Of a DNA stretch of 61,013 bases, positions 1 to 61,013 are shown one piece after another (position 1 is the stretch's first letter; the number at the start of each line of letters is the position of its first letter). This stretch comes from a virus. Under the pieces are notes generated by a model. It was given only the letters and a program-made list of their open reading frames with translations. It had not been told where the DNA came from and made no database searches. The position numbers and the translations under genes are program-made. The stretch spans positions 1-61,013 of the IMG/VR virus record IMGVR_UViG_3300027734_000072; one strand, given 5' to 3'.

Positions 1-2
1 GT

Positions 3-59
3 AGTAGTTTGGTAAAAGAATATATATTAGCTAAGTTGAAATTTGAAGATTTAGAATAG
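3..59 (+). CDS. C-terminal end of an upstream gene (partial)
   Basis: An open frame enters from the left edge and ends at a TAG at 57-59, encoding a short charged tail (SSLVKEYILAKLKFEDLE). It ends 17 bases before the next start codon, like the close spacing elsewhere in this phage. Too little remains to assign a function. It could be a chance open frame, because only 18 codons are visible. Confidence 0.4.
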   Translation, partial: SSLVKEYILAKLKFEDLE

Positions 60-76
60 AAAGTTAATTATATACT

Positions 77-730
77 ATGTTTAATTATTGCACACCAAAA
101 AAACTACAAGATTTAAAATCTGAAACATTTCCTGATGGTAAAAGATATTATACTTTACCTGATGGTACAAAATTGCCTTCTGTTACCACCGTACTAGGCG
201 CCCAAAAGAAACAGGCCATTATGGAATGGCGTAAGAGAGTTGGTGAAGAAGAGGCCAATCGTGTATCTAAGAAAGCGACCAGTCGTGGTACCAATGTACA
301 TACACTATGTGAGAGGTATTTGAATAATGATCCGTTGGGTGATATTATGCCTGATGCCAAAGAGATGTTTGTATCATTGAAGCCATTACTCAATCGTATT
401 AACAACATTCATTACCAAGAGGCGGCCTTGTGGTCTACTAAATTGGAGATGGCAGGTCGTGTGGACTGTATTGGTGAGTTCGATGGTAAACTATCTGTAA
501 TTGATTTTAAAACATCTAAGAGAGTTAAATCGATTACTAGTATTGAAGATTACTTTTGGCAGACCTCAGCATATTCTTTGATGTATGAAGAACTAATTGG
601 TGTACCTATTGATAATTTAGTAATCATTATGGCAGTAGAAGATGAACAACCATTATTATTTCAACAAAAAACGGAAGATCATATTCCAGGTTTAGTAAAG
701 GCAATTAAGTTTTACAAGGAACAAAAATGA
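77..730 (+). CDS. PD-(D/E)XK exonuclease, RecB/Cas4-like
   Basis: A 217-residue protein with the core of the RecB/Cas4-type PD-(D/E)XK nuclease fold. Visible motifs, in order: GTNVHTLCE with His75 and a nearby Glu, GRVDCIGEF with Asp130, IDFKTSK with Asp143 and Lys145 (metal-binding Asp and catalytic Lys), and QTSAY with Gln162 and Tyr166, the QxxxY motif of this nuclease group. Such proteins cut DNA from ends in recombination or host-DNA breakdown, and T4-like marine phages often carry one near the replication genes. It overlaps the next gene by four bases (ATGA), which suggests translational coupling. The nuclease call is good; the cellular role is inferred. Confidence 0.8.
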   Translation: MFNYCTPKKLQDLKSETFPDGKRYYTLPDGTKLPSVTTVLGAQKKQAIMEWRKRVGEEEANRVSKKATSRGTNVHTLCERYLNNDPLGDIMPDAKEMFVSLKPLLNRINNIHYQEAALWSTKLEMAGRVDCIGEFDGKLSVIDFKTSKRVKSITSIEDYFWQTSAYSLMYEELIGVPIDNLVIIMAVEDEQPLLFQQKTEDHIPGLVKAIKFYKEQK

Positions 731-1311
731 GTGAATTGAGCCATTTAAATATTGGTGTATTAAAAGATAAGTTTGATCTACAGGATTTTGTAGAAACTGG
801 TTGTTATCTTGGTAATGGTATACAATGTGCAACTGATAATAATTTTACCAATTTATATTCTTGTGATATTAATCAAATTTATGTTACAGATTGTAAAACT
901 AAATTCCCTAATGCCAATATTGTACATTCGGAGAGTTTGGCTTTTTTAAAACAATCACTACCAACACTTAACAACAGGACATTGTTTTGGTTAGATGCTC
1001 ACTTTCCTGATTACTATGGTACTAATGATAAAACAGAAGAATTTAGAATACCATTGATTACTGAAATGGAACTAATCAAACAGTTGAAACCAGACTACAC
1101 CAAAGATGTTTTCATTTGTGATGACATGAGAACCTTCCGATCACCTTTAAACTCAAGGTACAACGAAGGAGAGATAGAGGAACGGTTCTGTATTGATGTA
1201 GATTGGAATTATTTTACTAATATTTTTGGCGCCACACACCAGTATGAGTTGATTAATGCTTTGGATGGCGTTATGGTATTTTACCCTAAAGATTACAAGG
1301 AACAAAAATGA
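727..1311 (+). CDS. Class I methyltransferase-like protein, substrate unknown
   Basis: A 194-residue protein with the outline of a Rossmann-type SAM methyltransferase. It has a motif-I-like stretch FVETGCYLGNG at residues 21-31, an acidic residue after the second strand (YSCDI), and LFWLDAHF followed later by FICDD, as in FkbM/TylF-type enzymes. The glycine loop is degenerate (TGCYLGNG rather than GxGxG), so activity is uncertain. It is coupled by ATGA overlaps to the nuclease upstream and the exported nuclease downstream, and these three likely form one translation unit. It could instead be a sugar-processing or inactive homologue. It resembles the methyltransferase at 59.3 kb only in fold. 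Confidence 0.55.
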   Translation: MSELSHLNIGVLKDKFDLQDFVETGCYLGNGIQCATDNNFTNLYSCDINQIYVTDCKTKFPNANIVHSESLAFLKQSLPTLNNRTLFWLDAHFPDYYGTNDKTEEFRIPLITEMELIKQLKPDYTKDVFICDDMRTFRSPLNSRYNEGEIEERFCIDVDWNYFTNIFGATHQYELINALDGVMVFYPKDYKEQK

Positions 1312-1745
1312 AAAACATACTAATTGCATTACTATTGGTTACTTCAACAACAGTATTTGCACAAAAACAAAAAGAAGGCGTAACATATAACGCCACCATC
1401 ACCAGAGTGATCGATGGTGATACTGTAGCATTTCAAGCATTATGGTTACCCGACCCACTAAAGAAAGAATTGTCTATTCGTGTATTTGGTGTGGATACTC
1501 CAGAAAAAGGATTTAGAGCACAATGTCCTTCTGAAGATGCTCGTGGACAGGCCGCATCAGCATTTACCAAAAGTATGATTAATGGTGCCACTACTCGCCA
1601 AGTGGTGTTAATGGATTGGGACAAGTATGGTGGTCGTGTCCTAGGTGATGTATTGTTAGATGGTAAGTCGTTGCGTTCCATGTTGATCCAACAAGGATAT
1701 GCACGGGAATACTATGGTGAAGCTAAGACCAGTTGGTGTAATTGA
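1308..1745 (+). CDS. Exported staphylococcal-nuclease-type thermonuclease
   Basis: A 145-residue SNase-family nuclease. An N-terminal signal peptide (Lys3, hydrophobic ILIALLLVTSTTVFA, cleavage near AFA-Q at residue 19) precedes a complete catalytic core. VIDGDT at 35-39 supplies calcium-binding Asp residues. RVFGVDTPE at 58-66 carries the equivalents of Arg35, Asp40 and Glu43 of the Staphylococcus enzyme, and KYGGRVLG carries the equivalent of Arg87. The start overlaps the previous stop (ATGA). The signal peptide predicts action in the host periplasm or outside the cell rather than in replication. Possible roles are salvage of nucleotides or destruction of incoming competitor DNA. The family call is firm; the role is inferred. 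Confidence 0.9.
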   Translation: MKNILIALLLVTSTTVFAQKQKEGVTYNATITRVIDGDTVAFQALWLPDPLKKELSIRVFGVDTPEKGFRAQCPSEDARGQAASAFTKSMINGATTRQVVLMDWDKYGGRVLGDVLLDGKSLRSMLIQQGYAREYYGEAKTSWCN

Positions 1746-1751
1746 AATTTG

Positions 1752-1759
1752 GATAAATA
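1752..1759 (+). promoter_or_regulatory. T4-type late promoter motif GATAAATA
   Basis: GATAAATA matches the T4/cyanophage late promoter consensus (NATAAATA). It lies seven bases after the thermonuclease stop and 61 bases before the next gene, in one of the few true intergenic gaps of this block. Late expression of the 1821-3488 genes is predicted. Confidence 0.6.
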
Positions 1760-1820
1760 ATATTACTAGATAACACACAACCGTCTAGTAACACACATAA
1801 ACACACATAGGAGTACAAGC

Positions 1821-2099
1821 ATGACACCATTCGAGATCCGCCTCGAACTTTTAAAAATGGCCAGAGACCTTCTGGTTGATGATTTTAAAAGTCAAAAACA
1901 ATCCCTCGTAGAAAACTGGCAACAACAAGTCGAATCGGCTAAGGTAGCAGGCACAGCCTCACCTGAATATCCAGTACTACCACAATTCCCAACTGAAGAT
2001 GAAATTGTAACCAAAGCAGATACGCTTAATCAATTCGTTTCTCAGACACAACCGCAACCGCAACCTGAAATCAAAATAATAAAGAAAACTAATTCATAA
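1821..2099 (+). CDS. Conserved hypothetical protein, acidic with PQ-rich tail
   Basis: A 92-residue protein of unknown function. A good ribosome site (AGGAG, 1809-1813) precedes the ATG. The N-terminal half is predicted helical (MTPFEIRLELLKMARDLL), the middle is Pro-rich, and the C-terminus has a PQPQPQPE run followed by a basic KIIKK tail. Small proteins starting MTPFEIRLELLKMA are familiar from T4-like marine phages, but no role is known to me. It stands first behind a late-promoter motif and upstream of the wall hydrolase and gp33. Confidence 0.7.
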   Translation: MTPFEIRLELLKMARDLLVDDFKSQKQSLVENWQQQVESAKVAGTASPEYPVLPQFPTEDEIVTKADTLNQFVSQTQPQPQPEIKIIKKTNS

Positions 2100-2123
2100 T
2101 TGTTGCATAAACAAGGAGATATG

Positions 2124-2648
2124 ATGTTTAATTATAAAACATTAGTAATGATATTGGTCAGTTTGGTGACCCTCTATACGGCACCAACCATATCAGCAGA
2201 ATATGTTAATACATTAGCCGAGAAAGAAGTAACGGCAGAATATAACAAACAAGTAGAATGTCTTGCAAAAAATATTTACTATGAATCCGGTAGTGAGAAA
2301 TATGAAGGCAAGTTGGCTGTGGCACAGGTAACATTGAACCGTGTTAATAGTGGAAAGTTTCCATCTGACATATGTTCCGTTGTTTACCAAAAAACCACAG
2401 ACCAAAATTTAAGAACCGTTTGCCAATTCTCATGGACCTGTATGGTCAAAGAGATGGTAAAAAAAGACAAGTATATGTGGGAAGAATCGGTAAATATTGC
2501 TAAAAGAGCATTGACAGAACCATTTGTACATGATACCATAGCACAATCAAATGCATTGTATTTCCATGCAGTTTATATAAAGCCTAATTGGAGTCAGACC
2601 AAGGTCGTTAAACAAATAGGGAATCATATATTTTATAGTAAGATTTAA
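2124..2648 (+). CDS. SleB-type cell wall hydrolase, exported
   Basis: About 174 residues. The frame is open to a TTG at 2100, but AAGGAG at 2113-2118 points to the ATG at 2124 (spacing 5) or 2121. The N-terminus is a signal peptide (YKTLVMILVSLVTLYTAPTISA). The mature part is a SleB/Hydrolase_2 domain: LAKNIYYESGSEKYEGK with the family's catalytic Glu in the YYES segment, then AVAQVTLNRVNSG, CQFSWTC and a C-terminal NALYFHA segment. SleB enzymes are peptidoglycan lytic hydrolases. Export suggests a role at the end of infection (lysis), or modification of the wall during infection. No holin is visible beside it. Confidence 0.85.
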   Translation: MFNYKTLVMILVSLVTLYTAPTISAEYVNTLAEKEVTAEYNKQVECLAKNIYYESGSEKYEGKLAVAQVTLNRVNSGKFPSDICSVVYQKTTDQNLRTVCQFSWTCMVKEMVKKDKYMWEESVNIAKRALTEPFVHDTIAQSNALYFHAVYIKPNWSQTKVVKQIGNHIFYSKI

Positions 2649-2649
2649 T

Positions 2650-2871
2650 ATGCCAAGTCGTGAAGAAATTAAAAATTTTAGTATGTTGATTGAAGAGTTG
2701 GCAACCAGTAAACGAATAGGCCTAATGGATTCTATATGTCATCATTGTAAAGAATCCGGCCTTGAAGTTGAGGTTGCTGCCACTCTATTATCATCCGCTC
2801 TCAAAGCAAGAATCAAAGAAGAAGCACAAGAATTAAACCTATTGAAAAAAAGTTCTAAACTACCAATATGA
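2650..2871 (+). CDS. gp33: Late transcription coactivator gp33-like
   Basis: A 73-residue protein. Its pattern (GLMDSICHHCKESGLEVEVA, then LKARIKEEAQELNLL and a C-terminal LPI) resembles the short gp33 homologues of T4-like cyanophages. Position supports it: gp33 lies immediately before gp59 and near gp32, as in T4. In T4, gp33 binds the RNA polymerase beta flap and links the gp55 late sigma factor to the gp45 sliding clamp. It is shorter than T4 gp33 (112 residues). The stop overlaps the gp59 start by four bases. No gp55 is in this window. Confidence 0.7.
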   Translation: MPSREEIKNFSMLIEELATSKRIGLMDSICHHCKESGLEVEVAATLLSSALKARIKEEAQELNLLKKSSKLPI

Positions 2872-3488
2872 CAGAAAACACAGGCTTTGCATCATATGCC
2901 TTGTGGAATTCTTTGAAGTTACATTTTACATCATCGTCATACGATTACTTCAAATACCACGGCAAGACCAATGTATCAAAGCAATCATTTACCACTCGTA
3001 AAGACAAGTACCAATTCTCCAAGTTGTCCCGTAAATACAGTTTGGAAGAATTGAGGGACTTCTATGTGGCAAACTTTGTTAATGGTAATGGTGATTGGGT
3101 AGGTAACCTATTACAAGATGGTGATGAGAATTATACCAAGTGGCAAAAGATTCAACAAAGCTTGACTTATACCTTTGAGAATGATATAATATACTTGTTC
3201 GATAGCGTTGATGGTGCGGAGTTCTGGTCTATGGATGATTACTTCAAACCTGTTGATGGTGGTTGGCCGATGTTAATCACCAAACTAATGCACAATAAGA
3301 TTACACTAGAAACGGTTTGTATATTGATTGATATTGTTGGTTGTATGCCTCGATGGGAAAAACAAATAACAGAAGATATTATTTGGCCAACACACCATAG
3401 AATTATTACAAAATATACTCCGTTTATAAAATACGATAAAGATAAGTTTTTACATATATTAAAGAAAAAGATTAAAGAATATGCCTGA
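2868..3488 (+). CDS. gp59: Replicative helicase loader gp59
   Basis: A 206-residue protein similar to T4 gp59 (217 residues). It begins with the N-terminal HMG-like part (FASYALWNSLKLHF, then YDYFKYHGKTN), followed by the helical C-terminal half. gp59 loads the gp41 helicase onto gp32-coated forked DNA. Its place between gp33 and gp32 reproduces the T4 gene order. It starts in an ATGA overlap with gp33, and its last eight bases overlap the next gene. Confidence 0.85.
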   Translation: MTENTGFASYALWNSLKLHFTSSSYDYFKYHGKTNVSKQSFTTRKDKYQFSKLSRKYSLEELRDFYVANFVNGNGDWVGNLLQDGDENYTKWQKIQQSLTYTFENDIIYLFDSVDGAEFWSMDDYFKPVDGGWPMLITKLMHNKITLETVCILIDIVGCMPRWEKQITEDIIWPTHHRIITKYTPFIKYDKDKFLHILKKKIKEYA

Positions 3489-3972
3489 AGTTAAAATTAG
3501 TAAAATATACTTGGACATGGATGGTGTGATTGCCGACTTTGATAACCGATATAAACAACTATACAAGATTTACCCAAGTGAAGCCGATACCTACAAGGTG
3601 TTCGACAGTTTCTTTGCACAGTTTATTGCTGACGAACAATTCGCCAAATTGGACTTATTGCCTGATGCTGTAGAATTGATTGAGTACCTAAAGACTTTAT
3701 CAATACCTACCGAGATTCTATCATCAACATCATCCGAGAGGCGTGATGCTGATATTAGAAAGCAGAAATTGGAATGGTTGGATAAACATGGTATTACATT
3801 TCCTGTAAATCTAGTACCAGGTAAAAGATTCAAGAAAGATTATTCGAATTCAAGTGTACTATTGATTGATGATACATCCGTTAACATCGATCAATGGCGT
3901 AGAGAAGGTGGTATTGGTATACTTCATAGTGATACCGCCACCACACTCAATATATTGAAAATGTACATTTGA
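3481..3972 (+). CDS. HAD-superfamily phosphatase, 5'-nucleotidase-like
   Basis: A 163-residue HAD hydrolase. Motif I is YLDMDGVIADFD with nucleophile Asp12 and acid/base Asp14. Motif II is the ILSSTSS serine/threonine segment. A conserved Lys follows in PGKRFKKDY, and motif IV is LLIDDTSVNIDQW. The DGVxADFD form is typical of deoxyribonucleotidase (NT5C)-type enzymes, which remove phosphate from (deoxy)nucleoside monophosphates. Overlap with the gp59 gene and placement before gp32 suggest a job in nucleotide pools during replication. Polynucleotide phosphatase activity is an alternative. Confidence 0.8.
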   Translation: MPEVKISKIYLDMDGVIADFDNRYKQLYKIYPSEADTYKVFDSFFAQFIADEQFAKLDLLPDAVELIEYLKTLSIPTEILSSTSSERRDADIRKQKLEWLDKHGITFPVNLVPGKRFKKDYSNSSVLLIDDTSVNIDQWRREGGIGILHSDTATTLNILKMYI

Positions 3973-3997
3973 CATTGGATAAATATTCTGATATAGT
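3969..3997 (+). promoter_or_regulatory. Sigma70-type promoter for gp32
   Basis: TTGACA at 3969-3974 and TATAGT at 3992-3997 are separated by exactly 17 bases: a perfect -35 and a 5/6 -10 element. Transcription would start near 4004, giving a leader of about 68 bases before gp32. The -35 overlaps the end of the phosphatase gene. This suits early or middle expression of a single-stranded DNA binding protein by unmodified host polymerase. Confidence 0.65.
3978..3985 (+). promoter_or_regulatory. T4-type late promoter motif GATAAATA
   Basis: GATAAATA lies inside the spacer of the sigma70-type promoter above, 86 bases before gp32. The overlap means the host sigma and the phage late sigma would compete for, or succeed each other at, nearly the same DNA. 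Confidence 0.55.
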
Positions 3998-4034
3998 AGT
4001 TGATTATGAGCAGTACATTGAAAGTAGTTTATAT

Positions 4035-4056
4035 TCCGTTAATACTCCGTTTATAC
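4035..4056 (+). repeat. Tandem 11-bp repeat in the gp32 leader
   Basis: TCCGTTAATAC (4035-4045) is followed directly by TCCGTTTATAC (4046-4056), 10 of 11 bases identical, ending 15 bases before the gp32 start. In T4, gp32 represses its own translation by binding cooperatively to its leader. This repeat is a candidate for that kind of operator here. Confidence 0.5.
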
Positions 4057-4071
4057 GAAAGGTAGCACAAT

Positions 4072-4962
4072 ATGAGTTTTGCAAATCTAAAACGCCAATC
4101 TGGCAATCTCGATAAATTATCTAAAGCAATCGAGGCACTCTCCCAAACATCCGAAGGTGGTTCAGAGAAATCTGATAATTTCTGGCGTCCAGAAGTTGAT
4201 AAAGCAGGTAACGGCATGGCTGTTATTCGTTTTCTCCCAGCATCCGAGAAAGATGGCGATGATGCATTACCTTGGGTTAAAATTCATTCTCATGGATTCC
4301 AAGGACCTGGTGGTTGGTTAATTGATAATTGTTTGACCACCAAGAACCAACAATGTCCTGTATGTGAACACAACTCTACATTATGGAATTCAGGCATTGA
4401 AGCCAACAAAGATGTAGTCCGTAAACAAAAGCGTAAATTGAATTACATCGCCAATGTGTATATCGTTTCTGATCCTAAACATCCAGAAAACGAAGGACAA
4501 GTGAAGTTGTTCCGTTTCGGTAAGAAAATCTTTGATAAGATTACTGAAGCAATGAATCCACAGTTTGAAGATGAAACACCAATCAATCCATTTGATTTAT
4601 GGAAAGGTGCTAACTTTAAGTTGAAGATTCGTAAAGTGGAAGGTTATCAGAACTATGATAAGTCCGAGTTCGATACATCTGAACCTTTGTTGTCTGATGA
4701 TGATGAGTTGGAAAAGATTTATAAGTCCGAATTCTCTCTTCAAGAATTAATTGGAGATAAGGAGTTCAAGTCTTATGATGAGTTGAAGAAACGCCTTGAC
4801 AAAGTTCTCGGTCTCAATGGTGAAGCACCTAAGACAACCGTAGAACAAGTTAAAGCTAAGACCTTTGATGCACCTAAGGCTAAGGCAGAAGATTCACCCT
4901 TTAAAGATCATGCTGAAGAGGATGATCTAAGTTATTTCAGTAAGTTAGCTGAAGAAGATTAA
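4072..4962 (+). CDS. gp32: Single-stranded DNA-binding protein gp32
   Basis: A 296-residue homologue of T4 gp32 (301 residues). The N-terminus carries a basic LKRQSG segment like the cooperative B-domain. The core OB region includes a zinc site with His74, Cys87, Cys95 and Cys98 (NCLTT, then CPVCEHN), comparable to T4 His64/Cys77/Cys87/Cys90. The C-terminus is the expected acidic tail (EEDDLSYFSKLAEED) that recruits partner proteins. It coats single-stranded DNA in replication, recombination and repair and interacts with gp59, encoded just upstream. It has its own promoters and a strong terminator, so it can be expressed as a single-gene unit. Confidence 0.95.
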   Translation: MSFANLKRQSGNLDKLSKAIEALSQTSEGGSEKSDNFWRPEVDKAGNGMAVIRFLPASEKDGDDALPWVKIHSHGFQGPGGWLIDNCLTTKNQQCPVCEHNSTLWNSGIEANKDVVRKQKRKLNYIANVYIVSDPKHPENEGQVKLFRFGKKIFDKITEAMNPQFEDETPINPFDLWKGANFKLKIRKVEGYQNYDKSEFDTSEPLLSDDDELEKIYKSEFSLQELIGDKEFKSYDELKKRLDKVLGLNGEAPKTTVEQVKAKTFDAPKAKAEDSPFKDHAEEDDLSYFSKLAEED

Positions 4963-4981
4963 ACCTAAGACCCCTTGGTTT

Positions 4982-5006
4982 AAACCCACCGAAAGGTGGG
5001 TTTTTT
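4982..5006 (+). terminator. Intrinsic terminator after gp32
   Basis: AAACCCACC, a GAAA tetraloop and GGTGGGTTT form a 9-bp stem, followed by a run of T (5001-5006). It stands between the gp32 stop and the converging minus-strand gene and should end gp32 transcription. Confidence 0.9.
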
Positions 5007-5011
5007 ATTGG

Positions 5012-6295
5012 TTAAACTACTCTGGTACTTTCGTAAATCATTTTTGCGAATGTTTCTTCTTGATTTCTTACTGGCGGTAGTGGACCTTTGGTACTAGTAG
5101 ATGATAATGATTTACTAATTGCATTGTTATTAACTACCGATTCACCTTCAGATAATTTTTCTTGTACTTTTGCATTTAAATTCTCACCTTGTACCTGATT
5201 CAATTGTTGACCAGTATTTGGAGAAGAAGTGCCTTGTGCCATTGCAGTTGGCGCAGGTGAAGATTCAGATCCAGTAGGTGATGCAGTTGGTGCAGATGGT
5301 GTACTTGCTGGTGTGGATGATGTTCCAGATTCCGGTTTTGGTGCAGGAGTATTTGTTGTTCTATCTTGGATTGGTGTTGTTAAGTCCATAATTTGTTCAG
5401 GACTATAACCTTTAGATGCCAAAAACTCAGGTACTTTATTTCCAAAATATTTTGTTTTCCATGGTGCATCTTTTAATGCAGCATTTAAACTATCTCGTCT
5501 GGCTAATTCGGCTTTCTTTTCTTCTTCAGTTAAGTCCTCAAAAGCTTTGTTTGCATCCAATTGCTGAGTTGCACCACCGGAAGCATCCATTGCACCCGAA
5601 ACTTTACTTGCAGTTTCATGTGATTCATCGCTAGCTTGTGACATTGCATAAAATAATGCACCTAAACTGGCCGCAATCAAAATAGGTCCACCAACGGGAC
5701 CAACGAAGAATTTACCAATAGTACTGAGTAAGCTTATTGCTGATTTTGCGCCACCAAATGCATCTAAAATATCACCAAGAATACCTCCTGGATTGAATTC
5801 ATCTTCTTTCTTTTTGACTACTGATGCTTTACCTGCATATGGTTTACCGGTAATGGCTTCCATCAATTCTTTGTGCCTTCTCAGCCGTTCCATTTCTTTT
5901 TCTTCTTTGAATTTATCTTGATCATCACGCATCTTTGCATTATCTTCATTTGTCTTTTGCATCAATGAATAAATTTTCATTAACATATCAACCATTTCAT
6001 TACCAGCTTCCAGTTTACCTATTTTGGTAGAGGTCTTTTTACCGGTAAAATGTTCCATATCCTTTTGACTTCTACCAGACAATTTACCAACAACGGCTGC
6101 ACCTAGTTTACCACCAAAAAACTTACCAATGTTCATAGGATCAAATTTTTCTTTGATGCCAGTCATTCTTGCTTTAGAACCCTCACTTAATGTGGATTTA
6201 ATGGATGAACCAATGCCTTGACCTTCAGTCAATTTATCGGCCATTCTAGAACCGAATGATTGTCCTCTAATTTTTTTAGCGTCTTGGTAATCCAT
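5012..6295 (-). CDS. Tail/baseplate hub protein, paralogue of the next gene
   Basis: A 427-residue protein of unrecognised family. Residues 1-85 are clearly homologous to the start of the 6299-7867 protein: both begin MDYQ.AK, share KLT.G.GIGSS and share KARMTGIKE.FDPMNI. A charged coiled-coil-like segment follows (about 110-150), then a glycine-rich hydrophobic stretch with a membrane-helix look (about 188-220), and a Pro/Ser/Thr-rich tail (about 310-360). The two genes follow gp26 and its frameshift partner, where tape-measure or hub genes sit in many tailed phages. A tape-measure or hub role (gp29-like) is inferred from position and architecture only. Confidence 0.6.
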   Translation of the reverse strand: MDYQDAKKIRGQSFGSRMADKLTEGQGIGSSIKSTLSEGSKARMTGIKEKFDPMNIGKFFGGKLGAAVVGKLSGRSQKDMEHFTGKKTSTKIGKLEAGNEMVDMLMKIYSLMQKTNEDNAKMRDDQDKFKEEKEMERLRRHKELMEAITGKPYAGKASVVKKKEDEFNPGGILGDILDAFGGAKSAISLLSTIGKFFVGPVGGPILIAASLGALFYAMSQASDESHETASKVSGAMDASGGATQQLDANKAFEDLTEEEKKAELARRDSLNAALKDAPWKTKYFGNKVPEFLASKGYSPEQIMDLTTPIQDRTTNTPAPKPESGTSSTPASTPSAPTASPTGSESSPAPTAMAQGTSSPNTGQQLNQVQGENLNAKVQEKLSEGESVVNNNAISKSLSSTSTKGPLPPVRNQEETFAKMIYESTRVV

Positions 6296-6298
6296 CTA

Positions 6299-7867
6299 TT
6301 AACCTTTTTTCTTTAAATGTGCAGGTCTATCATCAACAGTTTCAGTTGATTGTTTGGTTTCTTTATTCTCGGCCGAAACGGTAGTATTGTTGGTAGTAGT
6401 TTGTTTTGGTTTATCTTTATTTAAGCTTTCTTTTAAATCTTTATTCTCTTTAGATGCTTGGTCTAGTTTGGAACCAGTTGAAACATTTCCATCAAGTGCA
6501 GCAGAATATTCATCCACTTTTGAAAGTATTTTTGCACCAACACCCACATCCAAATTTAATTTTGCTCCACCAATTGCTTGTGTAACTGCTCTATTGGCTG
6601 TCTGTTGGTCAGTAAAATCATTTATTTTATTACCAACACCTTTTTTAACAAATGCGGCCACAATTGTAGCATCAATATCTGGTTGATTAACCAAGTCCGG
6701 ATTACCAACCAAATCTTTTTTTACAACATCACTATAAGCTTTATAATTATTTTTACCTGTCAATTGTATGGAACCACGGCCACGATATTTAAAACCATCA
6801 CCTTCTTGTGTGTTACCCATACTTTGGCCAATTTTGGTATCTTTACCATAAACCATTTCACCAAATTTATACGGATCTTTTTTAATTTCATTTAATTCAG
6901 CATCAGAATATTTTTGTGTTCTGCTGGTAAAAACTTCTCGTATTCTTTCATTCGAAGTGTTTCCATATGCGGCAAGATTTTCATCACGGGGTTTAAAACC
7001 TGTTTCTTTACCCACATTAGCAATAACTGCTTTTTGAGCATATGCATTAGTAATTCCAGCTGCAACCAAACCAGTAGTAATGACTCCAATTACACCAGCA
7101 CCAGATGCAACCGTACCTGCAATACCTTTGCCAGCTGTAACAGGGGCTCTTGGTGCTGAAGGTGTTGGAGCTTTTTCTGCTGATGGTTTTGCTGTAGGAG
7201 GTTTAGGTGCTTCTTTAGGTGGAACCTTTTCAGGAGCTTTAGGTGCTTCTTTAGGAGTTGGTGCCTTTTCAACCTTTGGTTTTTTCTCAGTAGGCTTTGG
7301 TGCTTCTTCTTTTTTAGAAGGTTTCTTAGGTTCTGGCTTAGGTTCTTCTTTTGTAGGCTTTTCTTTTTTTGGTTTTTCTTTTTTTCTTCTAGCCGTAAGA
7401 GCTTTAACCAATTCTTGGTTTCTAAGTTCTTCTTCAGAATCTTTTTCTTCTATTGAACCCTTTTCTTCTTCTCTTCTAAGTTTTTCATCATCCAAATTTC
7501 TTAACATTAAACGATAAATCAAACCAAGAGCATCTACAGCCATACTATCTGCTTGAGAATCTAATTGACCTGGGGTTTTGTTTTTACCTGGACCTCTTGT
7601 TTTCTTGTCGGTAAAGAATTTCATGTCCTCTTTTGACCGACCCATCATTTTACCATATAAAGCAGGACCTAGTTTACTACCAAAGGTCATGGTTTTAACA
7701 ATGTTCATAGGATCAAAGGTTTCTTTGATACCAGTCATTCGTGCTTTGGTTTTTTCTGAGAGTGTTTCACGCAGGGAAGAACCGATCCCTTTGCCGCCAG
7801 TTAATTTGTCGGTCATAAGGTCGGAAAAGGATTTATTCCTTAAATCTTTGGCCTTTTGGTAGTCCAT
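6299..7867 (-). CDS. Tail-associated lysozyme with GH19 chitinase-like domain
   Basis: A 522-residue protein. Residues 1-90 match the N-terminal domain of the neighbouring 427-residue protein. Residues 110-158 are charged and helical. Residues 160-243 form a Lys/Pro/Glu-rich linker. About 265-455 is a GH19-type domain: ANVGKETGF with catalytic-type Glu288, and GDGFKYRGRGSIQLTG at 357-372, the signature of the family. The rest is Lys/Asn/Thr-rich. GH19 phage enzymes cut peptidoglycan. Fused to a virion-type N-terminus, this one probably opens the wall during DNA injection. The start is three bases after the stop of the gp26 frameshift extension. Confidence 0.75.
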   Translation of the reverse strand: MDYQKAKDLRNKSFSDLMTDKLTGGKGIGSSLRETLSEKTKARMTGIKETFDPMNIVKTMTFGSKLGPALYGKMMGRSKEDMKFFTDKKTRGPGKNKTPGQLDSQADSMAVDALGLIYRLMLRNLDDEKLRREEEKGSIEEKDSEEELRNQELVKALTARRKKEKPKKEKPTKEEPKPEPKKPSKKEEAPKPTEKKPKVEKAPTPKEAPKAPEKVPPKEAPKPPTAKPSAEKAPTPSAPRAPVTAGKGIAGTVASGAGVIGVITTGLVAAGITNAYAQKAVIANVGKETGFKPRDENLAAYGNTSNERIREVFTSRTQKYSDAELNEIKKDPYKFGEMVYGKDTKIGQSMGNTQEGDGFKYRGRGSIQLTGKNNYKAYSDVVKKDLVGNPDLVNQPDIDATIVAAFVKKGVGNKINDFTDQQTANRAVTQAIGGAKLNLDVGVGAKILSKVDEYSAALDGNVSTGSKLDQASKENKDLKESLNKDKPKQTTTNNTTVSAENKETKQSTETVDDRPAHLKKKG

Positions 7868-7870
7868 CTA

Positions 7871-8059
7871 CTATCTCTTCTGTCTTTCTCGTATCTTTTG
7901 GTTTTCTTCTTCAATATACTGAATCAACATAGCGATGTAAATATCTCTTTCCCAAGGTATCATGCTTTCAAGTTCGGTTAAACTGTACTTATGGTGTTGC
8001 ATTAACGAAAAATTCGTTTTATAATAATTACTCAGATTGTCATGACGAAATGTTAACCG
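7871..8059 (-). CDS. Frameshift extension of gp26 (small tail chaperone domain, gp51 position)
   Basis: A 62-codon open frame lies in the -1 frame relative to gp26, entered at the slippery site 8059-8065 and ending at TAG (7873-7871). The translation ends in a conserved-looking helical domain (MQHHKYSLTELESMIPWERD, followed by a Glu/Lys-rich helix). No ribosome site or convincing start precedes it; the only internal ATG, at 8002, lacks a Shine-Dalgarno sequence. Read through the shift, gp26 would grow from 243 to 304 residues. The layout matches the lambda G/GT and P2 E/E' tail assembly chaperones. In T4 the gene after 26 is 51. Identity with gp51 is not shown. Confidence 0.65.
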   Translation of the reverse strand, partial: RLTFRHDNLSNYYKTNFSLMQHHKYSLTELESMIPWERDIYIAMLIQYIEEENQKIRERQKR

Positions 8060-8784
8060 AAAAAACTTTCTAACCCTTCCACCTGTATCGTGTGGTCAAA
8101 ACCACACTTACTACATTTGATGTTAATGGTCTCTTGTAACTTTGGTAAGTTCTGTATAAACTTTTCTACTTTGGAGAATTGTTCTTGGTTCATGCCTTCA
8201 ACAAAGGTCATCATCTCACCAGGTTCTGCCTCATGGCCATAATAGAATTGTTCTTCATTGATATCATAGATGTACTCAATACATTCAGCAATCATATTAA
8301 AGGTAACATCGTTAATGCTTTCATACTTCAATGAATCTTTAACAATACCAAACTCCGGATATTTCATTTTGATGGTAAGATTGGGAGTCAATTGAATTTC
8401 TGGTTCTGATGGATCATCTTGAACGACTTTGATCTTTGTTAGGTCAATATCTTTTTCCATGATGTTACCACACTCTTTATCGTCAACCTCATTGTTACAA
8501 CGGTATCGACTTTCGACAATCTCACCAACAGACTTGGCTCTCAAATTAATAAAATAAAACTCAATATCAATAATAGGTAACTTATCAATATCAAGGTTTT
8601 CTGTCAAAGTACAGTTATTAAGAATATCTCTTACATTTTGTTGTATGGTCGTAGAATCTGTTGATTCCATGGCCATTAACAGATTCTTCTGCTCTTTAAC
8701 CAGAAAAGGTCTGTATTTAATTCTTTTCTTTGAAACCGGCAATTCAAGTTCATATGTCGGCACATCAATCTTTGGTAAAGCCAT
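8053..8784 (-). CDS. gp26: Baseplate hub assembly protein gp26
   Basis: A 243-residue protein resembling T4-like gp26. It has an N-terminal MALPKIDVPTYELELPVS, then the motif YRPFLVKEQKNLLMAME, the LRAKSVGE segment, and two cysteine pairs that could hold zinc (YRC...ECG near the middle, IKCSKCGFDH near the end). In T4, gp26 is needed to assemble the central hub of the baseplate. It is preceded on its strand by the tube-fold gene with a strong AGGAG ribosome site. Its last codons contain T TTT TTC two codons before the stop, so a fraction of ribosomes may continue into the downstream frame. Confidence 0.8.
   Translation of the reverse strand: MALPKIDVPTYELELPVSKKRIKYRPFLVKEQKNLLMAMESTDSTTIQQNVRDILNNCTLTENLDIDKLPIIDIEFYFINLRAKSVGEIVESRYRCNNEVDDKECGNIMEKDIDLTKIKVVQDDPSEPEIQLTPNLTIKMKYPEFGIVKDSLKYESINDVTFNMIAECIEYIYDINEEQFYYGHEAEPGEMMTFVEGMNQEQFSKVEKFIQNLPKLQETINIKCSKCGFDHTIQVEGLESFFG
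8059..8065 (-). other. Candidate -1 ribosomal frameshift site T TTT TTC
   Basis: On the minus strand the bases from 8065 down to 8059 read TTTTTTC. They are in phase with gp26 as T TTT TTC, an X XXY YYZ heptamer, two codons before the gp26 TAA. A -1 slip would join gp26 residue 242 to the 62-codon frame ending at 7871. Confidence 0.65.
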
Positions 8785-8806
8785 AATTATCTCCTATTAT
8801 AAAAAA

Positions 8807-9535
8807 TTAATAAATTCCTTCACCACTATCATTAACTTGTAAATTCAATTCTCGATTAAATTCAGTACGATCTTCAACACTTAAACCTGAACTATCCGTA
8901 CCTAAAGAACCTGAACCGATACCAGCATTAGGACCAAATAAATCAGCACCAGCAATCGCATCAGCCAAGCCATTAATACCGTAATCGAGCAATTGCATTC
9001 CAACATCCTGTAGAGAATTGTTTTGCCAGTTAGTATAAGCAAAGGTTATAACCAACTTATGGATGCCTTCATTACTCCAGTCCAATTCCATTTGATTCAT
9101 TGCAATTGGATAAGCATCATATAAATTAACAGAATAACTTAATTCATTTTGTACATCATATTGATTGATAGTAATAGCCGTTGTATAATCACTCTTATAT
9201 CTCATATTAAAATTATAAACAGGACTAATATAATTCATCCAACCATCAAACAATAATTTTTGACGCATATCATCGTCAACGAGAAATGTTAAATCAATAT
9301 CTTGATAGGTTGTCATGTATGGAAATTTTTCTACAGGTGCAGATCCAAACTTTTGTTCAGTTGTGGCAAATGTTTTACCTGGCAAATTAGCACTCTCACA
9401 ACGAAACTTTAATGTTCGTGTGGATTTAAAATAGGGTAGAAGAACCAAAGGAATAGGAACAAAAACATCGAACCTATTGGCTCGAGCAATGTCTTTGGTG
9501 AAACTTGATTTAAATTCGCTAATATTACCAGCCAT
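8807..9535 (-). CDS. Tail-tube-fold protein (gp54/gp19-like)
   Basis: A 242-residue protein counted from the ATG at 9535, which has an AAGGA ribosome site; the upstream in-frame ATG at 9571 lies inside the neighbour. Its ATG overlaps the neighbour's stop (TAATG). The segment FDVFVP...FKSTRTLKFRCESANLPGK and the later ELDWSNEGIHKLVITFAYTNW follow the pattern of the tail-tube family (gp19, and the tube initiators gp48/gp54). T4 gp54 starts tube polymerisation on the baseplate. The company of gp26 and the diverging gp48 favours a baseplate tube protein over the main tube gp19, which normally lies beside the sheath gene. Which paralogue it is remains unsettled. Confidence 0.65.
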   Translation of the reverse strand: MAGNISEFKSSFTKDIARANRFDVFVPIPLVLLPYFKSTRTLKFRCESANLPGKTFATTEQKFGSAPVEKFPYMTTYQDIDLTFLVDDDMRQKLLFDGWMNYISPVYNFNMRYKSDYTTAITINQYDVQNELSYSVNLYDAYPIAMNQMELDWSNEGIHKLVITFAYTNWQNNSLQDVGMQLLDYGINGLADAIAGADLFGPNAGIGSGSLGTDSSGLSVEDRTEFNRELNLQVNDSGEGIY

Positions 9536-10134
9536 TATTGTTTCCTTATTTCTTCTATGGATTCTTTCCATACTTTGTCGGTTCTGGCACCCTTAAATTG
9601 CTGTATAGGTAAGAAAGATGCCACTTCCCACTCATTTGGCTGAATGGTAAGTAATTTTGATCTCATATGGTTATAGAGATACTTTTTAAGACACGGCCTA
9701 AACTCACGGAAGCGCTTGGATGCAGTCAAAATGTCATAAGTAACTCTCAACCTTTGGACTTCATCTTCTTTGTTTAGGACTGCGTATTGCAATAGTTTGT
9801 TTAAAAATGCCACTCTGTAACGGTATGGTAAGTAATGTAGGTTTAAACCTAGAAAACCATCAGCATACTTGTCCAATACCAAAATCAATGGAAATCTATC
9901 ATAATATGGTAAATCATCTTTGGTCTTAGGATCATAGTAAAAACAGTACAATCTACCCAACTTAATATTGGTAGTATGTCTGGACTTATCAGAAAGCAAT
10001 TCCCTACCTATTTGTGAAGGATTACGAATATCTCTAATCTTATCTAAAATCCAAGTTACAGATTGTTTACTCAATATATCGGCATTGAGTTTTGAGTGTT
10101 CTTCAGCAAGTTTGGATAATTTAGAGGTAAGCAT
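9535..10134 (-). CDS. Possible gp2-like DNA end protector / virion protein
   Basis: A 199-residue protein. The best-marked segment is LGRLYCFYYDPKTKDDLPYY, followed by FPLILVL and GLNLHYLPYRYR. I associate this pattern with proteins of T4-like marine phages annotated as DNA end protector (gp2), but I recall this only weakly. Context agrees: T4 genes 2 and 4 are near neighbours, and gp4 lies directly upstream here. gp2 protects the ends of packaged DNA from host RecBCD. The alternative is an unassigned head-completion or tail protein. Confidence 0.45.
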   Translation of the reverse strand: MLTSKLSKLAEEHSKLNADILSKQSVTWILDKIRDIRNPSQIGRELLSDKSRHTTNIKLGRLYCFYYDPKTKDDLPYYDRFPLILVLDKYADGFLGLNLHYLPYRYRVAFLNKLLQYAVLNKEDEVQRLRVTYDILTASKRFREFRPCLKKYLYNHMRSKLLTIQPNEWEVASFLPIQQFKGARTDKVWKESIEEIRKQ

Positions 10135-10142
10135 TCAATTAT

Positions 10143-10580
10143 TTAGTTGAGGCCTAGGTGATCTTCTGTGAGTATTTTGAACTCCCAACCTCGGTCTAAA
10201 CAATATTCTTCAGCTGCCTTCCATTTGGACTGGTTGACACCCCATGTAACCACCTCATTGATGTATTGTTTGGTTTTTCTTTTTTGTGGTTCTGGTGGTC
10301 TTGTCTGTTTTTTAGGTTTGACCTCAAGCATCATCGTTTTGGTGGTACCTTCTCTGGTTTTAACTTTAACTAGAAAGTCCGGAAAGTACCTATGGTAACG
10401 ATTATCAACGGGTGAGATGTATGGAATGATTACTTCTTCTGAAGCCCAAGATATGATATTGTCGTTTAGGTCGAGCCAAGACATCACCTTACACTCCCAT
10501 GTGGAGCGGTAGATGATGTTATTTGAGTCCCCTATGTACTTTTTGGGGTTTCTTGGTCTGAATTGTCCTGTATAAGCCAT
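10143..10580 (-). CDS. gp4: Head completion protein gp4
   Basis: A 145-residue protein from the ATG at 10580; six further in-frame codons upstream (to 10598) look spurious. The N-terminus MAYTGQFRPRNPKKYIGD, the STWE segment, the YFPDFLVK segment and LEVKPKKQTR match T4 gp4 (150 residues). FPDFLV...LEVKPK resembles a PD-(D/E)XK-like core. In T4, gp4 is needed for head completion and for joining head and tail. No clear ribosome site is present. The start codon abuts the TATAAATA motif that serves the diverging gene. Confidence 0.85.
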   Translation of the reverse strand: MAYTGQFRPRNPKKYIGDSNNIIYRSTWECKVMSWLDLNDNIISWASEEVIIPYISPVDNRYHRYFPDFLVKVKTREGTTKTMMLEVKPKKQTRPPEPQKRKTKQYINEVVTWGVNQSKWKAAEEYCLDRGWEFKILTEDHLGLN

Positions 10581-10587
10581 ATAAATA
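10580..10587 (+). promoter_or_regulatory. T4-type late promoter motif TATAAATA
   Basis: An exact TATAAATA lies 29 bases before gp48, pointing rightward into the baseplate operon. Its first base is also the first base of the gp4 start codon on the other strand. A transcription start near 10593 would leave a leader of about 24 bases. Confidence 0.75.
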
Positions 10588-10616
10588 TGTATAATCAATC
10601 AAATTAAAGAAAAGTC

Positions 10617-11579
10617 ATGGCAATCATTTCTATTCCATCCAGTATCGGCGGTCTAGCTATTCCAGGTTTAACAAATATACCTGGTGGTCCACTAGGCGTA
10701 TTATTTGGAAACTCAAATCAATTGGCCATTCACCAATATCCTAGAGATTTAGGTTCTGCAACTAAAGGTCACTCCATTAAATTTGAAATTAATGAAATAG
10801 AACCGGTTAATTACGATGTTCAAGGTGGTATTACTGACCTTGGTAATCTCTTTAAAGGTGGCAGCGGAGCAGTTTTAGACACATTAGGAACATTTGCGTC
10901 AAATTTTTCAAATTTTCTTGGTGACACAGCTGAAAATGGTGTATCTGAATCTTTTAATGTATTATTGAATAAAAGAAAAAAGAGAATTGCAGCTACAGTC
11001 GCTTTATATATGCCAGAAACGGTTGCTTTTCAATATAATTCATCATATGGAAAAACTAGTTTAGTTAATGCATTAATAAAAGGAACTAGTTTAGTGCCTA
11101 AAGTTGGTAGTTCAGTTGCTTCATTAGCTTCAAATGTTTTAAATTCAGACCTAACAAAATTAACTTTGGCAACACAAGGACTGGCATTAAATCCACAAGA
11201 TCAAGTATTGTTTGATGGTATAGATTTCAGAACATTTCAATTAGCTTTTACTTTTACGCCATATTCAAGAGAAGAAGCTCTTGAAGTTCGAAATATTATT
11301 AAACTATTCAGGCAATATGCAGCACCAAGACTTCAAAAAGGTAGTGGTGGAATGTTTTTTATTCCTCCAGGAACATTTGATTTAAAATTTTTGTTTAATG
11401 GAAAAGTAAACAGAAATATTACTCAAGTAGGAGAATGTGTTATAGAAAGTATTGATGTCAATTATGCTCCTAATGGATGGTCAACACATTCTGATGGCGC
11501 TCCAGTACAAACAACATTAACAATGTCATTTAAAGAAATACAATTGGTTGACAGAACAAAAATTGAAAAAGGTTATTAA
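10617..11579 (+). CDS. gp48: Baseplate tail-tube cap protein gp48
   Basis: A 320-residue protein, first in the rightward baseplate cluster. The segments AIHQYPRDLGSATKGHSI, VALYMPETVAFQY and the C-terminal TFTPYSREEALEVRNIIKLF follow the gp48 homologues of T4-like marine phages. gp48 sits on top of the hub and starts the tail tube. It is followed after three bases by gp53. It contains Gly/Ala/Ser-rich stretches near residues 85-105 and 165-185 that are probably flexible. A gp54 assignment is the alternative. Confidence 0.7.
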   Translation: MAIISIPSSIGGLAIPGLTNIPGGPLGVLFGNSNQLAIHQYPRDLGSATKGHSIKFEINEIEPVNYDVQGGITDLGNLFKGGSGAVLDTLGTFASNFSNFLGDTAENGVSESFNVLLNKRKKRIAATVALYMPETVAFQYNSSYGKTSLVNALIKGTSLVPKVGSSVASLASNVLNSDLTKLTLATQGLALNPQDQVLFDGIDFRTFQLAFTFTPYSREEALEVRNIIKLFRQYAAPRLQKGSGGMFFIPPGTFDLKFLFNGKVNRNITQVGECVIESIDVNYAPNGWSTHSDGAPVQTTLTMSFKEIQLVDRTKIEKGY

Positions 11580-11582
11580 TAA

Positions 11583-12176
11583 ATGCAATACTTCAATACA
11601 CTACCAAAAGTTATTTACACAACAAATGGCGTTTCAAACATCTACACTAATTTGATGAGTAGGGTGAGTGTTGTCCCTAGTTTTCTTAAAAACCCTGCCA
11701 TATATTACCAATATGATATACATGAAACTGATACACCGGAAATTATTGCTGCTAAGTATTATGGTGATTCTTATAGATATTGGATTATATTGTTTATTAA
11801 TCAGTTGTCTGATCCACAATGGGATTGGCCATTGCATCCTAAAGCATTTGAAGATTATGTAACACAAAAATATTCTGATGTGAACCCACGGGCTATTGTA
11901 CATCACTATGAGAAAACCATAACACAGTCCAATAGAACATATTTGGTTGATACCGTCAATACATTTACTTTAGGTTCAATTGAATATTCACAAACTGACA
12001 CACAATCTTATACAAAATATGTTGGTAATGAAGAAATTCTTTTTAAAATAACAAAAGAAGTTGTATCTCTATATGAATATGAACAACGATTAAATGAATC
12101 AAAAAGAACAATCAATATTTTAAATAGCACTTATGTTGATGAATTTGAGAAACAATTTAAAAAACTAATGGCTTAA
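11583..12176 (+). CDS. gp53: Baseplate wedge protein gp53
   Basis: A 197-residue homologue of T4 gp53 (196 residues). After an N-terminal segment (YFNTLPKVIY) comes the LysM-like region ETDTPEIIAAKYYGDSYRYW, then LFINQLSDPQWDWPL, which corresponds to the T4 YGNPQLYWVLL region. gp53 clamps neighbouring wedges together around the hub. It lies between gp48 and gp27 in a tight operon. Confidence 0.85.
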   Translation: MQYFNTLPKVIYTTNGVSNIYTNLMSRVSVVPSFLKNPAIYYQYDIHETDTPEIIAAKYYGDSYRYWIILFINQLSDPQWDWPLHPKAFEDYVTQKYSDVNPRAIVHHYEKTITQSNRTYLVDTVNTFTLGSIEYSQTDTQSYTKYVGNEEILFKITKEVVSLYEYEQRLNESKRTINILNSTYVDEFEKQFKKLMA

Positions 12177-12182
12177 TATTTT

Positions 12183-13607
12183 ATGTTAGAAAATCTTTTT
12201 GCACCTGGCCAAGAATCTTCTGGTGTTTATTATCCTCAAGATTATTCATTAAACACTTTAAATTTTGTAACTGCGGCCAGCAAAAAATTTGAAATTAAAC
12301 GGTTGGTTCAAGAATTTTCATATCATGAAGATATATACACTTTTGTTGTTTCTGGTTATGTAACATTAACTGACGCACAAGGTTTTGTAGAATTGTTTCA
12401 ATTAACTGGTAATGAATATTTGGAAGTAAATTTTGGTAAAACAAAAGATGGTCCAAATAACATTAATAGAACATTTAGAGTATATAAATTGGCTCCTAGA
12501 GTTCCAACTGGTAACATGAATACCGAACAATATACGTTATATTTTTGTTCCGAAGAATTGCTTTTGTCTGAACAAATTAAGGTGTCTTATTCTTACAAAG
12601 GCACAAAAATATCCGATAATGTTCGTGATATATTAACAGAAAAATTAAAAGTGCCATACGATAAAATTGAAACAATTGAAGAAACAACTGGTATTACCAA
12701 TTTGGTGATGCCTAGAGTAAAGCCTTTTGAAGCAATCAGTTGGTTGTCAAATTATGCAAGACCACAATCAACGGGTACTGTTGGTGCCGATATGTTATTC
12801 TTCGAAACTAAAAATGGTTTTAATTTTAGATCATTACAATCAATGTATAAAAGTAATGTGTATGCAACTTATAGATATGATGCAAAAAATATTGATGATA
12901 AAATTCAAAGTCTACAAGATAAAACAACATCAATTTTAAAGTATGAAATTGTTAAAACATATGATATAGTAAACGAGATCAACTCAGGAACTTTATCCAA
13001 TAAATTAATATCATTGGATCCTATAACAAGAACTTTTCAAGTTACTAATTTTAATTATAGTAAGTACAAAGATCAATCTAGTTCTTTGAATCCAGGAGAT
13101 GTTACCAATAAATTAAAAAATAGATTTGGTAAAACGGAAACTGAAAGTTATGAAGGTACTTTAAAGATGGTTGTTGGTAATGCAAACCAACAGAATAACG
13201 AATATATTAAAAATACAGATGTTGATGTTAAAGATGTTTTTATGGAGAATAATGTTCCAAATAGAACGGCACAATTAGCTTTAGCTAACTATACTGTTAT
13301 CAAGGCTTCTATTCCTGGTGATCCTGGTATTACAGCGGGTAGAACAGTACAGTTTGACATTTATTCTTTAAAGCCATCCTCTAATATAAGAGAGCTGGAC
13401 AAATTTTATTCTGGTAAATATTTGGTAACGGCAGTTAGGCATGTTATTGTGGCACCAAGTACTTATCAAACAATTTTGGAATTGGCCAAAGATAGTTCAA
13501 CAACAAGTTATGTTAAGCGTGATAGTGATAGTGCCGAAGCAAAAGAGTTTTCTGGTTTTACTGATGCATTGAATAGTGTTAATAAATTTATAGGTATGTT
13601 TAGATGA
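12183..13607 (+). CDS. gp27: Baseplate hub protein gp27-like
   Basis: A 474-residue protein with the look of the gp27 / P2 gpD / VgrG N-terminal hub fold. A beta-rich first part (FEIKRLVQEFSYHEDIYTFV) is followed by a gpD-like segment (SYKGTKISDNVRDILTEKL, then PFEAISWLSNYARPQ), and a second barrel near the C-terminus ends in KYLVTAVRH. T4 gp27 (391 residues) forms the trimeric ring that holds gp5 and connects to the tube. The gene overlaps the gp5 OB-domain gene (ATGA), its expected partner. Confidence 0.75.
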   Translation: MLENLFAPGQESSGVYYPQDYSLNTLNFVTAASKKFEIKRLVQEFSYHEDIYTFVVSGYVTLTDAQGFVELFQLTGNEYLEVNFGKTKDGPNNINRTFRVYKLAPRVPTGNMNTEQYTLYFCSEELLLSEQIKVSYSYKGTKISDNVRDILTEKLKVPYDKIETIEETTGITNLVMPRVKPFEAISWLSNYARPQSTGTVGADMLFFETKNGFNFRSLQSMYKSNVYATYRYDAKNIDDKIQSLQDKTTSILKYEIVKTYDIVNEINSGTLSNKLISLDPITRTFQVTNFNYSKYKDQSSSLNPGDVTNKLKNRFGKTETESYEGTLKMVVGNANQQNNEYIKNTDVDVKDVFMENNVPNRTAQLALANYTVIKASIPGDPGITAGRTVQFDIYSLKPSSNIRELDKFYSGKYLVTAVRHVIVAPSTYQTILELAKDSSTTSYVKRDSDSAEAKEFSGFTDALNSVNKFIGMFR

Positions 13608-13954
13608 AAAACTTTTTAGGTAAAGATGGATTCAACTGGTGGGTCGGTGAAGTGGAAACTAGAATTGATCCACTAGGACTAGGTCGTTGTCAAATTCGTA
13701 TTTTTGGTTGGCACTCAGAAAATAAAGAATCAATTCCTACAGAAGATTTGCCTTGGGCTCTTCCAATGTATCCAATAAATAATTCAAAGTCTTTTCAAGT
13801 TCCTAGAATAGGAGATTGGATTGTTGGTTTCTTTATGGATGGTGAATCGGGTCAATTTCCAATTATGATGGGTGTTTTACCTGGAATTAAAAAAGTGCCA
13901 GCAGATTCATCGTTGGCAACAAACAGATATGATGAGGAGGGTAATATAAAATGA
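13604..13954 (+). CDS. gp5 (N-terminal part): gp5 N-terminal OB-fold domain as a separate gene
   Basis: A 116-residue protein equivalent to the first domain of T4 gp5. NWWVGEVETRIDPLGLGRCQ matches the T4 start (NWFVGVVEDRMDPLKLGR), and PTEDLPWALPMYP and VPRIGDWIVGFFMDGESGQ continue the OB barrel. It ends soon after the barrel. The lysozyme and needle parts of gp5 do not follow; the needle part is encoded 1.1 kb downstream at 15092. The OB domain is expected to dock on gp27, encoded upstream with an ATGA overlap. Confidence 0.85.
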   Translation: MKNFLGKDGFNWWVGEVETRIDPLGLGRCQIRIFGWHSENKESIPTEDLPWALPMYPINNSKSFQVPRIGDWIVGFFMDGESGQFPIMMGVLPGIKKVPADSSLATNRYDEEGNIK

Positions 13955-14175
13955 GTCAAAATTTATTAGATTTGCACATGATGGCTGCAGAATCTCAAAT
14001 TCACCATGCACATCTTGCTGGCGGATTAATTACAGATAAAGAATATAAAGAAAAAATTGAATTGTTAAAATCACATTGTGATATTATAACAGAACCACAT
14101 CATTGTGATAGAGATTGTCATTATCGTGAAATATTGGATGGTGCAATTCGATTAGCTGATACTATTAAGGATTAA
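13951..14175 (+). CDS. Small His/Cys-rich protein, unknown
   Basis: A 74-residue protein of unknown function overlapping the gp5 OB gene by four bases. It is predicted helical. It has a His/Cys-rich centre (HCDIITEPHHCDRDCHYRE) preceded by HHAHL, which could bind a metal ion. It lies inside the split gp5 region, so it may be a hub component or an assembly factor. No family was recognised. Confidence 0.65.
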   Translation: MSQNLLDLHMMAAESQIHHAHLAGGLITDKEYKEKIELLKSHCDIITEPHHCDRDCHYREILDGAIRLADTIKD

Positions 14176-14177
14176 AA

Positions 14178-15089
14178 ATGGCTTTAGATACAACTCCAGC
14201 AGACCCACCAGTTTTAGGTACAGAAGGTACTGTAACTCCAGTAAACTCTGGTGATACAACACAAGTTAATGCTCCAACCACACCATCAACGGCCAGAGGC
14301 ATTGTTAAAAATACCACTTTAAACCAAATGAACAACAGTTTGGCTCACATGTGTGATTTCTCACAAGACATTAAGAAAAGTGTAACTCTTAAAAAATACA
14401 TTAAAGCAATTGCACAAGCAGTTCGAAAAGGTATTCGTGCCGTTAAAAGACTTTTGGGTCTAGGCGATGGTGGTGGAGTAATATCAACAATTATTCAAAA
14501 ATTAAAAGCTATTGCTTCAGAAATAAGAATGTTTATTAAAGAGTATATTACACCTATTCAAAAATTTATGAAAGATGTTGTTGGTTATATCAAATGGGCA
14601 ACAGCAACAGTTCAATGGATTTTAAGTTTACCTGCTAAATTTGTTACATTGTTGGCTGGTTGTTTAAAAAAAGTTATAGCAGCAATAGCTTCAGTTTTTA
14701 AAGATGCTTTAGCTGAAGCAGCCGCAGAAGATGCAGCCGAAAATCCAACCTTAGATGAACCGGGTATGAAAGAATTGATTGCTCAAGCAAAAGACACATT
14801 AAAAGCTGGTGGTGAATTAGTTTCTTCGGTAGTAAAAACTGTTGGTACCGTTGCAGCTACCGCAACATTAGCAACAACTGCATTAAGTTCGGCTGCTGCA
14901 AGTGTTCCTGGTGCTTCCACTTTAACAACTTCTCAAAAAACTATTACAGCAACACCAACAAGTTTAACGGATCTCAATAGTGCAAGTCAATCCGTATCGT
15001 TGGTGCAAGCATCAAATCCAACAACCGCTCAAGTAGCAGCTGGTTTTACATCCGCAACAACTAAACCTAATCCTAAACAAACAGTATAA
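14178..15089 (+). CDS. Hub-region protein with long amphipathic helices, unknown
   Basis: A 303-residue protein of unknown function between the two parts of gp5. The N-terminal 55 residues are Thr/Pro-rich and probably disordered. Residues about 65-195 are predicted long helices with many Ala, Ile and Lys, including a hydrophobic stretch around WATATVQWILSLPAKFVTLL that might touch a membrane. The last 90 residues are Ala/Thr/Ser-rich and low in complexity. The position suggests a structural part of the hub or spike. Confidence 0.65.
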   Translation: MALDTTPADPPVLGTEGTVTPVNSGDTTQVNAPTTPSTARGIVKNTTLNQMNNSLAHMCDFSQDIKKSVTLKKYIKAIAQAVRKGIRAVKRLLGLGDGGGVISTIIQKLKAIASEIRMFIKEYITPIQKFMKDVVGYIKWATATVQWILSLPAKFVTLLAGCLKKVIAAIASVFKDALAEAAAEDAAENPTLDEPGMKELIAQAKDTLKAGGELVSSVVKTVGTVAATATLATTALSSAAASVPGASTLTTSQKTITATPTSLTDLNSASQSVSLVQASNPTTAQVAAGFTSATTKPNPKQTV

Positions 15090-15091
15090 TT

Positions 15092-15970
15092 ATGGCCTTA
15101 TCTGAACCATTCAAACTACCTGATCCTCCCACAAAAGGAACATTTACTGAGCCTCCTTCAAGTGCGACAGAAGAAAATCCACCGGAATATCCGTATAATA
15201 ATGTACAACAAACGGAATCTGGCCATTCAATTGAAATGGATGATACTCCTAATCAAGAGAGAATTCGTATTCAACATGGTAAAAAACCAAGTTTTATTGA
15301 AATGCAGGCAACTGGTGATGTTGTACACAAGATAGTTGGTGATGGATATGAAATTATTGCCGGTAACAAAAATGTAATCATTTCTGGTTTTTGTAATATT
15401 ACTATTAATGGTGATTGTAATATGCATGTTCTTGGCAGTAAAAATGAAAAGATTGATGGCGATTACAATTGTATTGTAGTTGGAGAATATAATCTTCGTA
15501 GCGGTAAAGAAGTATCAATTTCAAGTGATGATGATATCTCAATTGCAGCCAATGAAAATTTTGGCGGTTCAATACGGTTATCTGCGGCAGATAATGTTTA
15601 TGTAAATGCAGATTTGGATGTGGGTGGTTCAATCACTTGTGATACACTTACTGCGGAATCCCGTGTTAATGCGGGTATGGGAGTAGCTGCTGGACCGTAC
15701 GGATTCACTTCAGCGTTGGGTGGTTTATCTTTGGGTATACCTTCACCAGCAACACCTTTGGCAACTCCTGGTTGTATCCATACAGTAGGAACAATTAACT
15801 CTCTTGTATCAGTTAATGCACCGGTTGCTAATTTTCCTGTTATGGCTTCAATAGGATATATGAGCGCTCTTTGGATGACCGATACAGTAAATACAAAAAT
15901 GTATAACATTCATACACATATTGGTAACAGAGGATTCCCAACAAGTGGTCCTTTAACACCAATGATTTAA
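15092..15970 (+). CDS. gp5 (C-terminal part): gp5 C-terminal membrane-piercing spike (separate gene)
   Basis: A 292-residue protein matching the C-terminal half of T4 gp5. YPYNNVQQTESGHSIEMDDT aligns with the T4 segment YPHNYVYETESGHIQEFDDT. Then come ERIRIQHG and a series of short beta repeats (about 75-190; GDGYEIIAGNKNVIISG, INGDCNMHVLGS) typical of the triple-stranded beta-helix needle. The C-terminal IHTHIGNRGFP contains an HxH motif like the iron-binding tip of P2 gpV. It pierces the outer membrane when the tail contracts. No lysozyme domain is present. Confidence 0.85.
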   Translation: MALSEPFKLPDPPTKGTFTEPPSSATEENPPEYPYNNVQQTESGHSIEMDDTPNQERIRIQHGKKPSFIEMQATGDVVHKIVGDGYEIIAGNKNVIISGFCNITINGDCNMHVLGSKNEKIDGDYNCIVVGEYNLRSGKEVSISSDDDISIAANENFGGSIRLSAADNVYVNADLDVGGSITCDTLTAESRVNAGMGVAAGPYGFTSALGGLSLGIPSPATPLATPGCIHTVGTINSLVSVNAPVANFPVMASIGYMSALWMTDTVNTKMYNIHTHIGNRGFPTSGPLTPMI

Positions 15971-15980
15971 GGAATATATT

Positions 15981-16805
15981 ATGGCACAAGTTAGCGATGC
16001 AACTGGATTATATGCAACATTAGGATACAATTTTGACGATCCGAATGGAGCCGTAGCTACATTGTCGGCTGAAACACAACAAACAATGTCAAATTTACCA
16101 CCAGTAATAACTGCTTGGCAAGCACAAGACATAAAAAATAGTGATGTCGGTGGATACTTTCAAAATCCTGTTGCAACATCGGTAAATAGTATCATTACAT
16201 TGTCTAGTCAAATTAGAGTTTTGGCGAATTCAACAACTGCCAATGATACCACATATACGGGTTCTGTTGACTTTGGTCCTATGATTACTGCGGCTGATAC
16301 TTTAAATAGTACAGCACAATCATTTCTGGTACACACCAATAAAGTTTCAGGAGTAACATCTATAAACGGTCAAACTGACATTGAAACCAATCCTTATTAT
16401 CAAACCGCTGTAAATTATGGCAAACAAGCGGTTCATTTAACAAACCAAACAGATGGAGTAGTAAATAATTCTCCTATTATGGGTTGTATGACCAGTATTC
16501 TGGTTGGTCCTCAAATTAGTGCCAATGCCAGTACACTTTCAGCAGATTATGTTATATTGACCAATGGTATCAATGCAAGTAACATTACAATTGGTCAAGC
16601 CAGTCTAATTACGGCACATTTAACTAGTACCAATTCATTTTTATCTGGTCGGAAATCAAATGATGTAACTTTTTTCGGTAGAGTAAAGAGTTTGGTTGAT
16701 AATTATAATACCACCAAGCCCCTGACCTCAATGGGTGAGACCGAATCGTATTTGTGTAATAATTTGATTGGAACCACAAAACTAATATCAAGAATCAATT
16801 CCTAA
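15981..16805 (+). CDS. Conserved structural protein between gp5 and gp25, unknown
   Basis: A 274-residue protein, rich in Thr, Asn and Ser, with a good ribosome site (AAGGAA). Predicted helical stretches alternate with short loops, and a motif NSPIMGCMTSILVGPQ lies in the middle. It has no signal peptide. Its location between the spike and gp25 suggests a baseplate or hub component. I recognise no characterised family. Confidence 0.65.
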   Translation: MAQVSDATGLYATLGYNFDDPNGAVATLSAETQQTMSNLPPVITAWQAQDIKNSDVGGYFQNPVATSVNSIITLSSQIRVLANSTTANDTTYTGSVDFGPMITAADTLNSTAQSFLVHTNKVSGVTSINGQTDIETNPYYQTAVNYGKQAVHLTNQTDGVVNNSPIMGCMTSILVGPQISANASTLSADYVILTNGINASNITIGQASLITAHLTSTNSFLSGRKSNDVTFFGRVKSLVDNYNTTKPLTSMGETESYLCNNLIGTTKLISRINS

Positions 16806-16811
16806 AACCAT

Positions 16812-16819
16812 CATAAATA
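16812..16819 (+). promoter_or_regulatory. Late promoter motif CATAAATA immediately before gp25
   Basis: CATAAATA ends four bases before the gp25 ATG. If used like a T4 late promoter (motif at about -13 to -6), transcription would start at the start codon itself. No Shine-Dalgarno sequence is present there. Confidence 0.5.
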
Positions 16820-16823
16820 ACAC

Positions 16824-17216
16824 ATGGCAACCTTAACAAAAATCTACTCGGACATCGATTTTACTTTTACCAAGAAGCCGGTAACAGGTGATATCGCTTT
16901 GGGTTATGATTCTCAAGCGGTAATCCGTTCAATCCGCAACCTATTACTGACAAAACGATATGAGAGACCGTTTAATCCAAATTTAGGTTCAAATATAGAC
17001 GCATTGTTATTTGAAATGGTATCACCGGTCACGGCATCCTCATTGGAGTCGGAAATAAGAAATGTTATAGACAACTACGAACCAAGAGCACAGGTGAGTG
17101 ATTTGATTGTAAAATCTAATCCAGACGGAAATGCATATAATGTTACAATAACTTTTTATATTGAAAATGCCACTCAACCAACAACTGTAACCCTTCTTTT
17201 AGAGAGAAATAGATAA
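16824..17216 (+). CDS. gp25: Baseplate wedge protein gp25
   Basis: A 130-residue homologue of T4 gp25 (132 residues), a lysozyme-like-fold sheath initiator. It shows the family core: IRNLLLTKRYERPFNPNLGS, SSLESEIRNVIDNYEPR (the EPR motif) and a final beta strand. gp25 joins the wedge to the first sheath ring and is conserved in contractile injection systems. It is followed at one base by gp6, its wedge partner. Confidence 0.95.
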   Translation: MATLTKIYSDIDFTFTKKPVTGDIALGYDSQAVIRSIRNLLLTKRYERPFNPNLGSNIDALLFEMVSPVTASSLESEIRNVIDNYEPRAQVSDLIVKSNPDGNAYNVTITFYIENATQPTTVTLLLERNR

Positions 17217-17217
17217 A

Positions 17218-19050
17218 ATGGCAGGCGCTAATACTAATGTCCAAATGACAGATTTGGACTTTAATTCGATCAAGAACAATCTAAAAACATTTTTACAGTC
17301 GCAAGATACACTAAAGGACTATAATTATGAAGGTTCTGCTTTATCCACATTATTGGATGTTCTCTCTTTCAATACTCAATACAATGCCTATTATTTAAAT
17401 ATGGTGGCCAATGAGATGTTTTTGGATTCTGCCATTCAAAGAGCATCGGTTGTTTCTCACGCAAAAACATTAGACTATACACCAAGATCATATACTGCAC
17501 CAACTGCAACAATTAATCTTAACATCAATTCTGTTACCGCAAATTCTTTGACACTACCTAAATTTACCAGTTTTATGTCGGAGTCAATTGATGGTGTAAA
17601 CTATAATTTTGTTACTACTGACCAAAAAACTGTAACTGTTGTAACTAATACAGCAACATATAATAATTTAGTTTTAAAACAAGGTATTCCAACAAGTTTA
17701 ACATTTCAGGTTAATCTAACAACAAACCCAGCCACAATGTTTGAAATACCAGAAGTTTTGGTGGATATTTCAACTCTTGATGTTGTGGTTCAAGAATCGT
17801 TTTCGAATACATCAACTACAACTTATACACAGGCAATCGATTATCTTTCTTTAGATGGCACTTCAACTGTATATTTTCTACAAGAAAACACCAAAGGTTC
17901 TTATGAGTTATATTTTGGTGACGGTGTGATTGGTAAAAAATTAACAGAAGGTAATATTGTAAGACTTTCTTATTTGATTACTCAAGGTAGTGCCGCAGCA
18001 GGTGCCAATAATTTTGTATTAATGGATCCAATTAGTGGTTATTCAAATCACACACTATTTCCAATTTCAGCGGCATCTCAAGGTTCAGACAGAGAATCTA
18101 TTGAATCAATTAAGTTTCAAGCACCAAAACATTATGCTGCACAAAAACGTGCAGTTACTAAAGAAGATTATATTACAATTATTCAAAGAAACAAATTTAA
18201 CATACCAGTACAATCAGTAAGTATTTGGGGTGGAGAAGAGAACGATCCACCAAAATATGGTGCTATCTATGCGGCTATTAAACCAACCGGTGATTACTAT
18301 CTAACAGATTATCAAAAACAAGTATTGATTGATGATGTTATTAAACCTATCTCCGTAATGACAGTAACACCAGAAATTATTGATCCTGATTATGTTTATT
18401 TGACATTAACTTCTGAAATTTTGTATGATGTTAAAAAGACCACGTTAACCGCAGCACAAATTGAGGCTGTAGTTAAACAAGGTGTTATTCAATTTACTAA
18501 TGCAAATTTAAATACATTTAACTCAACTTTTGTTATTGGAGATTTAATTGCATATATTAAAACATTAAATACTGCCATTGTTGGTGTTGACTTTGATGTA
18601 TTCTTACAAAAACGAATTATTCCAAGTTTAAATAAGAGTTTGGATTACACAATTAAGTTTTCAAATACTATTGAACAAACATTAGGTGCAAAACAAGTTC
18701 AAATTATTCCTTCTTTTTCACAATATGATTCTGATGGAACATTAATTGAAAATATTTACTTTGAAGAATCTTTAGATTTTCCAGGTACTTTAAAAACTTA
18801 CTACTATTTGAACGGAGTTAAGTATATATTACATAACTCAAATGAGAGTGATAATGCCGGAACAATTGATTATATTAACGGCACCATTACATTAAATAAT
18901 TTTGTACCAAACTCAATTAATGCTACTGATGGCGTTTTGAGAATTAATGCTACTGCGGCTAGTAGAATTGTTTCCACAGCATACAATAGAATTTTAACTT
19001 TGGATGAATTTGATCCCGTTGCAATTACTGTAAACGTCACATCAAAGTAA
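17218..19050 (+). CDS. gp6: Baseplate wedge protein gp6
   Basis: A 610-residue homologue of T4 gp6 (660 residues), in the gpJ family. Diagnostic segments are DFNSIKNNLKTFLQSQD, NYEGSALSTLLDVLSFNTQY and ASVVSHAKTLDYTPRS near the N-terminus, then VTKEDYITIIQRNKF in the middle. gp6 dimers form the continuous wedge ring that expands when the baseplate switches state. The order gp25-gp6-gp7-gp8 is kept. Confidence 0.95.
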   Translation: MAGANTNVQMTDLDFNSIKNNLKTFLQSQDTLKDYNYEGSALSTLLDVLSFNTQYNAYYLNMVANEMFLDSAIQRASVVSHAKTLDYTPRSYTAPTATINLNINSVTANSLTLPKFTSFMSESIDGVNYNFVTTDQKTVTVVTNTATYNNLVLKQGIPTSLTFQVNLTTNPATMFEIPEVLVDISTLDVVVQESFSNTSTTTYTQAIDYLSLDGTSTVYFLQENTKGSYELYFGDGVIGKKLTEGNIVRLSYLITQGSAAAGANNFVLMDPISGYSNHTLFPISAASQGSDRESIESIKFQAPKHYAAQKRAVTKEDYITIIQRNKFNIPVQSVSIWGGEENDPPKYGAIYAAIKPTGDYYLTDYQKQVLIDDVIKPISVMTVTPEIIDPDYVYLTLTSEILYDVKKTTLTAAQIEAVVKQGVIQFTNANLNTFNSTFVIGDLIAYIKTLNTAIVGVDFDVFLQKRIIPSLNKSLDYTIKFSNTIEQTLGAKQVQIIPSFSQYDSDGTLIENIYFEESLDFPGTLKTYYYLNGVKYILHNSNESDNAGTIDYINGTITLNNFVPNSINATDGVLRINATAASRIVSTAYNRILTLDEFDPVAITVNVTSK

Positions 19051-19054
19051 TTAA

Positions 19055-21814
19055 ATGTCAGATAGAACAATAGCCCTAAACCCAATTGCATTACCGGAGA
19101 AGTCTTATACAAATAAGACCTCTATATTAATTCCTTCTCAGTTACCAGAATTTGTTCGTGATGATATCAATTATGAAACTTTTGTATCATTCCTTAAAGC
19201 TTATTATGAGTGGATGGAACAAGAGAATGGTGTAAACTTTAATGTTAAAGGCATTCCACAATTTACAGATATTGATACAAGTTTAGATGGTTTTGTAGAA
19301 CAATTTAAAAAACAATATCTTGCTTTCTTTCCTACTGGTTCGGCTGTAGATGAAAGAAAAATAATTAAAATGATTAGGCAGATGTATCAAACTAAAGGTA
19401 CGCCAGCCTCTTTTGAATTTCTATTTCGGGTATTATACAATTCAGATGTAAACCTATACAACACCAAAGATTTTATTTTCCGTGCTTCTGATGGTAAGTG
19501 GATTGCTACTAGGTCTTTAAAATTAGCCACTACCGACCAATTTTGGTTGAGAACAAAAAATTACAAATTATTTGGTGAAACATCTAAAGCTTATGCAACC
19601 ATTGAAAATATATTCATTGATGGTAATAATGTAAGATTGGTTTTATCCAGAATTCAAGGCAACTTTGCCGCTGGAGAAATTGTTAAAACCGTAGATGTAC
19701 ACGGTAGAGATTATAAAGTTGATGATGTTCTTCCTAGATCCCGTATCGTTGGTCTGTTGTCATCGGTAACTATTGATAAAATAAACCATGGTAGTGGATA
19801 TAGTGTTGGTGATCCTGTTGTTTTTTATGGTGGTTTGGACACCACCGTAGATAATCCGGTCGGCGCAGAAGCTTTTATTTCAAGTGTTACTAGTGCTTCT
19901 ATTAAAGGTGTCACCGCAGCATATCCTGGTCATGGATATAGAAAAGGTGCCTTTACAGAAATTAATTTAACTGGTGCTGGTGAAAATGCAAGGTCAATTG
20001 TAACCAAATTAAATGATGATGAGTATAACATTTTTTATGTGCCTAATGATACTATCGGACCTAAGGCAAATATTTTCTTAGGCAATACAGCATTTAGTTC
20101 TGGTGCCAATCCTGCTGGAAATAGCATATACTATTTTGCAAATTTAATTAATGCAAATGCTAATACAACATTGGCCGAAGCTCTATCTTTTCCAATTCTA
20201 AAAACTTACGGTATTGATTCTGTTGAAGTTGTAAGTGTGGGAACAGGTTATGATGGTTCTACTATTGCTAATGCAATTGCTTATTATACAAAAGATAGTG
20301 GCGAAAGAACACCATTGCCAAACTTAGGTATTTTACCTCCACCCGTTATTGTGTCTAGTGGTAGAAACTATAACGTAGGGGATACAATTGATTTTACTGG
20401 TGGTTCAGGTTATGGTGCTTGGGCTGTTGTAACAGCTGTTTCAAATCAAACCGCAGGAATTACTGAGGTAATTTATGTTTCTGATCCTAATGGCCAGAAA
20501 AAATATCCTTTGGGTGGTATGGGTTATCAAATCATGTTGCCTGACATAGTTATTAATAGTTCAACAGGTTCCGGTGCAGTGTTACAATTCCCTGGTTTAG
20601 TAGGTAATGATGCAGCTTTTAATGTTACAGGTTCACCTTACGGACAAATTTTAGAAATATCTTTAAGTAATCCTGGTGAAAATTATGTTTCTACACCGAA
20701 TGTTTCATTGCGTATTGAAGATATATTAGTAGCTTCTTCAAATGTTACTCCAATTAGAGGAGATAGATTATATCAAGGTACCTACAGTAATCCTACTTAT
20801 CAATCAACCATTGATGCAGCATTTGGTTACTCAGCAAACACAATTCAATTAAGAACCTATGAATACAATGGTGTAATGAATGCCAATACAACATTATCAT
20901 TGGTTAGAGGTTCGAATACAATTTCTACAAGTGTAACACTTAGAGATTTCACCAATGAAAAATATACTAATGGTAGAAAAATCTATGGTAATGGTATTGC
21001 TAAAGCCAAAGCATCATTCACAAATGGTATTACATTAGGTTCTGGTTTATATTCTAACGAAGATGGTCATCCTTCTGCTTACTCCGTATTTGAAAATGAA
21101 ATATATAACGAATACACATATTTGTTACAAGTAGAAGAAGCATTATCTAAATATAAATCTTCTGTGTTTGGATTTTTACATCCATTAGGTTTAAATTATA
21201 ATACCTACAATATTCTCAAAAATGAAGAATCTTTTAATTATTCTATGCAAACAGAGAGTCTTAACCTTTACGCATTAAAAGATTTAATTGACACAACAAA
21301 TTATTTGGCAACTATTTCTAATAATACAGTTAGTTTCACAAACATTGGTAGTACGGATCTTACTGGTGTAGTTTCAGCAGATTCTTACATTACAATTTCT
21401 ACAAAGAATGGTGATCCGTTTACTTCTAAAATTATATCGGTATCTCAAAACACAATTACGATGGACGATAGTTGTACAACCACAGTACCTAATGTTGCTA
21501 ATGCTACAGTAACCGCTGGATCAGACATCATAAATATCAGTAGATTGACAAAAGCATGGAATATTGCAACAGGTAATGGTGCCACATATTTTAGTGATTT
21601 TATGCACACATATGATTTTGTTTCTTTTGATGGTACAAATTACAAATTAATAACTCATGTGGACCAACCAGTAACAGTTAATGGTACTCTTTTCCCTCCA
21701 GCAACTATAAGAGTTAATAGTGTGTATAGTACAGCACAATCTGGATACCTAAGTTTTAGACAGAATACCAATTCAAGTAATGTTTGGATAAGTTCAATTA
21801 ACCTTGTAAATTAA
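19055..21814 (+). CDS. gp7: Baseplate wedge protein gp7-like
   Basis: A 919-residue protein corresponding to gp7 of T4-like marine phages (T4 gp7 is 1032 residues). The N-terminal helical domain (LPEFVRDDINYETFVSFLKA, YYEWMEQ, MIRQMYQTKGTPASFEFLFR) is typical. The middle and C-terminal parts are beta-rich and contain several Gly-Tyr modules (INHGSGYSVGDPVV, VSVGTGYDG, LSNPGENYVSTPNV). gp7 is the outer wedge arm carrying gp10. It starts four bases after the gp6 stop. Confidence 0.85.
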   Translation: MSDRTIALNPIALPEKSYTNKTSILIPSQLPEFVRDDINYETFVSFLKAYYEWMEQENGVNFNVKGIPQFTDIDTSLDGFVEQFKKQYLAFFPTGSAVDERKIIKMIRQMYQTKGTPASFEFLFRVLYNSDVNLYNTKDFIFRASDGKWIATRSLKLATTDQFWLRTKNYKLFGETSKAYATIENIFIDGNNVRLVLSRIQGNFAAGEIVKTVDVHGRDYKVDDVLPRSRIVGLLSSVTIDKINHGSGYSVGDPVVFYGGLDTTVDNPVGAEAFISSVTSASIKGVTAAYPGHGYRKGAFTEINLTGAGENARSIVTKLNDDEYNIFYVPNDTIGPKANIFLGNTAFSSGANPAGNSIYYFANLINANANTTLAEALSFPILKTYGIDSVEVVSVGTGYDGSTIANAIAYYTKDSGERTPLPNLGILPPPVIVSSGRNYNVGDTIDFTGGSGYGAWAVVTAVSNQTAGITEVIYVSDPNGQKKYPLGGMGYQIMLPDIVINSSTGSGAVLQFPGLVGNDAAFNVTGSPYGQILEISLSNPGENYVSTPNVSLRIEDILVASSNVTPIRGDRLYQGTYSNPTYQSTIDAAFGYSANTIQLRTYEYNGVMNANTTLSLVRGSNTISTSVTLRDFTNEKYTNGRKIYGNGIAKAKASFTNGITLGSGLYSNEDGHPSAYSVFENEIYNEYTYLLQVEEALSKYKSSVFGFLHPLGLNYNTYNILKNEESFNYSMQTESLNLYALKDLIDTTNYLATISNNTVSFTNIGSTDLTGVVSADSYITISTKNGDPFTSKIISVSQNTITMDDSCTTTVPNVANATVTAGSDIINISRLTKAWNIATGNGATYFSDFMHTYDFVSFDGTNYKLITHVDQPVTVNGTLFPPATIRVNSVYSTAQSGYLSFRQNTNSSNVWISSINLVN

Positions 21815-21822
21815 AATAAATA
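21815..21822 (+). promoter_or_regulatory. Late promoter motif AATAAATA before gp8
   Basis: AATAAATA begins directly after the gp7 stop and ends seven bases before the gp8 ATG. A T4-like start point would leave a leader of only a few bases, and no Shine-Dalgarno sequence is seen. Confidence 0.5.
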
Positions 21823-21829
21823 AGACACT

Positions 21830-23203
21830 ATGACAAATATCGTTAAAGGACTATTGACCAACTACGGTTCAACCTCTCAGGTTGAATTGAGTTATTATTT
21901 TGTTGTTTCTGGTAATGGTTATGTTCCAAAACATGAGACCAGTTCATATTTCTTTATTGGAAGAGTACAGCCTTGGGATGACGAAAACAATCCACAAACT
22001 CCTTCACAATCACAGATTGCTGTCAAAACAACATTCAAGAACATGATTGCAGCAAAATTGTTGACCTCGTCCAATATGTCACCGGTTGTACGAAGAATTG
22101 ATTGGGAATCTGGAACAGTATATGATGAATACAAAGATACTGTAGATATGTTTGCCAGAGATGCCCTTGGTAATTTAACTCATACTTTCTATGTTCGAAA
22201 TCGTTTTGATCAAATTTTTAAATGTTTGTATAATAAAGGTGGTTTGGCATCAACGGTAGAACCAATTCTACAAGCAGGTACAACAGAACCGTCACAAACA
22301 TTATATTTGGCCGATGGATATAAATGGATATATGTCACTACAATCAATAAAGGCTTAAAGAAAAACTTCTTTGATAATGATTGGATGCCTATTACTATTG
22401 GTTATGGTGCTCCTGATGCTGTTAGTGTGGCTGGTTTAGGTGCAATTAACGCCATTAATGTTACAAATTCTGGCGATCTAAACTATACAGACGGTATTAA
22501 TACAACCATAGTAACTATTACTGGAGATGGTGAAGGTTGTTCTGCCTATGCCAATGTTTCCAATAGTTTTGTTAGTGATATTATTGTAACAAACTCAGGA
22601 AATAATTATACTTTTGCTACAGTAACCATTGAACCTAATACCGGTTATGCTGGTGATAACGCTGCAGCGGTTGCCGTAATCTCTCCTGTGGGCGGCCACG
22701 GTGCTGATCCAGTTTCAGAGTTGGGTTGTAATCGTGTTATGTTTAGTGTTGAATTGGATGGATCCGAAGGCGGTATTATCCCAACCGACATTAGTTTTAG
22801 ACAACTAGGTATTGTTGTTAATCCAGAACTAGTTGACGGAACCACACCAACAGGCACGGTGTATAACACCACAGACTTGGCTTATGTTTCATATGGTTCG
22901 GATCTATATACAATTGGTGAAAGAGTTTATCAAGGCGATAGCCTATTGGATTCAACTTTTTCAGCTGAAGTTTGTTCATTTGATTCCGTAAACAATATTA
23001 TTTACTTGATAAATATAGTAGGTACATACACTATAGGTCAACCAGTTTATGCTGTGAGTTCTGGTACCACAAGAATTTTATTGAATTACACCAAAACAGA
23101 TTTCTCGGTAGGTTCAGGTTATATGATGTATTATGAGAATAGAACGTCAATCCAAAGATCAGCAGACGGCAACGAACAACTAAGATTACTATTAAGTTTT
23201 TAA
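21830..23203 (+). CDS. gp8: Baseplate wedge protein gp8
   Basis: A 457-residue protein homologous to gp8 (T4, 334 residues). SYYFVVSGNGYVPKHETSSY, FIGRVQPWDDE and GYKWIYVTTINKGLKKNFFDN follow the T4-like pattern. It is longer than T4 gp8, apparently through inserted beta modules (VTNSGNNYTFATVTIEP). gp8 dimers bind the gp7 arm in the wedge. The end of the gene lies nine bases before the giant gp10-like gene. Confidence 0.85.
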   Translation: MTNIVKGLLTNYGSTSQVELSYYFVVSGNGYVPKHETSSYFFIGRVQPWDDENNPQTPSQSQIAVKTTFKNMIAAKLLTSSNMSPVVRRIDWESGTVYDEYKDTVDMFARDALGNLTHTFYVRNRFDQIFKCLYNKGGLASTVEPILQAGTTEPSQTLYLADGYKWIYVTTINKGLKKNFFDNDWMPITIGYGAPDAVSVAGLGAINAINVTNSGDLNYTDGINTTIVTITGDGEGCSAYANVSNSFVSDIIVTNSGNNYTFATVTIEPNTGYAGDNAAAVAVISPVGGHGADPVSELGCNRVMFSVELDGSEGGIIPTDISFRQLGIVVNPELVDGTTPTGTVYNTTDLAYVSYGSDLYTIGERVYQGDSLLDSTFSAEVCSFDSVNNIIYLINIVGTYTIGQPVYAVSSGTTRILLNYTKTDFSVGSGYMMYYENRTSIQRSADGNEQLRLLLSF

Positions 23204-23212
23204 GGCAAATAG

Positions 23213-26200
23213 ATGAAAAATTACAATGTAACTCCATATTTTGACGATTTTGATCCGAACAAGAATTACCACAGAGTTCTGTTCAAACCAGGTCAGGCCG
23301 TTCAAGCTCGTGAGTTAACACAATCACAGACTATTTTACAAAATCAAATATCTGAGTTTGCTTCTTCAATTTTTTCTCAAAATACTCCAATTTCTGGCGG
23401 TAGAATTACCACCAATTTATCATGTGAACACATCAAACTCAATTTGTTTTATGAAAATTCAGCAATTTTGGTTACAGATTTTGAAGATAAAACAATTACA
23501 GATTCTACTGGTACTATTACAGCTAGAGTTATTGCTGTTGCAACAGAAACAGGAAATTCTATAACTGCTGGTGATCCACCCACATTGATTGTTTCGTATA
23601 TTTCAGGTAAAAAATTCTCTGATGCCACGACAATTTACATAAAAGAGGGATTTGCTACTATCCCTAAAGCCACATCAATTGGTATTTCTGGTGGTACAAC
23701 ATCTATTGGTAAGTCAGCTGTTGCTTCTATTTCTGAAGGTGTATTCTATGTTTTGAATGGCAACAATGATGTGCCTAGTGCCACCGCCGGAGTTTCAGCA
23801 ACACAATATTCTATTGGTAATTTTGTAAAAGTTTTACCGCAAACTATTATTATAGAAAAATATGACAACACACCAACTGGCCGTGTTGGTCTTAATATTG
23901 TAGAAACTACAGTAACCAGTTCTGATGATTTATCTTTATTGGATCCAGCAACCACATCTTCAAACTATCAAGCTCCAGGTGCAGACCGTTATAAAATTGC
24001 ATTAGAATTAGTAAGTATATCATTAGCGCCAGGAAATGATGATAACTTTATTGAATTGACAAGAATTGAAGATGGTACTATTTTAAAACAAACTGACAAT
24101 ACCGTTTATTCATCTATTAATGATTATTTTGCTAAGCGTGATTATGAATCCAACGGTGATTACATTGTTGAAGATTTTAAACTAATAGCGTCAGCCAATA
24201 CTGCTAGTCCAGATACTTACAACTTAACTATAGGCAAAGGTATTGCTTATGTTCGTGGTTACAGAATTGAAAATACTGGTCCATTAAAATTAATCACAAA
24301 TCGTGCAAGAACAACCGATACGATTCCAAACAACTCTGTATATGTGGATTATGGCAACTATTTTGCTGTAAGTAAATTGGAAAGTATGTTTGACACCACA
24401 ACAATGCCGGCAATTGATTTGCATTGTGTCCCATCTGAAACTGTTGACCGAACTACAGCTCTCAAATACAATTCAACAAGAATTGGTACAGCTTACATTA
24501 GACAGTTGGATTACCAAAACAACACAAATCCAGCAAATACACAAACACAAGTGTTCAATGCTCATGTATTTGATGTTAATGTATTGACATTTACTGGTAA
24601 TACAACAAGTGCTACATCAACCACATTAACCATCAACGATGCTGGTGGAGTTTTTGCCAGAGCAAATACTGCTTATGTCGGTTCTAAGTTAATTATTACT
24701 GGTGGTACAAATATTGCAGATGTTAAGACAATTTCGGCCTATGACGGAGTGGCTAAAAAATTAACTGTTTCTAGTCCGTTTAACATCACACCAGATAATA
24801 CAACTAAATTTGCCATCGACTTTGATATCTCTGATATTGATTGTTTATATCAAATTTCGGGTTCCGTTCCTTACACCAAAGAAGCTGCGGCCAATATTGA
24901 TAATTCAGGTAGAGTTAATGGTGCTGGTAGTGCTGCACTTTTACAGAGTGCAGGAAATTCTGAGTTATTATTTAAAAATGGATACAAATATTCTGCTTCT
25001 GTAAATAATTCAAATTATTTCAGCACTCAAATTTTTAGAAATGTTGGTTTTTCAGCTGTAACGAATAGCTTTACAATTACTTCTCTAGATCCAATTCAAT
25101 TTGAAGGACCATTAAACACACCAATTACTGGCGAATCATTTAGACAATTGTTTACATTGGTTAACCGTGCTAATGGTGCAATCTTAAATTTTACTGATGC
25201 CACAGTAGGTTATGCAACAAAAACATCACCAACAACAGTAACATTCACTTCATCAACATTCTCCAGTATTACTTATGGTATTGATGTTGTTGCTTCAATG
25301 AGTGTATCTAATGGTAACAATACAAACTTAGTTTTAAAAGACAAGAATTTAGTTGTTGGTAATACAGCATATATTGGTGCACTAACAACGGTTACTGGAA
25401 ATACTAAAATTGATTTGGCTTTTGGCCAAACTTTTATTCCAAATGCTGCAATCACTTCTTCAGATATTAGTCTGTATGTTTCTGATGTTAAAAAAGTTAC
25501 TCAAATTTTAGAGATTACTTCCAATGCACCAACAGGTGCTTTAGGTTCTTATAATGATATAATTAATTCTTTTGCTATCAATGATGGACAAACAGATAAT
25601 TACTATAATCATGCGTCAATTAAATTATTACCTGGTATTCCAAAACCTAAAGGTAACTTATTAGTAATTTATGATTTCTATTCACATTCTGGTGGTGATG
25701 GTTACTTTAGCGTTAATTCTTATTTGAATTCAACTAAACCTGAAGTTTATCCTGAGATTCCAACATACACAGCCAAGAGTGGTGTAAAGTATGAATTGAG
25801 AGATGTTATTGATTTTAGACCTTCTCGTAGAAGTGGTGTGGCAACATTTGAATGGGAATATAAAACACTTACAAATTCCAATAATGTAAATATTAAAGGT
25901 ACATTAATACCTAAAGTATTGTCAAGTGTCGTATCTGATTATTCATACTATCTGGCCAGAAAAGATAAATTGGCTCTTACCAAAGATGGCAAGTTCTTAA
26001 TCGTTGAGGGTACTCCTGCTCTAAATCCACTATACCCAACGGAGCCAGATGGTTCAATCATTTTGGCAAATCTGTCATTGGATCCATATACATCATATGT
26101 TCCAGGTGAAGGTCCAGCTAAATCACGCAGTGTTCCAACCAATCTATCAATTAACAAAGTTTATCATAAGCGTTGGGCTAAATCTGATATTACAGATTTA

Positions 26201-29200
26201 CAAAAACAAGTTGATAATTTGGAATATTACACAACACTAAACTTGTTAGAACAAAAAGCATCTTCACAACAAGTACCTGATGCAAACGGTTTAAATCGTT
26301 TTAAGAATGGTATTTTGGTTGATGATTTTAGTTCTTTTAGCGTTGCAGATACTAACGCACCAAACTACGCCGCAAATATTAGTATTAGAAAAGGTCAATT
26401 GAGTGCATTGAATGACATTTCAAATTTTCAATTACAAAATCCTAATGCAATGAAATCTCTTGGTACTGTTAGAAATACCAATACCTACTCAACATGGAGT
26501 TTAGCAGGTGCAAGAACAAACATCTTTACATTACCATATACAATCAAGCCATTAATTAAACAACAATTAGCAAGTAATATTATTAGTGTAAATCCATTTA
26601 ATATTGCTACTTATGAAGGTGTTGCAACTCTTAATCCACCGATTGACAATTGGGTTAATACGGTCAAACCACCATCAATTACAATTAATGATCCAAAGAT
26701 GCAGTTTGATCAACAGAATAATGGTATTAATATATTGAATGGTGGAGATTTCCAATCTATTCCAGGAACCACAACAACATATAGTGACACACAGGCACAG
26801 CAATCAACTGCTTATGCAAGTCAAACTCAAGGTTTGTTGTCTGGCGAGAAATCTAGTGCCGCTGCTTCTGGTATGGCTGCTGATAATGGTTATGTTAATA
26901 ACACAGCAGTATCACCATTTATTCGACCACAAGAGATTATTGTTCGTGCAAAAGGCATGACAGTTAATACTCCAATTAGTTGTTATTTTGATGGTGTCAA
27001 TGTTAACAAATACATGACAATTCCAAATACCATTGAAGTAATTAATGTTACTGGTAAATTTAAACAAGATGATATTATTGGTTTCTATGCAACTAACATT
27101 GGTATTTTTTATCCAATTGCTCGTGTAGTTTCTGTTTACAAATATCCAAATACATCTAACTATCGTTTGTATGTTTCAGAAACAACAAACCCACCAAATG
27201 CGGTGGCCACAACACGTTTAATTAATGCAACTTTTGATATTAATGGAAATTACGTTTCATCAAGTGCTACAGGTACAGTAGTATTTAAGAACGGATCATT
27301 AACATCTATTCATATGTCTGGTGATGTTTCTGGTGTGGGTGGAGGATTTACAACAGCAAGCGAACCAACACCACAAAATATTTTCAAATCTCCATACATT
27401 AATGGATTCTCCGCCTATGCAAACAAGTATACTGCTTGGGGAGATCAGAATAATGGCTCAACATATAATGCGGCATTTAATTGGGCGGCTCCTGCCACCG
27501 GAACATATACTATATCTGCATGGTGTACTGGATACGCAAGTGTTTCATTAGGTTCTGGTATAGGTATAATTACTTTATCTTATTATGGTCAAACAGGTAC
27601 CACCACAGTATCATTAACCAAAGGACAAACATATTATCCACAATGGAATGCTGTTAACCAAGGTAGTATTTCTGGTATTGGTGTTGTAATTACAGATGCG
27701 GCCGGTACAATTGTTTGGAATAACTTAACACCAAACGGATTAAACTTTAATGCTGTTGGTACGGAATATGCAATGCCGGGCGGTGGTTCATATTATATTG
27801 GAACAACAAAAGTAAAACTAAGTCAAGCTGCTTCACAGACAAATGAGTTCTATACTGGTTCCACTATTGCAATTAGATCATCATATGTTTATGAATACAA
27901 ATATGGTGCAACATATGTTCCGCCTTATCCTTATGCCGGTGGTGATGGAGATTGGGTTCATTATGGTTGGTGGCAAGAGTTAGCTGCTCAATGGAATGCC
28001 GCATATAATACTGCTGTAGCATATCGAAACTCAACAATCAAATTCTTAGCAATTGATGAGTTTGAAGCAGACATTATTGCTTATGATGGTGCAACACGAA
28101 CAGCAACTTTGGATCCAAAAGATCAAAAAATAAGTATTTCTTTAGGTACAAATTCACAATATGGTACATTGAATTCCAAGTACACAATTAAAGGTACTAT
28201 TGGAAGTATTGCTGATGCGATTCAAGATGGTACTTCACCACCAACTTTGTCGACAGATGAACGTGGCCAATTTGTTGCTCTTTTCAATTGTCCTGGTTCC
28301 GTATTCAACTCCGGTTCGAAATTATTCCGTATTGATAACCGATCAGTTCCAGAAGAACCAGCCACAGCAACAACATGGGCTCAAGCAATATTTTTGGCCG
28401 GCGGTTTACAAGGAACCAATATTACAAACTTCTCACCATCGATTGATTCGTCTGCTGGTAAGATTACTCCTATAGCACAACAAGTCTATAGTGTACAGAA
28501 CATAAGTGGTTCTCAAGATCCTGTTGCACAATCTATTATTGTATCTAAAGATAATTATCCAAATGGAGTATTTTTAAGTTCAATTAAATTGTTCTTTGCT
28601 CCATTTGCAACAACACCTGATGTTCCGGTAACAGTTTCAATTGCTAACACATTGAACGGCGTTCCAAATGGAGCAATATTGGATTATTCAACAGTATCAT
28701 TAGATGCTGATGAAGTTAATACATCAGCCTCGCCACATTATTTGGATCCAAAAACTTATACAGAATTTACATTTAGTGCTCCTGTTTATTTACAACCAGG
28801 CGTTTTATATGCAGTTCTAGTTAAGGCCGCATCTTCTGATTATAAGTTGTATTATGGTCAGCAAAATCAAGTTGCTATTCCATCTACAGGAAAAGCACTA
28901 CCAACCGATGCAAATCCTACAAACCCAACTAAAATTGGTGCAGCACCTTATATCGGCGCATTGTTCGAATCTCAAAACTCCATCACATGGACAGCAGATC
29001 AAACTAAACAAATGATGTTTGTAATTAATAATTATGAATTTGATATTACACAATCACCTACTTTGCCGTTTGTTGTACCTAAAGGTTTACCATTAAGGAA
29101 ACTAGGTTCAAATGAACTCATGAACAGAATAGATGCAAATGCTGTAAATACTTTAGTTGGTGGCGGTGGTGCACAAACAGGTCCAATGCACGCTTTCAAC

Positions 29201-30193
29201 ATATCAACTACTGATTTTGTTCCAACTGGTACTGATATTCGTTATAACTATCAAACCACTTTAACAAGTGATTATTCTGTGACAGATCCAGTTCCTTGCA
29301 CTCCAGGTAAATATGGTACTCCTTTACAGGAAAATATTTTCTTGAATGATGGTAAAGGTGAAAGAATTTTGTTGAATGAATCTGAAGCTTCTTTTGGTCT
29401 ATTAGCAACACTTACTTCAACAGATAAGTATGTTAGCCCAATTATTTCTGATGATGCTGTTAGCTTGTTTAAAGTAATTAATCATATCAACAATATGGGT
29501 CTTGAAGGTAGTAACATTATTAGCATTGTAAATGAAGGTGCAAATTATAATGTAAATACAACTACTATTTCTGTTAGCGCACCAGATATTGGTTCAGATG
29601 ATGCTGTATTAGGATTTACGGCCAATACTACAACTGGTGGAATTGAAAATATCTTCATTGAATACCCTGGTTCTGGTTACCTCACCACGCCAACAATTAC
29701 AATTACCGATGAATCCGAAAGTGGTTCTGGTGCAACTGCAACTGTTTACGGTGAAACATCTTCATCGGGTGGTAATGGTTTTGCTAAGTACTTTACTAAG
29801 AAAGTAATTCTTACACCAGGAAATGATTCTGGTGATTTGAAGGTATACTATAGCGCATACAAACCTTTAGGTTCTGAAGTTTATATCTACTACAGAATTC
29901 TAAATGCTAATGATACTGAACTGTTAGAAAACCAAAATTGGCAGTTGATGACTCCAGCAACAAATGTTTCTGCCTATTCTAAAGATAGATTGGATATTAT
30001 TGAATTTGAATGTGCTCCTGGAGTGTATGGTAACACACCTGACGATGGTATTACATACACCAATCAAGCAGGCACAACCTATTCAACCTTCATTCAATTT
30101 GGAATTAAAGTTGTTATGGCATCTAGTGACAAGACCAATGTTCCGTTTTTGACAGACATTCGAGCAATCGCATTACCATCTGGAGCAGCTTAA
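23213..30193 (+). CDS. gp10-like: Giant gp10-like baseplate/tail-pin protein (DUF4815 type)
   Basis: A 2326-residue protein, the largest in the window. The N-terminus YFDDFDPNKNYHRVLFKPGQ, followed by AVQARELTQSQTILQ, is the DUF4815 signature of the gp10-type baseplate protein in T4-like marine phages. Around residues 1430-1520 lies an inserted beta-sandwich (TYTISAWCTGYASVSL). From about 1765 comes the conserved QDPVAQSIIVSKDNYPNGVF block with FTFSAPVYLQPGVLYAVLVK. A Gly-Tyr module (IEYPGSGYLTTPTITITDE) lies near 2155. T4 gp10 is only 602 residues. It should form the baseplate periphery and anchor the fibres encoded downstream. Confidence 0.8.
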   Translation: MKNYNVTPYFDDFDPNKNYHRVLFKPGQAVQARELTQSQTILQNQISEFASSIFSQNTPISGGRITTNLSCEHIKLNLFYENSAILVTDFEDKTITDSTGTITARVIAVATETGNSITAGDPPTLIVSYISGKKFSDATTIYIKEGFATIPKATSIGISGGTTSIGKSAVASISEGVFYVLNGNNDVPSATAGVSATQYSIGNFVKVLPQTIIIEKYDNTPTGRVGLNIVETTVTSSDDLSLLDPATTSSNYQAPGADRYKIALELVSISLAPGNDDNFIELTRIEDGTILKQTDNTVYSSINDYFAKRDYESNGDYIVEDFKLIASANTASPDTYNLTIGKGIAYVRGYRIENTGPLKLITNRARTTDTIPNNSVYVDYGNYFAVSKLESMFDTTTMPAIDLHCVPSETVDRTTALKYNSTRIGTAYIRQLDYQNNTNPANTQTQVFNAHVFDVNVLTFTGNTTSATSTTLTINDAGGVFARANTAYVGSKLIITGGTNIADVKTISAYDGVAKKLTVSSPFNITPDNTTKFAIDFDISDIDCLYQISGSVPYTKEAAANIDNSGRVNGAGSAALLQSAGNSELLFKNGYKYSASVNNSNYFSTQIFRNVGFSAVTNSFTITSLDPIQFEGPLNTPITGESFRQLFTLVNRANGAILNFTDATVGYATKTSPTTVTFTSSTFSSITYGIDVVASMSVSNGNNTNLVLKDKNLVVGNTAYIGALTTVTGNTKIDLAFGQTFIPNAAITSSDISLYVSDVKKVTQILEITSNAPTGALGSYNDIINSFAINDGQTDNYYNHASIKLLPGIPKPKGNLLVIYDFYSHSGGDGYFSVNSYLNSTKPEVYPEIPTYTAKSGVKYELRDVIDFRPSRRSGVATFEWEYKTLTNSNNVNIKGTLIPKVLSSVVSDYSYYLARKDKLALTKDGKFLIVEGTPALNPLYPTEPDGSIILANLSLDPYTSYVPGEGPAKSRSVPTNLSINKVYHKRWAKSDITDLQKQVDNLEYYTTLNLLEQKASSQQVPDANGLNRFKNGILVDDFSSFSVADTNAPNYAANISIRKGQLSALNDISNFQLQNPNAMKSLGTVRNTNTYSTWSLAGARTNIFTLPYTIKPLIKQQLASNIISVNPFNIATYEGVATLNPPIDNWVNTVKPPSITINDPKMQFDQQNNGINILNGGDFQSIPGTTTTYSDTQAQQSTAYASQTQGLLSGEKSSAAASGMAADNGYVNNTAVSPFIRPQEIIVRAKGMTVNTPISCYFDGVNVNKYMTIPNTIEVINVTGKFKQDDIIGFYATNIGIFYPIARVVSVYKYPNTSNYRLYVSETTNPPNAVATTRLINATFDINGNYVSSSATGTVVFKNGSLTSIHMSGDVSGVGGGFTTASEPTPQNIFKSPYINGFSAYANKYTAWGDQNNGSTYNAAFNWAAPATGTYTISAWCTGYASVSLGSGIGIITLSYYGQTGTTTVSLTKGQTYYPQWNAVNQGSISGIGVVITDAAGTIVWNNLTPNGLNFNAVGTEYAMPGGGSYYIGTTKVKLSQAASQTNEFYTGSTIAIRSSYVYEYKYGATYVPPYPYAGGDGDWVHYGWWQELAAQWNAAYNTAVAYRNSTIKFLAIDEFEADIIAYDGATRTATLDPKDQKISISLGTNSQYGTLNSKYTIKGTIGSIADAIQDGTSPPTLSTDERGQFVALFNCPGSVFNSGSKLFRIDNRSVPEEPATATTWAQAIFLAGGLQGTNITNFSPSIDSSAGKITPIAQQVYSVQNISGSQDPVAQSIIVSKDNYPNGVFLSSIKLFFAPFATTPDVPVTVSIANTLNGVPNGAILDYSTVSLDADEVNTSASPHYLDPKTYTEFTFSAPVYLQPGVLYAVLVKAASSDYKLYYGQQNQVAIPSTGKALPTDANPTNPTKIGAAPYIGALFESQNSITWTADQTKQMMFVINNYEFDITQSPTLPFVVPKGLPLRKLGSNELMNRIDANAVNTLVGGGGAQTGPMHAFNISTTDFVPTGTDIRYNYQTTLTSDYSVTDPVPCTPGKYGTPLQENIFLNDGKGERILLNESEASFGLLATLTSTDKYVSPIISDDAVSLFKVINHINNMGLEGSNIISIVNEGANYNVNTTTISVSAPDIGSDDAVLGFTANTTTGGIENIFIEYPGSGYLTTPTITITDESESGSGATATVYGETSSSGGNGFAKYFTKKVILTPGNDSGDLKVYYSAYKPLGSEVYIYYRILNANDTELLENQNWQLMTPATNVSAYSKDRLDIIEFECAPGVYGNTPDDGITYTNQAGTTYSTFIQFGIKVVMASSDKTNVPFLTDIRAIALPSGAA

Positions 30194-30194
30194 T

Positions 30195-30416
30195 ATGAGT
30201 TTAGTTAAAGTTAATAACACTAATTTTGTTAGAGATACTGAAAGTATGGCCATTATCAATGTTGATAATAATGCCAAAAACGAGTATTATGAGAAGGTTC
30301 GTCTGGCCAAGTCACAAAAAGAACAGATAAATAAGATGAACGCTGATATATCCGATTTACGCAATGATATTGGCCAAATCAAACAATTAATTCAACTTTT
30401 GGTTAATAAACAATAA
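30195..30416 (+). CDS. Small coiled-coil protein, unknown
   Basis: A 73-residue protein. Residues 28-70 show a heptad pattern (KEQINKMNADISDLRNDIGQ), so a short coiled-coil trimer or dimer is likely. It starts one base after the gp10-like stop and overlaps the next start by one base (TAATG). Small coiled-coil proteins of this kind follow gp10 in related marine phages and could be fibre adaptors. The function is unknown. Confidence 0.7.
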   Translation: MSLVKVNNTNFVRDTESMAIINVDNNAKNEYYEKVRLAKSQKEQINKMNADISDLRNDIGQIKQLIQLLVNKQ

Positions 30417-30796
30417 TGGCAAATACTGTTACAATTTTAAGCTATGCCAACACCTTTGGCGAGTGGATGGTTAACACCAATCAACTTGCTAGAGAAATTA
30501 ACGATTTGGCCGCAGGCACTTATACTAAAAACACAGGTTTATTAGTATTAAATAGTTCCAATACAAGTTTACAAGTATCTAATACTGCCTTGTTTACTGG
30601 CAATATCAGACTTACTGGTTCAGGAACAGCTTTAACCACCACAAATGATATACAAGTTGGTCGAAATATCAATATTGTTAATACAGTAACCACAGCAAAT
30701 TTGGTTGTAACAGAATCTCTTGGTGGTACAGCTGTTATTTTATTCAGACAGAGAATATTAGATGAAGCAATGGCAATGTCTATTGCTTTGAGTTAA
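30416..30796 (+). CDS. Small virion/fibre protein, unknown
   Basis: A 126-residue protein. The helical N-terminal part (TFGEWMVNTNQLAREINDLA) is followed by repetitive beta strands rich in Thr, Asn and Val, a common fibre-shaft composition. It starts within the stop codon of the coiled-coil gene, so the two are probably translated together. A baseplate adaptor or short fibre role is inferred from context. Confidence 0.65.
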   Translation: MANTVTILSYANTFGEWMVNTNQLAREINDLAAGTYTKNTGLLVLNSSNTSLQVSNTALFTGNIRLTGSGTALTTTNDIQVGRNINIVNTVTTANLVVTESLGGTAVILFRQRILDEAMAMSIALS

Positions 30797-30811
30797 TCAT
30801 AGGAAAACTAA

Positions 30812-31144
30812 ATGGCAAATACTTTTAAATCTTATCCCGCAAGTCAAGTTTCAACAACTGGTGGATTGATCTATACTACACCTTACTTAACTCAAACAGT
30901 TGGTGTTGGTATGGTTATTTCTAACACAGCAAGAGCACCATACTCTGCCAATGTTGAAATTCAACGCAATTCAAATACTTACTACATTGTTGCTAATGCG
31001 ACAATTCCTGTTGGCGGTTCTTTAATCGTTACTGGACTTGATCAAAAACTGATCATGCAAGCCAATGATCGTATTATTGTTACCCCATCTGCAAACAATT
31101 GTTGTGATGTGTGGCTTTCAATAATGGAAGTTGTACCAACGTAA
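30812..31144 (+). CDS. Small beta-sandwich virion protein, unknown
   Basis: A 110-residue, mostly beta protein (VEIQRNSNTYYIVANATIPV, QANDRIIVTPSANN). AGGAAAA precedes the start. Its size and pattern resemble the 109-residue protein at 52516 (both end with strands around tolerated Asn/Thr/Ala residues), but the sequences are too far apart to call paralogues by eye. It is likely a fibre-tip or decoration protein. Confidence 0.6.
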   Translation: MANTFKSYPASQVSTTGGLIYTTPYLTQTVGVGMVISNTARAPYSANVEIQRNSNTYYIVANATIPVGGSLIVTGLDQKLIMQANDRIIVTPSANNCCDVWLSIMEVVPT

Positions 31145-31167
31145 CATCATTTTAAAGGAATTATATT

Positions 31168-32580
31168 TTGGGCTACCTTGGAAATTCAAATGTAGAATCA
31201 TGGTCAACACCTAGTATAGAATACTTCTCTGGTGATGGATCAACTACAACTTTTAAATTAACAAAAGTTATAAATTCTTTTTACGAATTATGGGTTGTTG
31301 TGGAAAACGTTCTTCAACATCCTGATGAATCATATACATGGGATTATACAACCAATTCTATTATTTTCTATGAAGCCCCACAAACTGGTGTTGATAACAT
31401 CTATCTGAGATTTAATTCTCGTCAAACAACAATTATTGCTCCTGGTCAAGGTACTGTTACAGATGCTTCACTATCAGTTGGTGCACCAAAATGGAATCCA
31501 GCAGGTAATTTAACTGTTGCGGGTACAATGCAAGTTGCAGCCAATTTAACGGCAAATAATATTACTTCAAATAATACTATTACTGCTGCCAATGTTTCAG
31601 CTACCTATTTTACTGGTAATGGTGCATTAATTACAAATTTGAATGGTGCTAGTATTGCTACGGGTCAAATTCCTGTAGCAAGAATGGGTACAGGCACACC
31701 AAGTTCTGCAAATTATCTTCGTGGTGATGGCGCTTGGGGTGCAGTAGCAACATCTGTTAGAACTACAGTTGGTTTTACTCCAACCACATTAACCACAGGT
31801 TCAATTACGATTTCGGGTACTTTGGCTACGGCCAACGGCGGTACAAATTTAACTTCTTTTACGGCCAATGGTGCAGTTTTTGCAACTGATACTGCAACTC
31901 TGACAACAGGAACTTTACCTGTTAATGCTGGAGGTACAGGTTCAACAACACTCACGGCAAACAACGTATTGATTGGTAATTCAGCAAGCGCAATTAAATC
32001 TGTTGCGCCAGGAACAGCAAACAACATTTTAGTATCTGACGGAACAAATTGGGTTTCTGGAAGTGCTACATCATTTGGAATTGGTGTTTCGGGTGGTGGT
32101 GGCCGTGGTACAATTTATACTGCCAATGGAACATTTACTGTGCCTCTAGGTATCAGTCAAGTTAAAGTTACTGTTATCGGTGGTGGCGGCGGTTTTATGA
32201 TTTCTCCAAATTTACAATATGGTGGTAATGGTGGTCCAGGTGGTACAGCAATAAAATATGTGACCGGTTTAACGGCAGGTCAAACTATTGCTGTAACTGT
32301 TGGAACAAAAGGTGCGTCAGCAAATGCTTATACCGGCGCTGCTGGTTCAGGTAGTCCATCATCATTTGGTGCATATGCAGTTGCTACTGGCGGTAGCGGT
32401 TCTTATTATGACATTTATGGTGTTAACAATGATGGTGAACCTGGTTTAGGAACTACAGGTGATTTTAGTTTGACCGGTACAAGATTGAATCCTATCAACA
32501 CATCATATTACTATGGACAAGGCGACATTAGAGGGTTGACATCATCTATACCTAATGGTGTGGTGTTAGTCGAATACTAG
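31168..32580 (+). CDS. Tail fibre protein with glycine-rich C-terminal domain
   Basis: A 470-residue fibre with a TTG start, chosen because AAAGGA lies eight bases upstream and because the paralogue at 37066 also begins TTG with YLG. The N-terminal domain (YLGNSNV, YFSGDGSTTTFKLTK, YTWDYTTNSIIFYEAP) is the probable baseplate-attachment module shared with that paralogue. The middle carries GGTG-type fibre repeats. From about 310 on there is a glycine-rich tip (VTVIGGGGGF, YGGNGGPGGTA), like adhesin tips that fold as polyglycine helices or loops and bind receptors. Confidence 0.75.
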   Translation: MGYLGNSNVESWSTPSIEYFSGDGSTTTFKLTKVINSFYELWVVVENVLQHPDESYTWDYTTNSIIFYEAPQTGVDNIYLRFNSRQTTIIAPGQGTVTDASLSVGAPKWNPAGNLTVAGTMQVAANLTANNITSNNTITAANVSATYFTGNGALITNLNGASIATGQIPVARMGTGTPSSANYLRGDGAWGAVATSVRTTVGFTPTTLTTGSITISGTLATANGGTNLTSFTANGAVFATDTATLTTGTLPVNAGGTGSTTLTANNVLIGNSASAIKSVAPGTANNILVSDGTNWVSGSATSFGIGVSGGGGRGTIYTANGTFTVPLGISQVKVTVIGGGGGFMISPNLQYGGNGGPGGTAIKYVTGLTAGQTIAVTVGTKGASANAYTGAAGSGSPSSFGAYAVATGGSGSYYDIYGVNNDGEPGLGTTGDFSLTGTRLNPINTSYYYGQGDIRGLTSSIPNGVVLVEY

Positions 32581-32581
32581 A

Positions 32582-33523
32582 ATGGTAAAAAGATTATCAA
32601 GAATTTCTGCCAATGCCATATCAATTGGTCCTGCTAATACTACAACGGCAAATATAGTTACCAAAAATGATTTAGGTTTAGCAATCTATGACGCCAATAC
32701 ATTTACATCGACAAATGGATGGATAACACTTCAAGCCAACTCAGCATCTTGGGGTCCAAGTTTAAATCTCGTATCAACATCCGCTAGTAATACAACAATT
32801 AGTGGTAATGTGGTATTTACTCAAAGCGTAGAGGTCAATACAAAAGGTACTACTGCAAATAGTGCGTTACGATTAACTGATATTGCCTCACTAGGTGCAG
32901 ACTTTCTTATCACAACTATTGGTTCTTTAGATTTACAGTTCACAACAGTAAATTCTTATGCCGCTTCGGTTGATGCTTCTGGCACTCCGTCATACATTAC
33001 AAATTTTTCAAACGCACAATATAGCCCTCCTTTAGTTTCGGGTATAGGTACTACAAATCAAACGGTTGCTCCTTATATTTTAGGTAATGCTTCTTCTCTA
33101 GGTACCGATTATACCGTTATTAATGCTCAATATGGTGCAGTTAGATCGGGCTTTAGCTATTCACATGTTAACGGTACAGTTACTATGGTGATTGATTTGG
33201 CAAATGCTTCAGGTTTACAAGACAATCAATATCTTCCAGGAACATCTCAAATTAATCCTGCTTGGAAAGGTAATTACAAATTTGATGCTTTTAGTTCTTT
33301 GTTTAAAATGAAAGAATATAACTTCTACGATTATTTTGGTGCGCAAGATACTTTTGAATATTCTGTAAATATGATTCCAAAGTCATTAGATTATACAAAT
33401 GCAAATTATGGAAAATATGATGTAAGCGCTGTATTGTGGGCTGCTCAGGCTTATCACTCCGCCAATCTAGGTGCTCGATGGATGGGAATCGCCACAAAGG
33501 TGAGAAACATCGTACAGGTCTAA
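32582..33523 (+). CDS. Fibre-cassette protein, paralogue A
   Basis: A 313-residue protein without a recognised family. It is clearly related to the next gene: both contain TT.GSLD.QF, a VD.SGTP.YI.NF stretch, YTVINAQY, TMVID...ASGL.D, INP.W.GN and AFSSLFK. The C-terminal 200 residues are the conserved part. A virion beta-domain protein in the fibre cassette is likely. It is followed by a 90-base gap, the longest among these genes. Confidence 0.7.
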   Translation: MVKRLSRISANAISIGPANTTTANIVTKNDLGLAIYDANTFTSTNGWITLQANSASWGPSLNLVSTSASNTTISGNVVFTQSVEVNTKGTTANSALRLTDIASLGADFLITTIGSLDLQFTTVNSYAASVDASGTPSYITNFSNAQYSPPLVSGIGTTNQTVAPYILGNASSLGTDYTVINAQYGAVRSGFSYSHVNGTVTMVIDLANASGLQDNQYLPGTSQINPAWKGNYKFDAFSSLFKMKEYNFYDYFGAQDTFEYSVNMIPKSLDYTNANYGKYDVSAVLWAAQAYHSANLGARWMGIATKVRNIVQV

Positions 33524-33613
33524 AAATGAAAATTTCGAATTTTTTCATTCCGGCCTCAAATTTCTCCGGCGAGTTTCCAAGAACCAAAAAAGCGAATTTA
33601 CTTTTAGGCGCAT

Positions 33614-34648
33614 ATGTTAACTCAAATTAAAGCCAATGGTACAACAATTGGACCATCTAGCACTAAAGGTTCACCAGAAGATGTAGTACCTCATTTAGAC
33701 TTAGGTACTAGTGCTTTAGATTCAATTTTATATTATTCTAATGAAGGTTTAATAAAACTTAAACCACCAGAAGAATGGGCAACTTCAGCTAATATTTGGT
33801 GTCCAACGATTGATGCTACTGTAGCCAGTCCTGTCATAATTAATGAGCAAGTTTATATTGATCCGAGTCAAGCTAGAACGGCAAATTCAATTGCCCCAGT
33901 ACAGGCATATTTGGATATTCCTACAACATTATTAGTTACGACTATGGGTTCCTTAGATGTGCAGTTTTCAATACAAAATAAATTTACTTCGGCAGTTGAT
34001 AGTTCTGGTACACCTAATTACATTTCAAACTTTGTTTGTAATTATTTTTCTGGAGCTCCATTAAATACTGGTTATTCTAGTACAACTAATGATAATTATA
34101 ATACTTTAGGTACTCCACAATCTGGACCACCATCTATTGTAGGAAATGCTTCAACTAAAGGTGTAAATTATACAGTTATTAATGCACAGTATAATAGGGA
34201 TCCATCCAACTATGACGATTCTGGTAATTTAATATCCAGTAATAATTTTCATCCACCTAGTGGTAGATTGACTTATACATCAGGTAGTGTTGCAGTTAAT
34301 GTTATGGGTATCATTACAATGGTGATTGATGCAGCTGTTGCATCGGGATTGGAAGATACTAAGTATATTGGTACATATATCAATCCAAAATGGAGAGGTA
34401 ATTTTAGATACACAGCATTCTCTTCACTATTTAAGATTAGAGAAGAACGGTTTTGGGATAGAGCATATCAACATAATAATTTTGCTCAAGAAATTCAAAT
34501 GACAGCGGTAACTACTGATCCAGATAATGCCAATTATGGTAAATTTAATGTGACCATTAAAGCTGAATCACCTTCATCGGTTCATGCAAAGAATTTAGGA
34601 TTTAGATGGTTAGTATCCATTGTAAAATATAGAAACTTTATTACTTAA
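33614..34648 (+). CDS. Fibre-cassette protein, paralogue B
   Basis: A 344-residue tandem paralogue of the preceding protein, with matching segments LVTTMGSLDVQFSIQNKF, SGTPNYISNF, VNYTVINAQY, GLEDTKYIGTYINPKWRGNF and AFSSLFKIRE. An insertion of about 35 residues near 165-210 (Tyr/Asn/Ser-rich) distinguishes it from paralogue A. No family is recognised. The two probably arose by gene duplication and may be alternative or stacked fibre components. Confidence 0.7.
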   Translation: MLTQIKANGTTIGPSSTKGSPEDVVPHLDLGTSALDSILYYSNEGLIKLKPPEEWATSANIWCPTIDATVASPVIINEQVYIDPSQARTANSIAPVQAYLDIPTTLLVTTMGSLDVQFSIQNKFTSAVDSSGTPNYISNFVCNYFSGAPLNTGYSSTTNDNYNTLGTPQSGPPSIVGNASTKGVNYTVINAQYNRDPSNYDDSGNLISSNNFHPPSGRLTYTSGSVAVNVMGIITMVIDAAVASGLEDTKYIGTYINPKWRGNFRYTAFSSLFKIREERFWDRAYQHNNFAQEIQMTAVTTDPDNANYGKFNVTIKAESPSSVHAKNLGFRWLVSIVKYRNFIT

Positions 34649-34664
34649 TTATTGAAAGTGTATT

Positions 34665-35654
34665 ATGAGAATGTTTTCGTTGCCGTACACAAAAGGTATG
34701 TTACAAGTACTTGAACAGTTACCTGTAAAACAAATTAGTGACGTTTATTTTTCTGATAACAGGTTTGGTTCAGCCAGAGCATTAAGTTTGGACGAAGAAC
34801 AACTGGCAGAATTGTATGAAATCAGAAACAAATATGGAATTAAGTTACACTATCTAATTAATGGTAACTATTATTCAAATGAATCTTATGAAAAGGTTCA
34901 TGAAATTGTTGATCATATGAAAGAAATGGATGTTGATATTCTAACCATGAATAACACTTATGTTATGAGAGATAGGCAGTTCATTGACATTATTAGAACC
35001 TGTACACCAAGAGGTATAGAGATTAAGAATAGTGTTAATAACTTACCTAGAACAGTAAAAGATATAGTGTTTTTGGTTGAAGTATTGGGTATACGCCATG
35101 TGGTGGTAGACAGGTCTTTAAACCGTAATTTGGATGAACTAAAGAAGATTAGAGAATATTGTAAAACACGAAATATAAATATTACAATGTTGGTAAATGA
35201 AGGTTGTATTGTTGATTGTATGTGGAAGAACTTTGATGACATGATGATTGCACAGACAAACGAGAAGTCCAACATGAAGGTTATTTCAATAGTACACAAC
35301 AGATTAGGTTGTGTAGATTACTTTGAAGAAAAACCGGGTGAGTATTTAAAGACGGCATTTACTTTACCGTCAGATTTAAATAAGTTTGATGGTTTGGTTG
35401 ACATTGTTAAACTTGCTGGTCGTGGAGTATCTATTGAGAAATGGTTGAGTATGTGTAAAGCATACATGTATGGAGATGGAAATGTTCCGTTGAAAGTTTT
35501 ATTTTCAACCAAACCACCTAATCAATTAATGAATGTTACTGTGAATGATTTAACTGATTTAAATTTTAATAAAATTACTAATAATTGTAAGAATGTTTGT
35601 GGTACCGAATGTACTCTCTGTGATGACATTACGAACAAACTTAAAAAGGCTTGA
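34665..35654 (+). CDS. Peptidase U32-like Fe-S protein (TIM-barrel type)
   Basis: A 329-residue protein unlike the surrounding fibres: charged, alternating helix and strand, no repeats. The series IEIKNSVNNLPRTVKDIVFL, VVVDRSLNRNLDELKKI and TMLVNEGCIVDCMW follows the peptidase U32 family, in which an NEGCxxxC motif is typical. Cys181 and Cys185, with the C-terminal cluster Cys308, Cys312, Cys316 and Cys319, could hold an iron-sulphur cluster, as in the U32 proteins UbiU/UbiV and RlhA. U32 members act in RNA hydroxylation, ubiquinone synthesis and, as reported, collagen degradation. The substrate here is unknown; a virion role is unlikely. Confidence 0.65.
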   Translation: MRMFSLPYTKGMLQVLEQLPVKQISDVYFSDNRFGSARALSLDEEQLAELYEIRNKYGIKLHYLINGNYYSNESYEKVHEIVDHMKEMDVDILTMNNTYVMRDRQFIDIIRTCTPRGIEIKNSVNNLPRTVKDIVFLVEVLGIRHVVVDRSLNRNLDELKKIREYCKTRNINITMLVNEGCIVDCMWKNFDDMMIAQTNEKSNMKVISIVHNRLGCVDYFEEKPGEYLKTAFTLPSDLNKFDGLVDIVKLAGRGVSIEKWLSMCKAYMYGDGNVPLKVLFSTKPPNQLMNVTVNDLTDLNFNKITNNCKNVCGTECTLCDDITNKLKKA

Positions 35655-35655
35655 T

Positions 35656-36321
35656 ATGTTAAACCAAAATGTTATTGAAACATCAACAAAATATGATGCA
35701 AATAAAGTATATGCTTTGTATGTAAACCCTGCCAACAGGCACATTACGGCTATGGTTGGGTTTGCTGTTGCAATTGAAAATTTAAATGATGGTAACAACT
35801 TTCTACATTATAATATAGATGACCTAACCGAACTAGAATATTATACTATTAGCCAAAGTATTTCTACAACCGATTCTGTAACTTTTTTAGGTGAAGATAA
35901 TCGAACCATTTCTGTTCGTAGATTAATGGTAGATTTAATGGATAATACCTTATTTGACGGCAAAACAGGAATGATTTTTGGTTTAAAAGAAACCATTAAT
36001 TTGAGAGTAAAATGTGTTGATGAAAATTTAAATCCAGCTTTTGATGTACAGAACATTGAAATAAAGAACATCAAAAAAGACCAAGTTCCTATGTCCTTGA
36101 ATGGAAACCAACCAGAAGTTCACAAAATTGTAATTGGAAACGGTTCAACCGTTCATTGTGAATTAATGGGTGAAGGAGTACATACAATTAAGATTAAAGC
36201 CAAGATACCAGAGATCGATTATCTTTGGTTAACTGTTTATCCACAAATGATAAGACCATCGGAAGAAGAATTGGAAAACATTAAGAATTGGTTGTTGGAA
36301 AATGCAGGACAACCAGCATAA
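35656..36321 (+). CDS. Partner of the U32-like gene, unknown
   Basis: A 221-residue protein. The frame is open from 35593, but the first 21 codons lie inside the upstream gene in another frame, so the ATG at 35656, two bases after that stop, is preferred. It looks globular, with a beta-rich C-terminal half (VHKIVIGNGSTVHCELMGEG, IDYLWLTVYPQMIRP). The direct coupling to the U32-like gene suggests a joint task. Its stop codon TAA is part of the CATAAATA motif at 36317. No family is recognised. Confidence 0.65.
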   Translation: MLNQNVIETSTKYDANKVYALYVNPANRHITAMVGFAVAIENLNDGNNFLHYNIDDLTELEYYTISQSISTTDSVTFLGEDNRTISVRRLMVDLMDNTLFDGKTGMIFGLKETINLRVKCVDENLNPAFDVQNIEIKNIKKDQVPMSLNGNQPEVHKIVIGNGSTVHCELMGEGVHTIKIKAKIPEIDYLWLTVYPQMIRPSEEELENIKNWLLENAGQPA

Positions 36322-36324
36322 ATA
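36317..36324 (+). promoter_or_regulatory. Late promoter motif CATAAATA
   Basis: The motif contains the stop codon of the preceding gene and lies 21 bases before the next start, which also has a TAGGAAAA ribosome site. Confidence 0.6.
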
Positions 36325-36345
36325 TAAGATTAATAGGAAAAAGTA

Positions 36346-37047
36346 ATGACAAAAGCTGCCAATCTAGCCAATTTAGCCAGTAATACCAACTTTGGGGTGT
36401 TAAATATTAACCGTGGTGGTACTGGATTAAGTACTTTTACCGGTTCTGGTCTTTTGGTATATGAAGGTGGTGATTCTCTCAGTTTGTCGACTGCCAAAAC
36501 TGGCTATGGAGGAACGGGTCTGGCCTCGTTTAATATCGCTGGTGCTATGTATGCTGTCACTGCGAATACTTTAACGACCGGGACGCTTCCTGTACTATCT
36601 GGAGGTACTGGTACAACTACACTAGCAAACAATGCTTTGGTGGTGGGTCGTGGTGTTGATCCGGTATATACCATTTCTCCTGGTGTGGCAAACACCATGA
36701 TTATTTCGGATGGTACCAGATGGGTAACTAATACTTCTTCTCAAATTTTCTCTGGTGTAAATGCTCTCGGCGGTATACAACTTTGGTCTAATGTTACTGC
36801 TTCGAGAGCCATCAACACTTCATATACAAATTCAACAGGAAAACCAATTGTAGTTTCTGTTATTGTATCTGCCAATTCTAGCACGACACTCGCAGCAAAT
36901 GTTGGTACTATTAATATTGCCAACACAGCTCTTACCAATGCAATAAGGACAACAATACAAACAATTGTTCCTAATGGTAACACATATATGATTTTCACAC
37001 CAAACATTTCAGCAACTTCTGTCAGTTCTTGGGCAGAGTTGAGATAA
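36346..37047 (+). CDS. Tail fibre protein with GGTG repeats
   Basis: A 233-residue fibre. Residues about 20-125 carry the phage fibre repeat pattern (NRGGTGLSTF, GYGGTGLASF, LSGGTGTTTL, each followed by a SLS/LTTG/VVG strand), as in T4 gp12/gp34-type shafts. The C-terminal 90 residues (SNVTASRAINTSYTNSTGK, then a short beta domain) resemble a compact head. The same GGTG pattern is found in the 31168 fibre. Confidence 0.75.
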   Translation: MTKAANLANLASNTNFGVLNINRGGTGLSTFTGSGLLVYEGGDSLSLSTAKTGYGGTGLASFNIAGAMYAVTANTLTTGTLPVLSGGTGTTTLANNALVVGRGVDPVYTISPGVANTMIISDGTRWVTNTSSQIFSGVNALGGIQLWSNVTASRAINTSYTNSTGKPIVVSVIVSANSSTTLAANVGTINIANTALTNAIRTTIQTIVPNGNTYMIFTPNISATSVSSWAELR

Positions 37048-37065
37048 TATACCAAAGGAAATATC

Positions 37066-38724
37066 TTGAGTTACTTAGGCGCCAAACCACTTACATCAGA
37101 ATATTACTACGACACCTTTAGAGGTGACGGATCAACTGTTGGTTTTGTAACCACAATTGCACCAGCATCACCTGTTTCGGTGCTTGTTATTATTGATGGA
37201 AACATTGTAGATCCTGAAGCTTATTTCTTTGAAGAAAATAATATTTACTTCTTAACCGCTCCTGCTAATAATAAAGTTATTCAACTAAGATATCTTGCTG
37301 TGCCATCTTCTGGTGTTGCTGCACCATATACCTATCGTGGTATCAATGAGTTTATTGCTACAGAAGGTCAAACAGATTTTGCTGTAAGATTTTATGACTT
37401 AGGTTATATTGATGTCTATGTGAACGGTTCACAACTAGGTAATGATGACTACCAAGCATCTGACGGTAACAATGTTATATTACAAACAGCGGCTCGTAAA
37501 GGTGACTTAGTAAGAATTGTTTCAGCATACAATACTGTATTGACAAGAAGCACACTTAACGCCACACCAAATACAGTTATCATAGGTAATGGATTAGATT
37601 CTCATAGAGAGATTTATGCTGGTTCTAGTGGTAATCTATTGACTTCAAACGGAATAAATTGGATCTCTTCAAATGTTATTAGTGGCAGTATCACAATCAC
37701 TAATAATTTAAGTGTTAGTGGTAATTTAACCGTTACTGGTAATTTAACTTCAATTTCAGCCAACAATCTTGTTATTGATGACACTATCATCTATCTCGCC
37801 AACAATAATTCTGCCAATGTAAATGACATTGGTTTTGCTGGTCATTTTACTGATTCAAAATATCAACATACTGGATTAATTCGTGATGCTTCAGATGGTA
37901 CATGGAAACTTTTTAGTAATGTGTCTCCAGAACCAACAGGAACAATTGATTTTAGTACCGCTGTTTATGATACATTAAAATTAGGTATCATACAAACGGA
38001 TATAGCAACTGTCAATAATGTGAATTTAGGTCCGTATACTCAATCTGCTTTTGATAAAGCCAATACTGGTGTAAGTGATGCTTCTTCAGCATCTTCTTAT
38101 GCCAATACCGGTATTAACAATGCGGCTTCTGCAAGTTTGTATGCCAATACAGGTATTAACAATGCGGCTAGTGCTTCATTGTATGCTAATACTGGTATTA
38201 ACAATGCGGCTAGTGCTTCATTGTATGCTAATACTGGTATTAACAATGCAAACTCTGCTAGTTTATATGCTAATACTGGTATTAACAATGCAGCTTCAGC
38301 ATCTCTATATGCCAACAATGCAATCAACAATGCAGCTAGTGCTTCATCATACGCCAACGTAGCAATTAACAATGCGGCTTCAGCAAGTGCATGTGCAAAT
38401 ACAGTTCCACAAAAAGCAACATCAAACAATTACAGTTTAATTCTTACCGATACAGGTAAACACCTATACTATGAAACGGCAGCAAATAATTTTTTATATA
38501 TTCCTGACAACGGTAGAGTTGGTTGGGCAGTAGGAACAACAATCATGATTGTTTCAAAAATGACAACAGGGAATGTAATAGTATCTCCAAATGCTAACGT
38601 TTCTATGTATCTTGCTGGTAACAGTACACCCATCTCACGAAATGTAAACACTTTTGGTGTGGCAACTCTTTTGAATACGGGTGCAAACACTTGGTTTATT
38701 AGTGGTTTTGGAATAGGTAACTAA
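37066..38724 (+). CDS. Tail fibre with 14-residue repeat rod
   Basis: A 552-residue fibre with a TTG start (AAAGGA upstream). Its N-terminal domain (YLGAKPLTSEYYYDTFRGDG, VLVIIDGNIVDPEAYFFEEN) is related to that of the 31168 fibre and probably binds the baseplate. Around 215-320 is a SVSGNLTVTGNLTSISANNL fibre module. Residues 338-449 are eight 14-residue repeats, and the C-terminal 100 residues form a beta head (GKHLYYETAANNFLYIPDNG). This is a complete fibre layout of anchor, shaft, rod and head. Confidence 0.75.
   Translation: MSYLGAKPLTSEYYYDTFRGDGSTVGFVTTIAPASPVSVLVIIDGNIVDPEAYFFEENNIYFLTAPANNKVIQLRYLAVPSSGVAAPYTYRGINEFIATEGQTDFAVRFYDLGYIDVYVNGSQLGNDDYQASDGNNVILQTAARKGDLVRIVSAYNTVLTRSTLNATPNTVIIGNGLDSHREIYAGSSGNLLTSNGINWISSNVISGSITITNNLSVSGNLTVTGNLTSISANNLVIDDTIIYLANNNSANVNDIGFAGHFTDSKYQHTGLIRDASDGTWKLFSNVSPEPTGTIDFSTAVYDTLKLGIIQTDIATVNNVNLGPYTQSAFDKANTGVSDASSASSYANTGINNAASASLYANTGINNAASASLYANTGINNAASASLYANTGINNANSASLYANTGINNAASASLYANNAINNAASASSYANVAINNAASASACANTVPQKATSNNYSLILTDTGKHLYYETAANNFLYIPDNGRVGWAVGTTIMIVSKMTTGNVIVSPNANVSMYLAGNSTPISRNVNTFGVATLLNTGANTWFISGFGIGN
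38077..38412 (+). repeat. Eight in-frame 42-bp repeats (14 residues each)
   Basis: Eight consecutive units with consensus NAASASLYANTGIN run without gaps. Units 2 to 4 encode identical peptides, while the last units diverge (YANNAIN, YANVAIN, ACANTVPQ). The DNA copies differ mainly in third positions, so the array has been kept at protein level. It probably forms a helical rod. Confidence 0.9.
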
Positions 38725-38756
38725 TGTTCAAAACTAAATACCAATAAGAGGATACG

Positions 38757-39080
38757 ATGCCAGCTTTATATAACAACCTGTATATTGAACAAGGTTCAAC
38801 ATATAATACTACAATCATAATTGATGGTATTGGTGCTTTGACTGGTAATTCTTCTAGTCAAATTCGTAAAACTTATAACTCTTCAAATACAACCGCTACA
38901 TTTCAAACGACTGTTAGCACACTAAATAATACAATTACATTACAATTGAGTTCTAATGTAACATCTAATATTGTTCCTGGTCGTTATGTTTATGATGCTA
39001 TTGTGAGAAATAGTGCAAACAATACTTCAATAAGAGTATTGGAAGGTATCGTTGATGTTTCTCCTTCCGTAACAAGGTAA
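38757..39080 (+). CDS. Small LtfC/p132-like beta-domain protein
   Basis: A 107-residue beta protein. [26 protein letters not shown] and [15 protein letters not shown] follow the pattern of the small LtfC/p132/gp6-like domain that attaches to phage baseplate-type structures (a polar strand, then an IRK strand, then a Y-D strand with hairpin). Such proteins serve as adaptors or base elements of receptor-binding complexes. It is placed just before the first collagen-like fibre. The family assignment is by pattern only. Confidence 0.55.
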
Positions 39081-39084
39081 AAAA

Positions 39085-41898
39085 ATGGCCACTAACGCAT
39101 TCGATCAAGCAAATTTAGCATTCGCACAAGCCAATTCAGCTTACACACAAGCTAATGCCGCCTTTAATAAAGCAAATACAGTTTCTAGTTCTTCTGGTAC
39201 TTTCACCGTTGGTGACGATTTAGTTGTTACTAATAATGTTTCTGTTGGCGGTTACATTGTACCCGTTGAGATTGGTCAAAACATTGGTAATGTGGACTAC
39301 AGATGGTACAACCTCTATATGGATGGTGGTATCTACGCTGATGGTTCTTTTGGTAATCCAGGACAAATTCTTTCTAGTAGTGACTACGGAACATTAAAGT
39401 GGATTGATGCACCATCAGGTAATACTGGTGGTGGAGGTGGTGGTACTGTTGATTCTTATGCTAGAGCAACTGCTAATATTGCATCATCAACAGCACAAGC
39501 GGCTTTCAATAAAGCAAATACAGCCGGTGCATCAAGTACAGATGCTTATGCCAGAAATACGGCTAACACAGCTTACAATAATACAATTGTAATTCAAGCA
39601 GTAAATGTAACACAAAACACCAGAATTACTACTGTACAGACAACAGCACAGGCGGCTTTTGATAAAGCAAATAATGTAAGTGCTTTATCTGGTGCTACTG
39701 GTGTTGCGGGTGCTTCGGGCATTTCAGGCGCCACAGGTATTCGAGGTGCTTCTGGTGTTGCGGGTGCTTCAGGTTTTATTGGGTCTAATGGTGCTACTGG
39801 TGTTCAAGGTGCTTCAGGTGTTAACGGTGCTACTGGCGCTGGTCTTTCTGGCGCTACAGGTATTCAAGGTGCTACTGGTGTTGCAGGTGCCGCTGGTGCT
39901 ACAGGTACCCCTGGTAATGACGGTACTCCGGGTATTGATGGTGCTACAGGTGCTGGTCTTACTGGTGCTACAGGTATTCGAGGTGCTACTGGCGTTCAAG
40001 GTGCTTCGGGTGTTGGTGCTACTGGTGTTGGTGTTCAAGGTGCTTCGGGTAGTGTTGGTCTTACTGGTGCTAGCGGTGCTGGTCTTACTGGTGCTACTGG
40101 TACTGCAGGACGAAGCGGCGCAAGGAATTTTGGAGTAACAAATAGCGGAGCTTCTGCTTATACTATTGATGGTGCTAGTAATCCAACATTATTCTTATTA
40201 CGTGGATTCACTTATACATTTACTGTAGATGCGTTTGGTCATCCATTCTGGATTCAATCGGTTTCTGGAGCATATAGTGTTGGTGATATTTACAATACTG
40301 GAGTAACTGCCAACGGAAATCAAGGTGGTGTCATAACTTTTGCAGTACCGTTTGATGCTCCTAGTACACTATATTATGTTTGTCAGTTCCATCCGTCAAT
40401 GGCAGGTACAATTAATATTGGTGATGCTTCTCCTCAAGGTGCTTCAGGTCCTTCTGGTGCCACAGGTTCTCAAGGTGTTCAAGGTGCTTCAGGTGTTGGC
40501 GCTACAGGTGCTGGTGTTGCTGGTGCTACCGGTTCAGCAGGTACTAATGGTGCTTCAGGTGCCAATGGTGCTGATGGTGCTACCGGTCCTGCAGGTGCTA
40601 ATGGTGTTGATGGTGCCTCTGGTGTTGCCGGTGCTACAGGTGCTGGTGTTTCTGGTGCCACGGGTACAGTTGGTTTAACTGGTGCAACAGGAACAAACAA
40701 CTTAGTTTGGGGTGCCACAGGTACAACAAGAACATTAACAGGTTATGTTGAGAATGGTACAACATCAACAGTTCGTACTGCAGCAATTACGGGTGGTGTT
40801 CTGTCATTAACATTGGCAACATTTACTCCATCAGTTAGTGCAGTTGCTTTGGCATCTTCTTCATTGAATTGGGATGTGGCATGCACAGGATTTACAGCTA
40901 CAGCAGATAATCCATCCGATGTTGTTGATCAATATGTTAGTAGTGTTGCTTCGATTGCTCAAGTATCCGGTTCAATAGCTACAACATTAGGAAACTACTC
41001 AGCTGGTTCTTACACAAATACACCGGCAGGTGGTGTAGATTGGAGTATTAGTTACACCCCAAACAATTCTACTTCTTATATTCGTTCCACTTCTACAACC
41101 ATTACTGGTGGTTCAGCAAGTGGTACAATTACTTTCAACTATTACAATGGTTCTTCATTCACAACATGGGGTACTACAGCATCATTTAGTGTAACATGGG
41201 CTACACCAACTCACAGTATCTCTTTAGGTTCATTGACTGGTAGCACATTCTTACAAACATATAATAGTGTATCATACACAGTATCAGGTACAGGTATTAC
41301 AACCTCAGCTAACAGAGTGTATGCTGTAACAGCAACTGGTGGTACAGTAAGTAGTGGCACAGGTTCAGGAACATTTACGTTTACTACACCAATTCACAAA
41401 GACAATACTGCTACATCAAGATACACAACTCTTACAACCACATTAACAAGACCAGTTGCCGTTACTGGTACTTCTTATACTGTAACTCTAGGTCCTACAA
41501 ATACTTCAAGTGCGTCAGCATCATTTACATACCCATCATATTGGTTGTGGACTGCAAGTGTTGCTACAGTACCTACAAGAGCAGATATTATTAACGGCAC
41601 AGGTGTTGAAAGTGGTGTTACTGTCCTAGGTGACCAAGTTAAAGCACTTACCACACAAGCAATAAATAATACAGATCCAAATCCAAGAGCATTTTGGTTT
41701 GCCGTAAGAACATCAGCATCACAACCTACAACATTCAAAACTGGCGCAAGTGCTGGTTTATTAAGTGACGTTTCATATACAGATGCTGGTTCAATTGGTC
41801 TAGAACCCGATTCTCCTCCAGCCAGTTACACTGCTGAGAATTATCATCTATATGGATTTACTTTACAACCCGGAACAACTTATGTGAGTATCTCTTAA
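39085..41898 (+). CDS. Collagen-like tail fibre with embedded cupredoxin domain
   Basis: A 937-residue fibre. Residues 1-35 are Ala/Asn heptad-like repeats ([20 protein letters not shown]). An anchor-type motif [16 protein letters not shown] follows. Collagen-like Gly-X-Y triplets occupy about 200-340. A cupredoxin-like domain lies at about 341-448, with His386 in FGHPFW and the C433-x2-H436-x2-M439 set in [10 protein letters not shown] second collagen block runs to about 535, then beta domains (about 540-820) and a distinct C-terminal domain. The His/Cys/His/Met set equals the four ligands of type-1 copper sites. A long host-recognition fibre is likely. Confidence 0.75.
39680..40105 (+). repeat. 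Collagen-like Gly-X-Y block, first fibre
   Basis: Uninterrupted Gly-X-Y triplets, mainly GAT, GAS, GVQ, GIR and GVA, encoded by GGTGCTACTGGT-type DNA repeats. Proline is nearly absent. A second block lies at about 40435-40690 after the cupredoxin domain. Confidence 0.9.
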
Positions 41899-42815
41899 TG
41901 TCAAGCAACTACGATGGTTTAACAAGAAATGTATGGCCTGGTACCTGGAGTACCGGTACTAATGCGCCTATTGCTCTCGACACAGAGCTTAGAGGTACAC
42001 TACAAAGTATTAGTGGTGGATCGGGAGATAAATTAACAGATATTCCTGGTGCAAGAATCCAAGAAGGTATGTTGGTGTATCTAAAAACAGGATACACAGC
42101 AGGCGGATACACAAGAGCTAGTGATACATACTTCACTTATAAATTGGCTGGCGGTGAATCTCGCAGTGCAATTACTGGTGCAGTACCTAATGCCGAAGCC
42201 AATTGGTCTGAAGTATCTTTTGCTGGCGGTGCACCAACGGTTACAACAGTTACTACATCAGCTAACAACACAAATGAAACAATAGTTGATACTCTTGATC
42301 CAGCAACCGTAAGAAGTGTTCATTACGAAGCACAAGTAAGTTGTGGTTCACAGTATCAAGCAACTCAAATGAGATTATTAATAAGTGAGCCTAATGCTTT
42401 TCTTACCGAATATGCTATGATTGGTTCTTCATTAGGCAATTTTAATTCCTATTATTCACCAGCAACCAATAACTATTCTGGTGGAAATATAAATAATGGT
42501 GGAGCTTCATTGTGGAACGGTACAAACTTTAGAGTGTATACTTCTAATAATACTGTACAGTTGGCTTTGTTATCAGCCAATACAGGAACAGTTATAACTG
42601 GTGTAGATAGTGCTTCAGGTGCTTATACAGCCACATTGGCCAGTTCATTCACAGAAATAAGTACAAACAGATACGAGGCAACTACAACAACCAACCAAAG
42701 TCCATCAAAATTATTGAATAGCGTAGTATGGACAGGTACAGGTAACGTAGAATTGAGATTTACACCTGATAATATTTTAACAACAGTTAAGTTTATAGCA
42801 ACAACAATTTCATAA
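41898..42815 (+). CDS. Fibre-cassette protein sharing a C-terminal domain with collagen fibres
   Basis: A 305-residue protein starting inside the stop codon of the previous gene (TAATG). The N-terminal half (VWPGTWSTGTNAPIALDTEL, GARIQEGMLVYLKTGYTAGG) is of unknown type. From about 130 it contains VRSVHYEAQVSC, QATQMRLL and FLTEYAMIG, the same pattern as the C-termini of the two following collagen fibres (TAKY, QATQVI, LTEYA). It is probably an oligomeric beta-sandwich head. Its stop is embedded in the CATAAATA motif at 42811. Confidence 0.65.
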   Translation: MSSNYDGLTRNVWPGTWSTGTNAPIALDTELRGTLQSISGGSGDKLTDIPGARIQEGMLVYLKTGYTAGGYTRASDTYFTYKLAGGESRSAITGAVPNAEANWSEVSFAGGAPTVTTVTTSANNTNETIVDTLDPATVRSVHYEAQVSCGSQYQATQMRLLISEPNAFLTEYAMIGSSLGNFNSYYSPATNNYSGGNINNGGASLWNGTNFRVYTSNNTVQLALLSANTGTVITGVDSASGAYTATLASSFTEISTNRYEATTTTNQSPSKLLNSVVWTGTGNVELRFTPDNILTTVKFIATTIS

Positions 42816-42818
42816 ATA
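42811..42818 (+). promoter_or_regulatory. Late promoter motif CATAAATA
   Basis: The motif contains the preceding stop codon and lies 39 bases before the GTG start of the first large collagen paralogue. Confidence 0.6.
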
Positions 42819-42857
42819 GAATAATAGCACAAACACCACCATCTAGGAGATACAACT

Positions 42858-45149
42858 GTGGCAACCAATAATTCAAAATTCGTAGTTAAAAACGGTCTAT
42901 CCGTAGGTAACGGTGCAACCGGTCCAATAGATGTCCTTGACGCAAGCGGTAACTGGATAGGATCTTCTGGTGTAACTGGTCCCCAAGGTTCTACTGGTGC
43001 CACAGGTTATACTGGTGCCACAGGTTATACTGGTGCTACTGGTATTTCTGGTGCTACAGGTATTCAAGGTGCTTCTGGTGCCACAGGTATTGAAGGTGCT
43101 ACAGGTTATACTGGTGCCACGGGTGTTCAAGGTGCTTCAGGCGTACAAGGTGCTACTGGTATTCAAGGTGCTTCTGGTGCTACCGGTTTTGCTGGTGCTA
43201 CAGGTATTGCTGGTGCTACAGGACAAACGGGTGCTACGGGTGTACAAGGTGCTACAGGTTCCAAAGGTGATGACGGTGCTACTGGTTACCAAGGTGATCA
43301 AGGTGCTTCAGGTGCTACTGGTGCTGCTGGTCTCGATGGTGACAAATACAATACAACATCAACAACAACATTAACATTAGATGATTATTCTGTTGCACAA
43401 GAACTTACACTTTTTACAACAGATTTAAATTTAGATTATAGTCCACAACAGACTGTAATTGTTGTTGCTACTGCAAATGTTGCAGTTCATATTCATGGTA
43501 CTGTAAGCTCTTACAATCAAGGTAGTGGCGAATTAAAATTAACTATTACAAATATTGATAACGTAGATGCTACTGCACGATCATCATGGACAGTTAACTT
43601 AGATGGTGCTGTTGGTGTACAAGGTGCAACCGGTCCAACTGGTGGTACAGGTGTTCAAGGTGCTTCTGGCGCTACAGGTACTCAAGGTGCTAGTGGTTCA
43701 ACTGGAGCACAAGGTGCTAGCGGTTCAACTGGAGCAGTTGGTGCTACAGGTAATCAAGGCAATCAAGGTGCTTCGGGCATTCAAGGTGTTCAAGGTGCTT
43801 CAGGCGCCACAGGTGCTGCAGGTGCTACCGGCGTTCAAGGTGCTTCTGGCGCTACAGGTGCTGTAGGTGCTACTGGTGTAGTTGGCGCTTCAGGTGCTAC
43901 AGGTGCCAATGGTACTGATGGTGCTAGTGGTATCACAGGTCCTGTTGGTGCTTCAGGCGCTACAGGTGCTCAAGGTTTTCAAGGTGCTTCTGGTGTACAA
44001 GGCGCTTCAGGTGCTACTGGCCTAATTGGTGCAACCGGTCTAACAGGTGCCACAGGTTCTGCCGGTACTAATGGCGCTTCTGGTGCCACAGGTGCTGATG
44101 GTGCAACTGGTCTAACAGGTGCTACTGGTGTTCAAGGTGCTACTGGTGTTCAAGGTGCTTCAGGCGCCACAGGTGCTAATGGTGCTACAGGCCACACAGG
44201 TGCTACTGGTGTTCGGGGTGCTTCTGGTGCTACAGGTTCTGATGGTGCTACAGGTTACACAGGTGCTACGGGTATTGGTGGTGCTTCAGGTGCTCGAGGT
44301 GATTTATATGCGACAACATCAGGTTCAACATTCACAATTGGTGGATCAGGAAACATTGCATTAACTATTGCTGCTTCTGATCTTTCTTATTCGATTGGTC
44401 AAACAATTATTGTTGGATCTGTTGTTTCTCCAGCAAATTGGCAATTAGGTACTGTAGTAAGTTATGTTGGTACAACTCTTACATTTGCTAAAACAACTTA
44501 TGTTGGTTCTGGTGAATTCAGTAGTTGGACAGTTAACTTAGATGGTGCTCAAGGTGTTCAAGGTGCTTCTGGTGCTGATGGTGTTCAAGGTGCCACAGGT
44601 TACACAGGTGCTACCGGCGTACAAGGTGCTTCTGGTTCGACTGGACCACAAGGTGCTTCTGGCGCTACGGGTTCTCAAGGTGATCAAGGCTCTACTGGAC
44701 CAACAGGTGCTACCGGTATTCAAGGCGCTAGTGGATCGACTGGACCAACAGGCGCTACAGGTTACCAAGGTGCTTCAGGTGCTACCGGTTCACAAGGTGC
44801 TTCGGGTTCAACAGGATTAACTGGTGCTACTGGTACCGGTTTAACACAAGATACTGCAGCATTAACAACAACAGTAGGTAATCAAACAATTGATTCGTAT
44901 GATGCTACTGTATACAGAACTGCCAAGTATATCATTCAAGCTACACATTCAGGTGAAGTACATTCAACAGAAGTTATTGTGACACATAATGGTACTGATG
45001 CTTCTGTAACTGAATATGCCACCATGTACTCAACGGATTCATTAATGATTGTATCAGCAAATTACAATACTGGTATTGTTTATGTTAAAGTTACTCCAAC
45101 ATACACAAATACAACTATCGACTTCTTGCGTGAAGCAGTGTTAGCTTAA
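42858..45149 (+). CDS. Collagen-like tail fibre, paralogue 1
   Basis: A 763-residue fibre with a GTG start (TAGGAGA upstream). The N-terminal anchor [13 protein letters not shown] is shared with the next two genes. Collagen-like blocks lie at about 40-162, 254-482 and 564-655. Between them are two copies of a beta module ending [10 protein letters not shown] (about 163-253 and 483-563, with YSPQQ/YSIGQ and an internal GTV strand). The C-terminal 90 residues ([17 protein letters not shown]) form a head domain shared with neighbours. The alternation of collagen rods and beta modules suggests a long jointed fibre. Confidence 0.8.
42970..44835 (+). repeat. Collagen-like blocks of paralogue 1
   Basis: Three blocks of Gly-X-Y triplets at about 42970-43345, 43612-44303 and 44545-44840, dominated by GAT, GAS and GVQ. 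The DNA is a dense array of imperfect 9- and 18-base repeats, which makes long open frames in the other phases. Confidence 0.9.
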
Positions 45150-45183
45150 TAAAAAATAAAAACAATAATTTAGGAGACTGCTT

Positions 45184-48100
45184 GTGTCAACGAATGATAT
45201 AAAATTTAATGTCAAAAATGGATTGGCGGTTGGCAGTAATGGTGCTGTAGTAATCGATAGTTCTGGTCAATGGGTTAGTGTTCCTGGTGCCACAGGATCT
45301 CCTTATGGTGCTACTGGTGCTGTAGGTTCTCAAGGTGTTACTGGTGGCCAAGGCGATACGGGCACTACAGGTACTACTGGTCAAGTTGGTAATCAAGGAC
45401 TTGTAGGCTCTATTGGTACGACCGGCAATCTTGGCACAACAGGACAAACCGGCAATACTGGCACAACTGGTGGTGTTGGTCTTAATGGTTATGAAGGTCC
45501 GATTGGTGCTAATGGAACTCAAGGTGTTACAGGTGTTACAGGTACCAATGGTGTAACTGGTAATCAAGGAGATATAGGTCTAACAGGTACAAATGGTCTA
45601 GCTGGTAATATAGGTACATTCGGTGCCACAGGTCCTGCCGGTGATCAAGGATACCAAGGCACTCATGGTGCAAGATATCATACAACTTCAACAACAACTT
45701 TAAATTTAACAACAGGCGCTACAGGCGTTACAGTTGTTGATGACTATTTAAATTATTCTGTTGGTCAAACAATTTTATTGGCAACTGCTGGTGGTAAACA
45801 CATTCATGCTACTGTCACCAACTTTAACTCTGGCACAAAAATATTAGCATTTACTCCAATTGATCATGTTGGTACAGGTACAGGAAGTTCGTGGGAAATT
45901 AACCTTGATGGTGCAGAAGGTGCTGCTGGTGCAACTGGTATTACCGGTTACAATGGTGCTACAGGTGCCACAGGTTCTATAGGTACACAAGGTGTCAATG
46001 GTGCTCAAGGTACTACTGGTGATATTGGCACACAAGGTACAGTAGGACCTACAGGTGATCAAGGTATACAAGGTGCTTCTGGTGCTCAAGGCCTTACTGG
46101 TACTGACGGTACAGGAAAAATAATTACTGTTGGTGGTACACATGTAGGTGCAAACAGTTACACAGGATTCTTTTATAATGAATTGCTTAATGGTTCAGAC
46201 CCATATGGCGGACAAATAAGTTTATTTGATGTGCAAGTAGGTTGGTTGGCATATGGTCCAGGAGTAAATAATGTTCCTGTTACATCTCTTGATTTTGGTA
46301 ATAACAACATCACAATTGATTCATCATATAGTCAACAATTTCAAATAGGTGAAAGTTATACTTTTACCGGTGCAAGTATCAGGACTTTAAATAGAGGTTT
46401 CAGAGGACCAACAGGTGCCACAGGTATTGCAGGTTCTAATGGCACTCAAGGTGATCAAGGTATACAAGGCGCTTCAGGATCTATTGGTTTAACGGGTGCT
46501 ACTGGTATCTTTGGTGCTACCGGTCTACAAGGCGGTGATGGTTCAGGTGCACCAGCCGCAACACATTACTTTGGTACTGCTTGGTCTGACATGGCTTTTA
46601 CTGGAAGTGCTACAGGTGTTCCAGTACCAAAACTAGAGTTTACAAACACCGAACCAATTTATGCTCTCTTAAATGCTTTAAGTATTGGTAGTATTATAAC
46701 TATTGATTTTACACACGGTACTGGTGGTCAAACATTTCCACAAACAGTAACGATTCAGAGTGGAGTTCAATCTGGCGGTTCATATGCACCGTTTTTCATA
46801 CAAGTAAGTGCTGAACCAGGTGGAAGTTCAAGTAATTTCTTTGTTTCAAATTCATCAGTATTAGACAATATAGTTTTTACTACAGATGCAACAAATAAAG
46901 GTTACACAGGTGCTACTGGTGTTGATGGTGCTCAAGGCGGTGTTGGTAATGCCGGTTATAATGCAGATCAACTAACTACAGGTAATGCTCGTGGTGCATG
47001 GGATGCGTACACAACATACTATCCAGGTGATATTGTAGTTACTATTCCGGCCGATTCACACAGATGTATAGCAGAAAATACAGGTTTTTATCCAGATAGT
47101 TATCCAGAATATTGGGTGTGGACAGCTTGGGCTGGTGCAAGTGGTGCCACAGGTTATCTAGGTGCTACCGGTGCAGTTGGTACTAACGGCGCTTCAGGTC
47201 CTACTGGTGATCAAGGTGATATAGGTACTAATGGTGATCAAGGTATCAATGGTTCTATTGGTACTAACGGCGCTTCAGGTCCAACCGGTGCCAATGGTGA
47301 TCAAGGTATTAATGGTGATGTAGGTACGAATGGTGCTTCAGGTCCTACAGGTGGAACTGGTACAGATGGTGCCACAGGTTATCATGGCCTACAATTTAAA
47401 GCAACTGCCAATGGTAATTTTTCAATATCAGCTGTAGGTACGAATCAGTTAGCAGTTCCTTTCCTTGCTGATCCCGATTCAGGTAACACATTCTACAACT
47501 ACTCTGTTGGTCAAGGCATTGTTATGTCTAAAGATATCAACAACTATATGTTGGGTGATATTACAGCAACAGACGGAACATATATTGATTTCGTTGTAAC
47601 TAGATCCGTAGGTACTGCTTCAGGTGTAAGTGGTTGGGTAATTAACCTTGATGGTTCAGTAGGTATCGTTGGTGCTTCTGGCGCTACAGGACATATTGGT
47701 GCTACAGGTGTCACAGGTAATAACGGCACACAAGGTGTTGTTGGCGATCAAGGTGCTACTGGTGCTGATGGTGCTCAAGGTTATAAAGGTTCTACAGGTG
47801 CTACTGGTGTAACAGGTAATACTGGTGACCAAGGTATCAATGGTGCTCAAGGTACTGTTGGTAATATTGGTAATACCGGTATTATTGGTGACCAAGGTAC
47901 TCAAGGTATTAATGGTGCTTCAGGTGTTACAGGTATAAAAGGTTTCAGCCTTGTTACCGGTTCAACTGGATTATCTACAACATCATTAACAACAATTGAT
48001 ATGTTTGCTGCTGATGCAATTGGCACTGCTAAGTATCTTGTTCAAGGTGTTGATGGTTCAACCAACGTTCAAGCAACACAAGTTATTCTTACACAAAATA

Positions 48101-48267
48101 ATTCAAGTGTATTTTTAACTGAGTATGCTACACTAAGAACCGGTAGTAAAGTTATGGATGTAACTGCTACAACAGACGGTTCAATCATATCACTCAAAGT
48201 AACTCCAACAACTTCAAATACAACATTCTCATTTGTTCGAGAAGATGTTGTTGGTCGTATTGGATAA
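45184..48267 (+). CDS. Collagen-like tail fibre, paralogue 2
   Basis: A 1027-residue fibre with a GTG start (TTAGGAG upstream) and the shared anchor KFNVKNGLAVG. Collagen blocks use more GTT, GNQ, GDQ and GTN triplets than paralogue 1. Inserted domains are two W.INLDG beta modules (about 164-244 and 736-826), a unique beta domain near 318-400, another near 458-575, and a segment at about 599-650 (WDAYTTYYPGDIV, then HRCIAENTG) like a CBM5/12-type carbohydrate-binding module. The C-terminal head (GTAKYLVQG, QATQVILTQ, FLTEYATL) matches paralogue 1. Confidence 0.8.
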   Translation: MSTNDIKFNVKNGLAVGSNGAVVIDSSGQWVSVPGATGSPYGATGAVGSQGVTGGQGDTGTTGTTGQVGNQGLVGSIGTTGNLGTTGQTGNTGTTGGVGLNGYEGPIGANGTQGVTGVTGTNGVTGNQGDIGLTGTNGLAGNIGTFGATGPAGDQGYQGTHGARYHTTSTTTLNLTTGATGVTVVDDYLNYSVGQTILLATAGGKHIHATVTNFNSGTKILAFTPIDHVGTGTGSSWEINLDGAEGAAGATGITGYNGATGATGSIGTQGVNGAQGTTGDIGTQGTVGPTGDQGIQGASGAQGLTGTDGTGKIITVGGTHVGANSYTGFFYNELLNGSDPYGGQISLFDVQVGWLAYGPGVNNVPVTSLDFGNNNITIDSSYSQQFQIGESYTFTGASIRTLNRGFRGPTGATGIAGSNGTQGDQGIQGASGSIGLTGATGIFGATGLQGGDGSGAPAATHYFGTAWSDMAFTGSATGVPVPKLEFTNTEPIYALLNALSIGSIITIDFTHGTGGQTFPQTVTIQSGVQSGGSYAPFFIQVSAEPGGSSSNFFVSNSSVLDNIVFTTDATNKGYTGATGVDGAQGGVGNAGYNADQLTTGNARGAWDAYTTYYPGDIVVTIPADSHRCIAENTGFYPDSYPEYWVWTAWAGASGATGYLGATGAVGTNGASGPTGDQGDIGTNGDQGINGSIGTNGASGPTGANGDQGINGDVGTNGASGPTGGTGTDGATGYHGLQFKATANGNFSISAVGTNQLAVPFLADPDSGNTFYNYSVGQGIVMSKDINNYMLGDITATDGTYIDFVVTRSVGTASGVSGWVINLDGSVGIVGASGATGHIGATGVTGNNGTQGVVGDQGATGADGAQGYKGSTGATGVTGNTGDQGINGAQGTVGNIGNTGIIGDQGTQGINGASGVTGIKGFSLVTGSTGLSTTSLTTIDMFAADAIGTAKYLVQGVDGSTNVQATQVILTQNNSSVFLTEYATLRTGSKVMDVTATTDGSIISLKVTPTTSNTTFSFVREDVVGRIG
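45283..47945 (+). repeat. Collagen-like blocks of paralogue 2
   Basis: Gly-X-Y blocks at about 45283-45670, 45905-46115, 46405-46555, 47135-47390 and 47655-47945, separated by globular modules. Triplets such as GTT, GNQ, GDQ and GTN are frequent and proline is rare. Confidence 0.85.
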
Positions 48268-48284
48268 AATCACCTATGGTTATT

Positions 48285-48292
48285 GATAAATA
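48285..48292 (+). promoter_or_regulatory. Late promoter motif GATAAATA within an inverted repeat
   Basis: GATAAATA lies 38 bases before the next start. The motif forms the loop and right arm of a 7-bp inverted repeat (GGTTATT 48278-48284, AATAACC 48289-48295). Confidence 0.55.
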
Positions 48293-48330
48293 ACCTATAA
48301 CAATTCGATTAACCATGGGGAAAATGAACC

Positions 48331-51300
48331 TTGGCAACGCAAAATAAAAAATTTGTAATAAAAAATGGTCTTGCCGTTGGCGGTGCTAGCGGAATAATTG
48401 ACATCGTTGATTCTAACGGTACATGGATCGGTGCAACAGGTATATTACATGGCGCCACAGGTCCTGCCGGTTCAAATGGTGCTACTGGCGTTAGTGTTCA
48501 AGGTGCTTCAGGTCCCTCTGGTGCTACCGGTATTATACAAAATTGGACACTTAAAACCACAACTTATACGGCTGTTAATAAAGATAGTATTGCAGCAGAT
48601 ACAACAGGTGGTGCTTTTACTATTACTTTGCCGGCAACTCCTTCTGCGGGACATAGTATAACTATTGCCGATAGTGGTCATTCATTCAATACAAATAATT
48701 TGACCATTGCTCGTAATGGTTCCACAATTGAAACACAATCACAAGATTTAGTTGTTGATATTGCAAACGTAATTGTATCATTGATTTACGATGGTACTAC
48801 ATGGAAAGTATTTTCGACTGTAGGTATTCAAGGCGCTTCAGGTGCTACAGGTTCAGCAGGAACTAACGGAACAAATGGTGCTACAGGCTCAGCAGGTACT
48901 AATGGTGCTACCGGTGCTGCTGGTACTAACGGAACAAATGGTGCTACTGGCGTTAGTGGTGCTACTGGTCCACAAGGTATTCAAGGTGCTTCGGGTGCCA
49001 CAGGTATTCAAGGTGCTAGTGGTGTTACAGGCTCTGCCGGTGCTACTGGTGCTGGTGTACAAGGTGCTTCAGGTGCCACAGGTATTCAAGGTCCAGCCGG
49101 ACAATCTTCAAGTTATTATTCTTACAAAGCCAAAACAACATCACAGTCTGGTGATCCCGGTAACGGTTACATTACTTGGAATAATGCAACTATACTTTCA
49201 GCTAATACTCTTCAAGTTAGCCATTTAACAAATGACAGCTTTGATATTGATATCTTTTTAACAATAGTAAGTATTGGCGACACTTTAATTATACAAGAAG
49301 CAACTGATTCAGCAAGGTTTCAAAAATGGCAAGTTACTGGAACTCCAATAGTATTTACAAATCAACATTATGAATATCCTGTAACACTATTAGATAGTGG
49401 TGGTACAGCAATAACTAATAATGATAATTTAATTTTAGCAGTAGTATCTACGCCTGTCGATGGTGCTACTGGTCCTGCCGGTACTAATGGCGCTACCGGT
49501 TCTCAAGGTGTTCAAGGTGCTTCGGGCGCTGCAGGTACCAATGGTGCTACTGGCGTTAGTGGTGCTACAGGTACCTCCGGTTCAAATGGAACTAATGGTG
49601 CCACAGGTATTCAAGGGGCTAGTGGTGTTGATGGCGCTTCTGGTTTTGTTGGATCAAATGGTGCTACCGGTGCTGCTGGTGCTGCTGGTGCTACAGGTTC
49701 AGCCGGTTCAAATGGAACCAATGGTGCAACCGGTCCTACCGGTGCTACTGGTGTTGGTACTTCTGGTGCTACCGGCATTATACAAAATTGGATAGTTAAG
49801 ACCACAACCTATACAGCTGTTAATAAAGATGCGATTGCTGCAAATACATCTGGTGGTGCGTTTACAATAACTCTTCCTGCCGCACCATCTACTGGAGATT
49901 CTGTAACCTTTGCTGATAGTGGTCATTCGTTCAATACAAATAATTTAACTGTTGGTAGAAATGGTTCTACAATCGAATCATCTGCAACAGATTTGGTTCT
50001 TGATGTTTCAAATGTATTTGTATCATTAATATATGATGGTACCACATGGAAAGCATTTTCAACCGTAGGTGTCCAAGGTGCTTCAGGAATTTCAGGCGCT
50101 TCTGGTTTTGTTGGATCAAATGGTGCTACCGGTGCTGCTGGTGCTACAGGTTCAGCCGGTTCAAATGGAACTAATGGTGCCACGGGTTCTGCTGGTACTA
50201 ATGGTGCTACTGGTGTTAGTGGTGTTAATGGTGCCACAGGTCCTCAAGGTATTCAAGGTGCTTCTGGTGTAAACGGAACCAATGGAACAAATGGTGCTAC
50301 AGGTTCAGCCGGTGTAAATGGTGCTTCTGGTTTTGTTGGATCTAATGGTGCAACAGGTGCAGCAGGAACAAACGGCGCTACTGGTGCCACAGGTATTATT
50401 GGTGGTGTAGAATCTTTAGGGGCTTCAGGTTCTTATTATCCTGTTCTTGCTGGTTCAACTGGTCCTTTATCTGCTGCTTATCTCAATACAAACTATACAT
50501 TTAACCCAGGTACAGGAGTATTCTCTACACCATTTGTTAACGCTACGGGTACAATTACTGGTTCACTTACTTCTGGTGCAATTTCTTACGGCACATTAAA
50601 TTATTCCGATGTTAATTTAATGGCATCATTTGCAAGTTCTGTTAATACATACAACCAAGTTTTATTACAGAACGGAAGTAATGGCACATCAGCATCAGCA
50701 AACTTTGTTGTGTCGAATGATTTAGCAACCAACTCAACCAACTATGGTGATTTTGGTATGAACTCATCAGGATTTAATGGTGGTTCTGATTGTGAATTCC
50801 ATAAAGCAAATACAGTTTATCTAGCAGCGCAATCGGCCGATTTGGCTATTGGTACTTACGGAACAAATAATGTTCACTTTATAGTTAACAATAGTGTTGT
50901 TGAGTCTATGACCATCAACGCAAACACTTCTATTCAAGTTAACTCACCACTTAAAGTAACTACAGGTGCTACAGGATTTACCGGTGCTACTGGCGCTGTT
51001 GGTGCTCCATCTGCTTACTTTAACAGTTTGTATGTTAATGGTACAGCGGTTACTGGTGGCGCAGGCGGTGCATCAATTACTGATGATACTACTACAAATG
51101 CTTCATACTATCCTGCCATGTACTCAGTAACAACTGGTTCACCAGCAACTGTATACACATCAAGCAGTAAAATATATTTTAACCCATCAACTGGTACATT
51201 AAACTCCACAATCTATAACTCTTTATCTGATGAGAACAAAAAGAAAAACATTAAGACAATTGGTAATGCTATTGATACAGTAAATCAATTAAATGGTGTT

Positions 51301-51495
51301 GAGTTTGATTGGAAAGATACTGGTGTAAAATCTTATGGTGTTATTGCTCAAGAGATTGAAAAAGTATTACCAGATTTGGTTACTATGGATGACCAAGGTA
51401 ATAAATCGGTTAACTATAACGGTTTGTTTGGATTCTTAATTAATGCAATCAAAGAACAACAGAAACAAATAGACGATTTAAAAGGTAAAAATTAA
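48331..51495 (+). CDS. Collagen-like tail fibre with S74 auto-chaperone
   Basis: A 1054-residue fibre, TTG start by alignment of its anchor KFVIKNGLAVGG with the two previous paralogues. Two copies of a beta domain (about 65-165 and 480-582, both TTTYTAVNKD...SLIYDGTTWK) alternate with collagen blocks. Residues about 690-960 are a beta head with FNSLYVNG. The C-terminus is a peptidase S74 / endosialidase-type intramolecular chaperone: SDENKK with Ser966 and Lys971 as probable dyad, GVEFDWKD, YGVIAQEIEKVLPD, VNYNGLFGFLINAIKEQQKQ. It trims itself off after the fibre trimer folds. Confidence 0.85.
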   Translation: MATQNKKFVIKNGLAVGGASGIIDIVDSNGTWIGATGILHGATGPAGSNGATGVSVQGASGPSGATGIIQNWTLKTTTYTAVNKDSIAADTTGGAFTITLPATPSAGHSITIADSGHSFNTNNLTIARNGSTIETQSQDLVVDIANVIVSLIYDGTTWKVFSTVGIQGASGATGSAGTNGTNGATGSAGTNGATGAAGTNGTNGATGVSGATGPQGIQGASGATGIQGASGVTGSAGATGAGVQGASGATGIQGPAGQSSSYYSYKAKTTSQSGDPGNGYITWNNATILSANTLQVSHLTNDSFDIDIFLTIVSIGDTLIIQEATDSARFQKWQVTGTPIVFTNQHYEYPVTLLDSGGTAITNNDNLILAVVSTPVDGATGPAGTNGATGSQGVQGASGAAGTNGATGVSGATGTSGSNGTNGATGIQGASGVDGASGFVGSNGATGAAGAAGATGSAGSNGTNGATGPTGATGVGTSGATGIIQNWIVKTTTYTAVNKDAIAANTSGGAFTITLPAAPSTGDSVTFADSGHSFNTNNLTVGRNGSTIESSATDLVLDVSNVFVSLIYDGTTWKAFSTVGVQGASGISGASGFVGSNGATGAAGATGSAGSNGTNGATGSAGTNGATGVSGVNGATGPQGIQGASGVNGTNGTNGATGSAGVNGASGFVGSNGATGAAGTNGATGATGIIGGVESLGASGSYYPVLAGSTGPLSAAYLNTNYTFNPGTGVFSTPFVNATGTITGSLTSGAISYGTLNYSDVNLMASFASSVNTYNQVLLQNGSNGTSASANFVVSNDLATNSTNYGDFGMNSSGFNGGSDCEFHKANTVYLAAQSADLAIGTYGTNNVHFIVNNSVVESMTINANTSIQVNSPLKVTTGATGFTGATGAVGAPSAYFNSLYVNGTAVTGGAGGASITDDTTTNASYYPAMYSVTTGSPATVYTSSSKIYFNPSTGTLNSTIYNSLSDENKKKNIKTIGNAIDTVNQLNGVEFDWKDTGVKSYGVIAQEIEKVLPDLVTMDDQGNKSVNYNGLFGFLINAIKEQQKQIDDLKGKN
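48825..50400 (+). repeat. Collagen-like blocks of the S74 fibre
   Basis: Gly-X-Y blocks at about 48825-49100, 49458-49785 and 50065-50400, with a short one near 48430-48535. The triplets GAT, GTN, GSA and GSN dominate. Long identical peptide stretches recur, for example GASGFVGSNGATGAAG in three places. Confidence 0.85.
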
Positions 51496-52506
51496 ATGGC
51501 AATAACATTAAGTACTTTATTAGGATCAATAGCACCGATTGGAGCTACTGGTGTTACTGGTGCAACTGGTCCTAGTTTAGCCAGCGCAAACGGTGATATT
51601 ATGCCAGTTGTTGCTGGTGTTTCCAACATTGGTTCAGCAAATAATAAATTTAATAGTTTGTACACCAAGACTTTATTTCTTGATGCAAACACGCTATATG
51701 TTGATGGCGTTCCAGTTTTAAGTTCTTCTGCTAACAATATTTCGTTTAGTGCGGATCCAAATCAAGGCTTAAGATTTACTACAACTGGTACCGGCAATGT
51801 TGTATTGACCTCTAATGCAGGCACGACAATACAGACCACTGGCCAAAACGGTGATGTAGTAGTTCAATCTTCTGGTCAAGGTGGACTAACAAGATTAACT
51901 TCAGCCACTCAGGTAACACTCACGGCACCAACAATTGCTGTTGTTGGTAATCAAACTGTTTCTGCCAATTTATCCGTGTCTGGTAACTTTACCGTTGCGG
52001 GTAATGTAACATCTGTCGATTCCACAATAACTAACATTAAAGATAATATTATTACCTTGAACAAAGGTGAGACCGGTTCTGGTGTTACACTAAATGTATC
52101 GGGTATCGAAGTTGATCGTGGTGATTTGGCTCGCCAGCGTTTAATTTGGAATGAAGCGGTAGGTAAATGGACAGCTGGTCCAACATCATCAGAAGTTGCT
52201 TTAGCCACCGAAACTTTTGTTAATACCGGTTTATCGGGTAAAGCTAATACTGATCTCTCTAACGTTGGTACACTACCAGATGCCGTTATTAATCAGATTA
52301 GAGGTTACGCAGGTGCTACAGGTGTTCAAGGTGCTTCAGGCTCAGCTGGTGATAATGGTGCTTCCGGTTTTGTTGGTTCTAATGGAGCTACCGGTGCAGC
52401 TGGTTCTAATGGTGCTACAGGTTCTGCCGGTACTCAAGGTGCTTCAGGTGTTCAAGGCGCTTCAGGACCAGCAAGTATCAATCAATTCTTATTAATGGGC
52501 GCATAA
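51496..52506 (+). CDS. Tail fibre protein with C-terminal collagen block
   Basis: A 336-residue fibre starting one base after the S74 fibre gene. It carries a short GAT triplet run near the N-terminus, an anchor-like FNSLYTKTLFLDANTLYVDG, repetitive beta strands (VSANLSVSGNFTVAGNVTSV) and a module ITLNKGETGSGVTLNVSGIE seen in structural proteins of T4-like marine phages. A collagen block at about 272-325 ends shortly before the C-terminus, so any head would be supplied by another protein. The small genes that follow are candidates. Confidence 0.7.
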   Translation: MAITLSTLLGSIAPIGATGVTGATGPSLASANGDIMPVVAGVSNIGSANNKFNSLYTKTLFLDANTLYVDGVPVLSSSANNISFSADPNQGLRFTTTGTGNVVLTSNAGTTIQTTGQNGDVVVQSSGQGGLTRLTSATQVTLTAPTIAVVGNQTVSANLSVSGNFTVAGNVTSVDSTITNIKDNIITLNKGETGSGVTLNVSGIEVDRGDLARQRLIWNEAVGKWTAGPTSSEVALATETFVNTGLSGKANTDLSNVGTLPDAVINQIRGYAGATGVQGASGSAGDNGASGFVGSNGATGAAGSNGATGSAGTQGASGVQGASGPASINQFLLMGA

Positions 52507-52515
52507 GGAAAACAA

Positions 52516-52845
52516 ATGGCAACAATATATAAAGTCTTAGGACAAATTAATCCAACCGCAAATACAGCAACAACTGTATATACTGTACCCGCTTCGACTA
52601 ATACAGTTATTAGTACGGTTACAGTATGTAATCAAGCCAATACGGCCGCAGCATTTAGTCTTGCGGTACGACCTGCTGGTGAAGCATTAGTTACTAAACA
52701 TTATGTAAATTTTAACACTTCTATTCCAGCTAATGATACTCTTGGATTAACTTTAGGTATTACAATGGCAGCTACCGATGTTCTTACTGCCAATGCTAAT
52801 ACATCCACTATAAGTGTTAATGCATTTGGTACTGAGATTAGTTAA
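52516..52845 (+). CDS. Small beta virion protein, unknown
   Basis: A 109-residue beta-rich protein (YKVLGQINPTANTATTVYTV, STVTVCNQANTAAAFSLAVR) with AAGGAAAA before the start. Proteins starting with this YKVLGQ pattern occur among virion genes of T4-like marine phages and may cap fibres or decorate the tail. It overlaps the next gene by one base (TAATG). Confidence 0.65.
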   Translation: MATIYKVLGQINPTANTATTVYTVPASTNTVISTVTVCNQANTAAAFSLAVRPAGEALVTKHYVNFNTSIPANDTLGLTLGITMAATDVLTANANTSTISVNAFGTEIS

Positions 52846-55800
52846 TGTCATTCAAAACAATAAGCCAAAATCAACTTGGCCAAGCCACCGCTTTAAATAG
52901 CCAAACGATTAGAACAGGTACTTCTGGTACTTCTAGTTCCGGTCCAGTAATTACTTCGGTTGTTGTAACCGATAGTGGTTACAGCAATTTAGACGATACA
53001 GCAATTGCTACCAGCAATTCATTCATTAAAATTATTGGTAGTGGTTTTACTGCTAATTCAAATGTATTCATTGGTAATATACAAGTGCCTGCAGCCAATG
53101 TAACCTTTACAGGTACAACTGAACTCAGAGTTGCGTTACCAAATATTACACTAGGCACAGACAGTACGGTTTCAGTATTCAATTCTACTGGTTCTGGTGG
53201 CATTTATGCATCTAGAATACTCTCTAGTGGATTTCCTACAGTTACAACATCTGCCTATTCTTCATCAACACTAACGATTAATACACAATTATTGGCCACA
53301 GGAGATGGATCATTAACTTATAGTTTAAAATCGGGTAGTTCTTTGCCAACAGGATTAACATTAAATGCCAATGGTTTAATTTCTGGAACAGCAACTGCTG
53401 ACCAAACAGCTTCGTTTACTGTATTGGTTAATGATTCACAAAATCAAACTACACAACAAGATATTACATTATTAATTAGTACCATAGATGCCTATTTTAA
53501 TAATACAACATTATTAGTACAAGCGGATAATGCCGCTAATAATTCAACTAATGGTTCTGCTTTAGATTCTTCAAACAACTATAATGTTGTAGCTTCAGGA
53601 GGAACACCTATACAAGGAAGTATAAATCCATTTGGTCAAGGTTGGAGTAATTCTTTTAATGGAACAAATCAGTATATAAGCGCATCAGCAAATACAGCAT
53701 TTGCTCTTTCAGGAGATTTTACAGTTGAATTTTGGGTGTATCCAACAACATTTAATCAATATGGATGTTTGGTAGATACACGGTCAGGCAGTGCCAATGC
53801 TACTGGATTTTATATAAGGTCACAAAGTTCATATACTTCTGGACAATGGCAAGTATCTAATGGTACGGCTTCGTTTAACATAAATGCATCAACTAATTTA
53901 ACGGTTAATACTTGGCAACATACAGCTTTAGTAAGGTCTGGATCAACATTAACTTTGTATTTAAATGGAATTAGTGTAGGAACCACAACGACATCACAAA
54001 ATTTTTCAGATGGTGCATTACGAATATGTAATGCTATTGACAATTATTATTTTCCTGGTTATATTAGCAATTTTCGTATTCTTAAAGGTACTGCACTTTA
54101 CACCACAACATTTACTCCATCTACCACACCTTTAACTGCAATTGCTAATACGTCATTGTTAACGTGCCAATCAAATAGAATTAAGGATGAATCAACCAAT
54201 GCGTTTACTATAACACCAACAAATTCACCAACCGCTGAAAGATTTAATCCTTTTGATGTTAATGCAAATTCATATACAACTCAAGCCAATACTATGATTG
54301 GTTCAACTTATGTTGGTAGCGGTTATCATTATTTTGGCCATAGCGGATTTGGCTCAGGAGATTTTAGTGTAGAATTTTGGACATATGTAACCGCATCTGG
54401 TGGATCTTTATTCAACAACTATGTACAATATTCTCCAGGTGACAACGGAATGTACATACTTTATGATGGATCCGGTAGTCGTTTTAATGCTTATGTAAAA
54501 AGAGATAATAGTTATGATTCAGGTAATTTATATGCTGGAACTGGTTTAAGTTTAAATACATGGTATCATGTAGTTCTTTGTAGAACTTCTGGAACTCTTT
54601 CGTTATTTGTAAATGGTGTTAGAGGATCGACTGTCGCTTCTTATGTTCAAACTTTTACTCAAACACAATCTGGTATAGGTAACAACGGAAGTGGTACTAG
54701 TTATCAAGGTAATAGCCAATGTGCTGGCGCTTATCTTTCCAATTTTAGAATAATGGCCGGAACAAGTGCATATAATGCAGCAAATAGTTCCTTTACTGTT
54801 CCTACAACACCATTAACTGCCGTAGCTAATACATTATTTTTAGCTTATCAAACTTCTCAAGGTGAATCTAGCAGAACCGTTACAACAAGCGGTACTGTTA
54901 CAGCATCAAAGCGTGCACCACCAACATTGTATCCAGCGGTTACTGATACATCTACTGCTAATACAATTTATAGTGGTTCGTATTTTTTAAATGGCACAAC
55001 TGATTATTTAAGTATTCCTTCTAATTCTCAAACAGCATTTCAATCAAACAACTTCACAGTAGAAGGTTGGTTTTATTTTGCAAATGGATCTGTAAGTGTA
55101 AATAGCGTTATTACAACAAATTATACTTCATTTAGTGCTGGTTCTAATTCTATATATTTTGGGAAACATAGTAGTTATTCTGGTGTTGTGACATTTTGGT
55201 GTTCAAATTATTCTGCTGCTGGACCATTATTAACTGATCCAACTTTACCTCCAACCAATCAATGGACACACTATGCTATAGTAAGAAATGGTAGCACATT
55301 TACGATGTATAGAAATGGTTCATCTGTTGTGACTGGTACTTATGCAGGCTCAATAACTGCAGCAACAAATGCTCTTTGGATCGGTACGGATGGCTCTTCA
55401 CCTGGTAGTATTCTTTTTAGTGGTTATATATCTAATTTCCGAATCGTAAATGGTACTGCTGTTTATACTTCCAACTTTACTCCTAGTACAACACCATTAC
55501 AACAAATAGCTAATACCTCTTTATTATTATCCGGAACCAATGCTGGTATCTATGATCAAACATTACAAAATAATATTCGAGGCTCTGGTGCAATTGTAAG
55601 CACCGATGTCTACAAGTATGGCACAGGCAGTATGTCCTTTAATGGGTCAAGCAGTTTTTTACAAGTTGGTACCACACCAGGTCCACTAACACCACTACTT
55701 ACGGCTGGTGCCGTTTTGACAATTGAAGCTTGGGTATATCCTACAGTTCTGAGAGCTCAAAGCGTATTGCCATTGTTTCCGTCAATAATTGGTTTAGGTG

Positions 55801-56177
55801 GAACATATATGAATTTTGGTGTTAATAATGGCGTGCCAACACTTTATTGGTGGACAGGTTCACCAAACACTATTACTTCCAGCATTTCAATTACTGCAAA
55901 TGCATGGAGTCATATTGCTTTAGTATTCAATGGTACAGGTTCTAATAACACAAAAATTTATGTTAATGGAGTATTGGGAGCAACCGGAACATTTACAAAT
56001 ATTAGTTGGGCTTCAGGATCCAGCGGTAATGATTTTTGTATTGGCAGAGAAACTCAAGGTGGCACTTCATATTGGCCAGGTTACATAGATGATCTTCGTA
56101 TCACCAGATCAGCAAGATATACTGCCAATTTTACTCCAAGTACTGTTGCCTTTAACAGTAAATCACGGTCAAATTAA
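52845..56177 (+). CDS. Large adhesin with four LamG/concanavalin-like domains
   Basis: An 1110-residue protein. The N-terminal part has an IPT/Ig-like stretch (about 35-125) and a putative-Ig domain (about 128-215; LKSGSSLPTGLTLNANGLIS). Four LamG-type jelly-roll domains follow at about 265-415, 485-650, 708-880 and 921-1099. Each shows F-x-V-E-x-W near the start, a W-x-H-x-A-L/I-V strand with an adjacent LYLNG-type hairpin, and GYI(S/D)(N/D)(F/L)RI near the end. LamG/concanavalin domains commonly bind sugars or proteins, so this is a strong candidate receptor-binding protein. Confidence 0.85.
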   Translation: MSFKTISQNQLGQATALNSQTIRTGTSGTSSSGPVITSVVVTDSGYSNLDDTAIATSNSFIKIIGSGFTANSNVFIGNIQVPAANVTFTGTTELRVALPNITLGTDSTVSVFNSTGSGGIYASRILSSGFPTVTTSAYSSSTLTINTQLLATGDGSLTYSLKSGSSLPTGLTLNANGLISGTATADQTASFTVLVNDSQNQTTQQDITLLISTIDAYFNNTTLLVQADNAANNSTNGSALDSSNNYNVVASGGTPIQGSINPFGQGWSNSFNGTNQYISASANTAFALSGDFTVEFWVYPTTFNQYGCLVDTRSGSANATGFYIRSQSSYTSGQWQVSNGTASFNINASTNLTVNTWQHTALVRSGSTLTLYLNGISVGTTTTSQNFSDGALRICNAIDNYYFPGYISNFRILKGTALYTTTFTPSTTPLTAIANTSLLTCQSNRIKDESTNAFTITPTNSPTAERFNPFDVNANSYTTQANTMIGSTYVGSGYHYFGHSGFGSGDFSVEFWTYVTASGGSLFNNYVQYSPGDNGMYILYDGSGSRFNAYVKRDNSYDSGNLYAGTGLSLNTWYHVVLCRTSGTLSLFVNGVRGSTVASYVQTFTQTQSGIGNNGSGTSYQGNSQCAGAYLSNFRIMAGTSAYNAANSSFTVPTTPLTAVANTLFLAYQTSQGESSRTVTTSGTVTASKRAPPTLYPAVTDTSTANTIYSGSYFLNGTTDYLSIPSNSQTAFQSNNFTVEGWFYFANGSVSVNSVITTNYTSFSAGSNSIYFGKHSSYSGVVTFWCSNYSAAGPLLTDPTLPPTNQWTHYAIVRNGSTFTMYRNGSSVVTGTYAGSITAATNALWIGTDGSSPGSILFSGYISNFRIVNGTAVYTSNFTPSTTPLQQIANTSLLLSGTNAGIYDQTLQNNIRGSGAIVSTDVYKYGTGSMSFNGSSSFLQVGTTPGPLTPLLTAGAVLTIEAWVYPTVLRAQSVLPLFPSIIGLGGTYMNFGVNNGVPTLYWWTGSPNTITSSISITANAWSHIALVFNGTGSNNTKIYVNGVLGATGTFTNISWASGSSGNDFCIGRETQGGTSYWPGYIDDLRITRSARYTANFTPSTVAFNSKSRSN

Positions 56178-56185
56178 ACGCAACG

Positions 56186-56193
56186 AATAAATA
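56186..56193 (+). promoter_or_regulatory. Late promoter motif AATAAATA
   Basis: The motif lies nine bases after the adhesin stop and 23 bases before the C1q-like gene, which has an AAAGGT ribosome site. Confidence 0.55.
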
Positions 56194-56216
56194 GAAGTAT
56201 TAAAAGGTAAAATCAA

Positions 56217-56693
56217 ATGACATTATTAAGTAACCTATTAGGACCCACAGTTGCAAGTAGCGGCGGGCCAACTTTTTCTGCTTATGTTAGTGGAACCTTT
56301 AGTGGTACTAATAACACTTACACAAAAATTCCTTTTAATACGGAAACATTGGATACACATAATTGTTTTGATTCAACTACAAATTATCGTTTTACTCCAA
56401 CTGTAGCTGGACATTATCAAATACAAGGCTCTGTATATATTAATCCTGTTAACGCTACATCTGGTTTCACTTTGTCTGTTTATAAAAACGGTTCTGAATT
56501 TCAGCAGATACATCGTGAACAGTTTGCATATTATTTTAATCAAACAGCAAAAGGCAGTACAGTTGTATATTGCAACGGATCAACAGATTACATAGAATTA
56601 TATATTTGGCACAATGGAGGATCAACTCATACTTTTGGAGCCAGTTCTGCTTTGTCTACTTGGTTTAGTGGCACAATGATAAGGAGTGCATAA
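56217..56693 (+). CDS. C1q/TNF-like fibre head protein
   Basis: A 158-residue protein. From residue 19 it shows the C1q-like jelly-roll pattern: FSAYVSGTFSGTNNTYTKIP, FDSTTNYRFTPTVAGHYQIQ (the aromatic-rich F.P.aGhY core), and C-terminal strands ending WFSGTMIR. C1q-like domains trimerise and cap collagen-like rods in both animals and phages. A standalone version next to collagen-like fibres could be a detachable head. It is coupled to the next small gene by TAATG. Confidence 0.75.
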   Translation: MTLLSNLLGPTVASSGGPTFSAYVSGTFSGTNNTYTKIPFNTETLDTHNCFDSTTNYRFTPTVAGHYQIQGSVYINPVNATSGFTLSVYKNGSEFQQIHREQFAYYFNQTAKGSTVVYCNGSTDYIELYIWHNGGSTHTFGASSALSTWFSGTMIRSA

Positions 56694-56854
56694 TGACGTT
56701 ATACGAAAAACTTGTGGCAATTTATCCTGAGTTAACTGATTTAGATTTTTCAACTGTAATTGCTTTACAAAACGATTCGAATGGTAATGGTGATTACATT
56801 GCTAAATGGGAACATCCTACATTAGCTAGACCTACCACAGAACAATTAACATAA
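56693..56854 (+). CDS. Small XkdW-like / fibre assembly protein
   Basis: A 53-residue protein whose ATG overlaps the stop of the C1q-like gene; AAGGAG lies nine bases upstream. The sequence has LYEKLVAIYPELTDLDF, IALQNDSNGNGDYIAKWEH and LARPTTEQL. The ALQNDSNGNGDYIxxW...P...T.EQL pattern is that of the small XkdW-like protein placed after phage receptor-binding genes, probably a tail fibre assembly or attachment factor. It ends 15 bases before a late-promoter motif. Confidence 0.7.
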   Translation: MTLYEKLVAIYPELTDLDFSTVIALQNDSNGNGDYIAKWEHPTLARPTTEQLT

Positions 56855-56868
56855 CGTTTTGGTGCAGA

Positions 56869-56876
56869 TATAAATA
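56869..56876 (+). promoter_or_regulatory. T4-type late promoter motif TATAAATA
   Basis: An exact consensus motif 33 bases before the first gene of the sugar-modification cluster, which also has a GAGGAG ribosome site. It marks the cluster as a late transcription unit separate from the fibres. Confidence 0.7.
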
Positions 56877-56909
56877 TAAGTATACTACATTATTAATTGA
56901 GGAGTAATT

Positions 56910-58514
56910 ATGTCAAAGGTGAAGTTTCATACAGTTGACCAGCCGGACTCAGATACAACCACATTTGTATTATCATGTGACCGGCTGGATGTCTTAGAAA
57001 AAACCCTAGAATCTTTTTATAATACCAGAGATTACGTTACCAAAATGGTAATCGTGGATGATTCGGCTAAACCCGGTATCTTTGAATCTCTTGTTGAAAA
57101 ATTTGGTGACACCTGTGATGTGATTTGTTTTCCACGGAATCGTTCACAATGGTGGGCAATGGATTTTATGGTATCATACTGTGATTCAGATTATATTTTC
57201 TACCTTGAAGATGATTGGGAACTTACACAACCAGGATATCTAAACAAATCAAAACAGATTTTACAAAAGTACCGTGAAGTAGGTGTGGTAGATATATCAT
57301 GGAGAACTTTTGAGTGGCAAGGCATCGACTCATACGAAAAGAAATTGATTGATGATACATTCTTTTGGAAAAAACCATGGAAGATTACTGACCATCATGT
57401 AGCATGGCATGCTTGGTGTGGTTCTCCTAATCTCAGAAGGCGTGATGACCTTATCATGTTAGGTCGTGTGGAGAAATGGCATAACGAATGGAACATTGAC
57501 CGTAAGTTTACTGCCTTAGGATTTAAAGGTGTATATTTGAATGGTGAATATGCCAGACATTTAGGTGACCATTGTTCTAAGATGGCAGGTCAACGACCAG
57601 ATGATACTAAAGTTCCATATGATTTTTATCCAAAAGAATTGATGGCCAATCGTAGAGCACCACTAATTAACTTTAGAGAAATGGATTCTATCTATGAGTA
57701 TCCAGCCGATGTAACTTTGGTTACCATGGCATTAGATATTAATAGAGTCGACCGTAACTTTGAAGAACACTACATCAAAGGACTAGATAAATTATTATCT
57801 GTTCGTAATCCATTGGTAGTGTATGCTGATAAAAAATACCATGATTATATTGTTAGAAGGCGTAGAGAGTTAAGTATTGCCACTTCAAACAATCAGGTTC
57901 AAGTAAGAGAGATTGACCTTGAAACTTTAAAGAACCACAGATACTACAGTAGAGTTCAAAATATTATTTCTACTGATAAATTTAAAACTCAGGCACAATG
58001 GATTGATGGATCAGTATTAGTATCACCACATTATATACCATTGACACTCATTAAGAATGATTACTTACAGACCATTGCTGGACAAAATCCATTTGGTTCT
58101 AAACGATTCTATTGGATTGATGCCGGATTTACCAACAGTTTTAATGTAACAGAACCTATTGGTACATATGACTTTTTAAGAATCTCTAAAGATAACTTCT
58201 TTTTAACGTCATATAAATATAATGCCGACACAGAGATTCATGGTTACGATATTAATAAAATGACTGAGATGATTGGTAGAAGGCCAGAATATGTTTGTCG
58301 TGCTACATTATTTGGTGGTACATATAATCAGATTGTGAATTTTAACAATAAGTATTTTGATTATGTGGAAAAGTCTTTAGCTAATGGTGTAATAGGTACA
58401 GAAGAAGCTATATTTACTATTGTTGAAATGAAACATCCAGAATTGGTGACAAGGTTTGCAATGAATAACGGTGATATTAAAAATTATTTAAATGTAATTA
58501 GGAAGGATGCCTAA
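56910..58514 (+). CDS. GT2 glycosyltransferase fused to an HtrL/YibB-type domain
   Basis: A 534-residue two-domain protein. Residues about 15-255 are a GT-A fold: FVLSCDRLDVLEKTLESF, MVIVDDSAKP with Asp50-Asp51, and IFYLEDDWEL with Glu100-Asp101-Asp102 (the DxD-like nucleotide-sugar/metal site). Residues about 265-530 resemble the HtrL/YibB family: TLVTMALDI, NPLVVYADKKY, PLTLIKNDYLQTI and FYWIDAGFTNSF, then a late GTEEAIFTIVE motif. Both halves look like sugar transferases. It may glycosylate fibres or host surface sugars. Its stop overlaps the next start (TAATG). Confidence 0.75.
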   Translation: MSKVKFHTVDQPDSDTTTFVLSCDRLDVLEKTLESFYNTRDYVTKMVIVDDSAKPGIFESLVEKFGDTCDVICFPRNRSQWWAMDFMVSYCDSDYIFYLEDDWELTQPGYLNKSKQILQKYREVGVVDISWRTFEWQGIDSYEKKLIDDTFFWKKPWKITDHHVAWHAWCGSPNLRRRDDLIMLGRVEKWHNEWNIDRKFTALGFKGVYLNGEYARHLGDHCSKMAGQRPDDTKVPYDFYPKELMANRRAPLINFREMDSIYEYPADVTLVTMALDINRVDRNFEEHYIKGLDKLLSVRNPLVVYADKKYHDYIVRRRRELSIATSNNQVQVREIDLETLKNHRYYSRVQNIISTDKFKTQAQWIDGSVLVSPHYIPLTLIKNDYLQTIAGQNPFGSKRFYWIDAGFTNSFNVTEPIGTYDFLRISKDNFFLTSYKYNADTEIHGYDINKMTEMIGRRPEYVCRATLFGGTYNQIVNFNNKYFDYVEKSLANGVIGTEEAIFTIVEMKHPELVTRFAMNNGDIKNYLNVIRKDA

Positions 58515-59248
58515 TGTCATCTTTGAGTTTTGCTCTATTCACATCCAATCAACTTGCAGGTGCAGACTTCACTTTAAGCACCGTTCGCAAATTCTATCCC
58601 GATACTTATGTTTGTATTCTACCAGATGTTAATGATGGTTATACGGACTTGGCTCACAAGTATAACGCCGAATGTTTTTATCCAATTAATAAATTAGGTT
58701 ACCCATCACAACCATTTGGTTGGAGAAAAAAAAGTGTTATAGATTTTCTTGAAAGATTACACATTGCTTGTCTACGGTGTAACTCTACACACATCATGTA
58801 TACTGAAGAAGATGTAGTCATATTTAAACCATTGAATATACCAGATGATGCAGAACTTATTGGATTTAAAACTTGTTATCCAGATGGTTCAAAGTTCCCT
58901 AATGGATTCCCCGATGAGTTTATGAGAATCATTGAAGAGTTCTCTGGTGTTAAACCTAATGTAACTTCTTATGGTGCTCAAGGTGGTTGTGTACTTAAAG
59001 TGGATACCTTTGTTAATAACTTTCAAAGAATTAAAAAATTCATATCTGAAAATTTAGATTACATTCAAGACAACATCTACCCTACTGCTGGTTGGATTGA
59101 TTGTTTTTTAACATGGTTCTATCTACTCTGTGGAAAGAAATATATATTTAATCCAAACTACATGGAAGTATTTGATAGAAATTTTGAATATTCTCAGGCG
59201 GCACCACAGTATGAAATTGCCACACATTATAAAAAACATTACAAATAA
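58514..59248 (+). CDS. Glycosyltransferase-like protein (GT-A type)
   Basis: A 244-residue protein coupled to the upstream glycosyltransferase by a one-base overlap. LSFALFTSNQLAGADFTLST and the acidic YTEEDVVIFKPL (DxD-type position, Glu-Glu-Asp-Val) fit a GT-A nucleotide-sugar transferase. SYGAQGGCVLKVDTF and GWIDCFLTWFYLL resemble the acceptor-side region of such enzymes. No precise family is recognised. A role in the same sugar pathway as its neighbours is inferred. Confidence 0.6.
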   Translation: MSSLSFALFTSNQLAGADFTLSTVRKFYPDTYVCILPDVNDGYTDLAHKYNAECFYPINKLGYPSQPFGWRKKSVIDFLERLHIACLRCNSTHIMYTEEDVVIFKPLNIPDDAELIGFKTCYPDGSKFPNGFPDEFMRIIEEFSGVKPNVTSYGAQGGCVLKVDTFVNNFQRIKKFISENLDYIQDNIYPTAGWIDCFLTWFYLLCGKKYIFNPNYMEVFDRNFEYSQAAPQYEIATHYKKHYK

Positions 59249-59260
59249 AGGAAAATAATT

Positions 59261-59890
59261 ATGTTTGATTTGAAAAAATATTGGCGTCCATTGGATGTTG
59301 TTAAGAGTGACCCTACATGGAATCAAGGATCTCTGGCATCTTCTGCCGAATTTGTAGGCATGGTTAAAACTCTTGGTGATAATATTACTGCTGCGGAAGT
59401 AGGTATTGCATTCGGATTAAACATTATGTATATGATGGATAAATGTCCCAATATTAAAAAGTATTATGCTATTGATCCACACGAAGCGTATCAAGATTGG
59501 GGTCCTAATGTACCTTATGGTAATATGGAACATGACATGATGGTTAAGGTTGGCCAAAAATTTCTAGAAAATTTAGATGCCTATGATAAAAAAGACCTTA
59601 TTGAATTCTTTAAGAAAACATCTGATGATGCTAAAGATTTAATACCAGATAACTCTATTGACTTTATGTTTATCGATGCCAATCACAGTACCGAATCTGT
59701 AAGGCAGGACTGCCATAACTATTATAGTAAGATGAAGAAGGGTGGCATTTTTGCTGGCCATGATATGGATGCCATCTCAGTACAAAATGGAGTACATCAA
59801 TTTGTGGATGAAATGGGTATACCAAGAAACAGAGTAATTACAGTTAGCCATCCGTATACACCACCATGCTGGATGATAAGAGTACTGTAA
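59261..59890 (+). CDS. Class I SAM methyltransferase
   Basis: A 209-residue protein with a readable Rossmann-type methyltransferase pattern: AAEVGIAFGLNIMYM (motif I region), YYAIDPHEAY (acidic residue after strand 2), DFMFIDANHSTESVRQD (strand 4 and catalytic region of the Methyltransf_24 group) and KKGGIFAGHDMD. In a cluster with glycosyltransferases it probably methylates a sugar. It has a good ribosome site (AAAGGAAAA). Confidence 0.75.
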   Translation: MFDLKKYWRPLDVVKSDPTWNQGSLASSAEFVGMVKTLGDNITAAEVGIAFGLNIMYMMDKCPNIKKYYAIDPHEAYQDWGPNVPYGNMEHDMMVKVGQKFLENLDAYDKKDLIEFFKKTSDDAKDLIPDNSIDFMFIDANHSTESVRQDCHNYYSKMKKGGIFAGHDMDAISVQNGVHQFVDEMGIPRNRVITVSHPYTPPCWMIRVL

Positions 59891-59919
59891 AAAATTTATA
59901 ATTAATTGGAGAGTATATA

Positions 59920-61013
59920 ATGAGGTTTCATATCCTAGGTTTGCCACACACAGTAACATCAAAAGAGTATGTAGCCTGTGCCTACACACAAAAAGTTTGG
60001 AAGTTTGGTAAGATGATGACGGCTCGAGGTCATGAAGTAATTCATTATGGCCACGAAGAATCAGATGTGATTTGTACAGAACATGTACCAGTTACTAATA
60101 ATAAAGACCTTGAAATTGCCTATGGTTCACATGATTGGCGTAAGAACTTCTTTAAGTTTGCCACAGATGACCATGCCTATCAGACCTTCTATAAGAATGC
60201 CATTCGTGAGGTAGGTAAGCGTAAGCAACCTAATGATTTTATTCTGCCATTTTGGGGATCAGGTACTCGACCAGTTTGTGATGCACATCCAGATTTAATC
60301 TGTGTAGAACCAGGAATTGGCTATGCTGGTGGTCATTGGTCTAGGTTTAAAATCTTTGAATCATATGCCATCATGCACGCCTATTATGGATTAGAAGCCG
60401 TTGGTACTTGTAAGAACAACTTCTATGATGTGGTGATTCCAAACTACTTTGATCCTGAGGACTTTACCTATGCACCAGAAACCAAAGAAGATTATTTCCT
60501 ATTTTTAGGTCGTGTCTATGAAGGTAAAGGTATTCATATTGCCATTCAAATGACCGAGAAGATTGGTGCCAAACTCAAAGTGGCTGGTCAGAACAACCTT
60601 GAGGCCTGTGGCTATAAAGAGATACCAAAACATGTAGAATTCATTGGTTATGCTGACGTGGAGAAGCGTAGAGAACTCATGAGTAAAGCCAAGGCATCTA
60701 TCGTGGCCTCCATGTATGTCGAACCATTTGGTGGTGTACAGATTGAGAACTTATTTTCTGGTACTCCTACGATTACAACCGATTGGGGTTCATTTACAGA
60801 GAACAATCTCAATGGTATTACTGGTTATCGGTGCCGTACCATGGAAGAATTCGTATGGGCTGGTCGTAACATCGACAAAATTAAGCCTCAGGACTGTAGG
60901 GATTGGGCTATGAATTTCTCATTGGATAAAGTGGCATTAATGTATGAAGAATACTTCCAAGCCGTATTGAATATCCACGGAAAACAAGGTTGGTACGAAC
61001 CTAATGATGACCG
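59920..61013 (+). CDS. GT4-family glycosyltransferase (cut by window edge)
   Basis: An open frame of at least 364 codons from ATG 59920 (GGAG at 59908-59911) to the window edge. The C-terminal GT-B half is clear: DYFLFLGRVYEGKGIHIAIQ (donor-domain start), HVEFIGYADVEKRRELMSKA and YVEPFGGVQIENLFSGTP with the E-x7-E motif (EPFGGVQIE) that binds the nucleotide-sugar. The N-terminus has MMTARGHEVIHYGHE, the usual acceptor-domain start. It retains the donor and adds sugars with retention of configuration in most family members. The end lies outside the window. Confidence 0.85.
   Translation, partial: MRFHILGLPHTVTSKEYVACAYTQKVWKFGKMMTARGHEVIHYGHEESDVICTEHVPVTNNKDLEIAYGSHDWRKNFFKFATDDHAYQTFYKNAIREVGKRKQPNDFILPFWGSGTRPVCDAHPDLICVEPGIGYAGGHWSRFKIFESYAIMHAYYGLEAVGTCKNNFYDVVIPNYFDPEDFTYAPETKEDYFLFLGRVYEGKGIHIAIQMTEKIGAKLKVAGQNNLEACGYKEIPKHVEFIGYADVEKRRELMSKAKASIVASMYVEPFGGVQIENLFSGTPTITTDWGSFTENNLNGITGYRCRTMEEFVWAGRNIDKIKPQDCRDWAMNFSLDKVALMYEEYFQAVLNIHGKQGWYEPNDD

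Follow-up and report, generated by a model that had tools for sequence, protein, structure and literature searches.

Organization of the gp26 locus

The window, by which we mean the whole 61,013-nucleotide stretch analysed, contains on its minus strand an ATG-initiated open reading frame, gp26 (8053..8784), which encodes a 243-residue protein predicted to be a short tail-assembly (baseplate hub) chaperone. The gene ends with GAA AGT TTT TTC GGT TAA, in which the heptamer T_TTT_TTC (8065-8059, minus strand) lies in the X_XXY_YYZ phase that tandem -1 slippage needs and is followed by GGT TAA, placing it 3 nt 5' of the 0-frame stop codon (8053..8055, minus strand). An ideal, in-phase T TTT TTC near the gp26 end was thus found where it had originally been predicted. 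Slippage by -1 after TTC would join 242 residues to a further 62, yielding a 304-residue fusion that stops at 7873-7871, and both this predicted product and the open -1 frame down to 7871 agree with the first description. The -1 segment (7871..8061, minus strand) comprises a 62-residue gp51-type C-terminal domain and its stop; past the heptamer it reads RLTFRHDNLSNYYKTNFSLMQHHKYSLTELESMIPWERDIYIAMLIQYIEEENQKIRERQKR with no stop until 7871, and the remaining two frames are closed along its whole length.

The first -1-frame ATG 3' of the heptamer is at 8002. No evident Shine-Dalgarno sequence was found for this ATG, in agreement with the earlier claim that the segment has no ribosome site of its own, and initiation there would give a product of 43 amino acids that has lost the conserved RLTFRHDNLSNYYKTNFSL. 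The following gene (6299..7867, minus strand) begins 4 nt past the fusion stop and encodes a tail-associated product of 522 amino acids with a GH19/endolysin-like domain. Next comes a 427-amino-acid open reading frame with a sub-threshold TMP_2 match, and in the relatives HTVC008M and Cr30 the annotated tape measure lies two genes downstream. The consecutive minus-strand genes 6299-7867 and 5012-6295 have near-identical N-termini (MDYQ.AK..R..SF...M.DKL..G.GIGSS..), after which one has the GH19/endolysin-like domain and the other a weak tape-measure match; the pair looks like a tandem duplication.

Protein families and predicted fold of the two parts

Profile searches matched gp26 to PF12322 (T4_baseplate) with E=2.5e-58 and 197.8 bits, against a curated cut-off of 24.5, and to phrog_150 (baseplate hub) with E=1.6e-61. 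The -1 segment matched phrog_634 (baseplate hub assembly catalyst, i.e. gp51) with E=2.2e-28, and also the C-terminal end of phrog_150. The 61 kb fragment record contains a single PF12322 gene and a single gp51-type segment. These matches place gp26 in the T4-like gp26/gp51 (PF12322) chaperone family and indicate that the predicted long form would have a gp51-type C-terminal domain.

The AlphaFold model of gp26 was confident (pLDDT 87.6). Among solved structures, residues 1-96 were matched best by 3fgx, YqbN 3klu and the HK97 tail assembly chaperone 2ob9, at Z 7.1-7.6, modest values of a kind that can reflect a common arrangement; next were the Vibrio PICI protein 5ir0 at Z 5.0 and all others at <=2.3. 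Plain Foldseek E-values for the 3fgx, 3klu and 2ob9 chains were not significant, and a sequence search of solved structures with gp26 and T4 gp51 returned no relatives. The three structures superpose on gp26 residues 1-96, yet share 2-8% sequence identity with it, and gp26 has in addition a zinc-ribbon-like region and a C-terminal part. The model lends moderate support to a TAC fold for the N-terminal domain of gp26.

Conservation of the heptamer and the -1 phase

As the original prediction had proposed, related loci were compared; here they included those in IMG/VR. All 80 of the closest loci (gp26 identity 68-100%) contained T_TTT_TTC exactly 3 bases from the stop and a -1 frame coding for the same domain. 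The wider set combined these loci with further profile scans and named phages, and was represented by 202 sequences of <90% identity. The tail domain was in the -1 phase at 334 of 335 evaluable loci, and the T_TTT_TTN heptamer was kept at 333 of the 334 loci with the -1 phase, the exception being an Ackermannviridae phage; among the representatives it was present in 201/202. Heptamer and phase were thus conserved in hundreds of relatives, and the original prediction withstood the comparison that could have refuted it. The phages that keep both include Kyanoviridae, pelagiphages, Caulobacter Cr30, Vibrio D527, Sinorhizobium phiM12, Delftia W-14, Aeromonas Ah1 and Cronobacter LPCS28. The sole out-of-phase case, L140, looks like a broken open reading frame, and an apparent loss of the -1 frame in L019 and L043 was dismissed, both running into the contig end. 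No new loci came from profile scans that took gp26 of Delftia and Vibrio K474 as queries.

Codon choice at the site ran against background use. The first Phe codon of the heptamer was TTT in 201/201 representatives (background 77%), the second was TTC in 177/199 (background 23%), and the codon 5' of the two ended in T in 201/201; formal P values for this choice are inflated by relatedness, but the trend away from the background is clear. Within the close clade, the synonymous sites of the heptamer were invariant, and diversity per 0-frame codon position was 0.21/0.10/0.40 far upstream and 0.07/0.37/0.13 downstream. The variable position accordingly was the third of the 0-frame codons before the heptamer and the third of the -1-frame codons after it, the signature that a coding frame moved by -1 would leave. 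This pattern indicates that the -1 frame is not just open but under protein-coding selection.

Sequences that may stimulate frameshifting

The downstream stem or pseudoknot that had been predicted was not found: the RNA at 7990-8058 in the window folded with z=+1.19, and covariation analysis downstream of the site gave an alifold energy of -1.5 kcal/mol and no compensatory pairs. Across the family, the folding excess downstream was mild (mean z -0.7 to -1.2). A downstream stimulatory RNA structure is not needed in every known case of frameshifting, and it is no defining feature. Its absence in this phage suggests that the efficiency of frameshifting may be low.

Upstream of the site, a Shine-Dalgarno-like stretch, GGAAGGG (8074..8080, minus strand), lies 8 nt from the heptamer. 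Across the family the Shine-Dalgarno-like duplex was somewhat stronger than expected from synonymous choice, with a mean of -6.65 kcal/mol against an expectation of -5.04 kcal/mol (z about -1.1), and in the close clade the third base of the Gly codon within the stretch was free to vary. Since GGAAGGG is weak here and this base is free, an upstream stimulator is only suggested; GGAAGGG is a possible candidate for a stimulator of the dnaX kind.

Relation to T4 gp26 and gp51

In T4, the short and the long form are carried by two genes. T4 gp51 matched PF12322 over residues 1-201 (E=3.9e-52) and then phrog_634 over 147-246 (E=1.2e-23), whereas T4 gp26 matched PF12322 alone. A hidden Markov model built from the -1 domains detected the C-terminal end of T4 gp51 (E=3.3e-8) and those of gp51 from Ursula, Aes012 and phage 133, and the 304-residue fusion aligned with T4 gp51 end to end. 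By these comparisons the predicted fusion is the equivalent of T4 gp51, which, with the TAC-like N-terminal domain, supports the original proposal that gp26 and the fusion would be short and long tail-assembly chaperones. In an unrooted tree of the domain common to these proteins, the gp51s of the T4 type formed one cluster and the gp26s of that type another, and the frameshift forms fell outside both.

T4 gp26 and gp51 (TAC-N and TAC-NC) therefore belong to the same protein family as the products of the window and share their short/long domain design. The gene arrangement differs. The original prediction had gene 51 following gene 26 in T4; instead, gene 26 (minus strand) and gene 51 (plus strand) are divergent neighbours and do not form one operon, so that T4 obtains the pair from two divergent genes, whereas the window phage would obtain it from one gene by a -1 frameshift. 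Among the Straboviridae, Aeromonas Ah1 (L343) and Cronobacter LPCS28 (L342) have T_TTT_TTC GAY stop with a -1 C-terminal domain and no separate gp51 beside gp26, and this single-gene layout means that the two-gene arrangement of T4 is not universal in the family.

Discussion

The most probable explanation, in which we place high confidence, is that the gp26 gene makes both a short and a long chaperone through -1 ribosomal frameshifting at T_TTT_TTC. Most ribosomes would halt at TAA and release the 243-residue short form. A fraction would slip back one base on the heptamer and read on in the -1 frame, yielding the 304-residue long form with its gp51-type C-terminal domain. The slippery site, its phase, the coding -1 frame and the conservation of all three are features of the compared sequences, and ribosomal slippage is the route to the fusion that we infer from them.

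The -1 segment could instead be a separate small gene, gp51, with its own start, or be translated by reinitiation past the gp26 stop. Separate gp51 genes are annotated in P-SSM2, ACG-2014f, S-SRM01 and others, a -1-frame ATG lies 15-29 nt from the heptamer start in 43/201 representatives, and some cyanophages have an ATG just past the 0-frame stop, where independent initiation is possible. In the window phage, however, the first such ATG falls inside the conserved domain, a gap that is common to its close relatives; a separate gene would need neither a -1 phase at 334/335 loci nor a TTT TTC chosen against the background; and T4 gp51 carries both parts in one chain. We consider that a separate gene or reinitiation has only a slim chance of being correct. 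A change of frame by RNA polymerase, rather than by the ribosome, is slightly harder still to credit. Transcriptional slippage on homopolymers is known (see PMC5009743), and the site has six T in a row. Such slippage would favour longer runs, whereas the last codon in the family is usually TTC and not TTT (177 vs 22), which shortens the T run, and the X_XXY_YYZ phase is invariant. That the open frame and heptamer arose by chance, or through a sequencing error in gp26, has a negligible probability and is refuted by the comparison of related loci, since the site is kept in hundreds of independent contigs and finished phage genomes with a coding-type substitution pattern.

If ribosomal frameshifting produces the two forms, they would probably serve the tape measure and the hub as tail-assembly chaperones, by analogy with lambda gpG/gpGT. 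The lambda heptamer is G_GGA_AAG and differs from the one described here; the likeness to the lambda and P2 chaperones lies in the layout and the N-domain fold. In lambda (gpG/gpGT) and P2 (E/E'), too, a short chaperone and a long one made by -1 frameshifting are encoded a short distance ahead of the tape-measure region (PMC5009743), and a review (PMC3004832) counts T4 gp26 and gp51 among the hub assembly chaperones.

The suggestion that a frameshifted gp26/gp51 pair might be novel has been overtaken by published work. The finding that T4-like phages have short and long tail chaperones, some with poly-T frameshift signals, is credited to Vladimirov, Gautam and Davidson 2022 (Virology 566:9-15) where that study is cited in PMC10885494 and PMC12846349. 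Citing the same study, the PRFect paper (PMC10885494) notes that some T4-like phages do not frameshift but have one short gene and another for the long fusion. The window site is a further example of this published idea. Kyanoviridae cyanophages and pelagiphages (P-SSM2, ACG-2014f, HTVC008M, Mosig) share the heptamer, its phase, the fusion and the order of genes with the window, although their gp26 is only up to about 42% identical to that of the window and the locus is annotated there as two genes.

This layout bears on earlier annotations of gp51, which was found to be ~20% of its usual length in cyanophages and missing in Aeh1 (Sullivan 2010, PMC3037559). Cyanophage gp51 would be short because the rest of the chain lies in the gp26 frameshift fusion, and the missing gp51 of Aeh1 may have a similar explanation, to judge from the layout of Ah1 (Aeromonas, genus Cinqassovirus). 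The 'truncated' or 'missing' gp51 of hundreds of T4-like phages is thus most likely the -1-frame tail of gp26, which would correct a widespread annotation error and give gp51, the essential hub catalyst of T4, a full-length counterpart in T4-like phages with the frameshift layout. The frameshift site is easily tested, and the idea of short and long chaperones for T4-type baseplate hubs becomes testable in phages in which a single point mutation would abolish just the long form.

More tentatively, and with somewhat less than even confidence, we suggest that one protein family reaches the short/long pair by several routes: frameshifting at T_TTT_TTY, divergent genes in T4, possibly an in-frame gene in Campylobacter phage WX1, and a non-canonical -1 shift in Ackermannviridae. 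WX1 has one in-frame gene of 246 amino acids (L349:937-1677) with a PF12322-like part and a gp51-type C-terminal domain. In 19 Ackermannviridae loci from IMG/VR, and in two named phages, Sen_ST2 and Kevin, the heptamer is absent although the domain is retained in the -1 phase. At the site, the gp26 3' ends of this group (L099, L348, L352-L370) invariably read (A/G)TT_TTC_AT(T/C)_stop, and the -1 frame does not become open until 10-34 bases before the stop. Judged by its sequence, the site is not a canonical tandem slip site and is possibly a new kind of -1 slippery sequence. Vibrio phage K474 (L100) also keeps the -1 phase with no canonical heptamer (ACG CTT TTT GCG TAA TG); an ATG overlaps its stop codon, and termination-reinitiation may operate there.
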